A stretch of 64,000 bases of DNA from Chloroflexota bacterium (GTDB taxonomy: Bacteria; Chloroflexota; Anaerolineae; Aggregatilineales; Phototrophicaceae): contig JAPOXG010000095.1 in NCBI GenBank assembly GCA_026707225.1, positions 62,001 through 126,000 on the forward strand. Reading direction: 5' to 3'. Within the stretch, counting starts at the first letter, position 1; each line of letters starts with the position of its first letter. Position numbers and translations under genes: made by a program. A model generated the notes under the pieces. The model saw only the letters and a list, made by a program, of their open reading frames with translations, was not told where the DNA came from and searched no databases. Positions 1-64,000 of this stretch are shown piece after piece.

Positions 1-229
1 CGATCCCAACCTGAATCGCGCGTCCGCCCAAGGAGGCGATGTTGGCCGCGGGATTGGCGGCGCCCCCGGCGATGTAACGCTTTGACTCCAGTTCGAGAAC
101 GGGGACCGGCGCCTCGCGGCTCATACGGGTCACGCGACCGGTGATGTATTCGTCCAGGATGACATCGCCGATCACAAGTACGGTGCGGTCTGCCAGGCTC
201 GCGACATGAGACTTCAACAGCGTTGACAT
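1..229 (-). CDS. hldE: D-glycero-beta-D-manno-heptose-7-phosphate kinase, partial (3' end outside window)
   Basis: Reading leftward from an ATG at 229, the frame stays open to the window edge (76 codons). The translation carries the N-terminal marks of the RfaE/HldE domain I kinase of the PfkB family: VLVIGDVILDEY at residues 18-29, SREAPVPVLELE at 37-48 and the Gly/Ala-rich IAGGAANPAANIASLGG at 53-69. Family knowledge: the enzyme phosphorylates D-glycero-D-manno-heptose 7-phosphate at C1 on the way to ADP- or GDP-heptose. It follows the GT9-GT26 gene by 78 bases in the same direction, and GT9 is the heptosyltransferase family, so the two probably serve one heptose-containing glycan. Whether the second (adenylyltransferase) HldE domain is present cannot be seen. 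No clear ribosome binding site. Confidence 0.8.
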   Translation of the reverse strand, partial: MSTLLKSHVASLADRTVLVIGDVILDEYITGRVTRMSREAPVPVLELESKRYIAGGAANPAANIASLGGRAIQVGI

Positions 230-307
230 TCTTGGGCGGATGTCCTTTGCGAATTATCAAATCGATAGTTTACTGTAAAGGAAACGCGATACAAACAGTG
301 TGTTTAC

Positions 308-2149
308 TTAGGGCTTTTCCCCTGCCTTCTGCCGCAGAACCGCGAGCGCAAATCGAGGCAGGCGGAGCATTCGTCTTAGCCGCCAGGGTTGGCGCAGCAG
401 GCGGTATAGCCACTCGAGGCCGCGCGCGCGCATCCATTGCGGCGCACGGGGCACGACGCCAGCGATAAAGTCGAGCGATCCGCCGATGCCCATCGCCATC
501 GCCACATCCAGACGCGGAAGATTGCGGGCGATCCATTTGTCCTGATTCGGCGCGCCATAGGCGACCAGCAAGATATCGGCTCCGCTGGCGTTGATTCTGG
601 AGACGATTTCATCTTCTTCAGACGGGGCCGGGCTGCCGCCATAGCTGCCGGCGATGATGAGCCCCGGCTGCTGCTCGCGCAGAATGGCGGCCGCGCGCTC
701 GGCGATTCCTTCAGCCGCGCCGAGCAAGAAAAGCTTCCAGCCTTTTTGTGCCGCATGACGCGCGATCAAGGGCACGCCGTCCGAGCCGGTAACGCGTTCC
801 GGTATTGGCGCGCCCAGATGCCGGCTCGCCCAAAGCAAGCCGACGCCGTCCGCGACACAGATTTCGGCTCGATTCAGGATGTTGAAGAAAATGGGATCGG
901 CTTGCGCGATCATGATAAATTCGGGATTCACCGTGCAAACATGCCGCGCGCTTCCGCCCGCCGCCACCCATGAACCTATCCGCCGCATCCAGCTGTCATA
1001 AGTGATGGCGTCGATCGGCACACCCAGTACCTTCAAGCGGGGTTCAGCCTTGGGGGGCGCGGTCTCGGCTAGGGTCCTCCCTCTTGGAAAGGATTCTGCG
1101 TCGGCGGCATCGAGGAGGTTGCGCGCTGCCGCCAGCACCCGCTCCGGGCGCAGTAGTTTCATGCAAGTGCGCGCCTCGCAGCCTGCGCGCGCGCCAATCC
1201 CATGCCCGACATAGCTGCATGGGCTGCATTCCACGCCGCTGCTGAGCACCGTTGCAGGACCGCCAGCGGTCCAGGGACTCCAGGCATCGGGGTTGCTGGG
1301 TCCGAAAATGCTCAAGACGGGACTGCCGGCCGCGGCGGCAATGTGCATCACGCCGCTGTCCGCGCCGATGAACAGATCCGCGTTGGCGATGACATCGGCG
1401 AGCTGCGGCAGGCTGGTCGCGCCAATCAGATTTGTCGGCTTCTGTTCCAGCAGATTTTCGACCCGATCCCCGTTATCTTCTGGCTGGCCAACCAGGACGA
1501 TCTCTGCGCCGCGCTCTTGTTGAAGGCCGCGAGCGACCGCGGCGAAACCCTCGGCGGACCAGCGCCGCGCGTTACTATAGCCGCCGCTCCCCGCGTGTAT
1601 GATGACGCAGGGGTGCCCGCTTGCTGGCAGGGCCAGGGCGGATATTGCCTCGCGCTTGACTTGAGCCGGACGCGCGCAGCCGCTCGCCCCCAAGAGCGCC
1701 ACCAGATCAAGCCAGTATTGCGCCTGGTGCCGGGCGCCGAATCCTTCATCATCGACTGCGTCGGTGAGGAAGCCAATGTTCTGATTTTTCAAACCGATGA
1801 TACGACGGGCGCCGCTGGCTTTCGCTAGAATCCAGAATTTGAAGACGCCAACGCGAAACGTGAAGTGATGGAAGAAAACGACCGCCTCGTATTTCCGCGC
1901 GCGCAATGTTAAAAGCATGCGCAGGTTCGGCAAAGAGAATACTTCACGGCTGGCGCTGCCACCGCCGCGGCTGAAAGGAATCAGGCGGTTGACCAATCCC
2001 GATGGCATCAGCGGCAGCGCATGTTCCGAGGCCAATAGATCAATCTGAGATTTTGGACGGGATTCACGCAATGCGGCTATCGCCGGCGTGGTCAATACCA
2101 GGTCGCCGATATCCGCCAACTGGACCAGAAGAATGCGTTCGTTCGCCAT
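308..2149 (-). CDS. Fused glycosyltransferase: GT9 heptosyltransferase domain plus GT26 WecG/TagA/CpsF domain
   Basis: A single 613-residue frame contains two complete glycosyltransferases. Residues 1-347 are a GT9 (ADP-heptose:glycan heptosyltransferase) unit: LLVQLADIGDLVLTTPAI near the N-terminus, HAGSGG at 185-190, and the nucleotide-binding IGADSGVMHIAAAAGSP at 261-277. After a 25-residue Pro/Ala-rich linker, residues 373-600 are a GT26 unit (WecG/TagA/CpsF): VLGVPID, VNPEF at 407-411, ADGVG at 433-437, RVTGSD at 452-457, YGAPNQDKWI near 531. GT26 enzymes add N-acetylmannosamine(uronate) or similar sugars to lipid-linked acceptors. Separately these families are about 340 and 250 residues, so neither half is truncated. 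The gene lies 33 bases after the GT4 gene and before hldE. The amino-terminal ATG has no strong ribosome binding site, which fits translation from an operon mRNA. Confidence 0.88.
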   Translation of the reverse strand: MANERILLVQLADIGDLVLTTPAIAALRESRPKSQIDLLASEHALPLMPSGLVNRLIPFSRGGGSASREVFSLPNLRMLLTLRARKYEAVVFFHHFTFRVGVFKFWILAKASGARRIIGLKNQNIGFLTDAVDDEGFGARHQAQYWLDLVALLGASGCARPAQVKREAISALALPASGHPCVIIHAGSGGYSNARRWSAEGFAAVARGLQQERGAEIVLVGQPEDNGDRVENLLEQKPTNLIGATSLPQLADVIANADLFIGADSGVMHIAAAAGSPVLSIFGPSNPDAWSPWTAGGPATVLSSGVECSPCSYVGHGIGARAGCEARTCMKLLRPERVLAAARNLLDAADAESFPRGRTLAETAPPKAEPRLKVLGVPIDAITYDSWMRRIGSWVAAGGSARHVCTVNPEFIMIAQADPIFFNILNRAEICVADGVGLLWASRHLGAPIPERVTGSDGVPLIARHAAQKGWKLFLLGAAEGIAERAAAILREQQPGLIIAGSYGGSPAPSEEDEIVSRINASGADILLVAYGAPNQDKWIARNLPRLDVAMAMGIGGSLDFIAGVVPRAPQWMRARGLEWLYRLLRQPWRLRRMLRLPRFALAVLRQKAGEKP

Positions 2150-2182
2150 TGTATTCGCTGCGGCTCGCCCAATGCCATTCTA

Positions 2183-3322
2183 TCAGATTGGCGAGCGACT
2201 GTTGCTGGCGCGTCTGCCCAGCTCGTCTAACGATACCATCACGTGCTCTGCCGCCGCGTCCCAGGTAAATCGTTTCGCCCGCTGGATGCCGCGCTCGCTT
2301 AGCAGCTCTCTCAGGGCGGCATCGTCGCTGCAGCGCCCCATCGCCTCCGCAATCGCTGCTACGTCTAGCGGATCGACCAGCAAGCCGGCGTCGCCGACCA
2401 GCTCCGGCAGGCTGGATGTTTGGCTGGCGATGACTGGCGTGCCGCAATGCATCGCTTCCACCGCCGGGAAGCCAAACCCTTCATACAGGCTGGGGAAGAC
2501 CAAGGCGATCGCCCCGGCCAGCAAGCCGCCCTTGTCCGCCTCGTCAACGTAGCCGGTGACGATTACATTCGTCGCGCCTTCCAGCCAGGATGCGTCAAAA
2601 TGCCAGCCCTCCCCGCCGGCGAGCGCCAGCGCAGTAGCGTCATCGTCATGTTCTCGCTGCCAACTCCGGAAGGCTTTCACGATCCGCTCTATATTTTTGC
2701 GCGGTTGCAGCGTGCCGATGAAGATGAAGTAGCGCGCGGGCAGCTGATACTTGGCGCGCGCCGATTTAATGTCTTGGGCGGATGATTTCCGAATGGCGCC
2801 GTCAACCCCTGGATAAACGACTCGTATTTTGTCGGTCCTCGTGCCGTAAAACCGGCTGAGATCGGCCGCAGTCGCCTCGCTGTCCGCCAACACGAGCGCC
2901 GCTCGCTGCTGACTGTATCGCGTGCTGAGCTCCAGATAGGCGCGCTGGACCCTCGAATGCGCCTTGGGGAAGTGCCTGTATCCCAAATCGTGCACCGTTA
3001 CCAAGCCTGCGCCGGGAAAGGCGAATGGCAGGGTATGCGCCGGCACAAAGGTGATATCGGGTCGCGTTCGCTGCAAAGCCGCGGCAAAACGCAGATGAGT
3101 CCACAGCCGCGGAAAGGGAATGACGATTTCTTTGACATAATCAGAAGTCGCGAAGAGGCCCATCGGTGGCGCATCACGAAAATAGAGCGACAAATGATAT
3201 GGCGCCGGTCTAGATTCGTTCGCGGCGATTAGCGATTGAATCAGCCGCAGGGCGTAATGCTCTGTACCCGTCGGCTCTGGTCTCGTGGTTCTGCTGGCGT
3301 CAATCGCGATTCGGAGCGACAT
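2183..3322 (-). CDS. GT4-family glycosyltransferase
   Basis: The 379-residue product is a GT-B fold retaining glycosyltransferase of family GT4. Visible marks are the GTG-like acceptor region near the N-terminus, FIGTLQPRKN at 201-210 (the hinge leading into the C-terminal Rossmann half) and the donor-binding E-x7-E signature FPSLYEGFGFPAVEA at 276-290, followed by GTPVIAS and LPELVGDAGLLVDP. The donor sugar cannot be deduced. It lies 51 bases behind the nucleotide-sugar dehydrogenase and 33 bases ahead of the GT9-GT26 gene on the same strand, so it most likely adds one residue of the same surface glycan on the cytoplasmic side. No transmembrane segment is evident. Confidence 0.88.
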   Translation of the reverse strand: MSLRIAIDASRTTRPEPTGTEHYALRLIQSLIAANESRPAPYHLSLYFRDAPPMGLFATSDYVKEIVIPFPRLWTHLRFAAALQRTRPDITFVPAHTLPFAFPGAGLVTVHDLGYRHFPKAHSRVQRAYLELSTRYSQQRAALVLADSEATAADLSRFYGTRTDKIRVVYPGVDGAIRKSSAQDIKSARAKYQLPARYFIFIGTLQPRKNIERIVKAFRSWQREHDDDATALALAGGEGWHFDASWLEGATNVIVTGYVDEADKGGLLAGAIALVFPSLYEGFGFPAVEAMHCGTPVIASQTSSLPELVGDAGLLVDPLDVAAIAEAMGRCSDDAALRELLSERGIQRAKRFTWDAAAEHVMVSLDELGRRASNSRSPI

Positions 3323-3373
3323 CAGAAAATTTATGGTTGTGGACGGTTCGCGACTGATCGCTGGGACGGCGCG

Positions 3374-4684
3374 TCATAAGCTGATGATATGCCCCCGGCC
3401 GCGGTCGCTGTATACGTGGCGGGTGTCTACGATGACGTGGCTGTTCCGCGAAATCTCATCCCAATCAAAGACGCTATGATCGGTGACAATGACCACGCAA
3501 TGCGCTTCACGCAGGAGCTGCAAATCATAGTCCTTTGACTGCATGAGCAGATCGCTCTCCAGGTTAATCTGCGGCACGTGTGGATCGTGATAGTCGACTA
3601 CCGCCCCGCGCTGTCGCAGCAGGCTGATGATATCCAGTGCCGGGCTCTCGCGCACGTCATCGACGTTTCGCTTGTAGGCGACGCCCAGAATCAAGATGCG
3701 CGAACCACGCACGGCGCGTTCCTGATTGTTCAGCGCTTCGGTGATCTTGTTCGCGACATAGTAGGGCATCGAGGTGTTCACTTCGCTCGCCAATTCGATA
3801 AAGCGGGCGTTGTAGTTAAGCGTCTTGAGCTTCCAACTCAGATAAAGCGGATCCACCGGAATGCAGTGCCCGCCAAGGCCTGGGCCGGGATAGAAGGGCA
3901 TGTAGCCGAAGGGTTTGGTGGCGGCAGCTTGAATCACTTCCCAAACATCGATATCTAGTTTGTCGCACATCAGCGCCATTTCGTTGACGAGCCCGATATT
4001 CACCGCGCGAAAGGTGTTCTCCAGCAATTTGACCATTTCCGCCGCCGTCGGCGAGGACACAGCGATGACCTGATCGACAGCCGAGCGATAGAGCTCAATG
4101 GCGACTTCGGTGCAATCGGCGGTGATGCCGCCGACCACCTTGGGCGTGTTGCGAACAGAATACATTGCATTGCCCGGGTCGATTCGTTCTGGCGAGTAGG
4201 CGATGAAGATGTCTTCGCCGACGGTAAGGTCATCGCCGACGATCTCCGGCAAAATGATTTCTTCAGTCGTTCCGGGATAGGTCGTGCTTTCCAGCACGAT
4301 CAGCATGCCGGGCCGGCGGATCTCGGCGATCGACCGCGCCGCCTGGACGATGAATGCCATATCCGGATCGCGCGTTTTCCGCAGGGGCGTCGGCACGCAG
4401 ATGCTGATGGCATCGGCTTTTCGCAGCTCGCCGTAACAGTTGGTCGCGCAGAACTTGCCATTGCCGACAAGATTGCCGACGCGCTCGCTGGAGACATCGT
4501 CAATATAGCTTAGGCCGCCGTTGATCTGTTGTACTTTCTCGACGTCGACATCCATGCCGATGACGCGAAAGCCCGCTTCCGCGAATTCGACCGCCAGCGG
4601 CAGACCAACATAGCCCAAGCCAACCACCGCGATCCGCGCTTCGCGGGCAGCGATCTTATGCCGTAGATCTTCTTTGCAACCCAT
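3374..4684 (-). CDS. UDP-N-acetyl-hexosamine / nucleotide-sugar 6-dehydrogenase (WecC/WbpA-like)
   Basis: The product oxidises C6 of a UDP-sugar to the uronic acid with two NAD molecules. It shows the N-terminal NAD-binding motif VVGLGYVGLPLA at about residues 20-31, the central EMVKLLENTFRAVNIGLVNE helix near 216-235, and the catalytic cysteine in GLGGHCIPVDP (Cys 274). The sequence resembles the WecC/WbpA/TviB branch acting on UDP-HexNAc more than plain UDP-glucose dehydrogenase, but the substrate is inferred. An ATG exists 21 bases upstream at 4705; the ATG at 4684 is preferred because AAGGGA sits just ahead of it and a TATAAT box at 4718-4723 would leave almost no leader for the longer form. 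First gene of the glycan operon; its product would feed the glycosyltransferases that follow. Confidence 0.88.
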   Translation of the reverse strand: MGCKEDLRHKIAAREARIAVVGLGYVGLPLAVEFAEAGFRVIGMDVDVEKVQQINGGLSYIDDVSSERVGNLVGNGKFCATNCYGELRKADAISICVPTPLRKTRDPDMAFIVQAARSIAEIRRPGMLIVLESTTYPGTTEEIILPEIVGDDLTVGEDIFIAYSPERIDPGNAMYSVRNTPKVVGGITADCTEVAIELYRSAVDQVIAVSSPTAAEMVKLLENTFRAVNIGLVNEMALMCDKLDIDVWEVIQAAATKPFGYMPFYPGPGLGGHCIPVDPLYLSWKLKTLNYNARFIELASEVNTSMPYYVANKITEALNNQERAVRGSRILILGVAYKRNVDDVRESPALDIISLLRQRGAVVDYHDPHVPQINLESDLLMQSKDYDLQLLREAHCVVIVTDHSVFDWDEISRNSHVIVDTRHVYSDRGRGHIISL

Positions 4685-4710
4685 GCGTTCCCTTAGACAG
4701 ACCATTCGCC

Positions 4711-4746
4711 CAGCGCGATTATAGTATGCTCATTGTACACGCTACA
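4711..4746 (-). promoter_or_regulatory. Predicted promoter of the glycan operon
   Basis: On the minus strand a perfect -10 hexamer TATAAT lies at 4723-4718, about 34 bases before the preferred start of the nucleotide-sugar dehydrogenase. The -35 region at 17-18 bases spacing is poor, so this is a -10-driven guess. It occupies the 70-base gap between the ABC permease gene and the glycan genes, which are transcribed in the same direction and might also be read through. Confidence 0.35.
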
Positions 4747-4754
4747 GGTTGAAA

Positions 4755-5588
4755 TCAGCGAATGCCGCTGCGGGCGAAGCTTTCCACGAATTGCCGTTGG
4801 AACAACAAGAACAGGATAACGAGCGGCGCGATGACGATCAGCGTGCCGGCCATCAACTGCCCGTAAAAGGCGCCTTGATCAGTCGTCTTGATGAGCTTGT
4901 TCAGCCCCACGGTCAGCGGGCGGATCCCCTCCGAGCGCGTGATGATAAAGGGCCAGAGGAACTCATTCCAATGCGTGCTGACGGAGACCAGCGCGAAGGC
5001 CAAGTAGGCTGGTATGGCGTTTGTCACATAGACATGCCGAATGACTTGCGCGAGATTGGCGCCGTCAATCCGCGCCGCTTCTTCCAGCTCGATGGGAACC
5101 TCGCGAAAGGTTTGGCGTAGAAGCAGCACGCCAAAGGCCGAGCCCCAGTAGGGAATCATCAGCGCGATGCGCGTATCAAAAAGCCCAAGCGTATTGATCA
5201 TGCGAAAATTCTGCACCAGCAAGACGCCAGAGGGGATCATCAACTGCAAGAGAATCACTATCAGCAGCAGGTCGCGCCCCAAAAAGCGCATGCGCGCGAA
5301 GGCGTAGGCGGCGCCAGTCACCGTGACCAGTTGGACGAGCAAGACGCCGGCGACGAAAATGATGCTGTTGATGTAGTGCAAGCTCCAGGGCGCGATCACA
5401 AAGGCGCGCTGGTAATTCTCAAATGTCAGTTCGCTGCCGAAAAAGATATTGCCCTTCGTTACCGGTTCGGTCTCGGGCCGCAGGCTGACCAGCAGCGTGA
5501 AGATCAGCGGGATGAGAAACAAGATCGCGATGACCGTTTTCGTCACCGACGCAATTTGACGCAAGAGGCCTCCAGAACGGCTACTCAA
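4755..5588 (-). CDS. Sugar ABC transporter permease, MalG/UgpE type
   Basis: A 277-residue inner-membrane protein with about six hydrophobic segments. It has the MalG/UgpE-type N-terminus (first helix, then a short SLRPETEPV periplasmic-side segment) and the ATPase-contacting EAA loop as EAARIDGANLAQVIRHVYV at about residues 176-194. It pairs with the next permease upstream to form the translocation pore of a family-1 carbohydrate importer. The start is a TTG at 5588 that overlaps the TGA stop of the upstream permease (TTGA), preceded by GATGAGGG, a typical coupled start. No ATPase gene is in this cluster; Chloroflexota importers of this class often share an MsmK/UgpC-type ATPase encoded elsewhere. 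Confidence 0.9.
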   Translation of the reverse strand: MSSRSGGLLRQIASVTKTVIAILFLIPLIFTLLVSLRPETEPVTKGNIFFGSELTFENYQRAFVIAPWSLHYINSIIFVAGVLLVQLVTVTGAAYAFARMRFLGRDLLLIVILLQLMIPSGVLLVQNFRMINTLGLFDTRIALMIPYWGSAFGVLLLRQTFREVPIELEEAARIDGANLAQVIRHVYVTNAIPAYLAFALVSVSTHWNEFLWPFIITRSEGIRPLTVGLNKLIKTTDQGAFYGQLMAGTLIVIAPLVILFLLFQRQFVESFARSGIR

Positions 5589-6502
5589 TTGCCCTCATCC
5601 CGCTCAAACAGCAAAAAATTGGCGATGGTAAATGTCAGCACGACGCCGATGAGCACAATCGTCATGGCGTTAACATAGCCCCAATTCCGCCGTTCCGATA
5701 TGTTTTGGAAGATCAGATAGAGCAGCAGATTCGCCGAATCGTTCGGTCCGCCCTCGCCAAGCGCCTGCAACTGCTCAACCGTCTGAAAGGCGAAGATGAA
5801 AGAAATGACGATGACGAACAGAAGCGTACGCCGAAGCAATGGCAGCGTGAGCGAGGCGAACTGCTGCAAATCGCTGGCGCCGTCCAGTGAGGCTGATTCA
5901 TAAATGTCGCGCGGGATATGCTGCAAACCAGCTAGAAAGAATATCATGAAGTAGCCGGCCTGCTTCCAGATATTGACGATGATCACCGAAAGCAGCGCCA
6001 GGTTGCGGTCGCCCAGCCAGTTCAGCCCGGGATGGCCCAGGGATTTCAAGACGGCGTTTGCCAGCCCGATGCTGTCGGAGAAGATGAAGGACCAGATGCT
6101 GGCGGCGCCGATGAGCGGCAGCAGCGACGGATAGAATACCGCGAAGCGCCAAAGGCCGCGCAGCGGCTGCTTGTGATTGAGCAGCAGCGCCAGCAGCAGG
6201 CCCAGCGGCACGCCGATGACGACCGTCGCCAGGGCGAAGACGATCGTATTGCGGAAGGCGCGCCGGAAACGCGCGCCCATATAATGCGACTCATCGAAGA
6301 GATCTTGGAAGTTCTGCAAGCCGACGTAATCGGGCGCTTTACCGGCGGCGTTGAGGCCCCGCGCCGGTCGATGCAGGCTGTCGGTCACCGTCTTGATCGC
6401 GGGCAGGACGTTGAACATCAGCACCAGAATCAAGGTTGGCGCGATCAGCAGATAGGGCTGCAAATGCGAAAAAAACGAATGACGCGGCGATTGCGCGCGC
6501 AT
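5585..6502 (-). CDS. Sugar ABC transporter permease, MalF/UgpA type
   Basis: A 305-residue membrane permease with the MalF/UgpA pattern: first helix LLIAPTLILVLMFNVLPAI, a folded extracytoplasmic stretch mentioning YVGLQNFQDLFDE, and the EAA-type loop YESASLDGASDLQQFASLTLP near residue 210. The ATG at 6502 is preferred; the frame stays open upstream to a TTG at 6565 but that extension (rich in Arg and Ser) does not look like this family. The gene lies 69 bases after the binding-protein gene and overlaps the next permease by four bases, so binding protein, permease and permease are probably one transcript. Confidence 0.9.
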   Translation of the reverse strand: MRAQSPRHSFFSHLQPYLLIAPTLILVLMFNVLPAIKTVTDSLHRPARGLNAAGKAPDYVGLQNFQDLFDESHYMGARFRRAFRNTIVFALATVVIGVPLGLLLALLLNHKQPLRGLWRFAVFYPSLLPLIGAASIWSFIFSDSIGLANAVLKSLGHPGLNWLGDRNLALLSVIIVNIWKQAGYFMIFFLAGLQHIPRDIYESASLDGASDLQQFASLTLPLLRRTLLFVIVISFIFAFQTVEQLQALGEGGPNDSANLLLYLIFQNISERRNWGYVNAMTIVLIGVVLTFTIANFLLFERDEGN

Positions 6503-6571
6503 GCAAGAGCCTGCTATTGGATCGGAGCGGAAAAGAAGAGGGCGAGCTTCGTCGTACGCCCTCAAATCGCC

Positions 6572-7876
6572 TTACTTATATTCGGCGAGGATGCCGTCGA
6601 TTTGCGCCTGCGCTGCGTCCATCGCCGCCTGCGCGTCCTCCGATTCGCCGGTCAGGATGCTTTCCAGCGTCTTGTTGATGATGCCCTGGATGGTGATGGT
6701 GGCATAGCTGGAGAATTCCTTGTCGGCGTGCTGCAACTGATCGCGCGCAACGCCGTACTGCGCGTATTCCATCGCGCGCGAGGCCAGTGGCTCGGTCTCC
6801 CAAGCGGTCGCGTTTGAGGCGATGTAGCCCGTGGTCGCGCCCCAATCGGACTGAATCTCTGGTGAGGACAGGAACAGCACCCACTTCCAGATCGCATCCA
6901 GTTCCTCTTTGGATTTGCTGCCGTCATCAAAGATGTAGAGATTGCCGCCGCCAGTGGGCGAGCCATAGCCAGTGCCGTCTTCGCCCGCCGGGCCGCTGGG
7001 AAGATACCAAACGCCGACTTCAAAGTCCGCGCCATCGAGAATGCGGCTCAGATTGCCCGTCGTGTGGTAGATCATCGCCGCTTGACCAGCCAGGAAGGCG
7101 ACCGGCGTATCGCCCCAGGCGGCGCCGCCCGCTGGACCCACGCCAAGATCCGTGCCCAATGACCGCACAAACTCGACTGCGGCCACCGCTTCCGGCGTAT
7201 TGAAGTAGACTTTGGTCGGGTCATCGCTGACGATATTTTGCCCATAGGCGATGGCGAAGCTTTGATACATCCAAATGGGGAAGCCCCCGGCGACCGGCAC
7301 CAGCAAACCATCGCGTTCGTCGGTGGTCAAAGCCTGCGCGATTTCGACTAGCTCGGCGTTGTTGGTCGGCGGTGAATCGTAGCCGGCCTCCGCCAGCAGA
7401 TCGGCATTGTAGTAGAGGATCGGCGTGCTGCGCTGGAAGGGAATCGACCAGACCGTGCCCATTTCATCGATGCCGTTCGCCATCAAAGCTGGGAAGAAGT
7501 CGCTGATATAGGCGCCGCCGTCTGCCATCGCGTCGATGAAGGTCTGCGCTGGCACAATATAGCCTTCTTCGGCAAAGCTATAGAGATCGATCGACAGCAT
7601 CACCGCGACATCGGGTCCGGCGCCGCCACCCTGCAATTCGGTGAGGATCGTATTGCGCGTATCTGTGTAGCTGCCGGAGAACACGGAATTGATGGTGATG
7701 CCGGGATTTTCTTCCTGGAACATATCGGCGTAGCGCTGAAAGATGCCTTCGGCGTCGTTGGCGGTGGCCGAGGGGAAGTAGAAATCAATGACGATGTCAT
7801 CATGCGCCAAGGCGGCGCCAGAGACGAAGAGCGCCAGCAGCGTGAACAGAATCATCACTCTGATTTGATGGTTCAT
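6572..7876 (-). CDS. Family-1 extracellular sugar-binding protein of an ABC importer
   Basis: A 434-residue secreted binding protein. Residues 1-24 form a signal peptide (MNHQIRVMILFTLLALFVSGAALA) without a lipobox cysteine, after which the mature chain begins DDIVIDFYFPSATANDAEG, the usual first strand of SBP family 1 (UgpB/MalE-like). Other marks are GGAGPDVAVM near residue 100, AAMIYHTTGN near 295 and the C-terminal WKWVLFLSSPEIQ segment. The start at 7876 is fixed by a strong AGGAG box seven bases upstream; the open frame continues farther but is not translated as a signal. Substrate probably a sugar, oligosaccharide or glycerol phosphate diester; it cannot be narrowed further. Heads the importer operon with the two permeases downstream. 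Confidence 0.9.
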   Translation of the reverse strand: MNHQIRVMILFTLLALFVSGAALAHDDIVIDFYFPSATANDAEGIFQRYADMFQEENPGITINSVFSGSYTDTRNTILTELQGGGAGPDVAVMLSIDLYSFAEEGYIVPAQTFIDAMADGGAYISDFFPALMANGIDEMGTVWSIPFQRSTPILYYNADLLAEAGYDSPPTNNAELVEIAQALTTDERDGLLVPVAGGFPIWMYQSFAIAYGQNIVSDDPTKVYFNTPEAVAAVEFVRSLGTDLGVGPAGGAAWGDTPVAFLAGQAAMIYHTTGNLSRILDGADFEVGVWYLPSGPAGEDGTGYGSPTGGGNLYIFDDGSKSKEELDAIWKWVLFLSSPEIQSDWGATTGYIASNATAWETEPLASRAMEYAQYGVARDQLQHADKEFSSYATITIQGIINKTLESILTGESEDAQAAMDAAQAQIDGILAEYK

Positions 7877-8018
7877 TTCGATTCTCCTATGTCTATGACA
7901 TGCGGTTGGACGCAGCAGAACGATACTGCGCGGCATCATACCGTCGCGGGGTTAAGCTTGCATTATGACGAGCATAACGATTGCGAGCGCCATGCGCAAA
8001 CTTCGCGACACTGCAGCT

Positions 8019-8825
8019 TCAGACGCCGATGTCGCGTCTTTCGTAGCGATAAAGCGACGCCAGCAGCAAGACCCCGGACAAGATGACAAAGCCGGCGATA
8101 TGGGGCCAGATGAAGCCCTGGGCCAGGATGTCACCGGTGTTGTAATAGGTCAAAAAGGAGACGGCGCCGATGGGCTCGGCAACGGTGCCTTCGGCGGCTA
8201 AACCAATCGTCTGCAGCATGTAGCTGGCGATGACGAAGGCGGTGACGATGCCCAGCGCGACCATCCGCCGGCGCGCCAGCACGGCGATCAGCATGGTCGC
8301 CGCCATGATGAAGACCATCAGCGGGATGAGATAGAAGGTAACTTCCGCCAGGCGCAAAGCATCCAATTCGACGCCGCCGAGAATCACGCCGATATGTAGC
8401 CCCAGGTAGATCAGGATTACAACGCCGACGCAGCTGACGCCGTAGGCGAGGAACTTCTCGATGACGACGCGCGCTCGCTCCACCGGCAGGCTGAGCAGGA
8501 CGTCCATCGTGCCGTTATCCTCTTCGTTCGCCGTGATGCGCATGCCCATGACGACCGGATACACGGCAAAGATGAGCGCCGATTTGCCGAAGAAGCCGAT
8601 GGCGACGAATCCCTCGTTTGTGGCGAAAACTTCCAGGTCTTTGCCAACGCCGATCATGGCGAGAATCACGGGCGGGAAACTCTCCAGCAGCTTTTGCATA
8701 TCTTGCATATTGAATAGCGGCACCATGATGACGACGAGAAGCCCCATCGCCGACAAACCGATGCCCCAATAAACCATTTGCTTCCAGGTCGTCTTCAATG
8801 TCTCGAGGAATACAGCACCAATCAT
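8019..8825 (-). CDS. ABC-2 type exporter permease (second copy)
   Basis: A 268-residue membrane protein with about six hydrophobic helices and the ABC-2 layout: N-terminal helix (TTWKQMVYWGIGLSAMGLL), a cytoplasm-facing ANEEDNGTMDVLLSLPVERARVVIEKFLAYG coupling segment near residues 98-128, and a C-terminal helix ending YERRDIGV. A clean AGGAGG lies seven bases before the ATG. It is a paralogue of the gene immediately upstream (same length, same coupling segment, same RDIGV tail), so the two probably form a heterodimeric pore with the adjoining ATPase. Cargo unknown; ABC-2 systems of this kind export lipids, drugs or peptides. Confidence 0.88.
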   Translation of the reverse strand: MIGAVFLETLKTTWKQMVYWGIGLSAMGLLVVIMVPLFNMQDMQKLLESFPPVILAMIGVGKDLEVFATNEGFVAIGFFGKSALIFAVYPVVMGMRITANEEDNGTMDVLLSLPVERARVVIEKFLAYGVSCVGVVILIYLGLHIGVILGGVELDALRLAEVTFYLIPLMVFIMAATMLIAVLARRRMVALGIVTAFVIASYMLQTIGLAAEGTVAEPIGAVSFLTYYNTGDILAQGFIWPHIAGFVILSGVLLLASLYRYERRDIGV

Positions 8826-8836
8826 TGCGCAGCCTC

Positions 8837-9643
8837 CTATACGCCAATGTCGCGGCTGACGAACATGTTCAGGGAGATGGCAAAACCAAGTACAATGGCG
8901 ACAAGAATGATGACGGAATCGACCGGGTCGTATGTGCCAGTCACGAAGGCTTCACCGTGAATATAACTGAAGTAGGATACCGACTCCATCAGATCGGCGA
9001 TGGCGCCGCTGGCTGCAGCGCCAATGACATTGAAGATGTAGCTGACCACGACGAAAGCGGCCGCGGCGCCGATCGCGACGGCGCGCCTGCGCAGGCTGGT
9101 CGCCAGCAGACCAGTCACGGTCATCACCAGCAGCGTCGCGGGATACAAGTTTAATATGCTCTTCAAAATCACATCCTGCGGCGCGTCAACATTCATGCCG
9201 ATGAGGCCCCCAACCGTGATCAGCGCGCAAAGCAGGACGATGCCCAAGCCAATCAGCGCGAAGCCAATCCAACGTTCAAGCAAATAGGCGCCGCGTGAAA
9301 TCGGCAGCGACAAAATCACGTCCATCACCCCCGATTGCTCATCGTTGGCGGTGATGTTCAAGCCGGCCATGACCGCGAATACGGACAAGAATATCGCCGC
9401 TTCTGATACAAAGACCGATACGATCCAGCCTTCCGCCGTGGTCAGCAGCGCGATGTCGCTGGCGCCGAAGGCCTGCAGCATAGCGGGCGGCATGGACTTG
9501 AGCAGGTCGGCATAACCCGAAATGATATCCGGGCTCATGGCGATGAAGTCGATGTAGAGCCCAAGAACGCCCAGCCCCAGCCCCCAATAGAGGATCTGCT
9601 TCCAGGACGTGCGCAGCGTGTTTCCAACGACAGTACCGTTCAT
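8837..9643 (-). CDS. ABC-2 type exporter permease (first copy)
   Basis: A 268-residue membrane protein of ABC-2 type. The N-terminal LRTSWKQILYWGLGLGVLGLYI, the coupling segment ANDEQSGVMDVILSLPISRGAYLLERWIGFA near residues 98-128 and the terminal SRDIGV match its downstream neighbour position by position, showing a tandem duplication followed by divergence. A GAGGAG ribosome binding site precedes the ATG, and the start codon overlaps the end of the ATPase gene by four bases, implying translational coupling. Role: half of the export pore driven by the upstream ATPase. Confidence 0.88.
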   Translation of the reverse strand: MNGTVVGNTLRTSWKQILYWGLGLGVLGLYIDFIAMSPDIISGYADLLKSMPPAMLQAFGASDIALLTTAEGWIVSVFVSEAAIFLSVFAVMAGLNITANDEQSGVMDVILSLPISRGAYLLERWIGFALIGLGIVLLCALITVGGLIGMNVDAPQDVILKSILNLYPATLLVMTVTGLLATSLRRRAVAIGAAAAFVVVSYIFNVIGAAASGAIADLMESVSYFSYIHGEAFVTGTYDPVDSVIILVAIVLGFAISLNMFVSRDIGV

Positions 9644-10575
9644 ATTGTTGTCTCCTCGTCGCCGCTGTAAAAGGCCAGGAAGATCTCCTCGAGCGACGGC
9701 TCTTCGACGTGCAGCGTTTCGACGTAGCCGCTGCTGATTGCCCGCAACAGCGGATCAAAGTCGCCCGCCATGCGCATGCGGACTCGCGCGCCGTTTGTGC
9801 TGATATTGGTAATTGACGGCAGGCTCTCCAACTGCTGCTGCAAGCCGGCGGGCAGCGTGTCGCGGAAGGTGACATCGACCCAATGGAATTCAACATTCGT
9901 GATCTTTTCGACCGATTCGACCGCTTTGAGCTCGCCGTCGCGCAAGATGCCAACGCGGTCGCAGATCGCCTGCACCTCGCTGAGCACGTGTGATGACAGG
10001 AATACCGTCCGACCTTTGGCGCGATAATCGTCCATCATTTCGTGAAATGTCTGCTGAACCAAGGGGTCAAGCCCGCCGGTTGGCTCGTCGAGAATGAGCA
10101 GCGCCGGCGAGTGCATCATGGCGATGACGAGCCCGAGCTTGCGCTTGTTGCCGGAAGAGAGATCGCGGACGCGCTTGGACGTATCCAAATCCAGCTGCTC
10201 GGCAAGCTCGCCGGCCTGTTTAGCGATGCCTCTGGTATCGCCGCGCACACTGGCGACATAATGGATGATTTGGTCGCCGGTGCGCCCTTCCCACAGGCTT
10301 AACTCGCCGGGCAAGAAGCCAATCCGCCGGTGAATTTCCACGCTGTCGGCGCGGGTGTCCAAACCGAAGATCCGAGCCGAACCGCTGCTGGGGCGGATCA
10401 GATCCAGCAGCAGGCGGATGGTGGTCGTTTTGCCAGCGCCATTCGGTCCCAGATAGCCAAATATCTCGCCCCGATGCACACTCAGATCGAGCCGGTTCAA
10501 CGCTAGAGTCTGCATTTTGCCAGCGCCATAAGTCTTCGATAATCCACTGATCTCCAGGACAGATTCGGACGCCAT
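9640..10575 (-). CDS. ABC-2 exporter ATP-binding protein
   Basis: A 311-residue ATPase with Walker A GPNGAGKT at about 43-50, the signature LSSGNKRKLGL near 143, Walker B LLILDEPTGGLDPL near 163-176 and the H-loop SSHVLSE. A C-terminal extension of about 90 residues (after ICDRVGILRDG) with alternating beta strands is the DUF4162-like tail common in drug and bacitracin exporter ATPases. Two adjacent ATG codons (10578, 10575) occur; AAGGAG is three bases from the first and six from the second, favouring 10575. First gene of the three-gene exporter operon; no regulator gene adjoins it. Confidence 0.92.
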   Translation of the reverse strand: MASESVLEISGLSKTYGAGKMQTLALNRLDLSVHRGEIFGYLGPNGAGKTTTIRLLLDLIRPSSGSARIFGLDTRADSVEIHRRIGFLPGELSLWEGRTGDQIIHYVASVRGDTRGIAKQAGELAEQLDLDTSKRVRDLSSGNKRKLGLVIAMMHSPALLILDEPTGGLDPLVQQTFHEMMDDYRAKGRTVFLSSHVLSEVQAICDRVGILRDGELKAVESVEKITNVEFHWVDVTFRDTLPAGLQQQLESLPSITNISTNGARVRMRMAGDFDPLLRAISSGYVETLHVEEPSLEEIFLAFYSGDEETTI

Positions 10576-10661
10576 CATTCACTCCTTTACGACTGTTAGA
10601 GCGCGACTGCGAGGGGTGAAGCCACTTGTCAGCCTGAATCGATTATAGAATTTACCTATAA

Positions 10662-10958
10662 TCGCTGTCAACGAGAATCGAGCCTACCCCTGAAGATTGG
10701 GAGAATGACAGGTTCTACATTGACGCCACCCCAGAGGAAATTTTCAGGGCGACCATCCAGCGCTCTGCCAACAGCCAGCCCATCTGATCCCTCGACCAAT
10801 CCACTGGAGGCGACTTCCATGTCCACGACTCCAAAGAAACCCAAATCTCCGAGCAACAAGAACTCAACCAAGCCCACGAATCCCAAGACCAGAAACTCCA
10901 CGAAGCCCAAAAGCCAATTGGGTTGCTCATTGCTTGCGTTTTCTGTATATTATTATAG
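10662..10958 (+). pseudogene. Possible decayed small ORF with internal stop
   Basis: One plus-strand frame reads as protein-like sequence on both sides of a single TGA at 10785-10787. Before it: a segment with PTPEDWENDRFYIDATPEEI. After it: a Gln/Glu/His-rich segment (SEQQELNQAHESQDQ) that ends in a short hydrophobic run, GLLIACVFCILL, and a TAG at 10956. There is no start codon with a ribosome binding site in the first part. The composition differs from shadow frames of the region, so a decayed small membrane-anchored protein is possible. No family recognised; a chance open frame is a real alternative. Confidence 0.2.
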
Positions 10959-11037
10959 GTAACGAGCCTGCGGGCACCGAGGCTATGCGGCTAGAATAGT
11001 CACTGATGAGCACGCATCCTCAGACTCACAGTTGCGG

Positions 11038-11098
11038 AGCCTAGGAAAGTTGGCACTATTCGACTGGAATAGTACGGAACTTGGATCCTTCCTAGGCT
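11038..11098. repeat. Nested inverted repeat (two-tier hairpin)
   Basis: AGCCTAGGAA at 11038-11047 is matched exactly by TTCCTAGGCT at 11089-11098, and inside that pair ACTATT at 11055-11060 is matched by AATAGT at 11068-11073 around a seven-base loop. Together they can form a hairpin with a 10-bp base stem and a 6-bp tip stem. The element lies in non-coding AT-rich DNA with no T tract after it, so it is not an evident terminator. It could be a protein-binding palindrome, a cruciform, a small RNA or a remnant of a mobile element end. Confidence 0.6.
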
Positions 11099-11387
11099 TG
11101 CACTTTTAGTCTAACTGAAGCTGCGAAATCCACAATCCTTACGAACAAAAAAGAGCAGAGCAATCGCACCACAATTGGATTCTGGCTCAATACAACCGTT
11201 TTCTTATCGGTAACGCTACCTTGAACTCATATTTCTTGCTTTTTGGTGGATTCTAAATCGGCGATGCGCGATTCTTTTTCGAGAAAATGCCCTTTTTCTC
11301 TGTTAGGATTCGCAATTTTGCATCTAAAGAATTGATTTAGAATTGAATTGTGTCGAAAAAGAGTTGGTGAGATTGCTCTGCAAAAGG

Positions 11388-11420
11388 AGGCGGAAGCAAG
11401 AACTTCCGCCTTTCATCTCA
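11388..11420 (-). terminator. Rho-independent terminator of the small secreted-protein cassette
   Basis: AGGCGGAAG at 11388-11396 pairs perfectly with CTTCCGCCT at 11403-11411 around the six-base loop CAAGAA. On the minus strand the stem is followed by TTTTGCAGAG; on the plus strand by TTCATCTCATTTCT, so it may act in both directions. It begins 13 bases after the stop of the 40-residue membrane protein gene, as expected for the end of that transcription unit. Confidence 0.7.
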
Positions 11421-11423
11421 TTT

Positions 11424-11546
11424 CTACTTATCTGACTTGGGAGGTGAGCGTAAGGCTCGGCAAATTCTGCGGTAGATTGCGATGAGAATTAGAGCGATCA
11501 CCACGATCAGTATGAGTTCCTGTATGCCAATCATGTACTCAGGCAT
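11424..11546 (-). CDS. 40-residue single-span membrane protein, TatA-like N-terminus
   Basis: A 41-codon frame encodes MPEYMIGIQELILIVVIALI at its start, then LIAIYRRICRALRSPPKSDK: one hydrophobic helix followed by a basic, amphipathic tail. The IGIQELILI-helix-basic order resembles TatA/TatE-type subunits (GxxEL before the helix) but the tail is too short for a normal TatA, and the usual FG hinge is missing. Its ATG overlaps the last eight bases of the secreted-protein gene (AAATGCCTGA), so it would be translated by coupling rather than from its own ribosome binding site. A strong terminator follows. Real expression is supported mainly by this tight packing; function unknown. Confidence 0.55.
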   Translation of the reverse strand: MPEYMIGIQELILIVVIALILIAIYRRICRALRSPPKSDK

Positions 11547-12090
11547 TTTTCACACAACTTAGGTTGATTGCCTTCGTACTGATTGGGATGCCAGCGAACC
11601 AATATTTGACCTGACCGTCAAATCGAACCTTGATCCTGGAGCCGCCGCCCTGAATGCTGGCGCTGGAATTGCCCGTAACAACCGCATCAAACGTAGGCCA
11701 CCATGTCGTCCAGCTATAGTTCCAGCCAGTGCTAGTGATTTCTGTGATTTTGCCACCAGAAACATTAGCATCAGCCCAGTAGTTGATCGTTAACCCGTGT
11801 CCAGCGTACCATCTGGTTGCTGAGCATTTGTAGCGCTTGTTATTCGAACTCGCCAGGAAAGTGTCGTCGACACTCTGAGAGACAAAGGAAGCGCTGTTTA
11901 TGCCTTGAATTGCGGAAACCAATTCAGAAGCGGTGACGCTCACTTCATGACCGTCGGCGAGTGCTTGCGCGATTGCTCGCTCAGCCTACGTGTTGAGGCT
12001 CGCCGCACCAGTATCTGATGCCAGAGACGAACTCATGAAAGATGCTGCTAAAACGACTACTGACAGAAAACTTGCTAGTTGCTTAAACAT
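11539..12090 (-). pseudogene. Secreted small protein gene interrupted by an in-frame amber codon
   Basis: From an ATG at 12090 preceded by a near-perfect AGGAGG box, the frame encodes a classical signal peptide (MFKQLASFLSVVVLAASF, then MSSSLA as likely cleavage site), then reaches TAG at 11988-11986 as codon 35. The same frame continues without further stops for another 148 codons. The remainder (AERAIAQALADGHEVSVTAS..., two cysteines, many Trp, Tyr, Ser and Gly) looks like a beta-rich exported protein of about 150 residues. An internal GTG at 11943 could start a fragment, but it lacks a ribosome binding site and a signal peptide. Explanations: recent nonsense mutation, base-calling error, or readthrough. 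TAG is used as a normal stop by serS and other genes here, so code reassignment is unlikely. Family not recognised. Confidence 0.75.
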
Positions 12091-12207
12091 GACAAACCTC
12101 CTGTACTAAATAGTCGTCACCCTTAGCATTAGAGGAAGTTAGCGGCGTGTCAACCCCAGTGGACTTTGATGGACTTATTGTGATAGAATACTCAATTTAT
12201 CTGTGTA

Positions 12208-12247
12208 AAGCCGTGCCTTAATTATTGGGGGGGGGGGGAAGCCGTGC
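12208..12247. repeat. G12 homopolymer between direct repeats
   Basis: A run of twelve G at 12227-12238 is bracketed by the exact direct repeat AAGCCGTGC at 12208-12216 and 12239-12247. It lies just past the serS stop and some 140 bases ahead of the secreted-protein start. Homopolymers of this length are prone to slippage in the cell and in sequencing, so the count may vary between cells or be a consensus error. A TTGACA sequence is present nearer the gene on the minus strand (12153-12148), with only a weak -10 candidate. Confidence 0.6.
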
Positions 12248-12255
12248 TTTGGCGC

Positions 12256-13668
12256 CTAGTTGATGATTTCGGCGCCGCCGAGGTAGGTCCGCAGCGCTTC
12301 GGGAATCACGACGCTGCCATCGGCTTGCTGATAATTCTCCATGATGGCGATCATCACGCGTGGCGTCGCCAGCCCGCTGCCGTTGAGCGTGTGCAGGTAG
12401 CGCGTCTTGCGCGTCCCGCTCGGATAATAGCGGAGCATCGCCCGGCGAGCCTGAAAATCTTCGGTATTGCTGCAGGAGCTGACTTCGAGCCATTCGCCGC
12501 AGCCGGGCGCCCACATCTCAATATCGTATTTCTTGGTTGCGCTGAAGCCGAGATCACCGCTGACGATCTCCAGCCGGCGATAAGGGATTTCGAGCTTGGC
12601 GCAGATCGCCTCCGCCTGCCGCGTCAGCGTTTCGAGCTCGTCGTAGCTTGTTTCGGGACTGGCGTATTTGAACATCTCCACCTTCTCAAATTGATGCACG
12701 CGCTTGATGCCGCGCACATCGCGCCCGGCGCTGGCTTTCTCGCTGCGGAAGCAAGGACTGTGGGCGACATAATGCAAGGGCAAGTCGGCTTCTTCCAGAA
12801 TCTCGCCGCGATGCAAATTGGCGATGCCGACTTCCGCCGTCGGTATCAGATACTTCCCGTCATCTGCCAGCGCGAAAACGGTGTCCTGGAATTTGGGGAA
12901 TTGCGCCGCGCCATAGAGCATCTCACCGTGTACGATGTACGGAACGTAGACCTCGGTGAAGCCGTTCTCCCGCGCCTCCTCAAGAAAGAAGCTGATCAGC
13001 GCCCGCTGCAAACGCGCGCCCCAGCCTTTAAGCGTGTAATAGCGGCTGCCCGCCAGCTTGACGCCCCGCTCGAAGTCGATAATGTCCAGCGCTGGACCCA
13101 GCTCCCAATGCGGCTTGGGCTCGAAGTCGAATTCGCGCAAGTAGCCTTGCAGCGGTCCGGGGATGTTGTCGTCTTCGCTTTCGGCGACGGGCACGCTCTC
13201 ATGCGGCAGGTTGGGAATCCAGAGCATGTTCTCACCCAGTTCGGCTTCGATCGAGTCGATTTGCTGGAAGCCGTCTTCAATCGCGTCGCCCATTGCGCGC
13301 AGCTTTCCGATTAACTCGTCGAAGGCCGCTTTGGAATCGGCATTCTCGTCGCGGGCCGCTGGCAGGGAGCCGTCCAATAATCGACCAGCGTCTTCATAGT
13401 CGCCTGCGCCGAGCGCGGCTGCCGCCAGCTGAGCGCGGTTCGCTTTCTCATCATGCGACATGTCCGTGTTGCCGCGCAGCTTGCCCATCGCGCGGTTAAG
13501 TCGGTTGCGCGCCGCCTGCGCCGTTTCGATGCGCGTCCGGGTTTCGCGCCGCCGCGCATCCAGTCCAACGATGGCATCAATCCGAGCGAGCGCGCCTTCA
13601 TCGTTGAGCTTCGCGATTTGTTGTTTTACCCAATCCGGCTTTGCGCGGATTAGCGCGATATCGAGCAT
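12256..13668 (-). CDS. serS: Seryl-tRNA synthetase
   Basis: The 470-residue enzyme charges tRNA-Ser with serine. The first 110 residues form the helical tRNA-binding arm (MLDIALIRAKPDWVKQQIAKL, heptad-like charged helices). The class II catalytic core follows: the serine-specific IPTAEVGIANLHRGE, motif 2 as FRSEKASAGRDVRGIKRVHQF near 315-335, the SCSNTEDFQARR signature and motif 3 NGSGLATPRVMIAIMENYQ near 430-448. An insert in the arm makes it somewhat longer than the usual 420-430 residues. Start ATG at 13668. It ends 18 bases before the G12 tract and no clear terminator was seen between them. Confidence 0.97.
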   Translation of the reverse strand: MLDIALIRAKPDWVKQQIAKLNDEGALARIDAIVGLDARRRETRTRIETAQAARNRLNRAMGKLRGNTDMSHDEKANRAQLAAAALGAGDYEDAGRLLDGSLPAARDENADSKAAFDELIGKLRAMGDAIEDGFQQIDSIEAELGENMLWIPNLPHESVPVAESEDDNIPGPLQGYLREFDFEPKPHWELGPALDIIDFERGVKLAGSRYYTLKGWGARLQRALISFFLEEARENGFTEVYVPYIVHGEMLYGAAQFPKFQDTVFALADDGKYLIPTAEVGIANLHRGEILEEADLPLHYVAHSPCFRSEKASAGRDVRGIKRVHQFEKVEMFKYASPETSYDELETLTRQAEAICAKLEIPYRRLEIVSGDLGFSATKKYDIEMWAPGCGEWLEVSSCSNTEDFQARRAMLRYYPSGTRKTRYLHTLNGSGLATPRVMIAIMENYQQADGSVVIPEALRTYLGGAEIIN

Positions 13669-13779
13669 GGTTGTTTATTCTCCTGGGATATTCATTACTT
13701 TTTGGAATACATAGTATTGTGCTGATGCCATTTGTCGCTGACGACCGAGTTTCATGCCCGCTCAGGACGGCGCCGGTTG

Positions 13780-13923
13780 CTAAGAGTCGCTGGATGGCGC
13801 GTCCTCCGGCAAAGGACCGGTGATGTCCTTGCGGAAGCGGCGCGCGGCGATCAGCAGGCCAAGGGCGATGTTGATAATGATGATCGCGTCAAAGACTTCG
13901 GGCTTGAGGAATTCGAGATACAT
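13780..13923 (-). CDS. 47-residue single-span membrane protein
   Basis: In the 300-base gap between lysS and serS a minus-strand frame of 48 codons encodes an acidic start (MYLEFLKPEVFD), a hydrophobic helix AIIIINIALGLLIAA, a basic flank RRFRKD and a polar acidic tail ending in Ser-Asp-Ser. The helix with positive residues on one side is typical of a small single-span protein. There is no strong ribosome binding site before the ATG at 13923. No family recognised; comparison with relatives would show whether it is conserved between the two synthetase genes. The remaining gap on either side (13669-13779 and 13924-13971) shows nothing else. Confidence 0.45.
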   Translation of the reverse strand: MYLEFLKPEVFDAIIIINIALGLLIAARRFRKDITGPLPEDAPSSDS

Positions 13924-13971
13924 GGGAAGTTCGGTTTATGCAGTCATTTCGGGCAGGGCTGAGTGTAGCGC

Positions 13972-15840
13972 TCAGGCTTCACTGAGCGACGTCCAGAAGT
14001 CGGCGGCTGAAATCTCTATCAAGTTTTCGTCAATGCGGTAAAGCGCCTCGTCCGTCATCACATAGAGATAGCCAGCAAAAGCTTTGCGCAGGTTCCGCAG
14101 CTGAGGCAGCGCGCCCTCAAGCGCATTCGCCAGCCGGTATTCAACGCCAACGTTGGGCGCGGGCAGATAGAGCGCGAGCCGCCGCTTCGTCCCCGCGAGC
14201 TGATGATCCAGCCGATATTCGAATCCCCTGACAGCGGCCTCAAGCATGAATTGGCCGCGCAGATCAGCCTCAGTCATCTGCTGCGAGCGCAAATGCGGGT
14301 AGAGCAGCACATCGCGTATGCTGGTCTGGTCGGTCAGCAGCATCACCATGCGGTCGACGCCGCTGCCGAACCCGCCATTGGGCGGCATGCCATAGCGCAT
14401 GGCTTTCAAATAATCTTCGTCCAGCGGCGTGGTCTCGTCGGATTCTGCGGCATAGAGCCGCTTCATATCGACGAATCGCTCTTGCTGATCGCGCGGGTCG
14501 TTGAGCTCGGTGAAGGCGTTGCCCATTTCCATACCGGCGATGAAAAACTCGAAACGCTCAGTATGGCTCTCAATATAATGCCGCTCCTTTTCGTCAGCGC
14601 TCGCTGGCTCCCCTTGAAGGCGCTTGGCGAAGGGCGACATATCACGCGGATAGTCTTTGATGATGGTCGGCTGAATCAAATGAGGCTCGATATAGTTGCC
14701 CAGGAGATGTTCGACGATCATGCGGCCCCAGGTGTCGCTCGGTTCCAGCCCCTCGGCCAAGCCGCGCGAATCCAGGTAGGCGTAGAGCGTATCGCTGGTG
14801 GGGTAATCCATGTAATCGAATCCGAGCAGCTCCTGCGCCGCGTCGCGAATGCTGACGCGCTTCCAGGGCGGCGCCAGATTGATCGCCTGCCCTTGATAGG
14901 TGATTTGCGCCGACCCGGTCACCTGCTGCGCCACCTTGGCAAACATCCGCTCGGTGATGTCCATCACGCCCATGTAGTCGATGTAAGCCTTGTAGAATTC
15001 CAGCATGGTGAACTCGGTATTGTGCTTGTAGCTGACGCCTTCGTTGCGGAAGTCGCGCCCGATCTCATAGACGGCGTCGTATCCGCCGACCAGCAGCCGC
15101 TTCAGATACAGCTCGAAGCTGACGCGCAGATAGAGATCCTGATGCAGTTGATTGTGATGCGTGCTAAAGGGACGGGCCGCCGCGCCACCGTAGAGCGGCT
15201 GCAAGACCGGCGTCTCAACCTCCAGCATGCCTTCGCCATCGAGAAAGTCACGCAGAGCTTTGATCGTGCGCGCGCGCCGGATGAAGATCTCGCGCACGGA
15301 TTTGTTCACCGCTAAATCGGCGTAGCGCTGGCGGTAACGGCTTTCCGTGTCTTTGAATTCGCCGTATTCGATGACCGCCCCGTCGGCGAGGCGCTGCTCC
15401 TTCACCACCGGCAGCGGACTCAGCGCCTTGCTGAGCAGGCGAATATCGTCGACATTCACGCTGACTTCGCCGGTTCTCGTCCGCATCATGGCGCCGCTGG
15501 CTTGGACAAAATCATCAATGTCAATCAGCTTGCGGCGAATCAATTCGTAGCTGTCTTCTCCCAGCGCGTTGACGCGCATAAAGAGCTGCACGCGGCCGCT
15601 TTCGTCTTCAATGTGGGCGAAGGAAACCTTGCCTTTGCTATTCAAACGGCGAATGCGACCCGTGACCGTCACCTCGATCGCTTCGGCCGGCGCGTCAGCC
15701 TCCGAACGCAGAAAAAGCGCGACCGCAGCGGCGATGTTATGGCTGCGTTCGACGCGCGCGGGATAAAGCTCAAGGCCCCTGCACTGAAGGCGCTCCGCCT
15801 TTTCCAAACGCTCAAGTTCCAGTTTGGTCGGTTGCCACAT
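13972..15840 (-). CDS. lysS: Lysyl-tRNA synthetase, class II, with C-terminal extension
   Basis: A class II lysyl-tRNA synthetase of about 622 residues. The anticodon-binding OB fold is at roughly 48-140 (VTVTGRIRRLNSKGKVSFAH). The catalytic core has YRQRYADLAVN, motif 2 YEIGRDFRNEGVSYKHNTEF, TMLEFYKAYIDY and motif 3 PPNGGFGSGVDRMVMLLT. Bacterial LysS normally ends a few residues after this (about 490-510 residues); here some 110 more residues follow (from TEADLRGQFMLEAAVRGFEY to the stop), a domain I do not recognise. The frame runs open upstream to 16122, but the family N-terminus fits the ATG at 15840 (MWQPTKLELERLEKAERLQ) and the upstream Arg-rich stretch does not look like protein. A promoter candidate lies about 150 bases upstream. 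Confidence 0.92.
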   Translation of the reverse strand: MWQPTKLELERLEKAERLQCRGLELYPARVERSHNIAAAVALFLRSEADAPAEAIEVTVTGRIRRLNSKGKVSFAHIEDESGRVQLFMRVNALGEDSYELIRRKLIDIDDFVQASGAMMRTRTGEVSVNVDDIRLLSKALSPLPVVKEQRLADGAVIEYGEFKDTESRYRQRYADLAVNKSVREIFIRRARTIKALRDFLDGEGMLEVETPVLQPLYGGAAARPFSTHHNQLHQDLYLRVSFELYLKRLLVGGYDAVYEIGRDFRNEGVSYKHNTEFTMLEFYKAYIDYMGVMDITERMFAKVAQQVTGSAQITYQGQAINLAPPWKRVSIRDAAQELLGFDYMDYPTSDTLYAYLDSRGLAEGLEPSDTWGRMIVEHLLGNYIEPHLIQPTIIKDYPRDMSPFAKRLQGEPASADEKERHYIESHTERFEFFIAGMEMGNAFTELNDPRDQQERFVDMKRLYAAESDETTPLDEDYLKAMRYGMPPNGGFGSGVDRMVMLLTDQTSIRDVLLYPHLRSQQMTEADLRGQFMLEAAVRGFEYRLDHQLAGTKRRLALYLPAPNVGVEYRLANALEGALPQLRNLRKAFAGYLYVMTDEALYRIDENLIEISAADFWTSLSEA

Positions 15841-15987
15841 GCCACATGCGCTCTTCCAGCCCTTGCCGGCTCGCCTCGGATTCAGCCTGCCGCTGGCGCC
15901 AAGGAATGTCAGACGCCGACCGGCAAATTGAAAGCGGGCGGGCGCCCGCTCTCTATGACCTTTCTCAAGGCAGATTCCTCCGAGAAT

Positions 15988-16018
15988 ATTATAGTTTGAC
16001 GCGGAAATACAGGTTGAA
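15988..16018 (-). promoter_or_regulatory. Predicted lysS promoter
   Basis: A perfect minus-strand TATAAT at 15993-15988 with a weak TTCAAC 19 bases upstream (16018-16013). Transcription would begin near 15981, leaving a leader of about 140 bases before the lysS ATG. The match rests on the -10 box. Confidence 0.35.
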
Positions 16019-16049
16019 TCACGATAGCCAGATTGCCCCGGATTCTCGC

Positions 16050-16077
16050 TTGAAATAGAAGCGAAATATTGTATCCT
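16050..16077 (+). promoter_or_regulatory. Predicted promoter of the first MFS gene
   Basis: TTGAAA at 16050-16055 and TATCCT at 16072-16077 separated by 16 bases, about 40 bases before the GTG start at 16117. It lies back-to-back with the lysS promoter candidate in the same 276-base divergent gap. Confidence 0.4.
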
Positions 16078-16116
16078 AGCCGAATTTGCAAAAAAAGTTG
16101 CAGGGAGCGGGCCTTC

Positions 16117-17388
16117 GTGCAAGACGCTGAAGAATCTCAGCCTCCCAATCGCTGGTTCGTCACGCTGATCGTCGTATCACTGGCGCAGGCGCTTGGCACC
16201 GGTGGCATTTCCCTCGTATACCCATTTCTGCCTTTATATATTCAGACACTGAGAGACGCCCACTTCATCAGCCCCGAATTGCTGGCGGGCTTGGTGATCG
16301 GCGCGCCGCCTTTGGTGGCTTCGCTGGCTATGCCCTTTTGGGGCCGCCTGGCTGATCAATACGGGCGCAAGAAAATGGTCATGCGGGCGCTCTTCGGCGC
16401 CTCAATCGTTCTGCTTTTGATGGGCTTCGCCGAGACCGCTCTGGCGCTCATCGCCTTGCGCGCGCTGCAAGGATTGACCAGCGGAATCATCGCTTCGAGC
16501 ATGGCGCTGGTCGCTGGCGAGACGCCGCGCGACCGGATCGGATTCGCCCTCGGCACGCTGCAAGTGGGTTTGTTCGGTGGCGCCGCCATTGGTCCACTGG
16601 TCGGCGGCATCCTTGCCGAACGATTCGGATTTCAGCTTCCTTTCCTCTTTACATCGGCAATGCTGGTGCTGGCTGGTTTGCTGGTTACGCTGGCTGTCCA
16701 TGAGACTTACGCGCCCGCGGCTGACAAGCGACTGGACCTCAATCCCATGAAGATGATTCGCGCTTGGCGCGGCATCTTGCGTACGCGCGGCGTGAAGACA
16801 GTTTACTCTCTGCGCTTCCTGAACGGCTTCGCCCAGCGCTCAGTCATGCCGATAGCGCCTCTCTTTGTCGCCGCTCTGATCCCGAGCGCCATGGCCGCCG
16901 GCGCAAGCAGCTACGCCGGTCTGGTGCTGACGGTGTCGTCAATCGCCATCACCGCCGGCTCCTTTATCTTTGGCTGGCTCGGCGACAAGTGGGGCTACCG
17001 CAATGTGTTGATTTTGACCGCCTGCCTGGCGATGGTGTTTTACATCCCGCAGGCGCTGGTCAGCAACGTTTATCAATTGCTCGTCTTGCAAGCGCTGGCT
17101 GGGATCGCGGCGGGCGGCGTCTTGTCCGCGCCGGCGGCCATGCTGGCGAAGTATACCGACCTGGGCGACGAGGGCTCAGTCTATGGCCTTGACGCGTCTG
17201 TGTCTTCATTCGCCAACGGCATGGCGCCCATGACCGCCTCCGTCATCGCCGCCATGTTTGGCTTGCGGGCTGTCTTTGCCGCCGTCGCCCTCTATTACTG
17301 TTCCATTCTGCTTATCGGCGCGCGGCTCATGCCGAAATCGAAGCGGAAACTCTTCCGCTTTGCCACCGGCGCCGCCACAGGTAGTTGA
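16117..17388 (+). CDS. MFS exporter, drug:H+ antiporter type (first of a tandem pair)
   Basis: A 423-residue inner-membrane transporter with the twelve-helix MFS pattern. After a polar start (QDAEESQPPNRWFV) comes helix 1, then loop 2-3 motif A as GRLADQYGRKKMVMRALFG near residues 88-106 and the motif-C-like GAAIGPLVGGILAERFG near 163-179 in helix 5, both features of the 12-helix drug antiporters (TetA/MdtG-like). Start is taken as the GTG at 16117 with GGGAG nine bases upstream; a TTG farther up would only add a basic stretch. The next gene encodes a close paralogue. Substrate unknown. Confidence 0.87.
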   Translation: MQDAEESQPPNRWFVTLIVVSLAQALGTGGISLVYPFLPLYIQTLRDAHFISPELLAGLVIGAPPLVASLAMPFWGRLADQYGRKKMVMRALFGASIVLLLMGFAETALALIALRALQGLTSGIIASSMALVAGETPRDRIGFALGTLQVGLFGGAAIGPLVGGILAERFGFQLPFLFTSAMLVLAGLLVTLAVHETYAPAADKRLDLNPMKMIRAWRGILRTRGVKTVYSLRFLNGFAQRSVMPIAPLFVAALIPSAMAAGASSYAGLVLTVSSIAITAGSFIFGWLGDKWGYRNVLILTACLAMVFYIPQALVSNVYQLLVLQALAGIAAGGVLSAPAAMLAKYTDLGDEGSVYGLDASVSSFANGMAPMTASVIAAMFGLRAVFAAVALYYCSILLIGARLMPKSKRKLFRFATGAATGS

Positions 17389-17471
17389 GTGCGCTGTCTT
17401 CACGAATGGAGTGGCGCATGCTGTATCAGGCAGAACAAGAATTTTTTACCCATGAATCGGGGTTAAGTTAG

Positions 17472-18764
17472 ATGGCTAAAGTTCTCTCGGCGCAGACCCA
17501 CTCCCTCACCCGCGCTTTTGCCGTCCCGCATACCTGGAAGCTCACGCTGAGCGTCGCCTTCGTCGCGCAGGTCTTGTCCGCCGTCGGCTTTTCGATGATG
17601 TTTCCCTTCTTGCCGCTGCATATTGAGACCTTAGGTACGACGACCGGCTTGAGCACGGAATTGGCCGCCGGATTGATCATATCGGTGCAGGGCCTCACCA
17701 TGATGGTTACGGCGCCATTCTGGGGCGTCGCCGCCGATCGATTCGGCCGCAAGAAGATGATTATGCGAGCGCTCTTTGGCGGCGCGATCACCATGGCGAT
17801 GATGGGCTTCGCGCAGACGGCCGAGCAGTTGATCGTGATCCGCGCCATGCAAGGCTTGGTAACGGGAACCGTTTCCGCCAATAACGCGCTGGTAGCGGCG
17901 GCGGCGCCGCGGCGCCGCGTCGGCTTCGCAATGGGCACGCTTCAATTGGGATTGTGGGCCGGGGTCGCCGTGGGCCCGCTGATGGGCGGCATTCTCGCCG
18001 ATCACTTCGGCTACAACATGCCGTACTTGATAACCGCCCTGCTGCTGATGACCGGCGGATTAGTGGTTTACTTCGGCGTAAGCGAGAGTTTCAGCGCCTC
18101 GAAAGAAGCGGTCGAATTTCACCCGGTATCGCTGGCGCGGGGCTGGAAGAACATCCTGGGCACTTCCGGTGTGAGCCTCGCGCTCATCATTCGCTTCCTG
18201 TCGGGCCTCGCGCGCACAACCATCGTGCCCATCGCGCCGCTCTTCGTGGTTTCACTGATCGCGAGCGAGACTGGCGCGACCAATACTTACGCGGGCCTCT
18301 TTATGGCGGTGTCGGCGGCCGCCTCCACAGTGGGCGCCGTCTGGCTGGGCAGCCTGGGCGACCGCATCAGTCACCGCAAAGTGCTATTCTACTGTTCGCT
18401 GGCGGCCGCGATATTCTACCTGCCGCAAGCGCTGGTCGCCGATATCTGGCAGTTGCTGGTCTTGCAGGCTTTGGCGGGGATCGCTGCTGGCGGGCTGGTG
18501 GCTTCGCCCAGCGCCTTGCTCTCGCGTTATGCTGGCACCGAGCGCGCCGGCGCCATCTATGGGCTGGAGAATTCGGTGATGTCCGGCTCGCGCGCGGTGG
18601 CGCCGCTCTTTGGCGCCTCAGTCGCCATCATGCTCGGCATGCGTGGCGTCTTCCTGGCGGCGGCTGTGGTCTTCGCCCTCATCGCGCTGACCGCCTGGTA
18701 CTTGCTGCCGCAAGACAAAGTTGAGCCGGCTCGCCGGAGCTCACCGCGGGCGACCGCCGCCTGA
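17472..18764 (+). CDS. MFS exporter, drug:H+ antiporter type (second of a tandem pair)
   Basis: A 430-residue transporter matching the preceding gene throughout: helix 1 (VAFVAQVLSAVGFSMMFPFL), motif A GVAADRFGRKKMIMRALFG, motif-C-like GVAVGPLMGGILADHFG and the shared LQALAGIAAGG segment late in the protein. The two genes are separated by 83 bases and probably arose by tandem duplication. They may act as separate exporters or as a heteromer; the latter is rare in MFS. The ATG at 17472 lacks a good ribosome binding site. Confidence 0.87.
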   Translation: MAKVLSAQTHSLTRAFAVPHTWKLTLSVAFVAQVLSAVGFSMMFPFLPLHIETLGTTTGLSTELAAGLIISVQGLTMMVTAPFWGVAADRFGRKKMIMRALFGGAITMAMMGFAQTAEQLIVIRAMQGLVTGTVSANNALVAAAAPRRRVGFAMGTLQLGLWAGVAVGPLMGGILADHFGYNMPYLITALLLMTGGLVVYFGVSESFSASKEAVEFHPVSLARGWKNILGTSGVSLALIIRFLSGLARTTIVPIAPLFVVSLIASETGATNTYAGLFMAVSAAASTVGAVWLGSLGDRISHRKVLFYCSLAAAIFYLPQALVADIWQLLVLQALAGIAAGGLVASPSALLSRYAGTERAGAIYGLENSVMSGSRAVAPLFGASVAIMLGMRGVFLAAAVVFALIALTAWYLLPQDKVEPARRSSPRATAA

Positions 18765-18826
18765 GTTCGCTTGCGCTACGACAATCCATCGCTTGCAGAG
18801 CGCCATCCGCGCAGTACAATGGACGC

Positions 18827-19531
18827 ATGGCTCGCAAACGTGATCCGCTGGAAAAAGTGGATAATCTCGCCCGGCGCAAGGCAAAGTACGCGCCCGTCGC
18901 CGCTGCCTTGACCGCGGTCTATGGGGAGCTGGATTGGTCGCGCAATCAGGATGGCATGGACGAATTAGTCAGCTGCATCTTGAGCCAAAGCACGAATGAC
19001 ATGAATCGCGATCGCGCCTTTGCGCGCTTGAAAGAGCGATTCCCGAATTGGGAGGCGGTGCGCTTTGCCGTCCTCGATGATTTGATAGACGCGGTTCGAC
19101 CGGCAGGACTCGCGAATCAAAAGGCGCCGCGGATTCAAGACGCTTTGACGGTCATCTTCGAAACCGCGGGAGAATACAACATCGACTTTCTTAATGACCT
19201 GCCGCTGGATGAGGCAAAAGCATGGCTGGTCTCGCTCAAAGGCATCGGACCCAAAACGGCGGCCATCGTCTTGTGTTTCGCTTACGGCCGCCCGGCATTC
19301 CCAGTCGACACCCATATCTTTCGCGTCTGCAAGCGGGTCGGATTTCTGCCGGAGAAGCTCTCTGCGGATGACGCCCATCCGGTGATGGAAGCCATCGCCC
19401 CGCCGGAGGACTATTACCAGTTTCATATTCAAGTGATTCAGCACGGCCGCGATACCTGCCACGCGCGCAAGCCAGCCTGCGATCGCTGCCCTATCAGCGG
19501 GCATTGCGACTATTTCGTCAACGAGAGTTAG
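18827..19531 (+). CDS. Endonuclease III-like DNA glycosylase/AP lyase
   Basis: A 234-residue HhH-GPD protein. The helix-hairpin-helix is LKGIGPKTAAIV with the catalytic lysine at 143, and the catalytic aspartate is Asp 161 in VDTHIFRV. A C-terminal 4Fe-4S cluster is formed by Cys 211, 218, 221 and 227 (C-x6-C-x2-C-x5-C), exactly the Nth spacing. The family excises oxidised pyrimidines and cuts the abasic site. Relative to E. coli Nth, the N-terminus is about 20 residues longer and basic (MARKRDPLEKVDNLARRKAK). It stands 62 bases after the MFS gene and 37 bases before the deacetylase gene. Confidence 0.93.
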   Translation: MARKRDPLEKVDNLARRKAKYAPVAAALTAVYGELDWSRNQDGMDELVSCILSQSTNDMNRDRAFARLKERFPNWEAVRFAVLDDLIDAVRPAGLANQKAPRIQDALTVIFETAGEYNIDFLNDLPLDEAKAWLVSLKGIGPKTAAIVLCFAYGRPAFPVDTHIFRVCKRVGFLPEKLSADDAHPVMEAIAPPEDYYQFHIQVIQHGRDTCHARKPACDRCPISGHCDYFVNES

Positions 19532-19568
19532 ACTGCCTGAGGCGCAACCGGTAAAAGAAGAGGACAGA

Positions 19569-20357
19569 TTGGCGGCCGAAATGCCATCCGAAACCCATGT
19601 CATCATCTCGCCTCATTTTGACGATGGCGTCTTCAGCTGTGGCGGCGCTGCGCGTCAATTGACGGCGGCCGGGCATGCCGTGCTCGTGATCACCATGATG
19701 GGCGGACTCTTTGATGGCGAGCTGCCGGCGACGCCGATCTTGGACGATCTGCACCGGCGTTGGGGCGCGGGCGTCGATCCCCTGCGCCAGCGCCAAATCG
19801 AAGATGAACGCGCCTCGCGGGCGCTTGGCGTCGACTTCATGCACGTCCCGCTGCCGGATTGCGTCTATCGTTTGGCCGGTGACATGGCGCTCTATCCGTC
19901 GGAGGCGTCGCTCTTTGGCGCGGTTCATCCCGCTGATTACGCGCCGCGTCTGCTGAAAGGCATTCAGATCCCGGAATTGGAAACGGCGACGAAGGTCTAT
20001 CTGCCCTTGGGCGTCGGTCATCATGTGGATCACCAGATCGCGCGCGACTGGGGGATGACGCAAATGCGCGACGCGCCGGACCCGTCTGCCCTCCGCTTTT
20101 ATGTGGAGTTCCCTTATTCAAAGGCGGATCGGTCCACCGAGATGGCTCTGGGCGCGATTGACCTGCCGCTGGAGCCGGCCGATATCACCTTGAGTCAAGC
20201 TGAAATGAAAGCGAAAATCGGCGCGATCGCTTGCTATGATTCGCAGATCAGCACATTTTGGGCGGACCTGGAGGCGATGGAAAGGGACGTGCGGCGAGCG
20301 TTCACGGATTCGGTTACGGGCGCTTATGCCGAACGCTTCTGGAAGATCGCGACCTAG
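19569..20357 (+). CDS. PIG-L (LmbE) family zinc-dependent deacetylase
   Basis: The 262-residue product belongs to the PIG-L/LmbE metal-dependent N-acetyl-sugar deacetylases. Metal ligands are visible in SPHFDDGVFSCGG (His 16, Asp 19) and GVGHHVDHQIARD (His 152 and His 155 region). The usual Glu after the Asp pair is replaced by Gly, a variant seen in part of the family. Likely substrates are N-acetylglucosaminyl conjugates, such as bacillithiol-type precursors or glycolipids; the exact one is unknown. A TTG at 19569 has AGAGGA at ideal distance and is chosen; an ATG at 19581 would shorten the protein by four residues. Confidence 0.85.
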   Translation: MAAEMPSETHVIISPHFDDGVFSCGGAARQLTAAGHAVLVITMMGGLFDGELPATPILDDLHRRWGAGVDPLRQRQIEDERASRALGVDFMHVPLPDCVYRLAGDMALYPSEASLFGAVHPADYAPRLLKGIQIPELETATKVYLPLGVGHHVDHQIARDWGMTQMRDAPDPSALRFYVEFPYSKADRSTEMALGAIDLPLEPADITLSQAEMKAKIGAIACYDSQISTFWADLEAMERDVRRAFTDSVTGAYAERFWKIAT

Positions 20358-20457
20358 AACTCACAGCTTGCGGCTATCGCGCCGATCGATATCTCCGTTC
20401 AAACCTTTGTGGTGGGTTCGGGAATAGATCGAGGCAACTTGGGTAGTGCCGCGGTTG

Positions 20458-20529
20458 AGGCGACGGTGGGATTCGAACCCACGAATGAAGGTTTTGCAAA
20501 CCTCTGCCTTACCACTTGGCTACGTCGCC
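20458..20529 (-). tRNA. tRNA-Cys (anticodon GCA)
   Basis: On the minus strand a full cloverleaf can be drawn: acceptor GGCGACG/CGTCGCC, a three-pair D stem, anticodon stem GAGGT/ACCTT (one G-U) with loop TTGCAAA giving anticodon GCA, and T arm GTGGG-TTCGAAT-CCCAC. The discriminator base is U, the identity base of tRNA-Cys. The CCA end is not encoded. Confidence 0.95.
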
Positions 20530-20577
20530 TGAGAGCGCACATATTATACTTCGCGGTCAAGCCTTTTCAAGCGCAAT

Positions 20578-21375
20578 TTAGGGTGGCTCATCGCTCGGGG
20601 ACCAGCCAAAGGGCAAGTCTTCATCAAGCGCGTCATAGGGACCTTCTTCATCCGCTCGCTGCGGGATATAAGTTTCCATTGAAGCGGCCGCCTGGCGGGG
20701 CATGCCACGACGGATCCGCGCCTGAAGGTCTCGGGCGTATACGATTCGCCAATCCTCATCAGGCAACAGAGCGAGCTTCGCGACGCCGCGCGCCAAGGCG
20801 TCGACGGCGACCGGCGCGATTCTGCCCAGATAAAACCATGACAAGGGCGGAAGCGCGCCAAGCAGGGACAGGGTTCGGTAAAAGAGGGGACGGCTTCGCC
20901 CAGGCGCGTATAGCAGCGGCGCGCGAACGATCGTGGCGCGCAAACCGGTTCTGCTGATGTAATCCTCTGCCTCGCGTTTAGAGCGAATATACGCGCGATT
21001 GATCCAGGGCGCGCCCACGCCGCTGAGCAAGATGATGCGCTCTACGCCATCGCTGACGCACATATTGGCGACGTTGCGCGCTGATTCAAAGTTGAGACGG
21101 CGATACGACAAACCCTGCGCCGGATCCGCCGTCAGGCTGCCGACGGTATGAATGACTGCCGAGTGCAAGCGCGCCTTGCCACGCAAGCTGGCGGGGCTCC
21201 AGACATCCGCCGTCGACCAGCGCGTATGCTGCGCCAGCGGTCCCAATTTGTCTTCAGCGCCGGGCCGAACCAGCAGGCTCACCTTGGCGCCCTCCGCCAG
21301 CAGAGCCGCCGCGATGTTGTCGCCGAGAAAAGTCCCGCCGCCCGTCACTAAAATGCCGCGCGAATGCCTCGCCAT
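20578..21375 (-). CDS. NAD(P)-binding atypical short-chain dehydrogenase / NDUFA9-like protein
   Basis: A 265-residue Rossmann protein of the extended/atypical SDR group. The cofactor motif is VTGGGTFLGDNIAAALLAEG near residues 9-28; IILLSGVGAPWINRAYIRSKREAEDYI includes the Tyr-x3-Lys pair. The pattern RSKREAEDYISRTGLRATIVRAPLLYAPG resembles the NDUFA9-like and NmrA-like families that bind NAD(P) and often act as sugar or quinone-related reductases or as scaffolds. The real substrate is unknown. The gene lies 48 bases from tRNA-Cys on the same strand. Confidence 0.75.
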   Translation of the reverse strand: MARHSRGILVTGGGTFLGDNIAAALLAEGAKVSLLVRPGAEDKLGPLAQHTRWSTADVWSPASLRGKARLHSAVIHTVGSLTADPAQGLSYRRLNFESARNVANMCVSDGVERIILLSGVGAPWINRAYIRSKREAEDYISRTGLRATIVRAPLLYAPGRSRPLFYRTLSLLGALPPLSWFYLGRIAPVAVDALARGVAKLALLPDEDWRIVYARDLQARIRRGMPRQAAASMETYIPQRADEEGPYDALDEDLPFGWSPSDEPP

Positions 21376-21565
21376 CCTTCACACCTGTAGCGCGCAATGC
21401 CTCGACCATGGCTCTCTTTGAATCGGTCGGCGCCTGGCGGCCTATCGCGTCAGACGCTGAGGCTGAGCTTGTTGTATCATTCGACAATTTTGGCATTAAT
21501 TGCGAAATCTGCCGCTGTCGACATACGTTAATCCGGCAAAAGCCTCGCGACCGATAATACAAGAC
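21376..21565. other. Intergenic stretch upstream of the structured RNA candidate
   Basis: This 190-base divergent gap follows the SDR start and precedes the promoter candidate at 21566. I see no supported gene in it. Confidence 0.5.
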
Positions 21566-21592
21566 TTGCCAATGTCGGTTTTTTTGTATAAT
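21566..21592 (+). promoter_or_regulatory. Predicted promoter of the structured RNA / recX-rny leader
   Basis: TTGCCA at 21566-21571 (five of six consensus bases) and a perfect TATAAT at 21587-21592 with a spacer of 15 bases, slightly short of the usual 17. Transcription would start near 21599, right where the run of stem-loops begins. Confidence 0.45.
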
Positions 21593-21598
21593 AGGAAG

Positions 21599-22015
21599 TG
21601 TCCGGTAGATGACATTCTTGTCATTGCCGTCGCTTGAGCAAGCAAAACCTAGACCACCGACTCGAGTCGCGGCTCACAGATGGAAGCAGCTGTGACGAGA
21701 AGAGGTGGCGAAATGCAATGCGAATTTGGCGAATAACGAGAGATAACGTACTCCGCTGAATTTGCGGCTGCGGATTACACCGCGCAAATGGCGAGCGATC
21801 AAATGGCTCGCCGCAGGATTGGATCAGATTGACATGGACTTTCATTTCGAAAGTTCAACAGTGAATATACTGACGCGCTATGCCGTAGCGCTTGGGAAGA
21901 GACTACGGGGCGTTTCGAACTGATTCTATTGGCGTTGTTACTGTCACCTTGGTGATTTGACGCATTCTGCAATTTGTCGCTGGTGAGGCCGCAGCTTCAG
22001 CGGAACTGCGGCTAT
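21599..22015 (+). ncRNA. Candidate structured non-coding RNA or long leader ahead of recX
   Basis: The 415 bases between the TATAAT box and recX hold no plausible ORF but many exact short-loop stems: ATGACA/TGTCAT (21609-21624), GCTT/AAGC (21632-21643), the palindrome CGACTCGAGTCG (21658-21669), TCACAG/CTGTGA (21674-21695), GCGG/CCGC (21770-21783), GGCGAGC/GCTCGCC (21790-21812), GGACTTTC/GAAAGTTC with one G-U (21836-21856), GCGCTA/TAGCGC (21875-21891), TCAC/GTGA (21944-21955) and GCCGCAG/CTGCGGC (21988-22012), the last followed by TATTTGTATT like a weak terminator. About one exact 6-bp stem with a loop of 3-12 would be expected by chance in this length; five or six are present. No match to tmRNA, RNase P, 6S or SRP RNA signatures was found by eye. 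Strand is taken from the promoter and the T-rich end. Confidence 0.5.
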
Positions 22016-22033
22016 TTGTATTGGACGAGTGCA

Positions 22034-22687
22034 ATGCCTGTCGTCACTGGCATGGAAGTTCATCAGCGCGATAAGGAAAGAGTAAGACTCTTCCTTGATG
22101 ATGAATATGTCCTGGACCTGCCCCTGATGGAGGCCGCTCGCCTCAGCAGAGGGCAGACGCTGACGGATTCAGAAGTGGACCAGTTGGCCGACGCTCGGCG
22201 TCTCCAGCGCGCTTATGATCTGGCTCTGCGCTATCTGTCCTATCGACCACGCAGTACTGAAGAAGTTCGCCGTCATCTCGCCAAGAAGCAGTTACCGGAT
22301 TCTCGAATCGCCGAGGTGCTTGAGCGATTGCGGCAGCGTGGCTATGTTGACGACATGGAATTCGCGCGCTTCTGGATAAGCAGTCGCGTTCGATTCAAGC
22401 CAATGGGTTTGCGCGCGCTGAAATATGAGCTGCGTCAGAAGGGCGTCGATGACGAAATCGTCGAGGCCTTGCTGGCGGAAGTCGATGAGGAGGCATCGGC
22501 AATTCGCGCTGCGCAAACGCGGATGTCGCGGTATCGGGGCAGTTCTCCTCAAGCGTTCCGGCACAAGCTGAGCGCGATGCTCCGCCGCCGCGGTTTCGGC
22601 GAATACACAATCAGGGATGTCGTTCTGCGCTTGCAGTTGGAGCTTGAGGAGCGCGATCCTGGCTACTTTCAAGACGATGCGGACTAG
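22034..22687 (+). CDS. recX: Regulatory protein RecX
   Basis: A 217-residue RecX-family protein built of three-helix repeats: LQRAYDLALRYLSYRPRSTEEVRRHLAKK, then IAEVLERLRQRGYVDDMEFARFWISSR, then MGLRALKYELRQKGVDDEIVEALL and a fourth AFRHKLSAMLRRRGFGEYTIRDVV. RecX binds RecA filaments and inhibits recombinase activity. An N-terminal portion (VVTGMEVHQRDKERVRLFLDDEYVLDLPL) is the small beta domain found in many RecX proteins outside Proteobacteria. Start taken at the ATG 22034 with a weak GGACGAG upstream; an ATG at 22052 is possible. recA is not adjacent. rny follows after 75 bases. Confidence 0.9.
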   Translation: MPVVTGMEVHQRDKERVRLFLDDEYVLDLPLMEAARLSRGQTLTDSEVDQLADARRLQRAYDLALRYLSYRPRSTEEVRRHLAKKQLPDSRIAEVLERLRQRGYVDDMEFARFWISSRVRFKPMGLRALKYELRQKGVDDEIVEALLAEVDEEASAIRAAQTRMSRYRGSSPQAFRHKLSAMLRRRGFGEYTIRDVVLRLQLELEERDPGYFQDDAD

Positions 22688-22690
22688 TAT

Positions 22691-22706
22691 CGGCGGACTA
22701 CCGCCG
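22691..22706 (+). other. Compact hairpin between recX and rny
   Basis: CGGCGG at 22691-22696 pairs exactly with CCGCCG at 22701-22706 around a four-base loop, three bases past the recX stop. There is no T tract, so it is more likely an mRNA processing or stability element, or an attenuator, than a terminator. Confidence 0.45.
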
Positions 22707-22733
22707 ATTCAATTGAAGAAAGGAGCAAGACGA

Positions 22734-22871
22734 ATGTATCCAATGGATACCGTCAAGCCACTATGGAAATCCAAGATCTTACAACAGTCGTACTCGCAGT
22801 TGTCGTCGCCATCGTTGGGATTATCGCGGGTTATGTCGTCGGCGGCCGCCGGAGTGTGGGCGCGCTGCTGA
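22734..22871 (+). other. Out-of-frame short ORF with strong ribosome binding site overlapping the rny start
   Basis: AAAGGAG at 22719-22725 stands eight bases before an ATG at 22734 that opens a 45-codon frame (MYPMDTVKPLWKSKILQQSY and on) running through the first 36 codons of rny in another register. It could be a leader peptide that brings ribosomes to the rny ATG by reinitiation, or the signal may belong to rny with a base miscalled between 22734 and 22763. The peptide itself shows no recognisable feature. Confidence 0.35.
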
Positions 22872-24334
22872 AAAAGCAGCAGGACGAAGGACAGAGCGCG
22901 CTGCTCGAAGCGTCGGAAGACGCGAAACAGATTCTTGACAATGCCGAAGCGGAAAAGGCCGCGATACTCGCCAATGCCGATAGCGATGCGCAGCGCCGCG
23001 TCAGCGAGGCGGAAACGAAAATCTCGCGCCGCCGCCGCGATCTAAGCGACGAAGACGAACGCATACAGCGCCGGCGCAAAGATCTCGACAATCGGATGGA
23101 ACGTCTCGAGCAGCGCGATCAGCAGTTGAACAAGCGCCAAAGCCGCCTGGATAGAAAGGAAAACGACCTCAAGAAGTCCGAAGCCATTATGGTCGAGAGG
23201 CTCGAGGTCATCGCCCAAATGACGATCGATGAAGCGCGTCAGCAGCTGCTGGATTCGATCGAACTGGATGCGCGCAACGATATGGCGCGGATTATCCGGC
23301 AGGTCGAAGCGGAAGCGCGTGAAACCGCCGATCAACGGGCGCGCAGCCTCATCGCCATGGCTATACAGCGTCTGGCTTCCGAGCAAGTGAACGAGATCTC
23401 AGTCAGTGTGGTTCATCTGCCCAGCGACGACATGAAAGGCCGCATCATCGGCCGCAACGGGCGCAATATCCGCTCATTTGAATTGGCGACCGGCGTCGAT
23501 GTCGTGGTGGACGACTCGCCGGAGTCGGTCACCATCAGCAGTTTCGATCCAGTGCGCCGAGAAGTGGCGAAGCGGACCATGGCGAAACTGGTGGTCGACG
23601 GGCGCATTCATCCAGCGCGGATAGAAAAACTGGTCGAAGATACGCGGGCGGAAGTGGAACAGATCGTTCGCGAAGAGGGCGAGCGAGCCGCTTACGAGAC
23701 CGGGATCCATGGCCTGCACACGGAAGTGCTGAAGCTATTGGGCCAATTGAAATTCCGCACCAGCTACGGACAGAATCAGCATGCCCATGCCATTGAGACG
23801 GCGCATATCGCCGGCATGATAGCGATGGAGTTGGGCGCCGATGTCAACATCGCCAAAGCCGGCGGTCTGCTGCATGACATCGGCAAGGCGATTGACCACA
23901 GCGTCGAAGGCACGCACGCGCTGATCGGCGCCGAGTTCGTCAAGCGCTATGGCGGCAAAGACGCGGTCGTGAATTGTGTCGCCGCCCATCATCACGAAGT
24001 GGAGAAAGAGTGCGTCGAAGCCTTCATCGTCGAGGCGGCTGACGCTATATCCGGCGCGCGCCCCGGCGCCCGGCGCGAAAGCCTCGATTCGTACATCCGC
24101 CGCGTCAAGCAGTTGGAGGAAATCGCCAACACCTTCGACGGCGTCGACCAGAGCTACGCGCTGCAGGCTGGGCGCGAGGTGCGCATCATCGTGCGGCCGG
24201 AGGTGGTCGATGACTACGCCTCGATTCAACTGGCGCGCGATATCGCCAAGCGGATCGAGAACGATATGCAGTACCCGGGACAGATTAAGGTGCACGTCAT
24301 CCGCGAGACGCGGCGGGTGGAGTACGCGAAGTAG
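22763..24334 (+). CDS. rny: Ribonuclease Y
   Basis: A 523-residue membrane-bound endoribonuclease that initiates mRNA decay. Order of domains: N-terminal transmembrane helix (residues 7-27), a long charged coiled coil (about 30-190), a KH RNA-binding domain (213-280, GRIIGRNGRNI at 226-236) and an HD phosphohydrolase domain (HAIETAH at 342-348, His-Asp at 371-372, HHH at 409-411). All catalytic residues are present. The ATG at 22763 has no ribosome binding site. An excellent AAAGGAG serves instead an ATG at 22734 in a different frame, which stays open to 22871 and overlaps the start of rny. Confidence 0.95.
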   Translation: MEIQDLTTVVLAVVVAIVGIIAGYVVGGRRSVGALLKKQQDEGQSALLEASEDAKQILDNAEAEKAAILANADSDAQRRVSEAETKISRRRRDLSDEDERIQRRRKDLDNRMERLEQRDQQLNKRQSRLDRKENDLKKSEAIMVERLEVIAQMTIDEARQQLLDSIELDARNDMARIIRQVEAEARETADQRARSLIAMAIQRLASEQVNEISVSVVHLPSDDMKGRIIGRNGRNIRSFELATGVDVVVDDSPESVTISSFDPVRREVAKRTMAKLVVDGRIHPARIEKLVEDTRAEVEQIVREEGERAAYETGIHGLHTEVLKLLGQLKFRTSYGQNQHAHAIETAHIAGMIAMELGADVNIAKAGGLLHDIGKAIDHSVEGTHALIGAEFVKRYGGKDAVVNCVAAHHHEVEKECVEAFIVEAADAISGARPGARRESLDSYIRRVKQLEEIANTFDGVDQSYALQAGREVRIIVRPEVVDDYASIQLARDIAKRIENDMQYPGQIKVHVIRETRRVEYAK

Positions 24335-24449
24335 GGGATGGGATTATCCTGGCCTACAGGCAAAATCTAGTACATCGCTTGTACAGGCGAGCAGGCGGCT
24401 CTCCTTTCATGTTGCTGATGTAAACAGACTTGCTTGCCTAAGCTGACCA

Positions 24450-24479
24450 AAACAAAAAACCCCTGCCATCTGACAGGGG
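24450..24479 (-). terminator. Rho-independent terminator of the PDZ-protein gene
   Basis: CCCCTG at 24460-24465 pairs with CAGGGG at 24474-24479 around an eight-base loop. Read on the minus strand the stem is followed by TTTTTTGTTTTG. It starts 28 bases after the stop of the four-PDZ protein, in the correct orientation. Between rny and this element (24335-24449) I see only a small hairpin GTACA/TGTAC near 24371. Confidence 0.85.
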
Positions 24480-24506
24480 CTTCTGAATCTTCCAGCTATC
24501 AGCGGC

Positions 24507-25829
24507 TTACTTGCTCGCCACCCTCAGCGTCACCTCAATCTGCAAGATCTCGCCATCGCGCAGGATATCGAGCGTCACCCGCTCGCCCGGCTCGTGGAAA
24601 TAGATGCGGTTGCGCAGGTCGATCTCCATCGTGACCGGCTCGCCAGCGACCGCGATGATGATGTCGCCTTCCTGAACGCCGGCTTTCACCGCGGGCAGGC
24701 CTTCGATGACCTCGGCGATGTAGGCGCCCTGATTGACCGAGCGGCCCTCAAAGTGGGGGCTGTCCGGCTCCAGCTGCAGGTAGCGCACGCCCAGCGTGAC
24801 CTGCTTCTCGTGCAAGCCCAGCCACTGCGAGCGATCCTGCTCGACCGGCTCGACATCGCCGAAGATCAGCAGCGGCGCCGCCGATACAGGTACGTCGAAT
24901 CGCAGGGTGCGATTCATGCGCTCGACTGCGATTTTGATCGTGTCGCCACTGAACAGGTCATACGCTGCTTCTACCGGCGCGCCATTTGCTTCGACGATGA
25001 GGTCAAATTGGCGCAGACCAGCCGCATACAGCTCATGCGCCGGATCCAGGACGCTCACGACAACGAAGCCATCACCGTAACCCAGCTCGATATTTTGGGA
25101 GACGTAAGCGCGTTCAACCTCCAGGCGCGGATGCGGCCGGCGTGGCGGACCGCGACGGGGATCGCGCCGGCGGTGGTCTTCGGCGAAGACCTTGATCGTC
25201 ATTGCCCGCTCGCCGCGCAAGATGTCGAATCTGAGCGGATCGCCTGCGTTCAGGACGGAAACGGCCGCGTCGGCTTCGCCAATGGTGTGCACGTCGCCGC
25301 CATTAATCGCGGTGATTTCGTCGTAAATGTGGAAACCGGCGGTCGCAATCTCCGAATCGGACAAGGCGCCCATCACCAGCAGCTTGTCATCGCACTGCGC
25401 AACAAACAGACCGACCGAGGCCAGATCCAATGGCATCGCGTAATCGGGATTCTCGAACAAATCCTCGGGCAGCGCCATGAGCGTCAGATCTTGCTCGAAG
25501 CGCCGGCCGGCGCGGTCAATGCTCAAGGAAATGGTGGCACCGATTTCGTGTTTCCAAACCACTTCGCGCACGTTTTCAACGCGGAGGGTTTCGCCATTGA
25601 CAGCCATGACGATATCGCCCGCTTTCATTTCCACCTCGGCCGCAGGCGTATTGGGGATGATGCCGGTGACGAACAGCCCTTCATCGTGATACCAGTACCG
25701 GATGCCGATGAACGGAGGAGTGGCCGCGCTTGCACTTGGCGCTTCCTCCTGCGCCAATGCGACGGCGGGCGTCATCAATAGCGTCAACAGGACGAGAACG
25801 CATAAGAAAATGCCTAGGATTCGTTTCAT
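24507..25829 (-). CDS. Secreted protein with four PDZ-like domains
   Basis: A 440-residue exported protein. Residues 1-26 form a signal peptide (MKRILGIFLCVLVLLTLLMT, PAVALA). Four PDZ-like units follow, each with a carboxylate-loop/Gly-Asp-Ile pattern: LFVTGIIPNTPAAEVEMKAGDIVMAVNGE (about 52-80), a second around VGLFVAQCDDKLLVMGALSD-HIYDEITAINGG (140-180), a third around ELYAAGLRQFDLIVEANGAP (270-290) and a fourth YIAEVIEGLPAVKAGVQEGDIIIAVAGEP (375-403). No protease domain is present, unlike HtrA or CtpA. It may be a periplasm-side scaffold that binds C-termini or regulates a protease. Between PDZ2 and PDZ3 is a very basic Arg/Pro-rich linker. Start at 25829 has AAGGGGG upstream. Own promoter and terminator. 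Confidence 0.85.
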   Translation of the reverse strand: MKRILGIFLCVLVLLTLLMTPAVALAQEEAPSASAATPPFIGIRYWYHDEGLFVTGIIPNTPAAEVEMKAGDIVMAVNGETLRVENVREVVWKHEIGATISLSIDRAGRRFEQDLTLMALPEDLFENPDYAMPLDLASVGLFVAQCDDKLLVMGALSDSEIATAGFHIYDEITAINGGDVHTIGEADAAVSVLNAGDPLRFDILRGERAMTIKVFAEDHRRRDPRRGPPRRPHPRLEVERAYVSQNIELGYGDGFVVVSVLDPAHELYAAGLRQFDLIVEANGAPVEAAYDLFSGDTIKIAVERMNRTLRFDVPVSAAPLLIFGDVEPVEQDRSQWLGLHEKQVTLGVRYLQLEPDSPHFEGRSVNQGAYIAEVIEGLPAVKAGVQEGDIIIAVAGEPVTMEIDLRNRIYFHEPGERVTLDILRDGEILQIEVTLRVASK

Positions 25830-25903
25830 TGTGGGATGCCCCCTTAACTTCAACAGACTGCTCAAGCAATTGGTCATGCTTCAAAAGTAGCTTACTACCG
25901 ATA

Positions 25904-25932
25904 ACTTTATCTCATTTGTTGCCCGCGGTCAA
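25904..25932 (-). promoter_or_regulatory. Predicted promoter of the PDZ-protein gene
   Basis: Minus-strand TTGACC at 25932-25927 and TAAAGT at 25909-25904 with a 17-base spacer, about 75 bases before the ATG at 25829. Five of six and four of six consensus matches. Confidence 0.4.
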
Positions 25933-26017
25933 ATATTTGTTGAGGTCCCGCCTGCCATTTCCAACGCGGTCAAAATTGAATGCCACGTTTCCCGCAATCA
26001 GAATCTATGAGTTCGGC

Positions 26018-27037
26018 TTATCTGTCGCCGTCCTTGTTCCCGCCAAACAGGCGCTTGCCGACCGCGCTGCCGAAGAGCGTGCCAGCAATTGACGTATCAT
26101 ATTGGACGCGCGCGGAAGGCTGCTCGCCCCAATCGCCTTTATGACGCTTGTTGATCCACTCCTGGTATTCATCCGAGGCCTCGATCAAGAATGCTTCAAT
26201 GGCGCTTTCGTCGCCTTCCGCAAGTCGATCGCGCAATTGACGCAAGGTCGCCAAAAACTCGTCGATGGCGCGTACCAACGAGTCGCTATTCGCCAGCCAT
26301 TCATCGCGCAGCGCATCGGGATGGTGGGTCAGCAGGTAGCGCGTCAGTACATTGAAGGGCGGGTTCGTCAGGCGTTGCGCGTCGCCCCAGGCATTGTGCT
26401 TCATGGCGGCTGAGTAGGCGGCAACGCTGAGCACTTGCGGTATCTCTTCCGTGACTGTTGTCAAACTGTCGTGCTCGGCGGGATCAAGAAAATGCGGCTT
26501 GCCATCGAGGATAAGCGAGAAGTTGACGGCGAGGTCAATCGCTTCCCTGATGCTGTTGACAGCCGGTGTCAGATAAATCCGGCAATCGTGGAAGTAGTCA
26601 TCGGCGGCATACTCGGGCGTCAACTGATGCTCCAGCATGTAATCCGCATTGACAATGGGACTGAAGCCGATCAGGTGATGTTCGTCATTCAGGAACTCGG
26701 CCGCCCAGCGAAGCGACGGCTGCTTTATCACCGCCGTGTCCAGGATAACAACGCCTTCCCGCAAAGACGCAGCCACCAATTCATAGCCGGCGCGCAGGTC
26801 TTCGAATGGCAAGTTCATGATGACCAGGTCAGCGGATTCAACAGCGGCGTAGGCTTTGCGCTCTACTTTGTCAAAGACCTTGAGTTTGCGCGCGGGCTTT
26901 TCAAAGTCTTCGCGGCTGTCGTAGCCGATAAGCTCAAAGCGGTGCTGGCCCCCTTTTTCGACGTAGGTTCGCAGGCGCAGCGCAATCGAGGCGCCGAGCC
27001 GGTCCAAACCGAGAATAGCGACCGTCAACTTTGCCAT
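26018..27037 (-). CDS. Prephenate dehydrogenase-like NAD(P)-binding protein
   Basis: A 339-residue protein with an N-terminal Rossmann motif (VAILGLDRLGASIALRLR, 6-23) and the organisation of the TyrA/prephenate dehydrogenase family: ADLVIMNLPFEDL, VVILDTAVIKQPSLRWAAEFL, then LIGFSPIVNADYML in place of the usual GxHPMxG, followed by an all-alpha dimerisation half (AVNFSLILDGKPHFLDPAEHDSLTTVTEEIPQVLS). The His-Asp pair in AEHDSL is the usual conserved site after the hinge, but the missing HPM motif suggests the substrate may not be prephenate. GAGGAT lies six bases before the ATG at 27037. Isolated gene; no aromatic biosynthesis genes nearby. Confidence 0.7.
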   Translation of the reverse strand: MAKLTVAILGLDRLGASIALRLRTYVEKGGQHRFELIGYDSREDFEKPARKLKVFDKVERKAYAAVESADLVIMNLPFEDLRAGYELVAASLREGVVILDTAVIKQPSLRWAAEFLNDEHHLIGFSPIVNADYMLEHQLTPEYAADDYFHDCRIYLTPAVNSIREAIDLAVNFSLILDGKPHFLDPAEHDSLTTVTEEIPQVLSVAAYSAAMKHNAWGDAQRLTNPPFNVLTRYLLTHHPDALRDEWLANSDSLVRAIDEFLATLRQLRDRLAEGDESAIEAFLIEASDEYQEWINKRHKGDWGEQPSARVQYDTSIAGTLFGSAVGKRLFGGNKDGDR

Positions 27038-27223
27038 GGCTAGATCCTCATGTCTATAGAGCCGCGTCACCCAACTATATCGCAGGGAGCGGCAACCTTT
27101 CTATAGCCAACTCGACGCTCCATATAGTGCGCCCCCTTGCTCGCGCAAGGAGAGGGATCGTTATTTTGTGTGAGCGCGGCTGTATCTTTTCGCTGTCGCC
27201 GGGCGGCTACCGGCGGACACGTG

Positions 27224-27751
27224 TCAGCATTGCCCGTCGGCGCGTTGCAGGCTCGCCAGCAGCTCGTAGCGCTGACTGTTGCGATGCCGCTCCGGGTCGT
27301 CCTGATGGCTTTCCACCAACCAGATGACATCAGCGCCTGAGTCGCAGTTTCGCAGAATCTCGCCGCTCCACTTCGCGTGATGTCGCCGCAGGACGAATGG
27401 CGCGCGCCAGAAACTGATAGTTTCATCCTCGCTTAAGCGACGGCTCAAACGGGGGGCAATCGCCTCGATGATCACGGCGAAGGTCTTTTGCCAAGTCGAA
27501 AGATGACAGCGTGATTTGCCCACATCGTGCAGCAGCGCCGCGGTCCTGAGCGACCTTGGCGCGGCGGGATCAGCCTTGAGCGCCTTCCGCAGCACGTTCA
27601 GGCTGTGCAGCTGTTCCGACCGCGACATCAAGCGAAAGGCATGGTACTCGCAAGGGGACAGATGCCGGCGCGCCAAGTCCAAATCGGGCGATCTGGCGAA
27701 GGCGAACAGGGCGCCGGCGCCTTGCGCGAAACGGTGAACAGCCCCCTTCAT
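27224..27751 (-). CDS. HD-domain phosphohydrolase-like protein
   Basis: A 175-residue protein with an HD-type core: SEQLHSLNVLRKAL (first His), RTAALLHDVGKSRCHLS (His-Asp), FVLRRHHAKWSGEIL (His) and VIWLVESHQDD (final Asp). HD proteins hydrolyse phosphodiesters or phosphomonoesters of nucleotides; the substrate here is unknown. The start ATG at 27751 lies four bases past the stop of the M50 protease gene, so the two are probably co-transcribed and coupled. The frame is open farther upstream within the protease gene but that extension lacks family character. Between this gene and the next (27038-27223) nothing else is evident. Confidence 0.75.
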   Translation of the reverse strand: MKGAVHRFAQGAGALFAFARSPDLDLARRHLSPCEYHAFRLMSRSEQLHSLNVLRKALKADPAAPRSLRTAALLHDVGKSRCHLSTWQKTFAVIIEAIAPRLSRRLSEDETISFWRAPFVLRRHHAKWSGEILRNCDSGADVIWLVESHQDDPERHRNSQRYELLASLQRADGQC

Positions 27752-27755
27752 CAAG

Positions 27756-28502
27756 TTAAAATAGCAGGAGGCGGAGCAGGGCGTTTGTCGGCTGCGCGAT
27801 GAACATGCCAAAGGGATTGAAGCCGCTAAATGGCATGAAGGAAATGAAAATGAGCGCGATGAAGACGTAGTAACTCGCCATCTGCCAATCCCGCCATTTG
27901 AACGCCGGGCGCATGAGAAACTCGGAGAGTGGACGCAAACTCCGCTGGATGACGACGGGAACTTGCATGTGATTCAGCCAGCGGCCCGGCAGCAAGCTCA
28001 AGACGATATGCCAGCCGTCAATCGGGAAGAGTGGAATCAGATTGAAGACGAAGAGCAGCAGATTCCAGAATACCATCGCGTAGAGGAGCGCCGCCAACAT
28101 GCTTATCGGATCGGCGATCGACACTTGACCATAATAAGCCAGGAAGCCATGCGCGCTTAACCCGCTGAAGCGCAGCATGATGGCAAAGATCAGCGCCAGC
28201 CCCAAGTTGGAAAAGGGACCAGCCGCGACCGCCGCCAAGTAGCCCTTGCGTGGATCACGCATACGTTCCGCCGAAATCGGGGCGCTGCCCAGAATGCCGA
28301 AGCCGATGATCGCGAACATCAGCCAGCCCACCCAATTGATGTGCGCCAGTGGGTTCAAGGTCAGCCGTCCTTGCAGTCTCGGTACCTCGTCGCCCATCTT
28401 CCAGGCGACGTAATTGTGCGCGAATTCGTGCACCGTCATGGCGGCGCCGAGGACGATCAGATTGATGATGATTGTGATCGGGTTCAGGTCGAGAAAAGCC
28501 AT
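27756..28502 (-). CDS. Site-2-protease-type membrane metalloprotease (M50 family)
   Basis: A 248-residue membrane protease. The zinc site HExxH is HEFAH at residues 25-29 in the first helix, and the third ligand lies in NLIPLFPIDG (Asp 162). Five or six hydrophobic segments cover most of the chain; no PDZ domain is inserted, so it belongs to the small M50B-like group found in many thermophiles and Chloroflexota rather than RseP. Such enzymes cut transmembrane segments of regulators. The HD-domain gene follows immediately. A promoter candidate lies about 35-60 bases upstream. Confidence 0.9.
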   Translation of the reverse strand: MAFLDLNPITIIINLIVLGAAMTVHEFAHNYVAWKMGDEVPRLQGRLTLNPLAHINWVGWLMFAIIGFGILGSAPISAERMRDPRKGYLAAVAAGPFSNLGLALIFAIMLRFSGLSAHGFLAYYGQVSIADPISMLAALLYAMVFWNLLLFVFNLIPLFPIDGWHIVLSLLPGRWLNHMQVPVVIQRSLRPLSEFLMRPAFKWRDWQMASYYVFIALIFISFMPFSGFNPFGMFIAQPTNALLRLLLF

Positions 28503-28881
28503 ATCGTCACTTCACTCTAATTTGCTAGCATCTTCAATATACACGATTTCACGCTGATTTGGAAAATGCATATATATCGCTGTTTCGTTGACAGGTTTGC
28601 CATCGGTCGCGCTTCGCCATCTTTTAGGATGCTCGGCGTAATTGGCAGCCTTTGAGAATTGACAAGAGGATGACGGGCACAGAGGGATGATTGATCTGCG
28701 CTGTCTGCGCGAACCAGAGCGTCTCCCGCTGTCGCCGCGCTCTACAAATCAGTTCCTTTGGGCGCAATCAGTGTTAAAGTAGTGGCGAGGCGATGCAGGC
28801 ATAATGCCGCGCGTCGCCACCGATATGTCTTGCAATAGATGATGGACTTATGCGATCTATCTTTGCCCGGGAATCCACTGC
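28503..28881. other. Divergent intergenic region
   Basis: About 380 bases between the M50 gene (minus) and the glycosyltransferase gene (plus). Apart from the minus-strand promoter candidate I see no gene or long repeat. Two TTGACA sequences on the plus strand (near 28590 and 28657) lack a matching -10 box at 16-18 bases. Confidence 0.5.
28536..28564 (-). promoter_or_regulatory. Predicted promoter of the M50 protease gene
   Basis: Minus-strand TATATT at 28541-28536 (five of six) with TTCCAA at 28564-28559, spacer 17 bases. The -35 match is weak. Confidence 0.35.
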
Positions 28882-30042
28882 GTGACCAAGAGGGTCCTGT
28901 TCCTGTTCTCCGATACCGGCGGCGGGCACCGCTCGGCGTTTCAGGCGATTCAAGACGCCATGAAGATTCGCTATGGCGACGCCGTCGACTTCGACGCGGT
29001 GGATGTCTTGCGCGAATGCAAGTGGCCGCTAAACAAGCAGCCGGAACTGTATCCGCGCGTGGTCAATACCTCCAAAATTTTGTGGGCGCTGGTTTATCAC
29101 AGTTTCGATGGCAAGCGCCGCACCGGTCTCGCGCGTCAGCTGATCTATCGCAACAACCGGCGGATCCTGCGCCGAATCGTCGCCGAGCATCCGGCCGATG
29201 TCGTCGTCTGCACCCATTCCGTCATCGGCAATCCGTCTTTTCGCGCCTTGCTCACGCTGGAAGAACGCCCGCCATTCCTGACCGTCGTCACCGATTTGGT
29301 CACGACGCCATCCTTCTGGTACGATCCGCGCGTCGATCATTGCTTCGTGCCGACTGCGACCGCCTTCCGCCGTGGTCTGCGTCTGGGCATGTCGCCTTCT
29401 CAGATGCAGATCACCGGCCTGCCCGTGAACCCGCACTTCATCAATTCGATGACGACAAAAGAAGCGGCGCGCGCCGAATTTAAGTTCGATCCCGATTTGC
29501 CTGCTGTTTTGATCGTCGCTGGCGGTGAAGGCATGGGCACCATTCAAAAAATGGTGGAAGCCTTGGACGCCCGGCCGCTGGATGCGCAGCTATTGGTGGT
29601 CTGTGGCCGTAACGAGGAACTGAAGACTAAGCTGGAAAATCGGAGCTGGACGAATCCGCATCACATCTTCGGATTCGTCACCAACCATCAAGCGATGCCG
29701 CGCATCATGGCTGCCTCCGATATCATCGTCACCAAAGCCGGCCCTTCCACGATCAGCGAAGCCGCCATCGCCGGACTGCCGATGATCATCAGCGATCGTA
29801 TCCCGGGCCAGGAGACGGGAAACGTGCGGCTGGTCACCGAGAATAAGGCCGGCGTCTACCTGCCCAAGCCGGAGAAAGTGGCGGAGCGGATTCGGGAATG
29901 GCTTGAGGAAGGACCCGAAGCGCTAGCGGAGCGCGCGGCAAACGCCAGGCGCATCGCCCGGCCTGACGCGGTTTGGGAAATCGCCAGCGCCGTTTGGGAT
30001 TGGGCGAATCGCCCGAAGTTCGCCCGATCGCGCCTGTCCTAG
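28882..30042 (+). CDS. MGDG-synthase/UgtP-like glycolipid glycosyltransferase (GT28 type)
   Basis: The 386-residue protein resembles the processive diacylglycerol glucosyltransferase UgtP and plant MGDG synthase: an N-terminal Gly-rich acceptor motif FSDTGGGHRSAFQAIQDA at 9-26, the MGDG-synthase-type domain up to about 170 (VVVCTHSVIGN, TVVTDL), and a GT-B C-terminal domain with GGEGMG, VVCGRNEEL, FGFVTNHQAMPRIMAASDIIVTKAGPSTISEA and the donor-site LPMIISDRIPGQETGN. It probably transfers a hexose to diacylglycerol on the inner face of the membrane. Start is a GTG at 28882 with only a weak upstream GGGAA. Convergent with and overlapping by four bases the next gene. Confidence 0.85.
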   Translation: MTKRVLFLFSDTGGGHRSAFQAIQDAMKIRYGDAVDFDAVDVLRECKWPLNKQPELYPRVVNTSKILWALVYHSFDGKRRTGLARQLIYRNNRRILRRIVAEHPADVVVCTHSVIGNPSFRALLTLEERPPFLTVVTDLVTTPSFWYDPRVDHCFVPTATAFRRGLRLGMSPSQMQITGLPVNPHFINSMTTKEAARAEFKFDPDLPAVLIVAGGEGMGTIQKMVEALDARPLDAQLLVVCGRNEELKTKLENRSWTNPHHIFGFVTNHQAMPRIMAASDIIVTKAGPSTISEAAIAGLPMIISDRIPGQETGNVRLVTENKAGVYLPKPEKVAERIREWLEEGPEALAERAANARRIARPDAVWEIASAVWDWANRPKFARSRLS

Positions 30043-31136
30043 TGTTCTCCTATTTGGCCAAGGTAAATCGCGTCGGCAACGGTGACGAGCCGGCCATCTT
30101 CCAACTCGACCTTTAGCGTCGCGCCACTCTGCTCGGCCGCGACCAGCGCCGCCCGGCTCCGCTCGCTAAATCCAAGCGGACGAATTGTTCCCGCGATTGG
30201 GCTGCTGGCGATCCGCTGGCGCCCGTTTTCGATGTCGACGTGTACGAGGACGGATCGAATTTCGTCTTGCTCGCCAGCCAGTTCGCGGACTTGGGACAAG
30301 GCATAGACCGCCTGTTTGCCGTCCGCGCTGATCAGGATGTTGCCGCCCTCGCTGTAATTGCCGCGGGAGAGCGCTGGGATGGTCTGCTTTTCGCCGCTGT
30401 CCAAGGCATAGATTTCAACATCCAAGCCATTCGTCGCGCGATTCGGCGTCAGGCGCAGCATCCGATTCGCGCCAAAACCGATGGCGCAGAAACAAGTCTG
30501 ATCGCCCGGCAGCGCCCGGGTGACAAGCTCGCCTTCCACCAGCGCGAGCGCGAATAACCCGGTTCGCCGCCTATAAATCCCCGATTCCTCGCTGCCGAGC
30601 GCCAGCGCTTCCATGAAGATTTCGCTCTGGTCTTCGCCGAAGCTGATCGGCCGCAGTTGGATGCCGTCGCGTGGACCGTAAACCAATAGCTCGCGAATTT
30701 CCGTGCCAGCGACGTCGGAAAGCCAGGTCGCGGTAATCAGCTGCCCATCCTCTTCCCGGCGGCTGATGGACCAAACGATCCATTCTTTGTCATTTGATAC
30801 CGCCCAATCGACGCGATGCGATTCGGCTGTCAAGTTGATAAAGGGATGATCGCGGATGACGCCGTCAGCTTTCCCCAGTTTCACCTGCCGCTCGGCGATG
30901 TCAAAATAGATGACGCCGGTGGTGGCAAGCGTGAATCGCTCGCCAGTTGCGCTGAGCGTCGATTGATCGCCCGAGAGGAGATCAATGAAGATCACAACCG
31001 TCTGAGACGCGTTTTCCGCATTGCCTCTCGTGAAGACATCCCAGCTGCGCAGCTGCGGCTCGGGCTGCGCGCTGTCTTGGCCAAATGCAGTCCAAGCAGG
31101 CAGAAGCGCAAGCATGACAATGAGAATAGATTTCAT
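30039..31136 (-). CDS. Secreted protein of unknown function, beta-propeller-like
   Basis: A 365-residue protein with an N-terminal signal peptide (MKSILIVMLALLPAWTAFGQ). The mature part consists of short beta-strand-rich repeats with Trp/Asp-containing turns, such as DWAVSNDKEWIVWSISRR, ILISADGKQAVYALS and TIRPLGFSERSRAALVA, reminiscent of TolB/WD40-type propeller blades. No catalytic motif is recognised. The propeller assignment is inference from spacing and strand pattern. It converges with the glycosyltransferase gene, sharing the last four bases. Confidence 0.6.
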   Translation of the reverse strand: MKSILIVMLALLPAWTAFGQDSAQPEPQLRSWDVFTRGNAENASQTVVIFIDLLSGDQSTLSATGERFTLATTGVIYFDIAERQVKLGKADGVIRDHPFINLTAESHRVDWAVSNDKEWIVWSISRREEDGQLITATWLSDVAGTEIRELLVYGPRDGIQLRPISFGEDQSEIFMEALALGSEESGIYRRRTGLFALALVEGELVTRALPGDQTCFCAIGFGANRMLRLTPNRATNGLDVEIYALDSGEKQTIPALSRGNYSEGGNILISADGKQAVYALSQVRELAGEQDEIRSVLVHVDIENGRQRIASSPIAGTIRPLGFSERSRAALVAAEQSGATLKVELEDGRLVTVADAIYLGQIGEH

Positions 31137-31220
31137 GAATCGTAAGTTGTGTTCGCCAGGCTGACATCGATTATAGAGCCGAGTCGAGAAGCGGGCAATT
31201 TGACGACGCGTCTCGGAATC

Positions 31221-31247
31221 AAAAAGAGCCCCGCTTGGGCGAGGCTC
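31221..31247 (-). terminator. Rho-independent terminator of the 52-residue protein gene
   Basis: GAGCCCCGC at 31226-31234 pairs with GCGAGGCTC at 31239-31247 (nine pairs, one G-U) around a four-base loop. Read on the minus strand it is followed by TTTTTGATT. It begins 23 bases past the stop of the small gene. Confidence 0.85.
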
Positions 31248-31270
31248 ATCGGGCTAGAATGCCGATTCTC

Positions 31271-31429
31271 TCAGTAAGTCCTGCGATTGCGATGAAGTCG
31301 CCGCTGCATCCAATCGGTGGCTTTGCGGTGCTTCCTCTCGGTCAAGAAGCGCTCAATCCTCGCTTCTTCCATCAATTCGTGCATGCGCTGCTTGTGAAAG
31401 CTCGGCGTGATAATGCTCAAGTTCTCCAT
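31271..31429 (-). CDS. 52-residue basic hypothetical protein
   Basis: A minus-strand frame of 53 codons: MENLSIITPSFHKQRMHELM, then an Arg/Glu/Lys-rich amphipathic helix (EEARIERFLTERKHRKATDW) and a basic end MQRRLHRNRRTY. GGAGG lies six bases before the ATG and a strong terminator follows the stop, so this is a well-supported small gene despite its length. It has no signal peptide or membrane segment. Its charge suggests nucleic-acid or ribosome contact, but no family is recognised. The 210 bases upstream to the next gene hold nothing else. Confidence 0.7.
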   Translation of the reverse strand: MENLSIITPSFHKQRMHELMEEARIERFLTERKHRKATDWMQRRLHRNRRTY

Positions 31430-31639
31430 TGTGATCCTCCGCGCGGTTAAGATGATTCCTCCATTAGACTACACAACTTGGGCATATCTTACAAGGCTTT
31501 TCCTAAAACTGCTATGCAAATTATCTAGTCGCTTGAAGAATCCGGGAACGTCCGGCATTGGGGATTCAGCGGGCCTGCTGCTCTTGGCGCTTTATTGCTA
31601 CAATAGCGCACGGCGGAGGCGCTAGATGGAGGCGCGCTA

Positions 31640-32797
31640 TTGAAATCGGTCACGATTCAAGAGATAAAGCTGCATGTCATTGCGCTGCCCCTGGTCGAAT
31701 TGCTCAAGACCAGTTTCGGCGCTGAACCCTACAAGTCGGCCATCATCGTCGAAGCCGTAGATAGCGAAGGGCTCGTCGGCTGGGGCGAATCCGCTCTCAA
31801 GACCATGCCCTCTTATGGCTCAGAGACGATCCTGACCGCGCTGCACATCACCAGAGATTTTCTGATTCCCCAGCTGGTCGGCCAGCGCCTCGACTCGCCG
31901 ACCCAAGTCCCGGACTTGCTTAAGTCCGTACGCGGCAATCATCATGCCCGCGCCGGCGTCGAAGCGGCAATTTGGGATTTGATGGCGAAGGCGAATGGCA
32001 TGCGCCTCACCGACTATTTCGCCCGGCATCTGCCGCCTGGTCATACGCCGCGGGAATCGGCTCTGGTCGGCGTCAGCATCGGCATTCAGGAATCGCTGGA
32101 CGTGCAGATGGCGCTCATTCAGAGGCGTCTCGACGAAGGCTATCAGCGCATCAAGCTCAAGATCGCGCCCGGCTGGGACCTTGAATTGGCGCGCGCGGCG
32201 CGGCGGCATTTCCCCGATATCATGCTGATGCTGGATGCCAACAGCGCCTACACGCTGGCCGATGCCGATCATCTGCGCCAGTTGGATCAATTCGATCTGC
32301 TGATGATCGAGCAGCCGCTGGCTTACGACGATATCTACCAACACAGTCTGCTGCAGCCGCAGTTCAGCACGCCGATTTGCCTGGACGAAAGCATCTATTC
32401 AGCCCACGATTGGCGGATCGCCCTCGAGCTCGGCGCGGGGAAGGTCCTCAATCTCAAGCCTACGCGAGTCGGCGGCTTCAGCGAAAGCCTGAAAATATAT
32501 GAGCTCTGCGTCGAGCGCGCGACGCCGCTTTGGATCGGCGGCATGTTGGAAACCGGCATCGGCCGCGCCGCCAATTTGTCTTTCGCAGCGCTGCCGGGGG
32601 TGACGTTGCCCAGCGATATTTCAGCGACCGACCGCTATTTCGACCCCGATATCACCGAGCCGCCCTTCGTGTTGCGGGCTGATAGCGCGTTGAAGCTGCC
32701 CGAAGGGGCGGGCATCGGCGTCGAGGTGCAACGCGATCGCCTGGCTGAGGCGGAAGCGCGCTGGCGGGCGCGCAATCCCTATGCGCCGCTCTTTTAG
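31640..32797 (+). CDS. menC: o-Succinylbenzoate synthase / N-succinylamino-acid racemase-type enolase
   Basis: A 385-residue enolase-superfamily enzyme of the OSBS/NSAR branch. The capping domain occupies roughly residues 1-125; the barrel has the catalytic Lys-x-Lys (IKLK, Lys 172 and 174), metal ligands Asp 199 (LDANSAY), Glu 224 (IEQPL) and Asp 249 (LDES), and the second-face Lys 273 in LKPTRVGG. Length and motifs match the Bacillus/Amycolatopsis/Deinococcus type of MenC, enzymes that either make o-succinylbenzoate for menaquinone or racemise N-succinyl amino acids. No other men genes are in view, so the role stays open. TTG start at 31640 with GGAGG seven bases upstream. Confidence 0.85.
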   Translation: MKSVTIQEIKLHVIALPLVELLKTSFGAEPYKSAIIVEAVDSEGLVGWGESALKTMPSYGSETILTALHITRDFLIPQLVGQRLDSPTQVPDLLKSVRGNHHARAGVEAAIWDLMAKANGMRLTDYFARHLPPGHTPRESALVGVSIGIQESLDVQMALIQRRLDEGYQRIKLKIAPGWDLELARAARRHFPDIMLMLDANSAYTLADADHLRQLDQFDLLMIEQPLAYDDIYQHSLLQPQFSTPICLDESIYSAHDWRIALELGAGKVLNLKPTRVGGFSESLKIYELCVERATPLWIGGMLETGIGRAANLSFAALPGVTLPSDISATDRYFDPDITEPPFVLRADSALKLPEGAGIGVEVQRDRLAEAEARWRARNPYAPLF

Positions 32798-32806
32798 CGC
32801 CATGCC

Positions 32807-33421
32807 CTAGTACGGGCAGTCATATCTCACTTTCGGGAGCGCCTCGCGCGGCGGACCGTCCAATTCGAATGTCATGATCGAGGCTGTCGCCGGATAATCC
32901 ACTGGCAGCGCATATTCGATCAGCCTGTCCTTCATCAGCGCATCCGGTTCCACACCCTGGGCGTAGAGCCAGGGGAAGACCAGAATGTCGCCATGCGCGA
33001 CCGCAACCACCGACTCATTATTGTGCGCCGCGGCGATATGCGCCATGAAATCGAGGACACGCTCGAGCGCCATCTCCGGCGATTCATAGGGCGGCTCGTT
33101 GCCGCTATATAGATCCCAGCCCGCTGCTGCCAATTCCGCGATCGGGCGCCCCTCGTACGGCGTCAATACTTCGAGGATTCGCTCGTCGATCTGCGGCGAG
33201 AGCGCGTCCTGCCGCTGCGCCACGATCGACGCCGTTTGCCGCGCCCGCTCCATTGGGCTGCTGTAAATCGCTTTGATGGGCTTGTCAGCCAGCCATTCGC
33301 CAGCCGCTTGCGCCTGCTGGATCCCCAGTTCGCTCAGTCGAAAGCCGGGGAGGCGCCCGTAGAGGATGTTGGTCGGATTATGCACGTGCCCGTGCCGCAT
33401 GAGGTAAAGTCTAGTCGCCAA
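32807..33421 (-). CDS. Histidine phosphatase (phosphoglycerate mutase-like) family protein
   Basis: About 204 residues. The phosphate-accepting RHG is at 9-11 (LYLMRHGHVHN), followed by YSSPMERARQTASIVAQR and, later, VVAVAHGDIL with the second His. The sequence lies closer to the broad-range phosphatases (CobC/GpmB-like) than to glycolytic mutases. The TTG at 33421 is chosen because AGGGAG precedes it and the product then starts just before the RHG strand; a farther TTG at 33448 is possible. It converges with the menC-like gene, nine bases apart. Confidence 0.82.
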   Translation of the reverse strand: MATRLYLMRHGHVHNPTNILYGRLPGFRLSELGIQQAQAAGEWLADKPIKAIYSSPMERARQTASIVAQRQDALSPQIDERILEVLTPYEGRPIAELAAAGWDLYSGNEPPYESPEMALERVLDFMAHIAAAHNNESVVAVAHGDILVFPWLYAQGVEPDALMKDRLIEYALPVDYPATASIMTFELDGPPREALPKVRYDCPY

Positions 33422-33586
33422 GATTGTCTCCCTGGATCCGCGCCGCAAGACAGTCGCTCCATTCTACCACCGTCTCATTGACCCTTCGTTCAAGGTTGCG
33501 GCGACATCATTTTCACTAACGATTGTTCAGACTTTGACATATCATAGCGGAAACTGCCCGGTGGAATACATCAGGTTCAAGTCCGC

Positions 33587-34828
33587 TTGAAACGCCAGCT
33601 TGCTATCATTGATCGCCGCCTGTTCACCATTTTGCTGATCGTATTCGTGCAGATGGTAGGCACATCCATGGTCCATCCAATCCTGCCACTTTATGCGCAG
33701 ACAGGTTTCGGCATGGACGCTGAGGTCATTACGCTGTTGATCACGACTTTCTTCGCCGCGCAGTTCGTGGCGGGTCCATTCATCGGCCGCTTGTCTGACC
33801 AGCGCGGTCGGCTGCCCATCCTGCTCATCAGCCAGATCGGTACGGTCATCGCCTTTCTGATGATCGGATTCGCCCAATCGGCGGCGGTTCTGTTTCTCGC
33901 CCGCGTGCTTGACGGCGTCACCGGCGGCAACATCGTCGTCGCCCAGGCTTATGTCACGGACATCATGCCAGAGAAGCGCCGCACCGAGGCTTTGGGTTAT
34001 ACGATGGCTGCCTTTGGGCTCGGCTTCATCGTTGGTCCGGCCGCCGGTGGCATCCTGGCCAGCCTTTATGGTCCGCGGGCGCCATTTATGTTGGCGGCGG
34101 CCGCGGCGCTGGCCACGGTTATTCTGACCTGGCTCACGCTGGAGGAATCCCTAAGCGCCGAAGACAAAGCGCGCAGCCGTGGCCGTGATTCCCCGCGTTT
34201 GCGTCCGGCAGAACTGGTGAGAAATGTTCCGCTGGTGGCGGCGCTCATCGTATCTTTCATGTCCCGTTTTGGCATGGGACTGCTCATTGGAACCTTTGCG
34301 CTTTTTGCCGAAGCCGTCTTATTCCGCAGCCATGATTTCGCGACTGTCAGCCTGGGCGTCGGGCTGATGCTGATGGTCGTGGGCTTGGGCCAGTTCTTGA
34401 CCCAGATTTTTGTCTTGCCGGCCTCATTGAAGCGCTACGGCGATCCGTTGATCCTGCTGCTTGGGGTGGTGGCGCGCGCCCTGTCGATGTTTCTGCTGGC
34501 AGTCGCGGTGGAGCCCATCGTCGGTACACTGAGCCTGGCTGTTTTTGCCCTGGGCAGCGGGCTGCTGTTTCCACCTTTGCAGTCGCTGCTGACGAAAACG
34601 GTGGCGAGAGAGTTGCGCGGCGGCGTGCTTGGACTGAATCAGTCCGTCATGAACCTCGGTGTCATTCTGTCTACTGCCATTGCCGGGACCTTATTTGCGC
34701 AGAGTCCAGCGCTGCCAAATTGCTTGGGTGGCATCCTATATTGCCTGGCTCTGGTCCCCGGCGTCTTTCTTTGGGCCTGGTCGCGCGGCGGCGAAAAGGA
34801 TCGCCAACGATTGGCTGCGGCCCCATGA
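33587..34828 (+). CDS. MFS transporter, tetracycline/multidrug-type
   Basis: A 413-residue twelve-helix transporter: helix 1 LFTILLIVFVQMVGTSMVHPILPLYAQ, motif A GRLSDQRGRLPILLISQIG, ARVLDGVTGGNIVVAQAYVTDIMPEKRRTEALGYTMAAFGLGFIVGPAAGG (TetA-type signature). TetA-like proteins of this type exchange a drug or metabolite for protons. It is a different subfamily from the tandem pair at 16-18.8 kb. Start is a TTG at 33587; no ATG precedes helix 1. The C-terminus converges on tRNA-Pro. Confidence 0.87.
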   Translation: MKRQLAIIDRRLFTILLIVFVQMVGTSMVHPILPLYAQTGFGMDAEVITLLITTFFAAQFVAGPFIGRLSDQRGRLPILLISQIGTVIAFLMIGFAQSAAVLFLARVLDGVTGGNIVVAQAYVTDIMPEKRRTEALGYTMAAFGLGFIVGPAAGGILASLYGPRAPFMLAAAAALATVILTWLTLEESLSAEDKARSRGRDSPRLRPAELVRNVPLVAALIVSFMSRFGMGLLIGTFALFAEAVLFRSHDFATVSLGVGLMLMVVGLGQFLTQIFVLPASLKRYGDPLILLLGVVARALSMFLLAVAVEPIVGTLSLAVFALGSGLLFPPLQSLLTKTVARELRGGVLGLNQSVMNLGVILSTAIAGTLFAQSPALPNCLGGILYCLALVPGVFLWAWSRGGEKDRQRLAAAP

Positions 34829-34866
34829 AAAAACGCCATCTCCTGGATGACGAGCGTCTCTGGCTG

Positions 34867-34940
34867 TCGGGGCGGCGGGATTTGAACCCACGACCTCACC
34901 GACCCGAACGGTGCGCGCTACCGGGCTGCGCCACGCCCCG
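34867..34940 (-). tRNA. tRNA-Pro (anticodon CGG)
   Basis: A 74-base cloverleaf on the minus strand: acceptor CGGGGCG/CGCCCCG, D arm GCGCAGCCCGGTAGCGC, anticodon stem CACCG/CGGTG with loop TTCGGGT giving CGG (reads CCG), and T arm with GGGTTCAAATCCC. C at position 1 and discriminator A are usual for tRNA-Pro. No CCA encoded. Confidence 0.95.
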
Positions 34941-34991
34941 ACAAAAGCGCGACCAGTGTAGCGAAGCCGCCCGCTGCTGGCAAGCCTCGAT

Positions 34992-35627
34992 ATGCCGAGG
35001 GACCCACTGATGACGCTCACCGATCGGCTGCGAAAGTTGACGCGCGCTCCCCTTGACCGCTGCGCCGGTTTTGTCGCGCGCCTGGGCATTCACCCCGACT
35101 GGATCTCTGTTTTTGCTCTGCTCTTGGTCGCCGTGGCGGCCTGGTTCATCGCTGGCGGAGATTTCGTGGTTGGGGGTATCGTGCTACTGCTGAGCCTGCC
35201 GCTCGACGCCCTAGACGGCGCCGTCGCGCGGGCGATGGATCGGCAAGGCGCCTTCGGCATGGTGCTCGATTCGACGCTCGACCGTTATGCTGACGGTGTT
35301 ATTTTCGCCGCTTTCGGTTACTATTTTGCCGAGTCCGGACGCATGGATATGCTTCTTGCCGCGCTTGCCGCGCTGACGGGCAGTTATCTGGTGAGCTACG
35401 TCCGCGCTCGCGCTGATGACGCCGAGGTCAATGTCAGCGTAACGGTCGGTTGGTTCAGCCGGCTGGAACGAGTCCTTGTCCTGCTGGTGATGACGCTCGC
35501 GGCCGGCGCGCTTGAGAGTGTGGCGCCGCTGGAGATCGGCTTGCTTGTTCTGGCGATCGGCACGAATATAACGGCGCTGCAGCGGCTTTGGCATGTTTAC
35601 CACATTTTGAGAGACCGAGGTGACTAA
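34992..35627 (+). CDS. CDP-alcohol phosphatidyltransferase
   Basis: A 211-residue membrane enzyme with the full catalytic signature D-x2-DG-x2-AR-x8-G-x3-D-x3-D: Asp 72, Asp 75, Gly 76, Ala 79, Arg 80, Gly 89, Asp 93 and Asp 97. The family transfers a phosphatidyl group from CDP-diacylglycerol to an alcohol (glycerol phosphate, inositol phosphate and so on); the sequence resembles the phosphatidylinositol-phosphate synthase group, but this is not certain. ATG at 34992; an in-frame ATG at 35010 is preceded by GAGGG and is a possible alternative. Its stop directly abuts the ATG of lgt, so both are co-translated. Confidence 0.88.
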   Translation: MPRDPLMTLTDRLRKLTRAPLDRCAGFVARLGIHPDWISVFALLLVAVAAWFIAGGDFVVGGIVLLLSLPLDALDGAVARAMDRQGAFGMVLDSTLDRYADGVIFAAFGYYFAESGRMDMLLAALAALTGSYLVSYVRARADDAEVNVSVTVGWFSRLERVLVLLVMTLAAGALESVAPLEIGLLVLAIGTNITALQRLWHVYHILRDRGD

Positions 35628-36710
35628 ATGGAGTTTGAACAAACTCATCTTGTGATCGGGAATCTGCAGATTCGCTACTACGGCATCATCGTCGTGGTCG
35701 CCCTTTTGGCCGGCGCCTACGTCGCTTCTCTGTTGGCGGCGCGCAGCGGACGCGATTCCGATCATATTTGGGGCGGCTTAACCTGGGCGATCATCCCTGG
35801 CATCATCGGCGCGCGACTGTGGTTCATCTTGTTTCCGCCGATATCTCTGGTGGCCGGCTGTGGCATTGAAGGCGAAGTCTGCCAGGATACCGCCTGGTTT
35901 CTCGAGAACTTTTTCGACCGGCAAAGCGGCGCGATCGCGATCTGGACCGGCGGGCTCGGCATCTTTGGCGGCATGATCGGGGCGGCTTTTGGCGTCTACC
36001 TCTATTTGAGCCATTGGCACAACCGCATCATCGGCTTGTTCACAACGATTCTCACGCCGCTGCTCTGGCTGCTTCAATTGCTGAACTGGCTGGTCGCCAA
36101 GGTTGTCAGCGTCTTCAAAGGTCAGGACCTTCCCTCATTCCGCTATCAGCGCCCGGCGAGCGCCTTCCCGGACGAGGGCATGAGACTGTCGCCCTGGCTC
36201 GACATCGCCGCCGTTTCAATCCCGCTGGGCCAGGCGATCGGCCGCATCGCCAACTATGTGAATCAAGAGCTGTACGGCTCGCCGACGAACCTGCCATGGG
36301 GCATTCAGATTCCGCGTGACGCGCGCGTGGAGCCCTATGAGAGTTTGGTCGAATATCCTATCGATACGCTCTTCCATCCTATCTGGGCTTACGAGGCGAT
36401 TTGGAGCCTCATCGCGTTTTACGTCTTGTGGCGCATTTATCATCAGTATCGCGACCGCCTTCAAAGCGGCGACATTCTCCTGCTTTACATCGCGCAGTAT
36501 TCTTTCGCGCGCTTCCTGCTGGAGTTTCTGCGCGTCGAAATTGCGGTAATCGGCGCATCTGGCATTAACAGCTCGCAGGCGATCACAGTCCTTGGTTTTG
36601 TCGTTTCCGTCGTCCTATTGATAATTCGCCATCGATCGGCCGCCGCGTCAGAGCAGGATGCTGAGGCCGACCGCGCGGAAGGGCTGCATCCCGCTATCAA
36701 CCGAGATTAA
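35628..36710 (+). CDS. lgt: Prolipoprotein diacylglyceryl transferase
   Basis: A 360-residue inner-membrane enzyme that attaches diacylglycerol to the lipobox cysteine of prolipoproteins. The Lgt signature GQAIGRIANYVNQELYG is at 201-217. Other conserved parts are YYGIIVV at 17-23, GARLWF near 61-66 and FHPIWAYE. Relative to the usual 260-290 residues there is a large insert (about 125-195) and a cytoplasmic acidic tail. It follows the CDP-alcohol transferase without a gap; lspA, the next enzyme of lipoprotein maturation, lies 20 kb away at 56.8-57.3 kb. Downstream (36711-36943) are several GC-rich short hairpins around 36784-36836 followed by TGTTTATTTT, which may terminate this transcript. 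Confidence 0.92.
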   Translation: MEFEQTHLVIGNLQIRYYGIIVVVALLAGAYVASLLAARSGRDSDHIWGGLTWAIIPGIIGARLWFILFPPISLVAGCGIEGEVCQDTAWFLENFFDRQSGAIAIWTGGLGIFGGMIGAAFGVYLYLSHWHNRIIGLFTTILTPLLWLLQLLNWLVAKVVSVFKGQDLPSFRYQRPASAFPDEGMRLSPWLDIAAVSIPLGQAIGRIANYVNQELYGSPTNLPWGIQIPRDARVEPYESLVEYPIDTLFHPIWAYEAIWSLIAFYVLWRIYHQYRDRLQSGDILLLYIAQYSFARFLLEFLRVEIAVIGASGINSSQAITVLGFVVSVVLLIIRHRSAAASEQDAEADRAEGLHPAINRD

Positions 36711-36943
36711 ACTCTTTAGCGTGAGACATGAGCCCCGCGTTTGTATCCGCGCCACGTTTTCAAGTTGACAATCGACGACAGTGTGGCAGGCGTTTGGCGC
36801 GCCCCAGGCCTGCGCCAGGATCGATTCCTGCGGGAGCGTGTTTATTTTGGGAAGCCCTGTGTTATTTTTCCTCCGTCTTACTTGAGACGCTTCGGATTTG
36901 ATATACTGAGAATGGTCTCATCCACAAGGCAGAAGGCGACGTT

Positions 36944-37702
36944 ATGGCGCGGGTAATCATTCTGGGTACGGCAGGCGCGGTCAATAACGCCCAACATGAC
37001 TACACGCATTTTCTGCTCATCGGCGAAGAGGACAGCCCGGTTCTGATCGATGCCGGTTCCAATCCCCTGGATAAGATACGGGCGCTCGGCATTGATGATG
37101 ACAATTTGAAAGACATCATCCTGACGCACTTTCACTCGGATCATGTGGCGGGCGTTCCCAATATGCTGATGCACATGTGGCAGATGGGGCGCAAAACGCC
37201 GATTCGCTTCTACGGCATTCCCCATTGCATCAATCGCATTGAGGATACGATGGATATGTACGGCTGGGAGTATTGGCCCAACTTTTTCCCGGTGTCATTT
37301 TCGCGGATCGGGCTGCAAGACAACACGCTTCTATTCGAGAACAAAGATTTCCTCATTCACTCCTTCCCGGTTGTGCACTTCATCCCCACGATTGGCATGC
37401 GCATCACCAACAAGCACAACGGCAATGTCCTTGCCTATAGCTGCGATACCGAGCCCTGCCCCAATGCGCTGAAGATTGGCAAAGAAGCGGATATTTTCAT
37501 CCATGAAGCCGGCGGCCCGCCGCCGGGCCATAGCACCGCGCGCATGGCGGGACAAGCCGCGGCGCAAGCCCGCGCCAAAGAATTGCGCCTGATACACTAC
37601 CAAGTCTGGAATCAAGATCCAGAGCCGCTGGCGCGAGAGGCCGCTGAAGCCTTCGACGGTCCCATCCATCTATGTCGGGACTTTGACGAATTCGAGTTTT
37701 AG
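36944..37702 (+). CDS. Metallo-beta-lactamase-fold hydrolase, RNase Z-like branch
   Basis: A 252-residue MBL-fold protein: beta-strand start VIILGTAGAVNNAQHDYTHF, metal motif THFHSDHVAG (His 62, His 64, Asp 66, His 67), then PVVHFIPTIGMRI and YSCDTEPCPNALKIGKEADIFIHEAGG, ending in RLIHYQVW. The GTAGA start and SCDTEPC region match the RNase Z/ElaC-like, AtsA/PhnP-like subgroup, but the tRNA-binding exosite arm is not evident, so it is better called an MBL phosphodiesterase-like hydrolase. A TATACT box at about 36900 could be its promoter. Single gene. Confidence 0.82.
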   Translation: MARVIILGTAGAVNNAQHDYTHFLLIGEEDSPVLIDAGSNPLDKIRALGIDDDNLKDIILTHFHSDHVAGVPNMLMHMWQMGRKTPIRFYGIPHCINRIEDTMDMYGWEYWPNFFPVSFSRIGLQDNTLLFENKDFLIHSFPVVHFIPTIGMRITNKHNGNVLAYSCDTEPCPNALKIGKEADIFIHEAGGPPPGHSTARMAGQAAAQARAKELRLIHYQVWNQDPEPLAREAAEAFDGPIHLCRDFDEFEF

Positions 37703-37817
37703 CGCTGCGCATTTGACTCAAGATCTTGCTAACATCCAAAGCGGGCATCGCCAAAATGCGAGGCGCGCCTTCGCTTCAGCTTTTGTCGTCGTGCTAAATT
37801 GCGTTACACTAAGGTAT

Positions 37818-37847
37818 GCTCGTCTAGCGAAAGGCGGTAAGACGAGC
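37818..37847 (+). promoter_or_regulatory. Leader hairpin ahead of the binding-protein gene
   Basis: GCTCGTCT at 37818-37825 is matched exactly by AGACGAGC at 37840-37847 around a 14-base loop. It stands 20 bases before the GGAGG ribosome binding site of the following gene, with no T tract. It probably belongs to the 5' leader, as a stability or control element. Confidence 0.45.
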
Positions 37848-37879
37848 AAGACCATTCACCCCAACTTGGAGGAAAAACG

Positions 37880-39562
37880 ATGAATAGATTTCGCCGCAGA
37901 TTATCGATTTCTTTACTCTTGCTGCTGGTTCTAGGCGCGCTGACCGCCGCGGCTGGGAGCCAAGACGAATTATTGAGCTTCGCCGCGGAGGATTGCGACT
38001 ACGGGGGCAACCTCAAATCGGTCGAAGCGGTTGACGAACTCACCGTTGTCGTCACGCTTTGCAACCCGGACGCGATCTTCGCGCAGGAGATGGCCAGCCT
38101 CGGCTTGTCCATTCATCCGCGCGAATATCTCGATGCGACCGGTGGCGAGGGCGATATTCTGACCAAAGCAATCGGCACCGGACCGCTGCGCCTCGTCAAT
38201 TGGGACCAGGGCAACGAGATTGTCTTCGAGCGCTTTGACGACTATTGGGGCGAGCCCTCGATTGAGGACACCGTCATCTTGCGCTGGAATTCAGAGGCGG
38301 CCGCCCGCGCCACCGAGCTGCGCGCCGGCGCCATCGATGGCATGAAATTCGCCAATCCCGATGATATCCCGGTCTTTGACGCCGATCCCAATTTCAACCT
38401 CATAGATATACCGCCGTTGACCGGCGTGTATGTCGCCATGAGCAATTTCTTCGAGCCGCTGAATGATGTGCGCGTGCGCAAAGCGATCGCCATGGGCATC
38501 GACCGTCAGCGCATCGTCGACAACTTCTTCCCGCCGGGCTCGCCTTTGACGCCGGACTTCGTGCCGCCTGCGGTCTTTGGCCATGTCGGTGAAGGCGGCG
38601 TGCCCGGCTTCGATCAAGGGGCGGCGGCCGCGCTGTTGGAAGAGGCGGCTGCGGATCTCGGTTTCGCCCTGCCCTTGGATACGGTGGTGGACCGGCGCAC
38701 GGGCGAATCCCGTCCTTTGACCTTGACCTGGCGCGATGTCGTGCGTGGTTACTTGCCGAATCCGGGCATTATCGCCAACGATGTCCAGGCGCAGCTGACG
38801 GCGATCGGCGTCGTCGCTGATGTTCAGGTGGTCGAGTCCGGCGCCTTCATCGCCTCGGCGCTCGCCGGCAATGAGCCGCTGCATATCCTCGGCTGGCACG
38901 CGGATTTCCCCGATGCCTCCAATTTCCTGACTTGCTGCCATGGACCCAACTACAATCAGATGGGCGATCCCTACCCCGAGATCTACGAGCCCTTGATTGA
39001 GGCCGGTCAAGCCTTAGATCCAGACACGCGGATGGAGTTATTCCAGCAAGTGGCGGAAGGTATGGCTTCTGCCGTGCCATGGGTGCCATTCGGCCATGCC
39101 GGCGCTGCTGATGTCTGGCAAGCGCGCATCATCGGCGTGCATCCCGGTGTGCTTGATGGCACGGAAGAATTCTCGCGCATTGAAGATCCCGATGATGACA
39201 ATGTCATCTACATGCAGAACGCTGAGCCGATTTCGCTCTATTGCAACGATACTTGGGACGGCGAATCCTTCCGCGCCTGCCATCAAGTGTCGGAATCCCT
39301 GCTCGATTTCGCCAAAGGCGGTGTTGACGTGATTCCGGGACTGGCGGAGACCTGGGACGTTTCTGAGGACGGCACAGTCTGGACCTTCAACCTGCGGGAT
39401 GGCGTGCTCTTCCATGACGGCTCCAGCCTGGACGCCAACGATGTTGTCGCTTCCTGGCACGCGTCAGCGGATTGCGCCAGCCCCAACCATACCGGGACCG
39501 GTCAGGGTTTCGCTATCTACAAGTCCATCTTCCAGCAGTTTATCAACGCCGATCAGTGCTAG
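37880..39562 (+). CDS. Family-5 (peptide/nickel-type) ABC binding protein with circularly permuted domain order
   Basis: A 560-residue exported protein with signal peptide MNRFRRRLSISLLLLLVLGA and mature start near residue 26; GGAGG lies seven bases before the ATG. In family SBP_bac_5 the chain normally begins with a strand like 'vIYMQNAEPISL...', then LAETWDVSEDGTVWTFNLRDGVLFHDG, and only later reaches SVEAVDELTVVVTL, GTGPLRLVNW and DDYWG. Here those later segments come first (47-60, 99-108, 119-124) and the normally first segment comes last (about 440-560: NVIYMQNAEPISL at 441-453, LAETWDVSEDGTVW at 488-501). All parts occur once and total length is normal, so this looks like a natural circular permutation, not a fragment or fusion. 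Ligand probably peptide-like. The cognate-type permeases lie just downstream on the opposite strand. Eight or more cysteines are unusual for the family. Confidence 0.85.
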   Translation: MNRFRRRLSISLLLLLVLGALTAAAGSQDELLSFAAEDCDYGGNLKSVEAVDELTVVVTLCNPDAIFAQEMASLGLSIHPREYLDATGGEGDILTKAIGTGPLRLVNWDQGNEIVFERFDDYWGEPSIEDTVILRWNSEAAARATELRAGAIDGMKFANPDDIPVFDADPNFNLIDIPPLTGVYVAMSNFFEPLNDVRVRKAIAMGIDRQRIVDNFFPPGSPLTPDFVPPAVFGHVGEGGVPGFDQGAAAALLEEAAADLGFALPLDTVVDRRTGESRPLTLTWRDVVRGYLPNPGIIANDVQAQLTAIGVVADVQVVESGAFIASALAGNEPLHILGWHADFPDASNFLTCCHGPNYNQMGDPYPEIYEPLIEAGQALDPDTRMELFQQVAEGMASAVPWVPFGHAGAADVWQARIIGVHPGVLDGTEEFSRIEDPDDDNVIYMQNAEPISLYCNDTWDGESFRACHQVSESLLDFAKGGVDVIPGLAETWDVSEDGTVWTFNLRDGVLFHDGSSLDANDVVASWHASADCASPNHTGTGQGFAIYKSIFQQFINADQC

Positions 39563-39582
39563 CATTGCCCCCGAATTGTAAA

Positions 39583-39607
39583 TTGTAGGGGGACGCTCGG
39601 GTCTCCC
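39583..39607. repeat. Dispersed palindromic repeat, copy A (imperfect)
   Basis: TTGTAGGGGGAC, a short spacer, then GTCTCCC. It shares the TGTAGGGG head with copies B and C, with one mismatch in the stem. Confidence 0.5.
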
Positions 39608-39624
39608 AATCGTTTAGCGTGAAA

Positions 39625-39650
39625 TGTAGGGGCGACTCTTGAGTCGCCCT
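39625..39650. repeat. Dispersed palindromic repeat, copy B
   Basis: TGTA followed by GGGGCGACTC, TT, GAGTCGCCCT: nine exact pairs. Placed between the stop of the binding-protein gene and the convergent dppC-type gene and followed by TAATTT, so it may also serve as a terminator in either direction. Confidence 0.65.
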
Positions 39651-39685
39651 AATTTATCGACAATGGAGGATAAAGAGCAGTTGCC

Positions 39686-40624
39686 TTAACTCCGATTCAG
39701 CCGCGGATCCAGGGCGTCGCGCATGCCATCGCCCAAGAGATTGAAGCCCAGCACGGTAATCATGATCGCAAAGCCGGGGAAAAATACGAGATGCGGCGAT
39801 GTGAAGAGGTAATTGCGCGACTCGCTGAGGATCTGTCCCCATTCCGGCGTCGGCGGCTGCGCGCCCAGGCCGAGAAACGATAAGGCGGCCGCGTCAAGTA
39901 TCGCCGTGCCCACGCCCAGCGTCCCCTGCACGATGATCGGCGTGATGGCGTTGGGCAGGATATGCGCCAGCACGATGCGCAGCGGGCTCGCCCCCAGCGC
40001 CTGCTCCGCGACTACGAACTCTTGCTCTTTGATCGAAAGCACACTGGCGCGAGACAGCCGCGCGTATTGCGGGATGAATGTAATGGTAATGCCGAGCAGG
40101 GCATTGGTCAGGCCAGGACCCAGGATGGTCACAATGGAGATGGCCAACAGCAGGGCGGGGAAAGCCAACACCACGTCCATCAGGCGCATGATGACATTGT
40201 CCACTCGACCGCCCATGTAACCCGCGCTGATCCCCAGCGCCGTGCCCGCCAGGATCGACAGGCTGATCGTGATGACGCCCACTGACAGCGATGTGCGCGT
40301 GCCGTAGATGACGCGGCTGTAGAGATCGCGCGCATTCAGGTCGAGGCCCAGGATATGCTGAGGCTCTTCACAGCCCAAAATTGGGATGCAGGGCGGCTTG
40401 CTCGGGAGGCGGCCCGTCTCGCCGGGCACGCCGATCATCGTCTGTATCGGATCATGCGTGGCGAAAGCCGGCGCGAAAACCGCGATGATCACCAGCGCGC
40501 CAATGACCGCCGAACCGATCAGCGCCGATGGACTGTGCCGCAGGTTGCGCAGCGCCTCCAGCCACAAGTTGGCCGATCGATACTGGTCTGAAAGAGCCAG
40601 TATTGCCGGTTCGGAATTCTCCAT
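39686..40624 (-). CDS. Peptide-type ABC transporter permease, DppC-like
   Basis: A 312-residue inner-membrane permease of the DppC/OppC type. It starts MENSEPAILALSDQYRSANL, has the first helix SALIGSAVIGALVIIAVFAPAFA, a family-typical extracytoplasmic insert with a Cys pair (CIPILGC), HILGLDLNARDLYSRVIYGTRTSL, the ATPase-coupling EAA-type loop EQALGASPLRIVLAHILPN near 215-233, and the usual end GDGMRDALDPRLNRS. The ATG at 40624 is preferred to an upstream TTG. The DppB-like gene precedes it by 169 bases, with repeat copy C in between. No ATPase gene is present here. Confidence 0.92.
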   Translation of the reverse strand: MENSEPAILALSDQYRSANLWLEALRNLRHSPSALIGSAVIGALVIIAVFAPAFATHDPIQTMIGVPGETGRLPSKPPCIPILGCEEPQHILGLDLNARDLYSRVIYGTRTSLSVGVITISLSILAGTALGISAGYMGGRVDNVIMRLMDVVLAFPALLLAISIVTILGPGLTNALLGITITFIPQYARLSRASVLSIKEQEFVVAEQALGASPLRIVLAHILPNAITPIIVQGTLGVGTAILDAAALSFLGLGAQPPTPEWGQILSESRNYLFTSPHLVFFPGFAIMITVLGFNLLGDGMRDALDPRLNRS

Positions 40625-40701
40625 GAAATGCAGTCCCAATTGATTCCAAGCAAGTGATGATTATGACTGCCGTATGAAAGAAATCAACAAAGCAATTGAA
40701 A

Positions 40702-40728
40702 AGTTGTAGGGGCGAGCCGGTGGCTCGC
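40702..40728. repeat. Dispersed palindromic repeat, copy C
   Basis: TTGTAGGGGCGAGCC, loop GGT, GGCTCGCCC: a nine-pair perfect stem with the same TTGTAGGGGCGA head as copies A and B. It sits in the gap between the DppB- and DppC-like genes. Confidence 0.65.
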
Positions 40729-40793
40729 CCACTCTTGCTTTGCTTTCCCAATGAATTTACGAATGACCACTTGAAACTACTCCTGCTCGCCCG

Positions 40794-41870
40794 CTAGTTG
40801 AAGCGAATGCGGGGATCGAGATAGCCGTATAGTATATCCACCACCATATTGATGATGACAAAGCCAGCGGCGATCACCACGGTGAAGCCTTGCACCAGCG
40901 TGTAATCGCGCGAGGTGATGCTATCCACCAGGGTGCGCCCGACGCCGGTTAAGCTGAAGATGGTCTCGGTCAATACGGCGCCGCTGATGACCAGGCCGAA
41001 ATTCAAGCCGATGACGGTGATGACTGGCAGCATCGCGTTCTTAAGCGCGTGCTTGCCCACGACAACGCGCTCGCGCAGCCCCTTCGCCCGCGCCGTCCGC
41101 ACATAATCCTGGTTGAGCACTTCCAATACGCTTGAGCGGCTCATGCGCGCGATGATCGCCAGCGGTATCGTACCGACTGCCACCGCCGGCAGAATCAGGT
41201 GACGCAGCGCGTCAATGAGCAGTTCGCCATTCAAAGTGAGGATGGCGTTCAAGGTGTGAATGCGCGAAAAGAACCGCAGAATGCCGAGCGGTTCTTCGCC
41301 CTCGGCATACCAGCCGGCGACCAGATAGAAGGGTTCCGGGTTGGCGCCCGGCGTCAACCGACCCGATGGCGGCAGCGCGAATGGCGTGTCTTTCAAGAGG
41401 ACGGCGAAGAGGTAAGCCAGCATCAAGCCGAGCCAGAATACCGGCATGGAGACGCCGATATTGGCGCCAATCATGGCGCCGACATCGAGCGCCGATTTGT
41501 GTCGATAGGCGCTCAAAACGCCAACTGGCACGCCGACGCTGATCGCAAATAGCAGGGCGAAGAAGCCGAGCTCCACCGTCGTGGGCAGCCGATCGACGAG
41601 CAGCTCCATCACCGGGCGATGAAAGCGCAGTGAATCGCCGAGATCGCCGCCTAGAAAGTTGCGCATGTAGATCAGCAGCTGCGCGGGCAGGGGTTGATCA
41701 AGACCGTTGCGGCGGAAGAACGTCTCGCAGATTTCCTCAGTGGCGCGCTCGCCGAGCACTGCCAAGCAGGGGTCGCCCGGTATCGCCCGCGCCAAAATGA
41801 AGGTCATGAGCAGAATCCCGATCAAAACCGGTATGGAAAAGGTCAGCCGTCTAATGACGAACTTGAGCAT
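40794..41870 (-). CDS. Peptide-type ABC transporter permease, DppB-like
   Basis: A 358-residue permease of the DppB/OppB type: MLKFVIRRLTFSIPVLIGILLMTFILARAIPGDP at the start (the RRL-helix-PGDP pattern of the family), NFLGGDLGDSLRFHRPV, the coupling loop RTARAKGLRERVVVGKHALKNAMLPV near 262-287 and the closing YGYLDPRIRFN. An insert of about 50 residues between helices 3 and 4 (GADPEPFYLVAGWYAEG-like) is longer than in E. coli DppB. Start at the ATG 41870; upstream codons to 41918 do not fit. The glpK gene ends 69 bases upstream on the same strand. Confidence 0.92.
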   Translation of the reverse strand: MLKFVIRRLTFSIPVLIGILLMTFILARAIPGDPCLAVLGERATEEICETFFRRNGLDQPLPAQLLIYMRNFLGGDLGDSLRFHRPVMELLVDRLPTTVELGFFALLFAISVGVPVGVLSAYRHKSALDVGAMIGANIGVSMPVFWLGLMLAYLFAVLLKDTPFALPPSGRLTPGANPEPFYLVAGWYAEGEEPLGILRFFSRIHTLNAILTLNGELLIDALRHLILPAVAVGTIPLAIIARMSRSSVLEVLNQDYVRTARAKGLRERVVVGKHALKNAMLPVITVIGLNFGLVISGAVLTETIFSLTGVGRTLVDSITSRDYTLVQGFTVVIAAGFVIINMVVDILYGYLDPRIRFN

Positions 41871-41939
41871 CAACGCATCTCGCCAGCTGCCGATGACCCT
41901 AGTATAGCGGAAACGCAATTGCTTAACGGGTTGCTCGGG

Positions 41940-43424
41940 CTACTCCATTGCCCAGCCGCGCGCGCGTTCGACGGCGCGCAGCCAGCCGCTGTAAAGCGAT
42001 TCCCGCTGATCAGCCGACATGGCCGGCTCGAAGCATCGCTCAAGCTGCCATTGCCCGGCGATTTCCTCTTGCGACGTCCAGAAGCCGGTCGCGAGTCCCG
42101 CCAAATAAGCGGCGCCGAGGGCGGTGGTTTCGGTCACCGCCGGACGCTGCACCGGCACGCCCAGAATATCGGCTTGAAATTGCATCAGGAAATTGTTGAC
42201 AACAGCGCCGCCATCCACACGAAGCGTCTCCAGCGCGAGGCCCGAATCGGCGGTCATGGCGGCGACGACATCGCGCGTTTGATAGGCGATGGACTCAAGC
42301 GTGGCGCGGACGATCTGCGCCCGGCCGCTGCCGCGTGTCAGTCCGACGATGGCGCCGCGCGCGTACTGATCCCAATAGGGCGCGCCCAAACCAACGAAGG
42401 CGGGCACCAGGTAGACGCCGTCGGCGCTCTCGATTTCGGCTGCGATCGCTTCGCTCTCGGCGGCGTCTTTGAGCAGCTTCATCTCATCGCGCAGCCATTG
42501 GACGGCGGCGCCCGCCATAAAGATGCTGCCTTCCAAGGCGTATTGCATCGCCTCGCCCCCAACTTGCCAGGCAATGGTGGAGAGCAGGTTGTTGGCGGAG
42601 GATTGTGGCGCATCGCCGGTATTCATCAGCATGAAGCAGCCGGTGCCATAAGTATTTTTCGCCATGCCGGCTTGGTAGGCGGCTTGGCCGAAGGCGGCTG
42701 CCTGCTGGTCGCCCGCCATGCCCGCGATAGGGATTGAAGCGCCGAAGAGCGAGGCATCGCACGCGCCGTAAAGTTGGCTGCAAGGTCGTATAGCGGGCAG
42801 GATGGCGCGCGGGATATTGAGACGCTCGAGAATGGCGTCGGCCCATCCGCCGCGATGAATATCAAAAAGCATGGTTCGCGCCGCGTTGCTGACATCGGTG
42901 ATGTGAAGATCGCCGCCTGTGAGCTTCCAGACCAGAAAGCTGTCCACCGTGCCGAAAGCCAAATCGCCGGCTTCCGCTTTTTCGCGCGCGCCCGCAACTT
43001 TATCCAACAGCCAGGCGACCTTTGTGGCGGAAAAATAGGCGTCCGTGACCAAGCCGGTGCGCTCCAAAATGGTCTGGTCGAAGCCCTCGGCTTTGAGCTC
43101 GTCGCAGAGCGCTGAGGTGCGCCGATCTTGCCAGACGATGGCATTGTGGATCGGCTCGCCCGTCGTGCGGTCCCAGATGATTGTCGTTTCGCGCTGGTTG
43201 CTGATGCCGATTGCCGTGATAGCGGCAGGATCGTCGATGACAGCGCGCGCGACTTCCAGCTGTGATGCCCAGATCTCCTCCGCGTCATGCTCCACCCAGC
43301 CGGGGCGGGGATAGAATTGCCTGAACTCCTTTTGAGCGCTGCGCATGATGCTGCCGTTTCGGTCGAAGAGAATCGCGCGCGATGAGGTCGTTCCCTGATC
43401 CAGCGCAAGGATGTAATCTGTCAT
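41940..43424 (-). CDS. glpK: Glycerol kinase
   Basis: A 494-residue FGGY-family kinase converting glycerol and ATP to sn-glycerol 3-phosphate. It starts [20 protein letters not shown] (phosphate-binding loop), contains [30 protein letters not shown] (substrate loop with Arg-Glu, 80-115), [13 protein letters not shown] (catalytic Asp region), [14 protein letters not shown], and the FGGY C-terminal signature [18 protein letters not shown]. Length and motifs are standard. Flanked by transporter and GH13 genes on the same strand; the supply of glycerol may link to lipid turnover. No glpF or glpD is nearby. Confidence 0.96.
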
Positions 43425-43498
43425 TTGCGGTCAAGCCCCCAACCAGCTTGTTGTCGTAGTTTGAGTCCATTGTAGCGCAGACTAATGCGATGGTCGCG

Positions 43499-43939
43499 TC
43501 AGTGAGAATGGCGCCAGTCCACGCCCAGTTTGAGCAAGAGACCGATTCCCAAGCCGGCCAGCCCGCCCGCCAGCGCCCAAGCGGGAATCCTCTCCAGCGT
43601 AGCCAGCATCATGCCCGCAGGATAATCGGGAAAGATATGAGCGTGCCGCAAATTCTTGAAGAGCATCAGCAGCGGCGTCGCTACACCGGCGAGCGCCCCG
43701 ATCAAGGCGCCGGCCAACGCCCCTTGTATCGGCCGCCTCCCGCGCGCCATCACCGGGCGAAACCGCTGCGCGTCCAGAATCATCATCCCCGCTGCCGTCG
43801 CCAGAAGCGCGCCCAACAGTGTGACCAGCAGGGCGTCGCTGTCTTCCATGCCGGACCAGAGCAGCACTGCGATTCCACTGACCAGCAGCAGGTGCCGGGC
43901 GCGTTTCGAGTGGTTCTTGTTTGCTTGGTCAGTTGGCAT
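43499..43939 (-). CDS. Small polytopic membrane protein of unknown function
   Basis: A 146-residue protein with about four hydrophobic segments: HLLLVSGIAVLLWSG, LLVTLLGALLATAAGMMIL, PIQGALAGALIGALAGVATPLLMLF and AWALAGGLAGLGIGLLLKLG. The N-terminus is polar and basic (MPTDQANKNHSKRARH). Glycine/alanine zipper patterns in the last two helices suggest tight packing. No family recognised. It lies 57 bases behind the GH13 gene and 74 bases before glpK, in the same direction. Confidence 0.7.
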   Translation of the reverse strand: MPTDQANKNHSKRARHLLLVSGIAVLLWSGMEDSDALLVTLLGALLATAAGMMILDAQRFRPVMARGRRPIQGALAGALIGALAGVATPLLMLFKNLRHAHIFPDYPAGMMLATLERIPAWALAGGLAGLGIGLLLKLGVDWRHSH

Positions 43940-43996
43940 GTTTCGACTGCTGGATGCTTGCTTCGCTCGTCGAGCCCTTTTGCTTTCGTGACCAGT

Positions 43997-45538
43997 TTAG
44001 CCTGAATTTTGGTCGAAGCGAAGTATATGCGCGCCGTAGGGCGGCGCCTCCAATTGCAAGCCCCGCTCAAGCAGCGCCGCGCCGCTGTGCTTCGTATATG
44101 ATTCGCTCAAGATGTCATACAGCAGCCACATTCCAATTTCCAGCGGGAGCCACTCGTCAAGACGAATTGCAGCGCGCGACCATTCCCCACTCAAATTAAC
44201 CACGACCAGGCGAGCGTCGCCCGCGCTCGTCCAAGCGTACATAAGCAAATTGTTTTGGGTATAGTCGGCCGGATGCATCGGCTCGGGCTCAACCAGGCGC
44301 CATCGTCCTTCGTGATAGAGCGGATGGCTGACCTCACGCAGCAAGCGCCGGTAAAAGCGCTCAAGCATGGGGCGAATGCTTTCCTGCGCTCCCCGGCTGA
44401 TTTGCACGGGCAGCTTGATTCGCCGTCCTTCAATCTGTCCCTGGTGGAGCAGCGTCGCGCCGGGCAAGGTGCAAATCAGCGCCGCCGCCGACCGCTGCCG
44501 GTCTTCGCCGAATGTTTCCATCGCGCGCGGCTCATCGTGATTTTCGATAAAGCGGATGTTGGATTGCAGATAAGACAAATCCGCTTGCAAGTGCGTTCTG
44601 ATATCGCCCGCCTCGCCATGAACGAGCCGGTCATACATTCGTTTATCGTAGGTATAGTCGAAGCCTTGCCGCTGCATTTCGCGCTCGAGGTCCCAATAGA
44701 CTTCGGCCATGAACAGCATTTGCGGATGCGCCGCGCGAACGGCAGGGATGACTTCGGGCCAGAAGTCAACTGACGGCGTTTCGCCAACATAACCGTTCCA
44801 GGTCTCGGCGAAGATGTCGTTACTCATCAGCATCGCCATATCGCAGCGCAGGCCGTCGCACTGGTCGCCAATGTCGATCAGAATATCGATGAGCGCCCGC
44901 CGCAGCCCGGGATCAAAGGCGTTGAGCTGGGCCGTGTCGATCCAGGCGGGGAAGTATGGATCGCGCCCGCGAGCGACCACCAGCGGCTCATCCGCCGCCT
45001 CTCCGATGGAAAAGAAGCTGTTCGGCTGCATTTCAAGGTCTTCCAACGCGCCGCAGACGAAATACTCCGGATGCTCAAACAGCCAGCGATGATCGGCGGC
45101 GACATGATTGGGCACGAAATCAAGAATCAGCTTGATGCCATGTTCTCGCAGCTGCTGGCGGAAGATCGCCAGCCCGTCACGCCCGCCCAACCGCTCCTCG
45201 ACCCGATAGTCGCGGATGGCGAAGGCTGAGCCGGGCACATCGGCTTCGGTGACATCAGGCAGCGCTTGACGGTACTCATGCAAGTAATTGAGCGCGCTCG
45301 CACGCGTGGCTGGACCGCGATGCCACAGTCCCATCAGCCAGACAGCGTCAAACTGCCAGGATGCAAGCGCCTCCAGTTCCCGCGCCGGGACCTTCGCCAA
45401 GGTGATCGGGCGATCATAGGCGCCGCTCAGTTGGTTCAGCCAGACCCAGGTGTTGATTTCATAAATGATTGGATTGGCTTTCCAGCCGGCGCGCGCTGGC
45501 GCTTGAGTCGCAAGTGGAGATTCGTGCAAGGCTTTCAT
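43997..45538 (-). CDS. GH13 alpha-amylase-family glycosidase
   Basis: A 513-residue cytoplasmic protein (no signal peptide) with the four GH13 regions: DFVPNH near 140-145, GLRCDMAML with nucleophile Asp 233, FMAEVYWD with acid/base Glu 279, and ENHDEPRA with Asp 335. A C-terminal beta domain follows (about 420-510). The barrel begins unusually early with ANPIIYEINTWVWLNQLSG and the active-site order is complete, so the enzyme should act on an alpha-glucoside or in transglycosylation. GH13 members with this compact layout include glycosidases found in Chloroflexota and Cyanobacteria, but the substrate is unknown. Confidence 0.88.
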   Translation of the reverse strand: MKALHESPLATQAPARAGWKANPIIYEINTWVWLNQLSGAYDRPITLAKVPARELEALASWQFDAVWLMGLWHRGPATRASALNYLHEYRQALPDVTEADVPGSAFAIRDYRVEERLGGRDGLAIFRQQLREHGIKLILDFVPNHVAADHRWLFEHPEYFVCGALEDLEMQPNSFFSIGEAADEPLVVARGRDPYFPAWIDTAQLNAFDPGLRRALIDILIDIGDQCDGLRCDMAMLMSNDIFAETWNGYVGETPSVDFWPEVIPAVRAAHPQMLFMAEVYWDLEREMQRQGFDYTYDKRMYDRLVHGEAGDIRTHLQADLSYLQSNIRFIENHDEPRAMETFGEDRQRSAAALICTLPGATLLHQGQIEGRRIKLPVQISRGAQESIRPMLERFYRRLLREVSHPLYHEGRWRLVEPEPMHPADYTQNNLLMYAWTSAGDARLVVVNLSGEWSRAAIRLDEWLPLEIGMWLLYDILSESYTKHSGAALLERGLQLEAPPYGAHILRFDQNSG

Positions 45539-45633
45539 GAAGGGCCGGCGACGTCCTGTTGAGCGGGTCGGCAGTCAGTTTAGCAGCCAACCATTGGCGT
45601 GCCAGACGGAACTGAGATTCGCGAGGACTTGGA

Positions 45634-46401
45634 TCAATTGGCGGCAGCGGCGCGCAGGTGCGCCAGCGTCCTCCGGTAGAAGGCGCCGCGCTCCTGATCA
45701 TGAACGGCGTGCCCGCAGGGAAACATCACCAGCCGGCCGTTGGGGGTTGCGGCGACGAATCGTTCGCCATTGCGCCGCGGATTCAGCTTGTCCTTTTCGC
45801 CCAGCATGATGAGCAGCGGACAGGTGATGCCGGGCGCCAGGCTCAAGCTGACATCGCCGCCAGCGTCAATCATCCGCGTCATGGCGCGCAGCCATTCGCC
45901 GGTGAATCGAGCGGGATCACCAAAGCCATGAATGCGCTTATCTTCTTCGGTGATCCAGTCGCCCGGATACATGCGCTGAAACACGGAACGCAATTCGGGC
46001 GTGAAATTGCCGACAGCGCCAATCGCAATGCAGGAGGCGATGCGCTCCGGCGCTCGCCCGGCCGCGATCAGCGCGACCTCGCCACCATCCGAATAACCGA
46101 TGAGATGGGCGCGCTCGATCTTCAGCGCGTCCATGAAGGCGATCAGATCTTCCGCATCTCGCTGGTAGAAGCGATCGGGAAAGTCACGCGGCTTTGGTCC
46201 CGATTCGCCATAACCGCGTAAGGTCAAGCCGATAGCGCGAAAGCCCTGCGCGGGCAGCCAATCCATCACATGACCCAGCTGGATCCGTGCCGTGCCTAAC
46301 ATGCCGTGAATTAAGATTACGGGAAGCTGAACGCGCGCGGGACCCAAGTCTTCATAATGCAGCGCGGCGCCAGTCCGCAAGTCAACGATGGGCACGTTCA
46401 A
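45634..46401 (-). CDS. Alpha/beta-hydrolase fold protein
   Basis: A 255-residue hydrolase: oxyanion strand VILIHGMLGT, nucleophile elbow GYSDGG (Ser 104), acid Asp in LGEKDKLNP and His in CGHAVHD near the C-terminus. The lid contains Arg/Tyr-rich helices (RFYQRDAEDLI). The order fits the epoxide hydrolase/peroxidase-like or carboxylesterase groups; substrate unknown. The first codon is a TTG at 46401; a GTG at 46395 is an equally plausible start. It lies 33 bases after lon on the same strand and may be co-transcribed with it. Confidence 0.82.
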   Translation of the reverse strand: MNVPIVDLRTGAALHYEDLGPARVQLPVILIHGMLGTARIQLGHVMDWLPAQGFRAIGLTLRGYGESGPKPRDFPDRFYQRDAEDLIAFMDALKIERAHLIGYSDGGEVALIAAGRAPERIASCIAIGAVGNFTPELRSVFQRMYPGDWITEEDKRIHGFGDPARFTGEWLRAMTRMIDAGGDVSLSLAPGITCPLLIMLGEKDKLNPRRNGERFVAATPNGRLVMFPCGHAVHDQERGAFYRRTLAHLRAAAAN

Positions 46402-46434
46402 ATCCCGGCTATGCGCAGCTTGTTTGCGCCGCCC

Positions 46435-48951
46435 CTAATGCTGGAACTGTCGCTCCAGCTCCATTTGCGCCAGCTCGTCGACAAGAGCGACATCCAGCAC
46501 CTCATCCAGATGTTCCACCAGGATGAAGTTCAACTCGCCGCGGACATCCTCCGGCACATCGTCCAGATCGTTCTCGTTTTTGCGCGGCAGAATCACCGAG
46601 TCCGCGCCCAGGCGATGCGCCGCCAGCACCTTGTCTTTGATGCCGCCGACCGGCAGCACCTGCCCACTGAGCGTCAACTCGCCGGTCATGGCGATATTGC
46701 TTTTGGCGCTGCGTCCCGTCAGCAGCGAAGCCAGCGCCGTCGCCATGGTCACGCCGGCGCTTGGACCATCCTTGGGTACGGCGCCGGCCGGCACATGCAA
46801 GTGGATGTCATACTCGTCGTAAAATGCCGGATCAACGCCGAGCTCCTCGGCCCGTGAACGCGCGAAGCTGTAGGCGATTTTGGCGCTCTCCTGCATGATT
46901 TCCCCGAGCTGCCCCGTGTATTGGAAGCCCTTGCCGCCCTTCATCATGGTCGCCTCGATGAACAGGGCGTCGCCGCCCGTTGGCGTCCAGGCCAAGCCCG
47001 TGGCGACGCCGGGGATTTCGGTGCGATCCTGCAATTCGCTGCGATGCCCGAAGCGCGCCTTGCCCAGCAAATCTGCAACCTCATCCTCACTGACTTGCTC
47101 TGATTCGACGGCGCCTTCGGCGATCCGCGTCACCACCTTGCGGGCGGCTTTGCCAATTTCCCGTTCCAAGTGTCTTACGCCGGCTTCGCGCGTGTAATCG
47201 CGGATGATCTTCAACAGCGCGTCGTCGGTGAATGCGAGTTCCTCGCTGCGCAGGCCATTCTCCCGCCGTTGGCGCGGCACGAGGTACTGCGCGGCGATCG
47301 CCTGTTTTTCCAGCTCGGTATAGCCGCTCAGCTGGATGACCTCCATTCGGTCGCGCAGGGGTCCAGGGATCGTATCCAGCGCGTTGGCTGTGGTGATGAA
47401 CATCACGTCGCTCAGATCAAATGCCACGTCCAGGTAGTGATCGCGGAATTCGGCGTTCTGCTCCGGATCCAGTACTTCAAGCAGGGCAGAGCCGGGATCG
47501 CCCCGGAAGTCGCGGCCGAGCTTGTCAATCTCATCAAGCATGATCAAGGGATTGCGCGACTTCGCCCGGCGGATCGCTTGGATGATGCGGCCCGGCATGG
47601 CGCCGATATAGGTGCGGCGGAAACCGCGGATCTCCGCTTCATCGCGAATGCCGCCCAGGCTCATGCGGATAAACTCGCGTCCCATCGCGCGCGCAATCGA
47701 CGCGCCTAGCGAGGTCTTGCCAACACCGGGCGGTCCCACAAAGAGCAGGATTGCCCCCGAGCGATCCCGCCGGACTGGGTCAAATGGTTCGTTCCCGGCG
47801 AAATCGTCTTCGCGTTCAGCCCGCAGCTTGCGCACGGCCAGGAATTCGAGGATGCGCTCTTTGACATCAGGCAAGCCGTAATGATCTTCATCCAGTATTT
47901 CTCGCGCATGGGCGATGTCCAGCTTGTCCTCCGTCCGCAGATCCCAGGGCATGCTGCAGATCCAGTCCAGGTACGTGCGGATCACGCCATATTCCGCCGC
48001 CGCGACCGACAGCTTGGAAAGCCGGTTCAATTCGCGCTCGGCTTCCTTGCGCGCTTCCTCCGGCATATTCGCCTCTTCGATCAACTGCCGAAATTTCTCA
48101 ATCTCCTGCTGATCTTCGTCTTCCTCCAGCTCGCGCTGGATCGCTTTCATCTGTTCGCGCAAGTAATAATCGCGCTGCGATTTCTCCATTTCGTGCTGGG
48201 CGTCTTCCTGGATCTTGCGCCCCAAAGACAGGACCTCGAACTCTTTGGTGAGCAGCTTAAGCAGATGGCGTATTTTATCGCCGACATGATCCATTTCCAG
48301 CAGAGCCTGCGCGTCATCAAGATCAATGCGAACGTAAGTGGCGATGGAATACACCAGCTGCAACGGGTCTTCTACATTCAGAGCATTATTGACCAGTTCT
48401 TGCGGGATGCTCGGCACCAGCTCGGCTAGAGCGGTGAAGCGATCGACAATGCTGCGTACCAGTGCTTCCATCTCGATATCGTCGGCGAAGGCGATTTCAT
48501 CTTCGGGGATGCGCGTCACGCGCGCTTTGAGGTAGGGCGCTGTCTCGATGAATTCGTCAATTCTGATGCGCTGCAAGCCCTGTATCAACAAGCGGATCGT
48601 GCCATCCGGCGTACGAAACAAACGGTGAATGGTGGCCAGCGTGCCGATCGTCTGCACTTGATCGGGTCCGGGCGTCGCCTGGCTCGGGTCTGTCGATGCC
48701 ACCAAGCCCACCATGCGGTTGCCGGCGACGGCGTCATCCACCAACTGAATGCTGCGTTCTTGACCCACCGTCAGTGGAATCGCCGTCTGCGGATAGACGA
48801 CCATGCCGCGCAAGGGCAGGATCGGCAATTCCTCCGGCAGGTCGATCGCCGCGCCTTCATCTTCCAAGTCTTCGTTCAGTTCAATTTCAATTTGGGTCTG
48901 TGGCGCTTCAGTATCGCTCAACCGCTGCTCCCAATAGATCATCTGCGTCAT
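46435..48951 (-). CDS. lon: ATP-dependent protease Lon
   Basis: An 838-residue LonA protease. The N-terminal substrate-binding domain runs to about residue 250 ([20 protein letters not shown] at 41-60), followed by a coiled helical part, the AAA+ module with Walker A GPPGVGKT at 406-413 and Walker B MLDEID near 471-476, and the protease domain with the catalytic dyad Ser 731 (KDGPSAGVT) and Lys 774 ([10 protein letters not shown]), 43 residues apart as in E. coli. The chain begins with an extra acidic stretch of about 40 residues. ATG at 48951 preceded by AAGGA. Cytoplasmic proteolysis of damaged and regulatory proteins. Confidence 0.97.
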
Positions 48952-49338
48952 TTCCTTGTCGACTGAATTTATCGCGGTGGAACGCCCATCGCCGCTGTTG
49001 GCGGCCCTGCATCCGCATTTGGCTGCCGCGCTGTCTCCGTTTCCGAGCCGAGGCGGCGCTTGGACCAGCTAGCTGCCTCGCTTGCAGGAATTTAATCCTC
49101 GCGCGCGCCTTGACGCGAAGGAACTCTGGCTTATTCGCTCACCTTACTTTACCGAAAGACGCATAATAAATGTATCAGAGTTCTGTCGCCGGCTGGATTT
49201 TGATACATTTCTAAGACGAGAGAATGAGCTCGCTCAACTGATGAAAGCGCGATTGCCCGCCCATCGACTTTGCCGCTTTTGCCAGTTTGACTACAATGAA
49301 TCCTGATTAGTGCATTCGCGAATCAGGAATTGCCTTGG
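48952..49338. other. Divergent lon / L,D-transpeptidase-like intergenic region
   Basis: A 387-base gap between lon (minus) and the next plus gene. It contains the spaced inverted repeat at 49168-49210. A 74-codon open frame at 49082-49306 has no ribosome binding site and no family character, so it is not called as a gene. Confidence 0.5.
49168..49210. promoter_or_regulatory. Spaced inverted repeat, possible operator
   Basis: AAATGTATCA at 49168-49177 and its exact reverse complement TGATACATTT at 49201-49210, separated by 23 bases. The centre-to-centre distance is 33 bases, about three helical turns, which would put the half-sites on the same face for a looped or tetrameric regulator. It is not CIRCE. 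It could control lon, the divergent gene, or both. Confidence 0.45.
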
Positions 49339-51087
49339 ATGAAAGCCGAATCCGCCAAGCCAGGCAGAAGAAAAGCCAAACGCGCTCGTGACCGTAATTT
49401 GGCGCGGCAACAACGGCGTCTCGCCATGATGGAGCGTGGGGGGGCTACCGGCGGCGCGCATACGTTTTTGCGCCGCTATTTTCCTTCCTACAATGAAGAC
49501 AAATTATCGCACCGCGCCTTGGCCTGGCTGTTCTCCAGCCGTTCGCCCGTGGCAAAGCTCACCGCGCTGGTCGCCATGGTGGTCGTGGTATTTTTCGTTT
49601 CGAACTTTCTGATGGCTGGGCGCATTTTCCCTAACGTCTACGCCATGGGCGTCGCCGTCGGCGAAATGACCCCGGAGGAAGCCGAAACAGCGCTGCGACA
49701 ACATTGGGACTTTGATGTTCGAATTGACATCACCGTGGACGGCCAAGTGTTGAAGCAAGCGCGTCCGGATGAACTCGGCCTTTCTATTGATTTATCGTCC
49801 ATGGCGAATGCCGCCAGAGCCGCTGGGCTGGCGGGCATCCCATTTGGCATCAATATTGAGCCTCAGTTGACTGTATCGCACAGCCGGGCGCAATCGCTTC
49901 TGCTTGACTTCACGGAAGCCGTATACGTACAGCAATATGAAGCCGGTTACCGATGGTCGGGCGGGCGATTAATCGCGGTGCCCGGGCGGCGCGGGCGCCA
50001 TCTGGACGTCACCGAGAGCTTGCGCCTGCTGAAAGAGAACACCGCCAACGTGGTTTCTCAAAGCCGCCTTGAATTGCAGACCATCCCCCTGAATCCTACC
50101 GTCTTTGACAGCTCTCCATTTCTCGGTCAAGCAATCATATTCCTGCAGGATGGCGTTCGCATAAGCGGCTACGACCCATTCAAGGATCATATACTCTCGT
50201 TCGCTGTTGACAGATTGCAGGTGGCGGAATGGTTGACGGCTGGCGAAAACGGACTGTCTGTTCGCGAGAATGCTTTCCGGCAATTCGTGGACCGCCAAAA
50301 CCTCGAACTGGTAAAAGGCGGTCGTTACATCGATGAGTTGCAGGCGACCAGCAGTCTGCAGGAGGCGCTTGTTTCCGGCACAACGGATATCACTTTGCGT
50401 CTGAATTACCTGCCCGAGCCATATTCTGTCGCGAAAAAAGACACGGGATTCCTCATAGGGCGCAAGGAAGGCATTCCCTATGAATTGATCCGAGATGCGA
50501 ATCCTACAGTGAACTGGAACGCGCTGGTAGTTGGGCAAGAGATTCAGATACCTTCGCGCGATGTCTTGCTGCCGCGGGACCCGGTACCGCACAAGCGCAT
50601 CATCGTCGACCTGGATTCTCAGTGGCTGGTCGCCTTTGAAAACAATGATCTGCTCTTCAGCTGGGGCATCTCATCAGGCCGGGAAGAGGCGCCGACTTAT
50701 CCGGGCGTATTCCAGATTTTGACGCACAATCCCAAGTCCTTCGGCAGCAGCTATGCGCTTTGCAGTGATTTGGGGACCAATTGCAATCAGTGGGAGATGT
50801 TCTGGTTCATGGGCATTTACGAGGTGGTGCCCGGATTGATGAACGGATTTCATGGCGCCGTCCTGCTGCCTAACGGCAACTTGCTTGGCGGCGGCTATAC
50901 CTACGAGCCAACGACTTTTGGCTGCATCATGTCGCTGAACAGACGGGCCAAGGAACTCTACGATTGGGCGGAAACTGGCACGGTCGTCGAAATCGTATCC
51001 GAAGAATTCGCGCCGGAAAGCGATCTGGCCCGGCTTGCCTTGGAGTACATCAGCACGATAGACACGAATTATCGACCGATCGAGTGA
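49339..51087 (+). CDS. L,D-transpeptidase-like (YkuD) membrane protein with peptidoglycan-binding and LysM-like domains
   Basis: About 582 residues. A basic cytoplasmic N-terminus (KAESAKPGRRKAKRARDRNL) leads to one transmembrane helix (about 71-92), then VanW/PG-binding-4-type repeats (VAVGEMTPEEAETALRQHWD and on, to about 340), a LysM-like segment (EPYSVAKKDTGFLIG ... ALVVGQEIQIPSRD, about 350-400) and a C-terminal YkuD-like domain (RIIVDLDSQWLVAFENNDLL). The catalytic cysteine is in TFGCIMS near residue 529, but the usual Ser/Thr-His-Gly-Cys is Thr-Phe-Gly-Cys, so the conserved His is replaced. The earlier His lies in FHGAV. It would act outside the membrane on peptidoglycan, if active. 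ATG at 49339 preferred over a TTG nine bases earlier. Confidence 0.82.
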   Translation: MKAESAKPGRRKAKRARDRNLARQQRRLAMMERGGATGGAHTFLRRYFPSYNEDKLSHRALAWLFSSRSPVAKLTALVAMVVVVFFVSNFLMAGRIFPNVYAMGVAVGEMTPEEAETALRQHWDFDVRIDITVDGQVLKQARPDELGLSIDLSSMANAARAAGLAGIPFGINIEPQLTVSHSRAQSLLLDFTEAVYVQQYEAGYRWSGGRLIAVPGRRGRHLDVTESLRLLKENTANVVSQSRLELQTIPLNPTVFDSSPFLGQAIIFLQDGVRISGYDPFKDHILSFAVDRLQVAEWLTAGENGLSVRENAFRQFVDRQNLELVKGGRYIDELQATSSLQEALVSGTTDITLRLNYLPEPYSVAKKDTGFLIGRKEGIPYELIRDANPTVNWNALVVGQEIQIPSRDVLLPRDPVPHKRIIVDLDSQWLVAFENNDLLFSWGISSGREEAPTYPGVFQILTHNPKSFGSSYALCSDLGTNCNQWEMFWFMGIYEVVPGLMNGFHGAVLLPNGNLLGGGYTYEPTTFGCIMSLNRRAKELYDWAETGTVVEIVSEEFAPESDLARLALEYISTIDTNYRPIE

Positions 51088-51132
51088 TCGCGCGCCATTG
51101 CCTACCAACCAAAAGTTGCTGTTGCCAGCTAC

Positions 51133-51161
51133 TTGACAGCGAAACGCTCTGCGGCTAAAGT
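51133..51161 (+). promoter_or_regulatory. Predicted promoter of a short transcript
   Basis: Perfect TTGACA at 51133-51138, 17-base spacer, TAAAGT at 51156-51161. It lies just past the preceding gene and fires toward the terminator 60 bases downstream. Confidence 0.5.
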
Positions 51162-51167
51162 ACAGAC

Positions 51168-51250
51168 GGTTGACGCTGTAACCCAATGAATCATTTCATG
51201 CTACTGGATTTAGTCACAGGATGCCCACGCGAGTGGGCATTTTGTGTTTG
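51168..51250 (+). ncRNA. Candidate short RNA between promoter and terminator
   Basis: From the expected start near 51168 the sequence runs about 80 bases to a strong terminator and contains an internal hairpin ATGAA/TTCAT near 51186-51199. No ORF with a start fits. It could be a small regulatory RNA, or an attenuated leader of the S9 peptidase gene whose ATG lies 56 bases past the terminator. Confidence 0.4.
51221..51250 (+). terminator. Rho-independent terminator
   Basis: ATGCCCAC at 51221-51228 pairs exactly with GTGGGCAT at 51233-51240 around a GCGA tetraloop and is followed by TTTTGTGTTTG. It ends the L,D-transpeptidase-like transcript and any short RNA started at 51168. Confidence 0.88.
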
Positions 51251-51305
51251 ATTGCCGTCAGGTACAATTCGCAGCCGATGTCAGATCCAGGTAAAGGCGC
51301 ATAGT

Positions 51306-53183
51306 ATGAGCAAAGCTTTCGGCGCTTGGGCCAGCCCCATCAGCGGCGCTTCCATCGCCGGCGGCGTCAGCCTGCGCGATGTGCAGTGGAATCGCGCCGG
51401 GGATACGCTGGTATGGTGGGAGAATCGCTCCAAGACAGGGGTATTGCAGGCGCAGACAGGTCGGCAGGCGCCGCGCGACTTGACCGACACGACGCTGAAT
51501 GTCGCCGGGCGGGTTGGTTATGGCGGCGGCGCGTTCACGCTCGCCGATGGCAAGGTCTATTTTGTCGCCAAGGGCCGGCTCCATAGTCAGGCGCTGGCTG
51601 GCGGCGCCCCCGGGGCGATCAGCCCCGAATTCGGCAGTTACGCTTCGCCCGCCGTCTCGCCCGATGGCGAGTGGGTCGCCTTTGTACACAGCTACGAACA
51701 TGTCGATGGCCTCGCTATCGTGGACGCGGCCGGCGAAGATTTCCCCCGTAAACTCGCCTACGGTACCGATTTCGTCATGCAGCCGACCTGGCATCCGGGG
51801 GGAAGGCGCATCGCCTTTATCGCCTGGAATCATCCGCAGATGCCCTGGAACGGCAGCGAGCTGCGCTTGGTCTCGCTTGAGTCTGACGGCGTGGCATTGG
51901 CACGGGCGCAAGATATCGTGACGGTGGCCGGCGACATCGACACGGCGATTTTCCAGCCCGAATTCTCGCCGGACGGCCGCTATCTGTCTTACATCAGCGA
52001 CGCCAGCGGCTGGAGCCAGATTTGCCTGTACGATTTGGAGGAGCGGGCGCACAGGCAGTTGACTTGCGAAGCGGTGGAACATGGAACGCCGGCTTGGGCG
52101 CAGGGCATGCGGACCTACGCATGGGCTGGCGACAGCCGTTCGATTTTCTACCTGGAGAATTGTCAGGGCTTTTTCGGTTTGCGGCGCTATGATCTGTCAT
52201 CGTCCTCGAGCGAGAAGGTCGCCGGTTTGGAAGCCTACACCGATATGGAACAGATCAGCGTATCGCCTCAAAGCGGCGCCATCGCCGTGATCGCGTCTTC
52301 CGCCGTAATTCCGCCTCGCGTCGTCTCTGTCGATACGAGCGGAGCGGTGACCGTTCACCGCCGGCAGGGCGTGGAGAATCTGCGGGAGGATCAGCTTTCG
52401 GTCGGGCGCGCAATCACCTGGACGGGCGACGATCAGGGTGATGTATACGGACTGTATTATCCGCCGGCGCCGCAGGACGACATGCCAGCGGGATTGCCGC
52501 CGCTCATCGTCAACGTGCACGGCGGCCCGACTTCTCAGCGCCGCGCCGGCTATTATAATCAAGTTCAGTTTTTCACCACCCGCGGCTACGCTGTCCTGCT
52601 GGTCAATCACCGCGGCAGCACCGGCTATGGCAAAGCTTATATGAATATGCACCGTGGCAATTGGGGCCTCTACGATGTGATCGACTCGATAGCCGGTGTG
52701 AAGCATCTGGCGCAGGAAGGGCTGATCGATGAGAGCAGAGCTGTCATCATGGGCGGCAGCGCCGGCGGCTTCACCGTTTTGCAATCGCTGGTTGATTATC
52801 CCGGCTTCTACAAGGCCGGCGTCTGCTCCTATGGCGTCTCCAACCAATTCGGCTTGCTGATGGACACGCACAAATTCGAAGAGCGCTATACCTACTGGCT
52901 GCTGGGCGAATTGCCGGAGGCGGCTGATCTCTATCGCGAGCGCTCGCCAGTCTTCCATGCGGACCAGATCGTCGATCCTTTAATCGTATTCCAGGGCAGG
53001 GATGATGTCGTCGTCCCGCAAGACCAATCGGAGGGAATCGTGGCCTCGTTGAAGCGGCGCGGCATCCCGCACGAATATCATCTCTTTGAGGGAGAGGGAC
53101 ATGGCTGGCGCAAACCGGAGACGATTGAAACCTACTACAGCAGCATCGATCGCTTCCTGCTCCAGCATGTCATATATGCCTGA
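51306..53183 (+). CDS. S9-family prolyl oligopeptidase-like serine peptidase
   Basis: A 625-residue cytoplasmic peptidase (no signal peptide). The first 370 residues form a TolB/propeller-type domain with repeated SPDGEWVAF-like blades; the alpha/beta-hydrolase domain follows with VNVHGGPTSQ, the nucleophile in GGSAGGF (Ser 485), Asp 567 in GRDDVVVP and His 599 in GEGHGW. This is the dipeptidyl/acylaminoacyl-peptidase layout. ATG at 51306 with AAAGG nine bases upstream; earlier in-frame codons would lie across the terminator. Degrades short peptides, perhaps those brought in by the peptide importer. Confidence 0.92.
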   Translation: MSKAFGAWASPISGASIAGGVSLRDVQWNRAGDTLVWWENRSKTGVLQAQTGRQAPRDLTDTTLNVAGRVGYGGGAFTLADGKVYFVAKGRLHSQALAGGAPGAISPEFGSYASPAVSPDGEWVAFVHSYEHVDGLAIVDAAGEDFPRKLAYGTDFVMQPTWHPGGRRIAFIAWNHPQMPWNGSELRLVSLESDGVALARAQDIVTVAGDIDTAIFQPEFSPDGRYLSYISDASGWSQICLYDLEERAHRQLTCEAVEHGTPAWAQGMRTYAWAGDSRSIFYLENCQGFFGLRRYDLSSSSSEKVAGLEAYTDMEQISVSPQSGAIAVIASSAVIPPRVVSVDTSGAVTVHRRQGVENLREDQLSVGRAITWTGDDQGDVYGLYYPPAPQDDMPAGLPPLIVNVHGGPTSQRRAGYYNQVQFFTTRGYAVLLVNHRGSTGYGKAYMNMHRGNWGLYDVIDSIAGVKHLAQEGLIDESRAVIMGGSAGGFTVLQSLVDYPGFYKAGVCSYGVSNQFGLLMDTHKFEERYTYWLLGELPEAADLYRERSPVFHADQIVDPLIVFQGRDDVVVPQDQSEGIVASLKRRGIPHEYHLFEGEGHGWRKPETIETYYSSIDRFLLQHVIYA

Positions 53184-53226
53184 TCGCGCTTGGTCCGCGT
53201 TCAAGTCGTCCAGAGGAACATAGCCG

Positions 53227-54201
53227 ATGCTCATGAACGCGGCTTTGCTCTTCGCCGGGCTAGTCGCCCTATTCTTCGGCGGCAACTGGCTGGTGCGGGG
53301 CGCCTCGAATCTGGCCATGTCCTTTGGCGTGTCCGTACTCGTGATCGCGCTCACATTCGTCGCCATCGGCACCTCCATGCCAGAAATGCTCGTCAGCCTT
53401 CAAGCGGCGCTGGTGGGCAAGAGCGATCTGGCGATTGGCAACGTGATCGGCTCCAACATCGCCAACATTGGCTTGATTCTGGGCGCGACCGGCTTGATCG
53501 CGCCTTTGAGCGTCAAAGCGATTTTGCTGCGGCGCGAGATTCCGATCATGATCTTCTTCTCGATCATGGCCGCTGCCCTCACGCTGGATGGCGGCATTGA
53601 TCGGCTTGATGGCGCGGTGCTGCTGCTCGGCTTTGTTGGCTTCAACGCGATGCTGTACCGCCTGGCGAAAAACGAGCAGGACGAAAGGGATCGACTGCTG
53701 GCGGATCTGGGCGAAGCGCCGCGCCTTGTTCAAAATCGCGGACGAGAAATCTTTTGGTTGCTGCTCGGGATCTTAACATTGCTGGTCGGCTCGCGGTTGA
53801 TGGTGGAGGGCGCCGTCAATCTTGCGCGGCTGCTGGGCGTTAGCGAACTGATTATCGCCATCACCTTGGTCGCTTTTGGCACGTCGCTGCCCGAGCTAGC
53901 CGCCTCGCTCTCGGCCGCCTGGCGCCGCGAAACGGACTTGGCCATCGGAAACGTTGTCGGCTCCAACGTCGCGAACCTCCTGCTGATCCTGGGCTTGACC
54001 GCCTTTGTGCAGCCGATAACGGTTCGGAGCGGGGAGGCGCAGCTGAAATTCCTCGTGATGATCGCCTTTGCCGTCCTCTTGATACCACTCTTGCGCCATC
54101 AGCGGCTGGGGCGACGGGGCGCGGCGGTTTTCCTGGGCGCCTATATCGCGTTTATCCTATATAGTTTCGCGACCGGCAGCGTCAATCCGCATCCGAGTTG
54201 A
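53227..54201 (+). CDS. Ca2+/Na+ (K+-dependent-type) antiporter, CaCA family
   Basis: A 324-residue membrane exchanger with the two inverted alpha repeats of the CaCA superfamily: GTSMPEMLVSLQAALVGKSD followed by LAIGNVIGSNIANI (near residues 57-90), and GTSLPELAASLSAAW followed by DLAIGNVVGSNVANLLL in the second half (near 219-252). A short acidic cytoplasmic loop separates the halves. Matches the YrbG/CaxA-like bacterial branch. Exports calcium using a sodium or proton gradient. It lies 43 bases after the S9 gene. Confidence 0.92.
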   Translation: MLMNAALLFAGLVALFFGGNWLVRGASNLAMSFGVSVLVIALTFVAIGTSMPEMLVSLQAALVGKSDLAIGNVIGSNIANIGLILGATGLIAPLSVKAILLRREIPIMIFFSIMAAALTLDGGIDRLDGAVLLLGFVGFNAMLYRLAKNEQDERDRLLADLGEAPRLVQNRGREIFWLLLGILTLLVGSRLMVEGAVNLARLLGVSELIIAITLVAFGTSLPELAASLSAAWRRETDLAIGNVVGSNVANLLLILGLTAFVQPITVRSGEAQLKFLVMIAFAVLLIPLLRHQRLGRRGAAVFLGAYIAFILYSFATGSVNPHPS

Positions 54202-54266
54202 ATCCGTTCGTCTCATCGCCGGGCGAACCCGAGGCATCATCGAGTTGAAGTAGAAATGGCTCCATC

Positions 54267-55292
54267 GTGCAACGATTACCATCCGTAGAGCATTTCCACA
54301 GCAGCAGCGGCGTCGACATTTACCGCTTGCCGATGGTGCTTTTCCCCAACAACTTCTCCGGTTACGCCTTCGTGCTGGAAGGCGCTGGCGCGCTCACGCT
54401 TGTCGACACCGGCTCGGGCATGGGGCGCAGCAACGACGACTTGCTTGATGGTTTCCGCCAAATACAAGCGAAATTCGGCCGATCGTTCAGGCTGGGAGAT
54501 ATCGAGCGCATCATCATCTCTCATGGTCATATCGACCACTTTGGCGGCTTGGCTTTCGTCAAGGAGCATACGGACGCTGTGGTGGGCATTCACGAGCTTG
54601 ACCGCCGGGTGCTGACCAATTATGAAGAGCGCGTGATTGTGGCGACCAAGGCGCTGGGCATTTACTTCGAGCGCGCCGGCATCAAACCCTCCTTGCGCGA
54701 AACGCTATTCGACATGTATGGCTTCGCCAAGAAACATGTAACTTCGATTCATGTCGACTTCAGCCTCGAGGACGAGGGGATCATTGACGGTATGGAGTTC
54801 ATTCACACGCCGGGCCATTGTCCGGGGCAGGTCTGCATTCGGCTGGGCGATGTCTTGCTAAGCGCTGATCACGTCTTGTCGCGCACAACGCCGCACCAGT
54901 CGCCGGAGAGCATCACGCATTACATGGGCTTGGATCATTACGCCGATTCGCTGCGCAAGCTGCTGCGCTACGAGGGGATAAGCCTCGCTCTGGGCGGGCA
55001 TGAAGATCCGATCCATGACCTGTACGGGCGGATTCAGGCCATCCGCGCCAGCCACAATCGGAAGCTCGACCGCATCCGCAAAATCATGCGCGATCATGGC
55101 GCGCCGATGACCATCAGCCAGATTTCCCAGGCGATGTATCCCGATGTTCAGGGATATCATATTCTTCTCGCCATTGAAGAAGCCGGCGCCCATATCGAAT
55201 ATCTTTATCAGCACGGCCATCTCACGATCGCCAACCTGAAGGAGTTTGAAGCGGAGACCAACCCGGCGATTCTATACGAATTGCATGATTGA
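54267..55292 (+). CDS. Metallo-beta-lactamase-fold hydrolase (LACTB2-like)
   Basis: A 341-residue MBL-fold protein: GYAFVLEGAGALTLVDTGSG, metal motif SHGHIDHFGG (His 86, His 88, Asp 90, His 91), FIHTPGHCPGQVCI and VLLSADHVL, then GLDHYADSLRKLL and ALGGHEDPIHD. A helical C-terminus with a winged-helix look (GAPMTISQISQAMYP) follows, as in LACTB2-type endoribonuclease/hydrolase relatives. Substrate unknown. Start is a GTG at 54267. Confidence 0.85.
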   Translation: MQRLPSVEHFHSSSGVDIYRLPMVLFPNNFSGYAFVLEGAGALTLVDTGSGMGRSNDDLLDGFRQIQAKFGRSFRLGDIERIIISHGHIDHFGGLAFVKEHTDAVVGIHELDRRVLTNYEERVIVATKALGIYFERAGIKPSLRETLFDMYGFAKKHVTSIHVDFSLEDEGIIDGMEFIHTPGHCPGQVCIRLGDVLLSADHVLSRTTPHQSPESITHYMGLDHYADSLRKLLRYEGISLALGGHEDPIHDLYGRIQAIRASHNRKLDRIRKIMRDHGAPMTISQISQAMYPDVQGYHILLAIEEAGAHIEYLYQHGHLTIANLKEFEAETNPAILYELHD

Positions 55293-55504
55293 CTGCCACA
55301 GTGGAAGCGGCGCTCGATTGACCGGGCACGAGTGCTGATAGTACACTTACGGACCGCCTGCAGTTCTCGGCGGCTGTTGTCATTGGCGCGAGATTCAGGA
55401 GGTACAGTCGGTATGCAAGAGAAAAGCAAACATCTTCAGCTAAATGGTCCGTCGAATTTGCCGCTGTCCCGCCGCAGATTGTCCTGCCGGCTCCCACAAT
55501 TGAT

Positions 55505-56032
55505 ATGTCCACAGGCTTAAACCTAAATGCCTTAAAGAGATCGTTTGGCGTCTCCCGTTATCAGGCTGACGAGCGTTACCGCGCCGCTCTAAATGCGCAC
55601 GGCGAACGGGACCTGAAGACGGCGATGCAGGAGATTGAAGCCTCGATTGCGCTGCTGCCGAGCCACGCCGAGTACCACGCGGCGCTGGGTTTCTTCCTTC
55701 TGGAAAGCAAAGACCTTGCCCCGGCGAAAGAAGCATTCCAGCGCGCGCTTGCCTTGCAACCCTATGAGATGCTTGCCAATTATGGGCTGGGCGCGATTGC
55801 TTATCGCGACAAGGATTGGAAGCGGGCGGCCGCCTTTTTCAGCAATGCCTTGGCGGCGCAGCCAGAGCGAGCGGAAACTCACTACTACTTGGCGATGGTC
55901 AAACATCGGCTGGGCGACAATCAAGCGGCCCTGGACTGGATGAAGTCTGCTGAAGCGCTATTTGCCAAATCTGAAGACCGGCGAGAAAGCCACTGTCAAG
56001 CATGGATTCGCGAGTTCGCGCGACTTATCTGA
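55505..56032 (+). CDS. Tetratricopeptide-repeat protein
   Basis: A 175-residue protein made of three to four TPR units: AALNAHGERDLKTAMQEIEASIALLP, AEYHAALGFFLLESKDLAPAKEAFQRALALQP, MLANYGLGAIAYRDKDWKRAAAFFSNALAAQP and AETHYYLAMVKHRLGDNQAALDWMKSAEALF. No signal peptide, no enzymatic domain. Acts presumably as an interaction scaffold. ATG at 55505 lacks a strong ribosome binding site. The 212-base gap before it and the 206-base gap after it show no gene. Confidence 0.82.
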   Translation: MSTGLNLNALKRSFGVSRYQADERYRAALNAHGERDLKTAMQEIEASIALLPSHAEYHAALGFFLLESKDLAPAKEAFQRALALQPYEMLANYGLGAIAYRDKDWKRAAAFFSNALAAQPERAETHYYLAMVKHRLGDNQAALDWMKSAEALFAKSEDRRESHCQAWIREFARLI

Positions 56033-56238
56033 CGGCAACCGAACTGACGCGGCAAGTCCCGTTGACCATGCGGCCGAGCCATGCGGGCAGCCGCGGTCTC
56101 GCTCTGGAAAGACGCCGATTGTTCCGAGCCACAATCGGCATGAGCACGACTGAGCGCCAGCTCGCAAGAATTTTCCAACTTGATGAAGTCGGGCTATAAT
56201 GTGCGCTGTAATGAAATGAAAAGTAAGAGGTCTTGGCG

Positions 56239-56760
56239 ATGACCGCTTTCACCATTCGCCCGCTTGAACGCGCCGATCGCGAGTGGGTTGCGCACTTCTT
56301 GGATGAACGCTGGGGAACGACGCAAATCGTCTCGCGCGGGAAGGCCGTTTACGGGCATCTGCTGCCTGGTTTCATGGCCGAGCGGGGCATGGCAGCTGAA
56401 GCCGAGGATCATGAAGAAGAATCCTCGGCGGAAAATATCGGCTTGATCACGGTGCATATCGGCGAGAAGGATTGCGAAATCACCACTTTGGACAGCTTGG
56501 ATGAATCGATGGGAGTCGGAAGCGCGTTGGTGGAAGCGGTCGAGGAATGGGCGCGCGAGGCGGGCATAGAGCGGCTCTGGCTCGTCACCACCAACGACAA
56601 TCTCGAAGCGCTCAAATTTTGGCAAAAGCGCGGTTATGAATTGGTTTCCGTACACCGAAACGCCATTGCTGACGCGCGGCGCATTAAGCCGCAGATCCCA
56701 ATCACCGGGCTGAATGGCATCACGATTCGCGACGAAATCGAACTGGAAAAGCTCATCTAG
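56239..56760 (+). CDS. GNAT-family N-acetyltransferase
   Basis: A 173-residue acetyltransferase. The acyl-CoA motif is replaced by SMGVGSALVEAVEEWARE (MGVGSAL in the place of R/Q-x2-G-x-G/A), followed by the LWLVTTNDNLEALKFWQKRGYELV segment conserved in the family. Acceptor unknown. ATG at 56239 with GAGG eight bases upstream. The last eight bases overlap the convergent lspA gene. Confidence 0.85.
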   Translation: MTAFTIRPLERADREWVAHFLDERWGTTQIVSRGKAVYGHLLPGFMAERGMAAEAEDHEEESSAENIGLITVHIGEKDCEITTLDSLDESMGVGSALVEAVEEWAREAGIERLWLVTTNDNLEALKFWQKRGYELVSVHRNAIADARRIKPQIPITGLNGITIRDEIELEKLI

Positions 56761-57286
56761 CTTCTTCCGATTCGCGCGCTGCGTCCATTGTCCGTGGCCT
56801 TGACTCTGCCTCTCGGCGGTTGCGATCTCGCCAGAGACTTTCAGCAAATATCAGCATCACGCCGAATACGATGGCGTGATCGGCCGGATTGGAAACATTT
56901 GAAATCAGATTCGGAATCTGATAGTGGATGAAGTCGATCACGTGGCCGTGCTGCAGGCGATCGATGATGTTGCCGACGGCGCCGCCGATGACCAGCCCAA
57001 CGGCAAAAGGCGCCAGTCGTGATTCCGCTGGCAGCGAGCGCAGGTACCACAGCAGGGCGGCAACAATAAAGAGCGCGAGGATGAGGAAGACATCGCCCGC
57101 CATTGGCAGGATGCCGAAGGCAGCGCCCGTGTTGCTGCTGCGCGTCAATTGGAAGAAGGGCGCCAGCGCCGGAATCGGCTGAATGCTCTGGTAAAGGTCC
57201 AAGTTAGAGAGCACCCAGGACTTTGCGATTTGGTCGAGTATGGCAGCCAGACCGAGTGAAACGGCCAGCATTGTCCATTTCCGCAT
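56753..57286 (-). CDS. lspA: Lipoprotein signal peptidase (signal peptidase II)
   Basis: A 177-residue inner-membrane aspartyl protease that removes the signal peptide of diacylglyceryl-modified prolipoproteins. It has the four-helix pattern, DQIAKSWV near 18-25, NTGAAFG at 52-58, GGAVGNIIDRLQHGHVIDFI (catalytic Asp 118) and NPADHAIVFG (catalytic Asp 136). A polar Arg/Glu-rich tail of about 25 residues is added at the C-terminus. Works with the Lgt encoded at 35.6 kb. Convergent with the GNAT gene. Confidence 0.95.
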   Translation of the reverse strand: MRKWTMLAVSLGLAAILDQIAKSWVLSNLDLYQSIQPIPALAPFFQLTRSSNTGAAFGILPMAGDVFLILALFIVAALLWYLRSLPAESRLAPFAVGLVIGGAVGNIIDRLQHGHVIDFIHYQIPNLISNVSNPADHAIVFGVMLIFAESLWRDRNRREAESRPRTMDAARESEEAR

Positions 57287-57409
57287 CTTGCGCCCCTGCT
57301 GAACTTGCCGGCTTCATTTTATCAGACATTGCCATAAACCAAACTCAGGCGTAGATTATGTCATCAGCCGACGGCATTTTGACTGGTATCAATTTCCACG
57401 GACCTTTGA

Positions 57410-58453
57410 ATGGCGGACCTTGCGAAGCGGACAATGGATCAACAGCGGCAGCTGTGGCTGGAAATCGCTCAGTGCGCGCTACGGCGCTGGGACATTGTGC
57501 CGCAGAAGACGCGCTGGCTAGGCCGTGGCAGCAACGTGGTTTTCCGGGTCACCGCAGGCGATGCCGATTATGCGCTGCGCCTGCATCCACCGGGCAGCAC
57601 AGGCGCCGCCCGGCTGCGCTCTGAGCTGGAGTGGCTGTCTTCAATCCGCCGCGAAACGCATCTGCTGGCGCCGCACCCGGTCCTGGCGCGGGTTGACGGT
57701 CGTGAGCAACAATACCTTGCATTGCATCACGATTTGCTGCCGCCGCCATCGACTGTGTATGCCGTCCTGTTTGATTACATCGGGGGCGAGAGCAAGCCAG
57801 CGAGCGAATTGAGCGCGGACGACGTCTATCGCATCGGTGTATTGCTTGGCGCGCTGCACAGCGAAGCCCAATTCAAAGCCGCTGGCGATTTTGAAGGACG
57901 CCTTTTGGATTGGGCCGGATTGTTCGGCGAGGATTCGCCCTACGCTTCGCCGTCAGCGGGCGCCTCGCTGCGCGCGGAACAAGGCCGTATCCTCGACCAG
58001 GCGGCGCAGCAGCTGCGGGCGCAGATGTCAACGCTGGCGTCCAAATCGGGTGCGATGGGTTTGATCCACGCCGACTTGCTGGCGAAGAATATCTTGTTCC
58101 ATGCGGATTCCATCGCCGCGCTGGATTTCGAATACTGCGGCTGGGGATTTTATCTCTACGACCTGGCACCGCTCCTCTGGCAGTTGAAGGGCGAACGAGC
58201 CGCTGATTATCTCATGCTCGAAGACGTGATGTGGCGTGGATACACATCAGTCAGCCGCATGGACGAAGGCGACCGGGCGCTGCTGGAGACATTCATCGCC
58301 GCGCGGCAGATTGCTTCGATTCGCTGGCTGCTCCGTAATCTGGTTAATCCAATGGTGAGCGCGGTCGCGCCCGCTCTCATCGCCGAGCGCTGCGTCGAAT
58401 TGGAAGTCTTCCTCGAAACTGGTACGCTGCGCCGCGCCTCGCCGACCCTTTGA
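57410..58453 (+). CDS. Phosphotransferase, aminoglycoside-phosphotransferase (APH/CotH) family
   Basis: A 347-residue kinase-fold protein. The nucleotide-binding start is RGSNVVFRVTAGDADYALRLH, the catalytic loop is LIHADLLAKNILF (the Asp at HAD, Asn in KNI) and the metal-binding site ALDFEYCGWGFYLYDLA. The family includes aminoglycoside, homoserine, choline and methylthioribose kinases; the substrate cannot be read from the sequence. The MFS gene follows after 13 bases, so the two are probably co-expressed. Confidence 0.82.
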   Translation: MADLAKRTMDQQRQLWLEIAQCALRRWDIVPQKTRWLGRGSNVVFRVTAGDADYALRLHPPGSTGAARLRSELEWLSSIRRETHLLAPHPVLARVDGREQQYLALHHDLLPPPSTVYAVLFDYIGGESKPASELSADDVYRIGVLLGALHSEAQFKAAGDFEGRLLDWAGLFGEDSPYASPSAGASLRAEQGRILDQAAQQLRAQMSTLASKSGAMGLIHADLLAKNILFHADSIAALDFEYCGWGFYLYDLAPLLWQLKGERAADYLMLEDVMWRGYTSVSRMDEGDRALLETFIAARQIASIRWLLRNLVNPMVSAVAPALIAERCVELEVFLETGTLRRASPTL

Positions 58454-58466
58454 CTGCGAGACCCTC

Positions 58467-59720
58467 ATGGCTCCGAGAGCAATCTTCCCCAAGGCTGACG
58501 CCTATAAGTTGTACCTGCTGGCAATGGGTCTGTCAGCCTTCGCCACGACCCTGGCTTATACCGTTCATTTGGTTTACCAGGTCAAACAAGTTGGCTTGAA
58601 TCCTCTGCAACTGGTCTTGGTTGGCACGACCCTGGAACTGACAGCGCTGCTGACAGAAATCCCGACCGGCGTCGTGGCTGATGTCTACAGCCGTCGGTTG
58701 TCAGTCATTGTCGGTTTTCTGTTACTGGGGCTTGGTCTCATCCTGGAAGGCAGCCTTCCCGTCTTTGAAGTGCTGCTAGTTGGGCAGGTTGTCGCCGGTT
58801 TGGGCTATACTTTTCTCAGCGGCGCGACATCGGCTTGGATCGTAGATGAGATAGGATTGGAACGGGCGGGAAAAGCATTTCTGCGCGGGGCGCAGGCGGA
58901 GCAGATTTTTGCCTTCTGCGGGATCTTCGTCAGCGTCGCCCTGGCGAGCGTGAGCTTGCAACTCGCCATCGTCTGCGGCGGCATTCTGCTCGCGCTTCTT
59001 GCTGCGTTTCTGGCGCTATTCATGCCGGAGACCGGCTTTCAGCGACGCCCAGCGAGCGATCGAGAATCTTGGCGCATGTTCGTCGCCACTTTCCGCGATG
59101 GGTTCGCTTTGGTCCGGGCGCGTCAAATCCTGCTGCTAATCACCTTTGCCGCCATCATTCATGGCGCGTTCAGCGAGGGCTACGACCGACTCTGGATTAC
59201 GCATACGCTAGAGAATTTCAGCTTGCCGCCCCTGGGCCAATTCGATGAGGTCGTATGGTTCGGCATTATCAGCGCCGTATCGATGCCCCTTAGCTTGGCA
59301 GTCACAGAAGGTTTGCGGCGGCGTCTCGATTTGTCCGATAACAGGCAGGTCGCCCTGACCTTGATCGGCGTCTACGCGGCGTTGATCGGCAGTGTGCTTC
59401 TCTTCATCCTCGCCGAGAGATTTGCTTTCGTGCTGCTGGGCTTGTGGCTGACGGGCGCGGCGAGAGCGGTCCGCAATCCCTTGATGGAGGCTTGGATCAA
59501 TCAGCACACCGAATCAGACGTCCGCGCCACCGTCCTTTCGATTCAAGGGCAGGCTGACGCCTTCGGACAGATCGCGGGGGGACCGCTCGTCGGCGCGGTA
59601 GGCTTGCTCTCTTCGGTGCGGCTGGCGATTTCGCTGTCGGCGCTTTTGCTGCTGCCGATCCTTCCCGTATTTCGCCTGACGCTAAATGCGAAACGCTCAC
59701 GAGATTCCGGCCCGGACTAG
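58467..59720 (+). CDS. MFS transporter
   Basis: A 417-residue membrane transporter: helices 1-2 (YLLAMGLSAFATTLAYTVHLVY), then TEIPTGVVADVYSRRLSVIVGF, the motif-A equivalent (GVVADVYSRR), and about ten more helices. It belongs to a subgroup seen in Chloroflexota and Cyanobacteria that lacks a strong TetA signature. Substrate unknown; the adjoining kinase-like gene suggests import or export of a phosphorylatable metabolite, which is inference. Confidence 0.82.
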   Translation: MAPRAIFPKADAYKLYLLAMGLSAFATTLAYTVHLVYQVKQVGLNPLQLVLVGTTLELTALLTEIPTGVVADVYSRRLSVIVGFLLLGLGLILEGSLPVFEVLLVGQVVAGLGYTFLSGATSAWIVDEIGLERAGKAFLRGAQAEQIFAFCGIFVSVALASVSLQLAIVCGGILLALLAAFLALFMPETGFQRRPASDRESWRMFVATFRDGFALVRARQILLLITFAAIIHGAFSEGYDRLWITHTLENFSLPPLGQFDEVVWFGIISAVSMPLSLAVTEGLRRRLDLSDNRQVALTLIGVYAALIGSVLLFILAERFAFVLLGLWLTGAARAVRNPLMEAWINQHTESDVRATVLSIQGQADAFGQIAGGPLVGAVGLLSSVRLAISLSALLLLPILPVFRLTLNAKRSRDSGPD

Positions 59721-59799
59721 CGAGGCAGTGACACCTATTCGTATTGCCGAGACGCCATGTACAATGCGCGGCTATGACCGAATGGTGAGGCAGGGACGC

Positions 59800-60519
59800 A
59801 TGAATCAAAGACAGATGCTGGAAGAACTGAAGAATTTCGATACGCCATCGATAACCAATGTGATCGCGACCTATCCGGAGTCGCCGCTCTGCCTGGGGCT
59901 TTACAATCCCTGGACCGAAAACTGGTACACGGATACGTCCATCCGCTGCATGTACCCCGAATTGGGGCGGCGCGTCGGCTATGCGGTGACTTGCGTCTAC
60001 GGCCTGCCCGATCCAAATTATTCGCGCCTCAGCTTCATGGACGTGCTAGAGGCAATGGAAGCATCGCCGCAGCCGACGGTGCTGGTGATTGAGCAGAAGT
60101 TCCCAGCCGAGATCGCGGACAAGGTGGGCTTGGCCGGCGGCAATATGGTCTCGGCGATGAAGGCGCTGGGCTGTGTCGGCTTGCTGTCAAATGGTCCCTC
60201 GCGCGACCTGGACGAAATCCGCGAAATGAACTTCCAGTATATGTTGAGTGGAGTGACGGCGGGCCATGGCGCTATGGCGGTGCATGCTGTCAATGTGCCG
60301 GTCGCGGTCGGCGGCATGGACGTCGCGCCGGGCGAGCTGATTCACATGGACGAAAACGGCGCCTGCAAATTCCCCGCCGATCAGCTGGAGGCAGTGCTGA
60401 TCAACGCGCGCGCTTTGCAAAAGGAAGAAGCCGCTAGAATGAGCGCTTTGCAGGCCGCCAGGTCCGCCGCCGAAATACGGGCGATCTTCGGCGGGCACAG
60501 CTACGGAGACGACGAGTAG
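59800..60519 (+). CDS. RraA-like protein (HMG aldolase/demethylmenaquinone methyltransferase-like fold)
   Basis: About 239 residues of the RraA family: LGRRVGYAVTCVYG, QKFPAEIADKVGLAGGNMVSAMKALGCVGLLSNGPSRDLDEIREM (the GGNMVSxAKxLGxxGxVxDGxxRDxxE signature), and VPVAVGGMDVAPGELIHMDENGACKFP. Relatives include 4-hydroxy-4-methyl-2-oxoglutarate aldolases and RNase E regulators; RNase E itself is not expected here, so an aldolase or decarboxylase-type role is more likely. The ATG at 59800 has AGGGA just upstream; longer in-frame starts to 59686 overlap the MFS gene. Confidence 0.85.
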   Translation: MNQRQMLEELKNFDTPSITNVIATYPESPLCLGLYNPWTENWYTDTSIRCMYPELGRRVGYAVTCVYGLPDPNYSRLSFMDVLEAMEASPQPTVLVIEQKFPAEIADKVGLAGGNMVSAMKALGCVGLLSNGPSRDLDEIREMNFQYMLSGVTAGHGAMAVHAVNVPVAVGGMDVAPGELIHMDENGACKFPADQLEAVLINARALQKEEAARMSALQAARSAAEIRAIFGGHSYGDDE

Positions 60520-60569
60520 ATGCCTCATCTCATCACCGCCACAAACGCTATCCAATTGGGACGTTGCAG

Positions 60570-61445
60570 ATGAAGGGAAAGCGCGTTCTCATCACCGGCG
60601 CCACCAACGGGATCGGCATGCAGGCGGCGCTTGAACTCATGAAGATGGGCGCCGATGTCGTCATCGTCGGCCGCGACGCAATCAAGACGCGGGTGGTCAG
60701 CAGCGATCTGAAGGCGCTTAGCGGCAGCTCTCGAATTGACATGCTTGTCGCGGACTTGTCTTCCATGGACGAGATCCGCCGCATCGCTGATGAGTTCCGC
60801 GCCAATTTCGACCGGCTGGACGTCTTGCTGAACAACGCCGGCGCCGTCTTTTCCCAATATCAGCGATCGGTCGACGGCTACGAAATGACCTTCGCGCTCA
60901 ATCATTTGAGCTATTATCTGCTGACCCGCCTGCTGCTTGACATTCTGATGCGGACAGCGAACGAGCAGGGCGAGGCGCGCATCATCAACGTGTCGTCGAG
61001 CGCGCACAGAAGTGCCACTCTGCGCTTGGATAATCTCCACGATGAGAGCGGCTACAGTTTTATGAATAGTTACGGCGCGAGCAAACTGATGAATGTGCAA
61101 TTTACCTATGAGTTGGCGCGGTGGCTGGAGGACATGCCCTTAACCGTCAACGCTGTGCATCCCGGTTTGGTCGCTACTGGTTTCGGGCACAGCACGGGCC
61201 GTGTCTGGTCCGGCTTTATCAAGCTGGCGCAAAAGCTGTTCGGCATTTCGCCGCAGAAGGGCGCCGAGACCCTCGTCTACCTCGCATCGTCAGCGGAAGT
61301 TGCGGGCATCAGCGGCAAGTATTGGAACGAGAAACAGCAGAAGCGGTCCAGCGACAACTCCTACGACCGCGAGCAGCAGAAACGCCTTTGGGAATTCAGC
61401 GCAAAGGCGACCGGCCTTGGTAAACCAGCATTATTAGAGGATTAA
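60570..61445 (+). CDS. Short-chain dehydrogenase/reductase, retinol-dehydrogenase-like
   Basis: A 291-residue classical SDR: cofactor motif TGATNGIG at 9-16, LVADLSSMDEI, NNAG near 88-91, the catalytic serine in INVSSSAHR and the Tyr-x3-Lys pair in YGASKLMN. The C-terminal region (NAVHPGLVATGF, GAETLVYLASS) is the typical substrate lid of the WWOX/retinol dehydrogenase-like group. Uses NADP(H) more likely than NAD(H) (GRD after strand 2). Converges with the DUF952 gene. Confidence 0.92.
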   Translation: MKGKRVLITGATNGIGMQAALELMKMGADVVIVGRDAIKTRVVSSDLKALSGSSRIDMLVADLSSMDEIRRIADEFRANFDRLDVLLNNAGAVFSQYQRSVDGYEMTFALNHLSYYLLTRLLLDILMRTANEQGEARIINVSSSAHRSATLRLDNLHDESGYSFMNSYGASKLMNVQFTYELARWLEDMPLTVNAVHPGLVATGFGHSTGRVWSGFIKLAQKLFGISPQKGAETLVYLASSAEVAGISGKYWNEKQQKRSSDNSYDREQQKRLWEFSAKATGLGKPALLED

Positions 61446-61807
61446 GGCAATCCCCGCGGCAAGGTGAAGCCCGTCTCTAGCTCAATTAAGTCGTGAACTT
61501 CGAGAACCGCATCGAGGTTCAGCGGACCATACAGGTGCGGAAAGAGCGAGTCGCTGCTCAACGCGCTGTCGATTGGCGGTTGCGGATGGGCGGGCGCTTC
61601 CCAGCGCAATTCGGCGTCGAGCCTGCCTTCGTCTATGCAGAGCGCTACCAGACCGGCTTGACCGCGATAGAAGTCATTGGCAACTTGCATCAGTTGAGCG
61701 CGCGTCGAGCAGTGGATGAAGCCCTCTTTATCCAGCGATGGCGCGCTGTAATGTCCATGTGTCTGCGCTTCCGCCCAGGCTGAGCGGATGGTGATGTGGT
61801 AGATCAA
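61442..61807 (-). CDS. DUF952 family protein
   Basis: A 121-residue protein with the DUF952 pattern: IYHITIRSAWAEAQTHG, the signature KEGFIHCST, LVALCIDEGRLDAELRWE and FPHLYGPLNLDAVLEV. This fold is related to glutathione-S-transferase-like or ADP-ribose-binding folds but has no proven biochemical role. The TTG start overlaps the TGA stop of the PLP-enzyme gene (TTGA), implying coupled translation. Confidence 0.88.
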   Translation of the reverse strand: MIYHITIRSAWAEAQTHGHYSAPSLDKEGFIHCSTRAQLMQVANDFYRGQAGLVALCIDEGRLDAELRWEAPAHPQPPIDSALSSDSLFPHLYGPLNLDAVLEVHDLIELETGFTLPRGLP

Positions 61808-62955
61808 GCGAGCGCCTGCTGCAAGTCCGCGATTAGATCGGCCGGATGTTCAAGGCCGATCGATACGCGCAGCAGGTTAGCCGGCGTCGACGAGCCTTCC
61901 TCGATTGATTCGCGATGTTCGATCAAGCTGTGAGTGCCGCCGAAGCTGGTCGCGTTGGTGAAGAGCTGCAGCCGATTCACCAATTCAAGTGCGGACCCGC
62001 GCCCGCCTTTGACCAATATCGACATCAAGCCGCTCCCCAATGCCATTTGCCGCAACGCCAACTCGTATTGAGGATGGCTGGGATGGTGCGGGTAGAGCAC
62101 CTGTTCAATTTTGGGATGTTCCGCCAGGAAACAGGCGACCTCCAGCGCGCTCTCGCTGTGGGCGCGGACGCGCTGCGACAGGCTCTGCAGCCCACGCGCC
62201 GCCAGCCAGCAGTTCATCGGTGACAGTACGCCGCCGCCAATCCGCACCAGCCGCATGACCCGTTGCGCCAGCTCGCCGTCTTCCGCGAAAATGACGACGC
62301 CGCCGAGCACATCGTGGTGGCCCGCGATGTACTTGGTCAATGATATCACCACGATGTCCGCCCCAAGCTGAATCGGATTCTGAGCGACGGGCGTGGCCAC
62401 CGTGTTGTCGACCAATAGCGTCGCATCGAATTCCTGGGCAATGTCGGCAATGGCCGCGATATCGGCCAAGCGGATCATCGGATTGGTCGGCGATTCAAGG
62501 ATGACCAGCCTGGTTTCCGGGCGCATGGCCGCGCGCACCGCGTCAAGATCGCTCATATTGACATAGGTGGTATGCAAGCCCCAAGGGGCGAAGAATTCAT
62601 TCAGTTGCACGCGAATGCCAAAATACATGTCATCGCTCGAGACGATGTGATCGCCGGGCCGCAGCGCCTGGAAGATGGTGAGCATCGCCGCTGAACCGCT
62701 GGATATGGCATGGGCGACGGCGCCGCCTTCCAACGCGGCCATCGTGCTCTCCAGCGCGGCGCGGTTGGGATTCTGCCAGCGTGTATAGATCAGTTGATCG
62801 GGATCCTGCTCCAAGCCTGTCGTCTCATATTCGAAGGTCGTGCTGAGCACGATCGGCGGCACGATGGCGCCGCTGCTGGGATCTGTCGCCGCGCTGTGGA
62901 CGGCTCTGGTCTCGGGTCGCAGCCTCATGGATTCGCTCGCTTGCTTAGTGTTCAT
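61804..62955 (-). CDS. Cystathionine gamma-synthase/lyase-type PLP enzyme
   Basis: A 383-residue Cys/Met-metabolism PLP enzyme: TRAVHSAATDPSSGAIVPPI at the start, TTFEYETT, YTRWQNPNRAALE, SSGSAAMLTIFQALRPGDHIV (cofactor phosphate loop), DNTVATPVAQNP (Asp 183) and the PLP lysine 208 in SLTKYIAGHHDVLGG, then GGTHSLIEHRESI. It could be a gamma-synthase (sulphur assimilation), gamma-lyase or methionine gamma-lyase; the motifs do not decide. Probable operon with DUF952. An ATG at 62928 would shorten it by nine residues. Confidence 0.92.
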   Translation of the reverse strand: MNTKQASESMRLRPETRAVHSAATDPSSGAIVPPIVLSTTFEYETTGLEQDPDQLIYTRWQNPNRAALESTMAALEGGAVAHAISSGSAAMLTIFQALRPGDHIVSSDDMYFGIRVQLNEFFAPWGLHTTYVNMSDLDAVRAAMRPETRLVILESPTNPMIRLADIAAIADIAQEFDATLLVDNTVATPVAQNPIQLGADIVVISLTKYIAGHHDVLGGVVIFAEDGELAQRVMRLVRIGGGVLSPMNCWLAARGLQSLSQRVRAHSESALEVACFLAEHPKIEQVLYPHHPSHPQYELALRQMALGSGLMSILVKGGRGSALELVNRLQLFTNATSFGGTHSLIEHRESIEEGSSTPANLLRVSIGLEHPADLIADLQQALA

Positions 62956-63127
62956 CTGCGCTAATCATAGTGCTTCATCCCTTCCACTGCCATGCCAAGC
63001 TCAGAGTGCCGCCAAAAAAGTGAGCGGACATGTGGAAACTAGGTAAAATGTATTTTGAGCCTTTGTAGAGCGGCGCGGAGAGCCGGCTCGGCAATTGACT
63101 GCGACGCCAGACAGGGGAGGGTGATCC

Positions 63128-63679
63128 ATGCCAGATATGATTGTCAAATTATATGATCTGCCAGCGCTCGAACCTGCGATCGCGAGCCAGCGCGCTTTGG
63201 GCGTCAATATACGCCGGGTCATGACGCCGGAGAAATTCTTGGTGCTCGGCTGGATTCGCGAACACTTCAGCGAATATTGGGTGAGCGAAGCGGACGCGGG
63301 CTTTTCGGCACACCCGACCACGGTTATGCTGGCGCATCGGGGCGATCAGGTCTTGGGATTCGCCTGTTACGATACGACCTTCAAGAACTTCTTCGGTCCT
63401 ACCGGCGTGGACGCGGCCGAAAGAGGGCAGGGCATCGGCACGGCGCTCTTGCTGTCGACGCTGCACGCCATGCGCGACGCGGGCTATATGTACGCGATTA
63501 TCGGCGGGGCGGGTCCGGTTGGCTATTACGAAAAGGCGGGCGCCGCCGTCATCCCCGATTCAGAGCCGTCGCGCGCCTATCGCGGAATGCTGGGCACCGA
63601 GGCGGTGTACACGCAGGGCGCTCCCAGCGACTCTTTCTTGGGCATGGAACCCATCAATCAGAATGGAGACGCTGTCTAG
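63128..63679 (+). CDS. GNAT-family N-acetyltransferase
   Basis: A 183-residue acetyltransferase with the acetyl-CoA motif RGQGIGTALLLSTLHAMRDAGYMYAII near 97-123, followed by GPVGYYEKAGAAVIP. The N-terminus (MIVKLYDLPAL) contains an extra strand-helix unit before the catalytic core. Strong GGAGG ribosome binding site before the ATG. Overlaps the convergent SufE-like gene by 26 bases. Confidence 0.88.
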   Translation: MPDMIVKLYDLPALEPAIASQRALGVNIRRVMTPEKFLVLGWIREHFSEYWVSEADAGFSAHPTTVMLAHRGDQVLGFACYDTTFKNFFGPTGVDAAERGQGIGTALLLSTLHAMRDAGYMYAIIGGAGPVGYYEKAGAAVIPDSEPSRAYRGMLGTEAVYTQGAPSDSFLGMEPINQNGDAV

Positions 63680-64000
63680 CCTGGTACACGACCGCGTTGA
63701 TGAGTTCGGTCAGCCCGCGCCCCTTGCCCATGGAAATATCTTTGCCGAAGAAGGTGAAGACGACTTCGCCGTTTATGGCCGCCACTTGATCAAGCGGCGC
63801 GCCGGAGCAGGCTTGGTCCAGGATCGCGCTCATCGCCATCGCCGATAGCCCTTGCGGATTCAGCACATCGAAGTAGAAGTCGAGCGTGCCATCGGGACGG
63901 TCGATCGCCCAGACGAAAGCCTCTGACTCGCAGCCAATGACGCGGCGCGCCTCGTCGTAGGGTTTGCTGGCGATGGTGTCCGGCACCGGCTGGAATTCGT
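63654..64000 (-). CDS. SufE-like sulfur acceptor protein, partial (5' end outside window)
   Basis: The frame is open to the window edge, so its start is not visible; the GTG at 63986 is probably internal. The visible 115 residues show the SufE/CsdE pattern: VPDTIASKPYDEARRVIGCESEAFVWA with the persulfide-accepting Cys in GCES, then LDFYFDVLNPQGLSAMAMSAIL, APLDQVAAING and GKGRGLTELINAVVYQARQRL. SufE takes sulfur from the cysteine desulfurase SufS for iron-sulfur cluster assembly. The cysteine desulfurase may lie beyond the right edge. Confidence 0.8.
   Translation of the reverse strand, partial: EFQPVPDTIASKPYDEARRVIGCESEAFVWAIDRPDGTLDFYFDVLNPQGLSAMAMSAILDQACSGAPLDQVAAINGEVVFTFFGKDISMGKGRGLTELINAVVYQARQRLHSD

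Follow-up and report, generated by a model that had tools for sequence, protein, structure and literature searches.

The pbuE adenine riboswitch of Bacillus subtilis has the layout of an ON-type transcriptional riboswitch, and in Escherichia coli a leader precedes rne, the gene for the main decay endonuclease. Read-through of the recA-recX terminator accounts for about 10% of recX transcription in E. coli (PMC3542578). B. subtilis RNase Y autoregulates by cutting its own mRNA in the 5' UTR and the first part of the rny coding region (PMC10303841). Larger structured RNAs also occur in bacteria, among them OLE, GOLLD and ROOL, which are large and ornate (PMC12286853).

RecX is a central factor in recombination control, as RNase Y is in RNA decay. 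The literature searched contained neither an account of an element such as the one reported here nor a description of the regulation of recX or rny in Chloroflexota. Judging from sequence comparison, this element probably acts as an on/off switch of the recX-rny operon, one so far undescribed that recurs across the Chloroflexota class Anaerolineae.

Results

The window, that is, the whole stretch of 64,000 nucleotides that was analysed, lies on contig 47 of a 4.3-Mb Chloroflexota genome (G000) whose named relatives are Chloroflexi/Anaerolineae MAGs. An earlier note, made from the letters of the window, had proposed a hairpin-rich non-coding RNA upstream of recX-rny, between a TTGCCA-15-TATAAT promoter and a weak terminator-like hairpin. 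The promoter is present at 21566-21592 and the ORF-free stretch behind it is real, but the end of the element had been placed about 14 nt too early, as it reaches the recX start codon. Transcription of the leader is predicted to start near 21599. The features of the locus are as follows.

21566-21592, + strand: promoter, with TTGCCA at 21566-21571, a 15-nt spacer and TATAAT at 21587-21592 (from the sequence)
21599-22033, + strand: whole leader RNA, structured, about 435 nt, 5' end predicted (fold z = -5.34; covariation in 29 and 11 sequences)
22021-22025, + strand: TTGGA, weak Shine-Dalgarno-like site for recX (genus alignment)
22034-22687, + strand: recX, 217 aa (Pfam RecX domains PF02631, PF21982 and PF21981)
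22763-24334, + strand: rny, RNase Y, 523 aa (PF12072, PF00013 and PF01966; RNase_Y_N, KH and HD)

A little way 3' of rny, AAAACCCCTGCCATCTGACAGGGGCTTCT at 24454-24480 resembles a terminator of the recX-rny operon.

Relatives were mostly located through recX; a DNA search of 34 genus genomes, together with a family-wide search for RecX, yielded 30 genus loci. These share conserved blocks at near-constant spacing, a leader that ends at the recX ribosome-binding region and the RecX N-terminus MP[VI][VI]T, and a -10 box (GTATAATA/GTATACTA) sits 417-450 nt 5' of the recX ATG in 30/30. The GG(A) of the Shine-Dalgarno-like site is kept 8-13 nt 5' of the ATG in the genus alignment. Four extra members of the genus match the leader either full-length (two) or partly (two), with TATAAT 429-451 nt upstream in 4/4. 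The next gene after recX is rny in 40 of the 41 loci with flanking DNA, and the exception stops at a contig edge.

The relatives hold no conserved reading frame across the leader, which agrees with the non-coding character first ascribed to it. In the length of their stop-free stretches the genus leaders do not surpass shuffles; a single one, L046, does so, and its neighbours do not. A protein-coding origin was ruled out on the ground that open frames are not in excess over shuffles. Between 21594 and 22020 there are six exact stems (at least six Watson-Crick pairs, loops of 3-12 nt). Across 300 dinucleotide shuffles the number of such stems averaged 1.0 and always stayed below six, which agrees with the initial estimate of at least five stems against about one by chance. 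The MFE z-score of the leader is -5.34 (-4.65 for a slightly different stretch). The local stems that were stressed initially do exist; the most informative feature, however, is a long-range helix, P1, which closes a domain of about 230 nt. The proposed structure comprises 11 helices and 77 pairs, listed here, along with the terminator-like hairpin, with the share of alignment cells that are paired.

21604-21628, + strand: H1 hairpin, 21604-21613 with 21620-21628 (8/9 pairs doubly changed, 65% of cells paired, 29 sequences)
21654-21708, + strand: H2, 21654-21658 with 21704-21708, and H3, 21666-21673 with 21689-21696 (86% and 72% of cells paired, 29 sequences)
21720-21765, + strand: H4, 21720-21729 with 21756-21765 (89% of cells paired, 8/10 pairs doubly changed, 29 sequences)
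21767-21793, + strand: P1 5' strand, the putative antiterminator strand, with P1a 21767-21773, P1b 21778-21781 and P1c 21784-21793 (84-86% of cells paired)
21835-21857, + strand: H5 hairpin, 21835-21844 with 21848-21857 (paired cells: 72% across 29 sequences, 94% among the 11 closest)
21859-21922, + strand: H7, 21859-21862 with 21919-21922, H6a, 21875-21879 with 21909-21913, and H6b, 21883-21888 with 21903-21908 (paired cells: 62-80% across 29 sequences, 92-96% among the 11 closest)
21968-21995, + strand: P1 3' strand, with P1c 21968-21977, P1b 21982-21985 and P1a 21989-21995 (shares bases with the 5' arm of the hairpin in the next row)
21988-22022, + strand: terminator-like hairpin with its arms at 21988-21994 and 22006-22012, followed by the T-rich tract TATTTGTATT at 22013-22022 (79% of cells paired, 29 sequences)

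The identity of the genus leaders to the window drops from about 82% to about 60%, a range suited to a covariation test, and covariation was counted on alignments. Across 29 sequences, 77.5% of cells were paired, compared with 37-45% when the partners were slid, and both sides had changed in 189 cells compared with 90 in shuffles. Among the 11 closest sequences, 92.6% of cells were paired against 35-46% with slid partners; because the structure was derived from these same 11 sequences, the slid control flatters it, and the double changes in the other 18 are the better evidence. The pairs of P1 covary within the genus, and 4/4 pairs of P1b show double changes (29 sequences). Compensatory changes in relatives, which had been named at the outset as a check on the stems, were thus found with both 29 and 11 sequences, and they support a structured non-coding RNA 5' of recX-rny.

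The 3' end of this RNA can fold in two ways. The 3' strand of P1a (21989-21995) shares bases with an arm of the terminator-like hairpin (21988-21994), and because the P1 3' strand is the 5' arm of the hairpin, the two are mutually exclusive. In the window leader they are predicted to lie 1.1 kcal/mol apart with P1 favoured, and the P1a pair tested has a predicted pairing probability of 0.91; at some other folded loci the prediction favours the terminator over P1. The leader thus has, as expected of an attenuator, mutually exclusive alternative pairings, one of which is a hairpin before recX. This hairpin, originally described as weak and terminator-like, stands at 21988-22012 with TATTTGTATT behind it. 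The terminator scan does not list it, owing to its weakness; its covariation within the genus is not above that of shuffles (29 sequences), and the T-tract is degenerate in the window's genus and lost in several of its subgroups. Its position corresponds to that of strong terminators in other genera and families. A second upstream strand, GTCGCGGCT (21666-21674, in H3; GGCTGCGGCTAA in L030), can likewise pair with the hairpin arm; the H3 strand scored best in some relatives, and a three-way competition is possible.

A strong covarying fold with its own promoter and a terminator-like 3' end would also suit a stand-alone RNA of about 0.4 kb acting in trans, in which P1 would be the 5'-3' closing helix and recX-rny would be reached by read-through. 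The terminator of the lineages L092, L093 and L095, which does not adjoin recX but stands 70-110 nt upstream, points the same way. We nevertheless consider such an RNA unlikely: the element is single-copy, it is always 5' of recX in the relatives examined (mostly found via recX), its spacing to the recX start is near-constant within the genus, and a stand-alone RNA does not need a closing helix that overlaps a terminator arm. The earlier note had left the choice between a stand-alone RNA and a leader open; the near-constant spacing and the two-state 3' end speak less for the former, and the leader is favoured because it abuts the recX ribosome-binding region and its 3' end folds as either P1 or the terminator-like hairpin.

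A scan of Rfam 15, which had been suggested with the original proposal, gave no family match above gathering and no credible weak match at the leader, which is thus absent from Rfam; nor was a second copy found in the genome. As first claimed, the element is not RNase P RNA, tmRNA or 6S RNA, all of which were located elsewhere in the genome (RF00010 at C47:144424-144783, RF00023 at C47:30479-30868 and RF00013 at C119:94994-95170, respectively). A T-box leader was also rejected, as RF00230 matches neither the window nor, in relatives, the element. A different Chloroflexi MAG gives a T-box leader-like match of 75.5 bits (gathering score 93) at L097:7305-7566, 3' of its recX-rny.

The nucleotide profile of the genus element reaches no other genera, so that position and topology, rather than sequence, are the basis for kinship beyond the genus. 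In many other genera within the family the hairpin is a strong terminator (for example, CAGCCGTGGTTTCATTCATTGAATCACGGCTGTTTGTTTT) that lies shortly 5' of recX. A hairpin with a T-rich tract lies at most 150 nt from recX in 58/61 loci of other Anaerolineae families, as it does in 32/36 loci from other genera within the own family. Complementarity between an upstream strand and the 5' arm of this hairpin was scored against dinucleotide shuffles; the combined Fisher p was 5e-12 for the class loci (0.60 for the reversed-arm control) and 8e-8 for other genera of the own family (0.10 for the control), values that kinship among loci renders optimistic. Individually, 17/58 class loci had p < 0.05, compared with 4/58 for the reversed arm, and the individual hits were drawn from about a dozen families. 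These figures come from the third of three terminator finders. The first, which chose non-terminator hairpins at some loci, gave the same direction, and the second, which was too strict and retained 24 loci, gave combined p values of 2e-5 and 4e-4 (controls 0.26 and 0.32).

Single loci and genera add to this picture. In L160, GATCATAGCT replaces the usual CCACAGCT in all three strands, the same deviation in each being as expected of an antiterminator-terminator set. One genus of the family (six sequences) carries an upstream ACCACGGTTG that is complementary to the terminator 5' arm, and a 5' hairpin there could mask the antiterminator-like strand. As to promoters, a genus of the family other than the window's (L117, L118, L122, L123, L125 and L131) shares a distinctive GTTGTG...TGTGCATAATA about 310-330 nt before recX; it is also present in a second genus group (L113-L137) and differs from the TTGCCA/TATAAT of the window.

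Among the spacers of 23 families no conserved sequence core was found except CCACAGC, an antiterminator core present in 5/23 families compared with 0.6 in shuffles (maximum 3). With no core shared across families, a classical riboswitch with one conserved small-molecule pocket is unlikely at the level of the class; an aptamer may exist at the level of the genus, given the conserved blocks there.

Some loci, such as L116, L192 and L203, have a near-perfect long-range helix of 14-20 bp. Together with the position of rny after recX and the autoregulation of B. subtilis rny (PMC10303841), this would fit a feedback leader, in which RNase Y, or else a nuclease specific for double strands (RNase III, for example) acting on the long helix, would cut the leader and thereby set the stability of the recX-rny mRNA. 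By that analogy such feedback is conceivable, and we regard it as quite improbable here, for it requires neither an upstream strand that mimics the terminator 3' arm nor a T-tract.

The gene upstream differs between groups. recA lies directly 5' of the recX spacer in 45/61 class loci outside the own family, whereas the own-family loci have no recA match upstream, and recA of the window's genome is on another contig. In L091:2029-4125 the recA match is split into two parts that are separated by about 880 bases and whose query ranges (22-289 and 217-356) overlap, which suggests an insertion or intein-like element in the recA of this MAG. Twenty loci from other classes of the phylum showed no comparable leader; short recA-recX spacers exist there, a few of them with a small terminator, and at loci with a recA match the distance from its end to recX is 56-365 nt. 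Such an arrangement, the frequent presence of recA upstream and the approximately 10% read-through in E. coli (PMC3542578) would all be compatible with a constitutive recA-recX terminator with fixed partial read-through, the structure upstream of it being incidental or a relic. This is the least probable of the readings weighed here: it leaves the complementary upstream strand and hundreds of covarying nucleotides unexplained, and the structure has been retained at loci that recA has left and that possess a promoter.

Discussion

The explanation that we favour, and consider reasonably likely on the strength of the alignments and predicted folds, is that the element is a cis-acting 5' leader of recX-rny that acts by transcription attenuation and has an ON-switch layout. 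When P1 is formed, the hairpin would be blocked and transcription would proceed into recX-rny; when P1 is unformed or opened, the hairpin would form and transcription would stop or drop. Some signal would shift the balance between the two. In the window's genus, with its degenerate T-tract, the leader may still terminate transcription at this point, or the element may have turned into another kind of leader.

A parsimonious history would start from an ancestral Anaerolineae order of recA, attenuator spacer, recX and rny, with recA gone from the locus in the own family, where a promoter is present. More tentatively, and as a possibility that we rate below an even chance, the loci may form a class-wide Anaerolineae family of large RNA switches that originally occupied the recA-recX spacer and that would couple RecX and RNase Y expression to a signal, the switching topology having been kept while the sensing domain was rewritten between families. 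The leader is present in every genus relative examined and echoed across the class, and it points to an RNA family absent from Rfam 15. It provides a concrete, testable hypothesis, namely, that DNA repair and mRNA decay are controlled together.

OLE, GOLLD and ROOL (PMC12286853) resemble the leader in their length of several hundred nucleotides and their dense structure; the leader differs in having no Rfam match, in being found only before recX and in a sequence that is unconserved across families. The B. subtilis rny 5' UTR and the E. coli rne leader are similar in that the operon encodes the main decay endonuclease, but the present leader abuts recX rather than rny, and its predicted mechanism is attenuation. 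As at E. coli recA-recX, a terminator structure stands directly 5' of recX, and outside the own family most Anaerolineae loci also have recA upstream; the differences are a spacer that is long and structured and contains a strand able to pair with the terminator arm and, in the own family, a locus without a recA match and an element with its own promoter. Compared with the pbuE-type ON riboswitch, the leader has a much larger domain, no known ligand, a weak T-tract in the window's genus, no sequence core across families and no Rfam match. In both, however, the terminator takes its 5' arm from the 3' strand of P1, such that folding of the domain would prevent termination.
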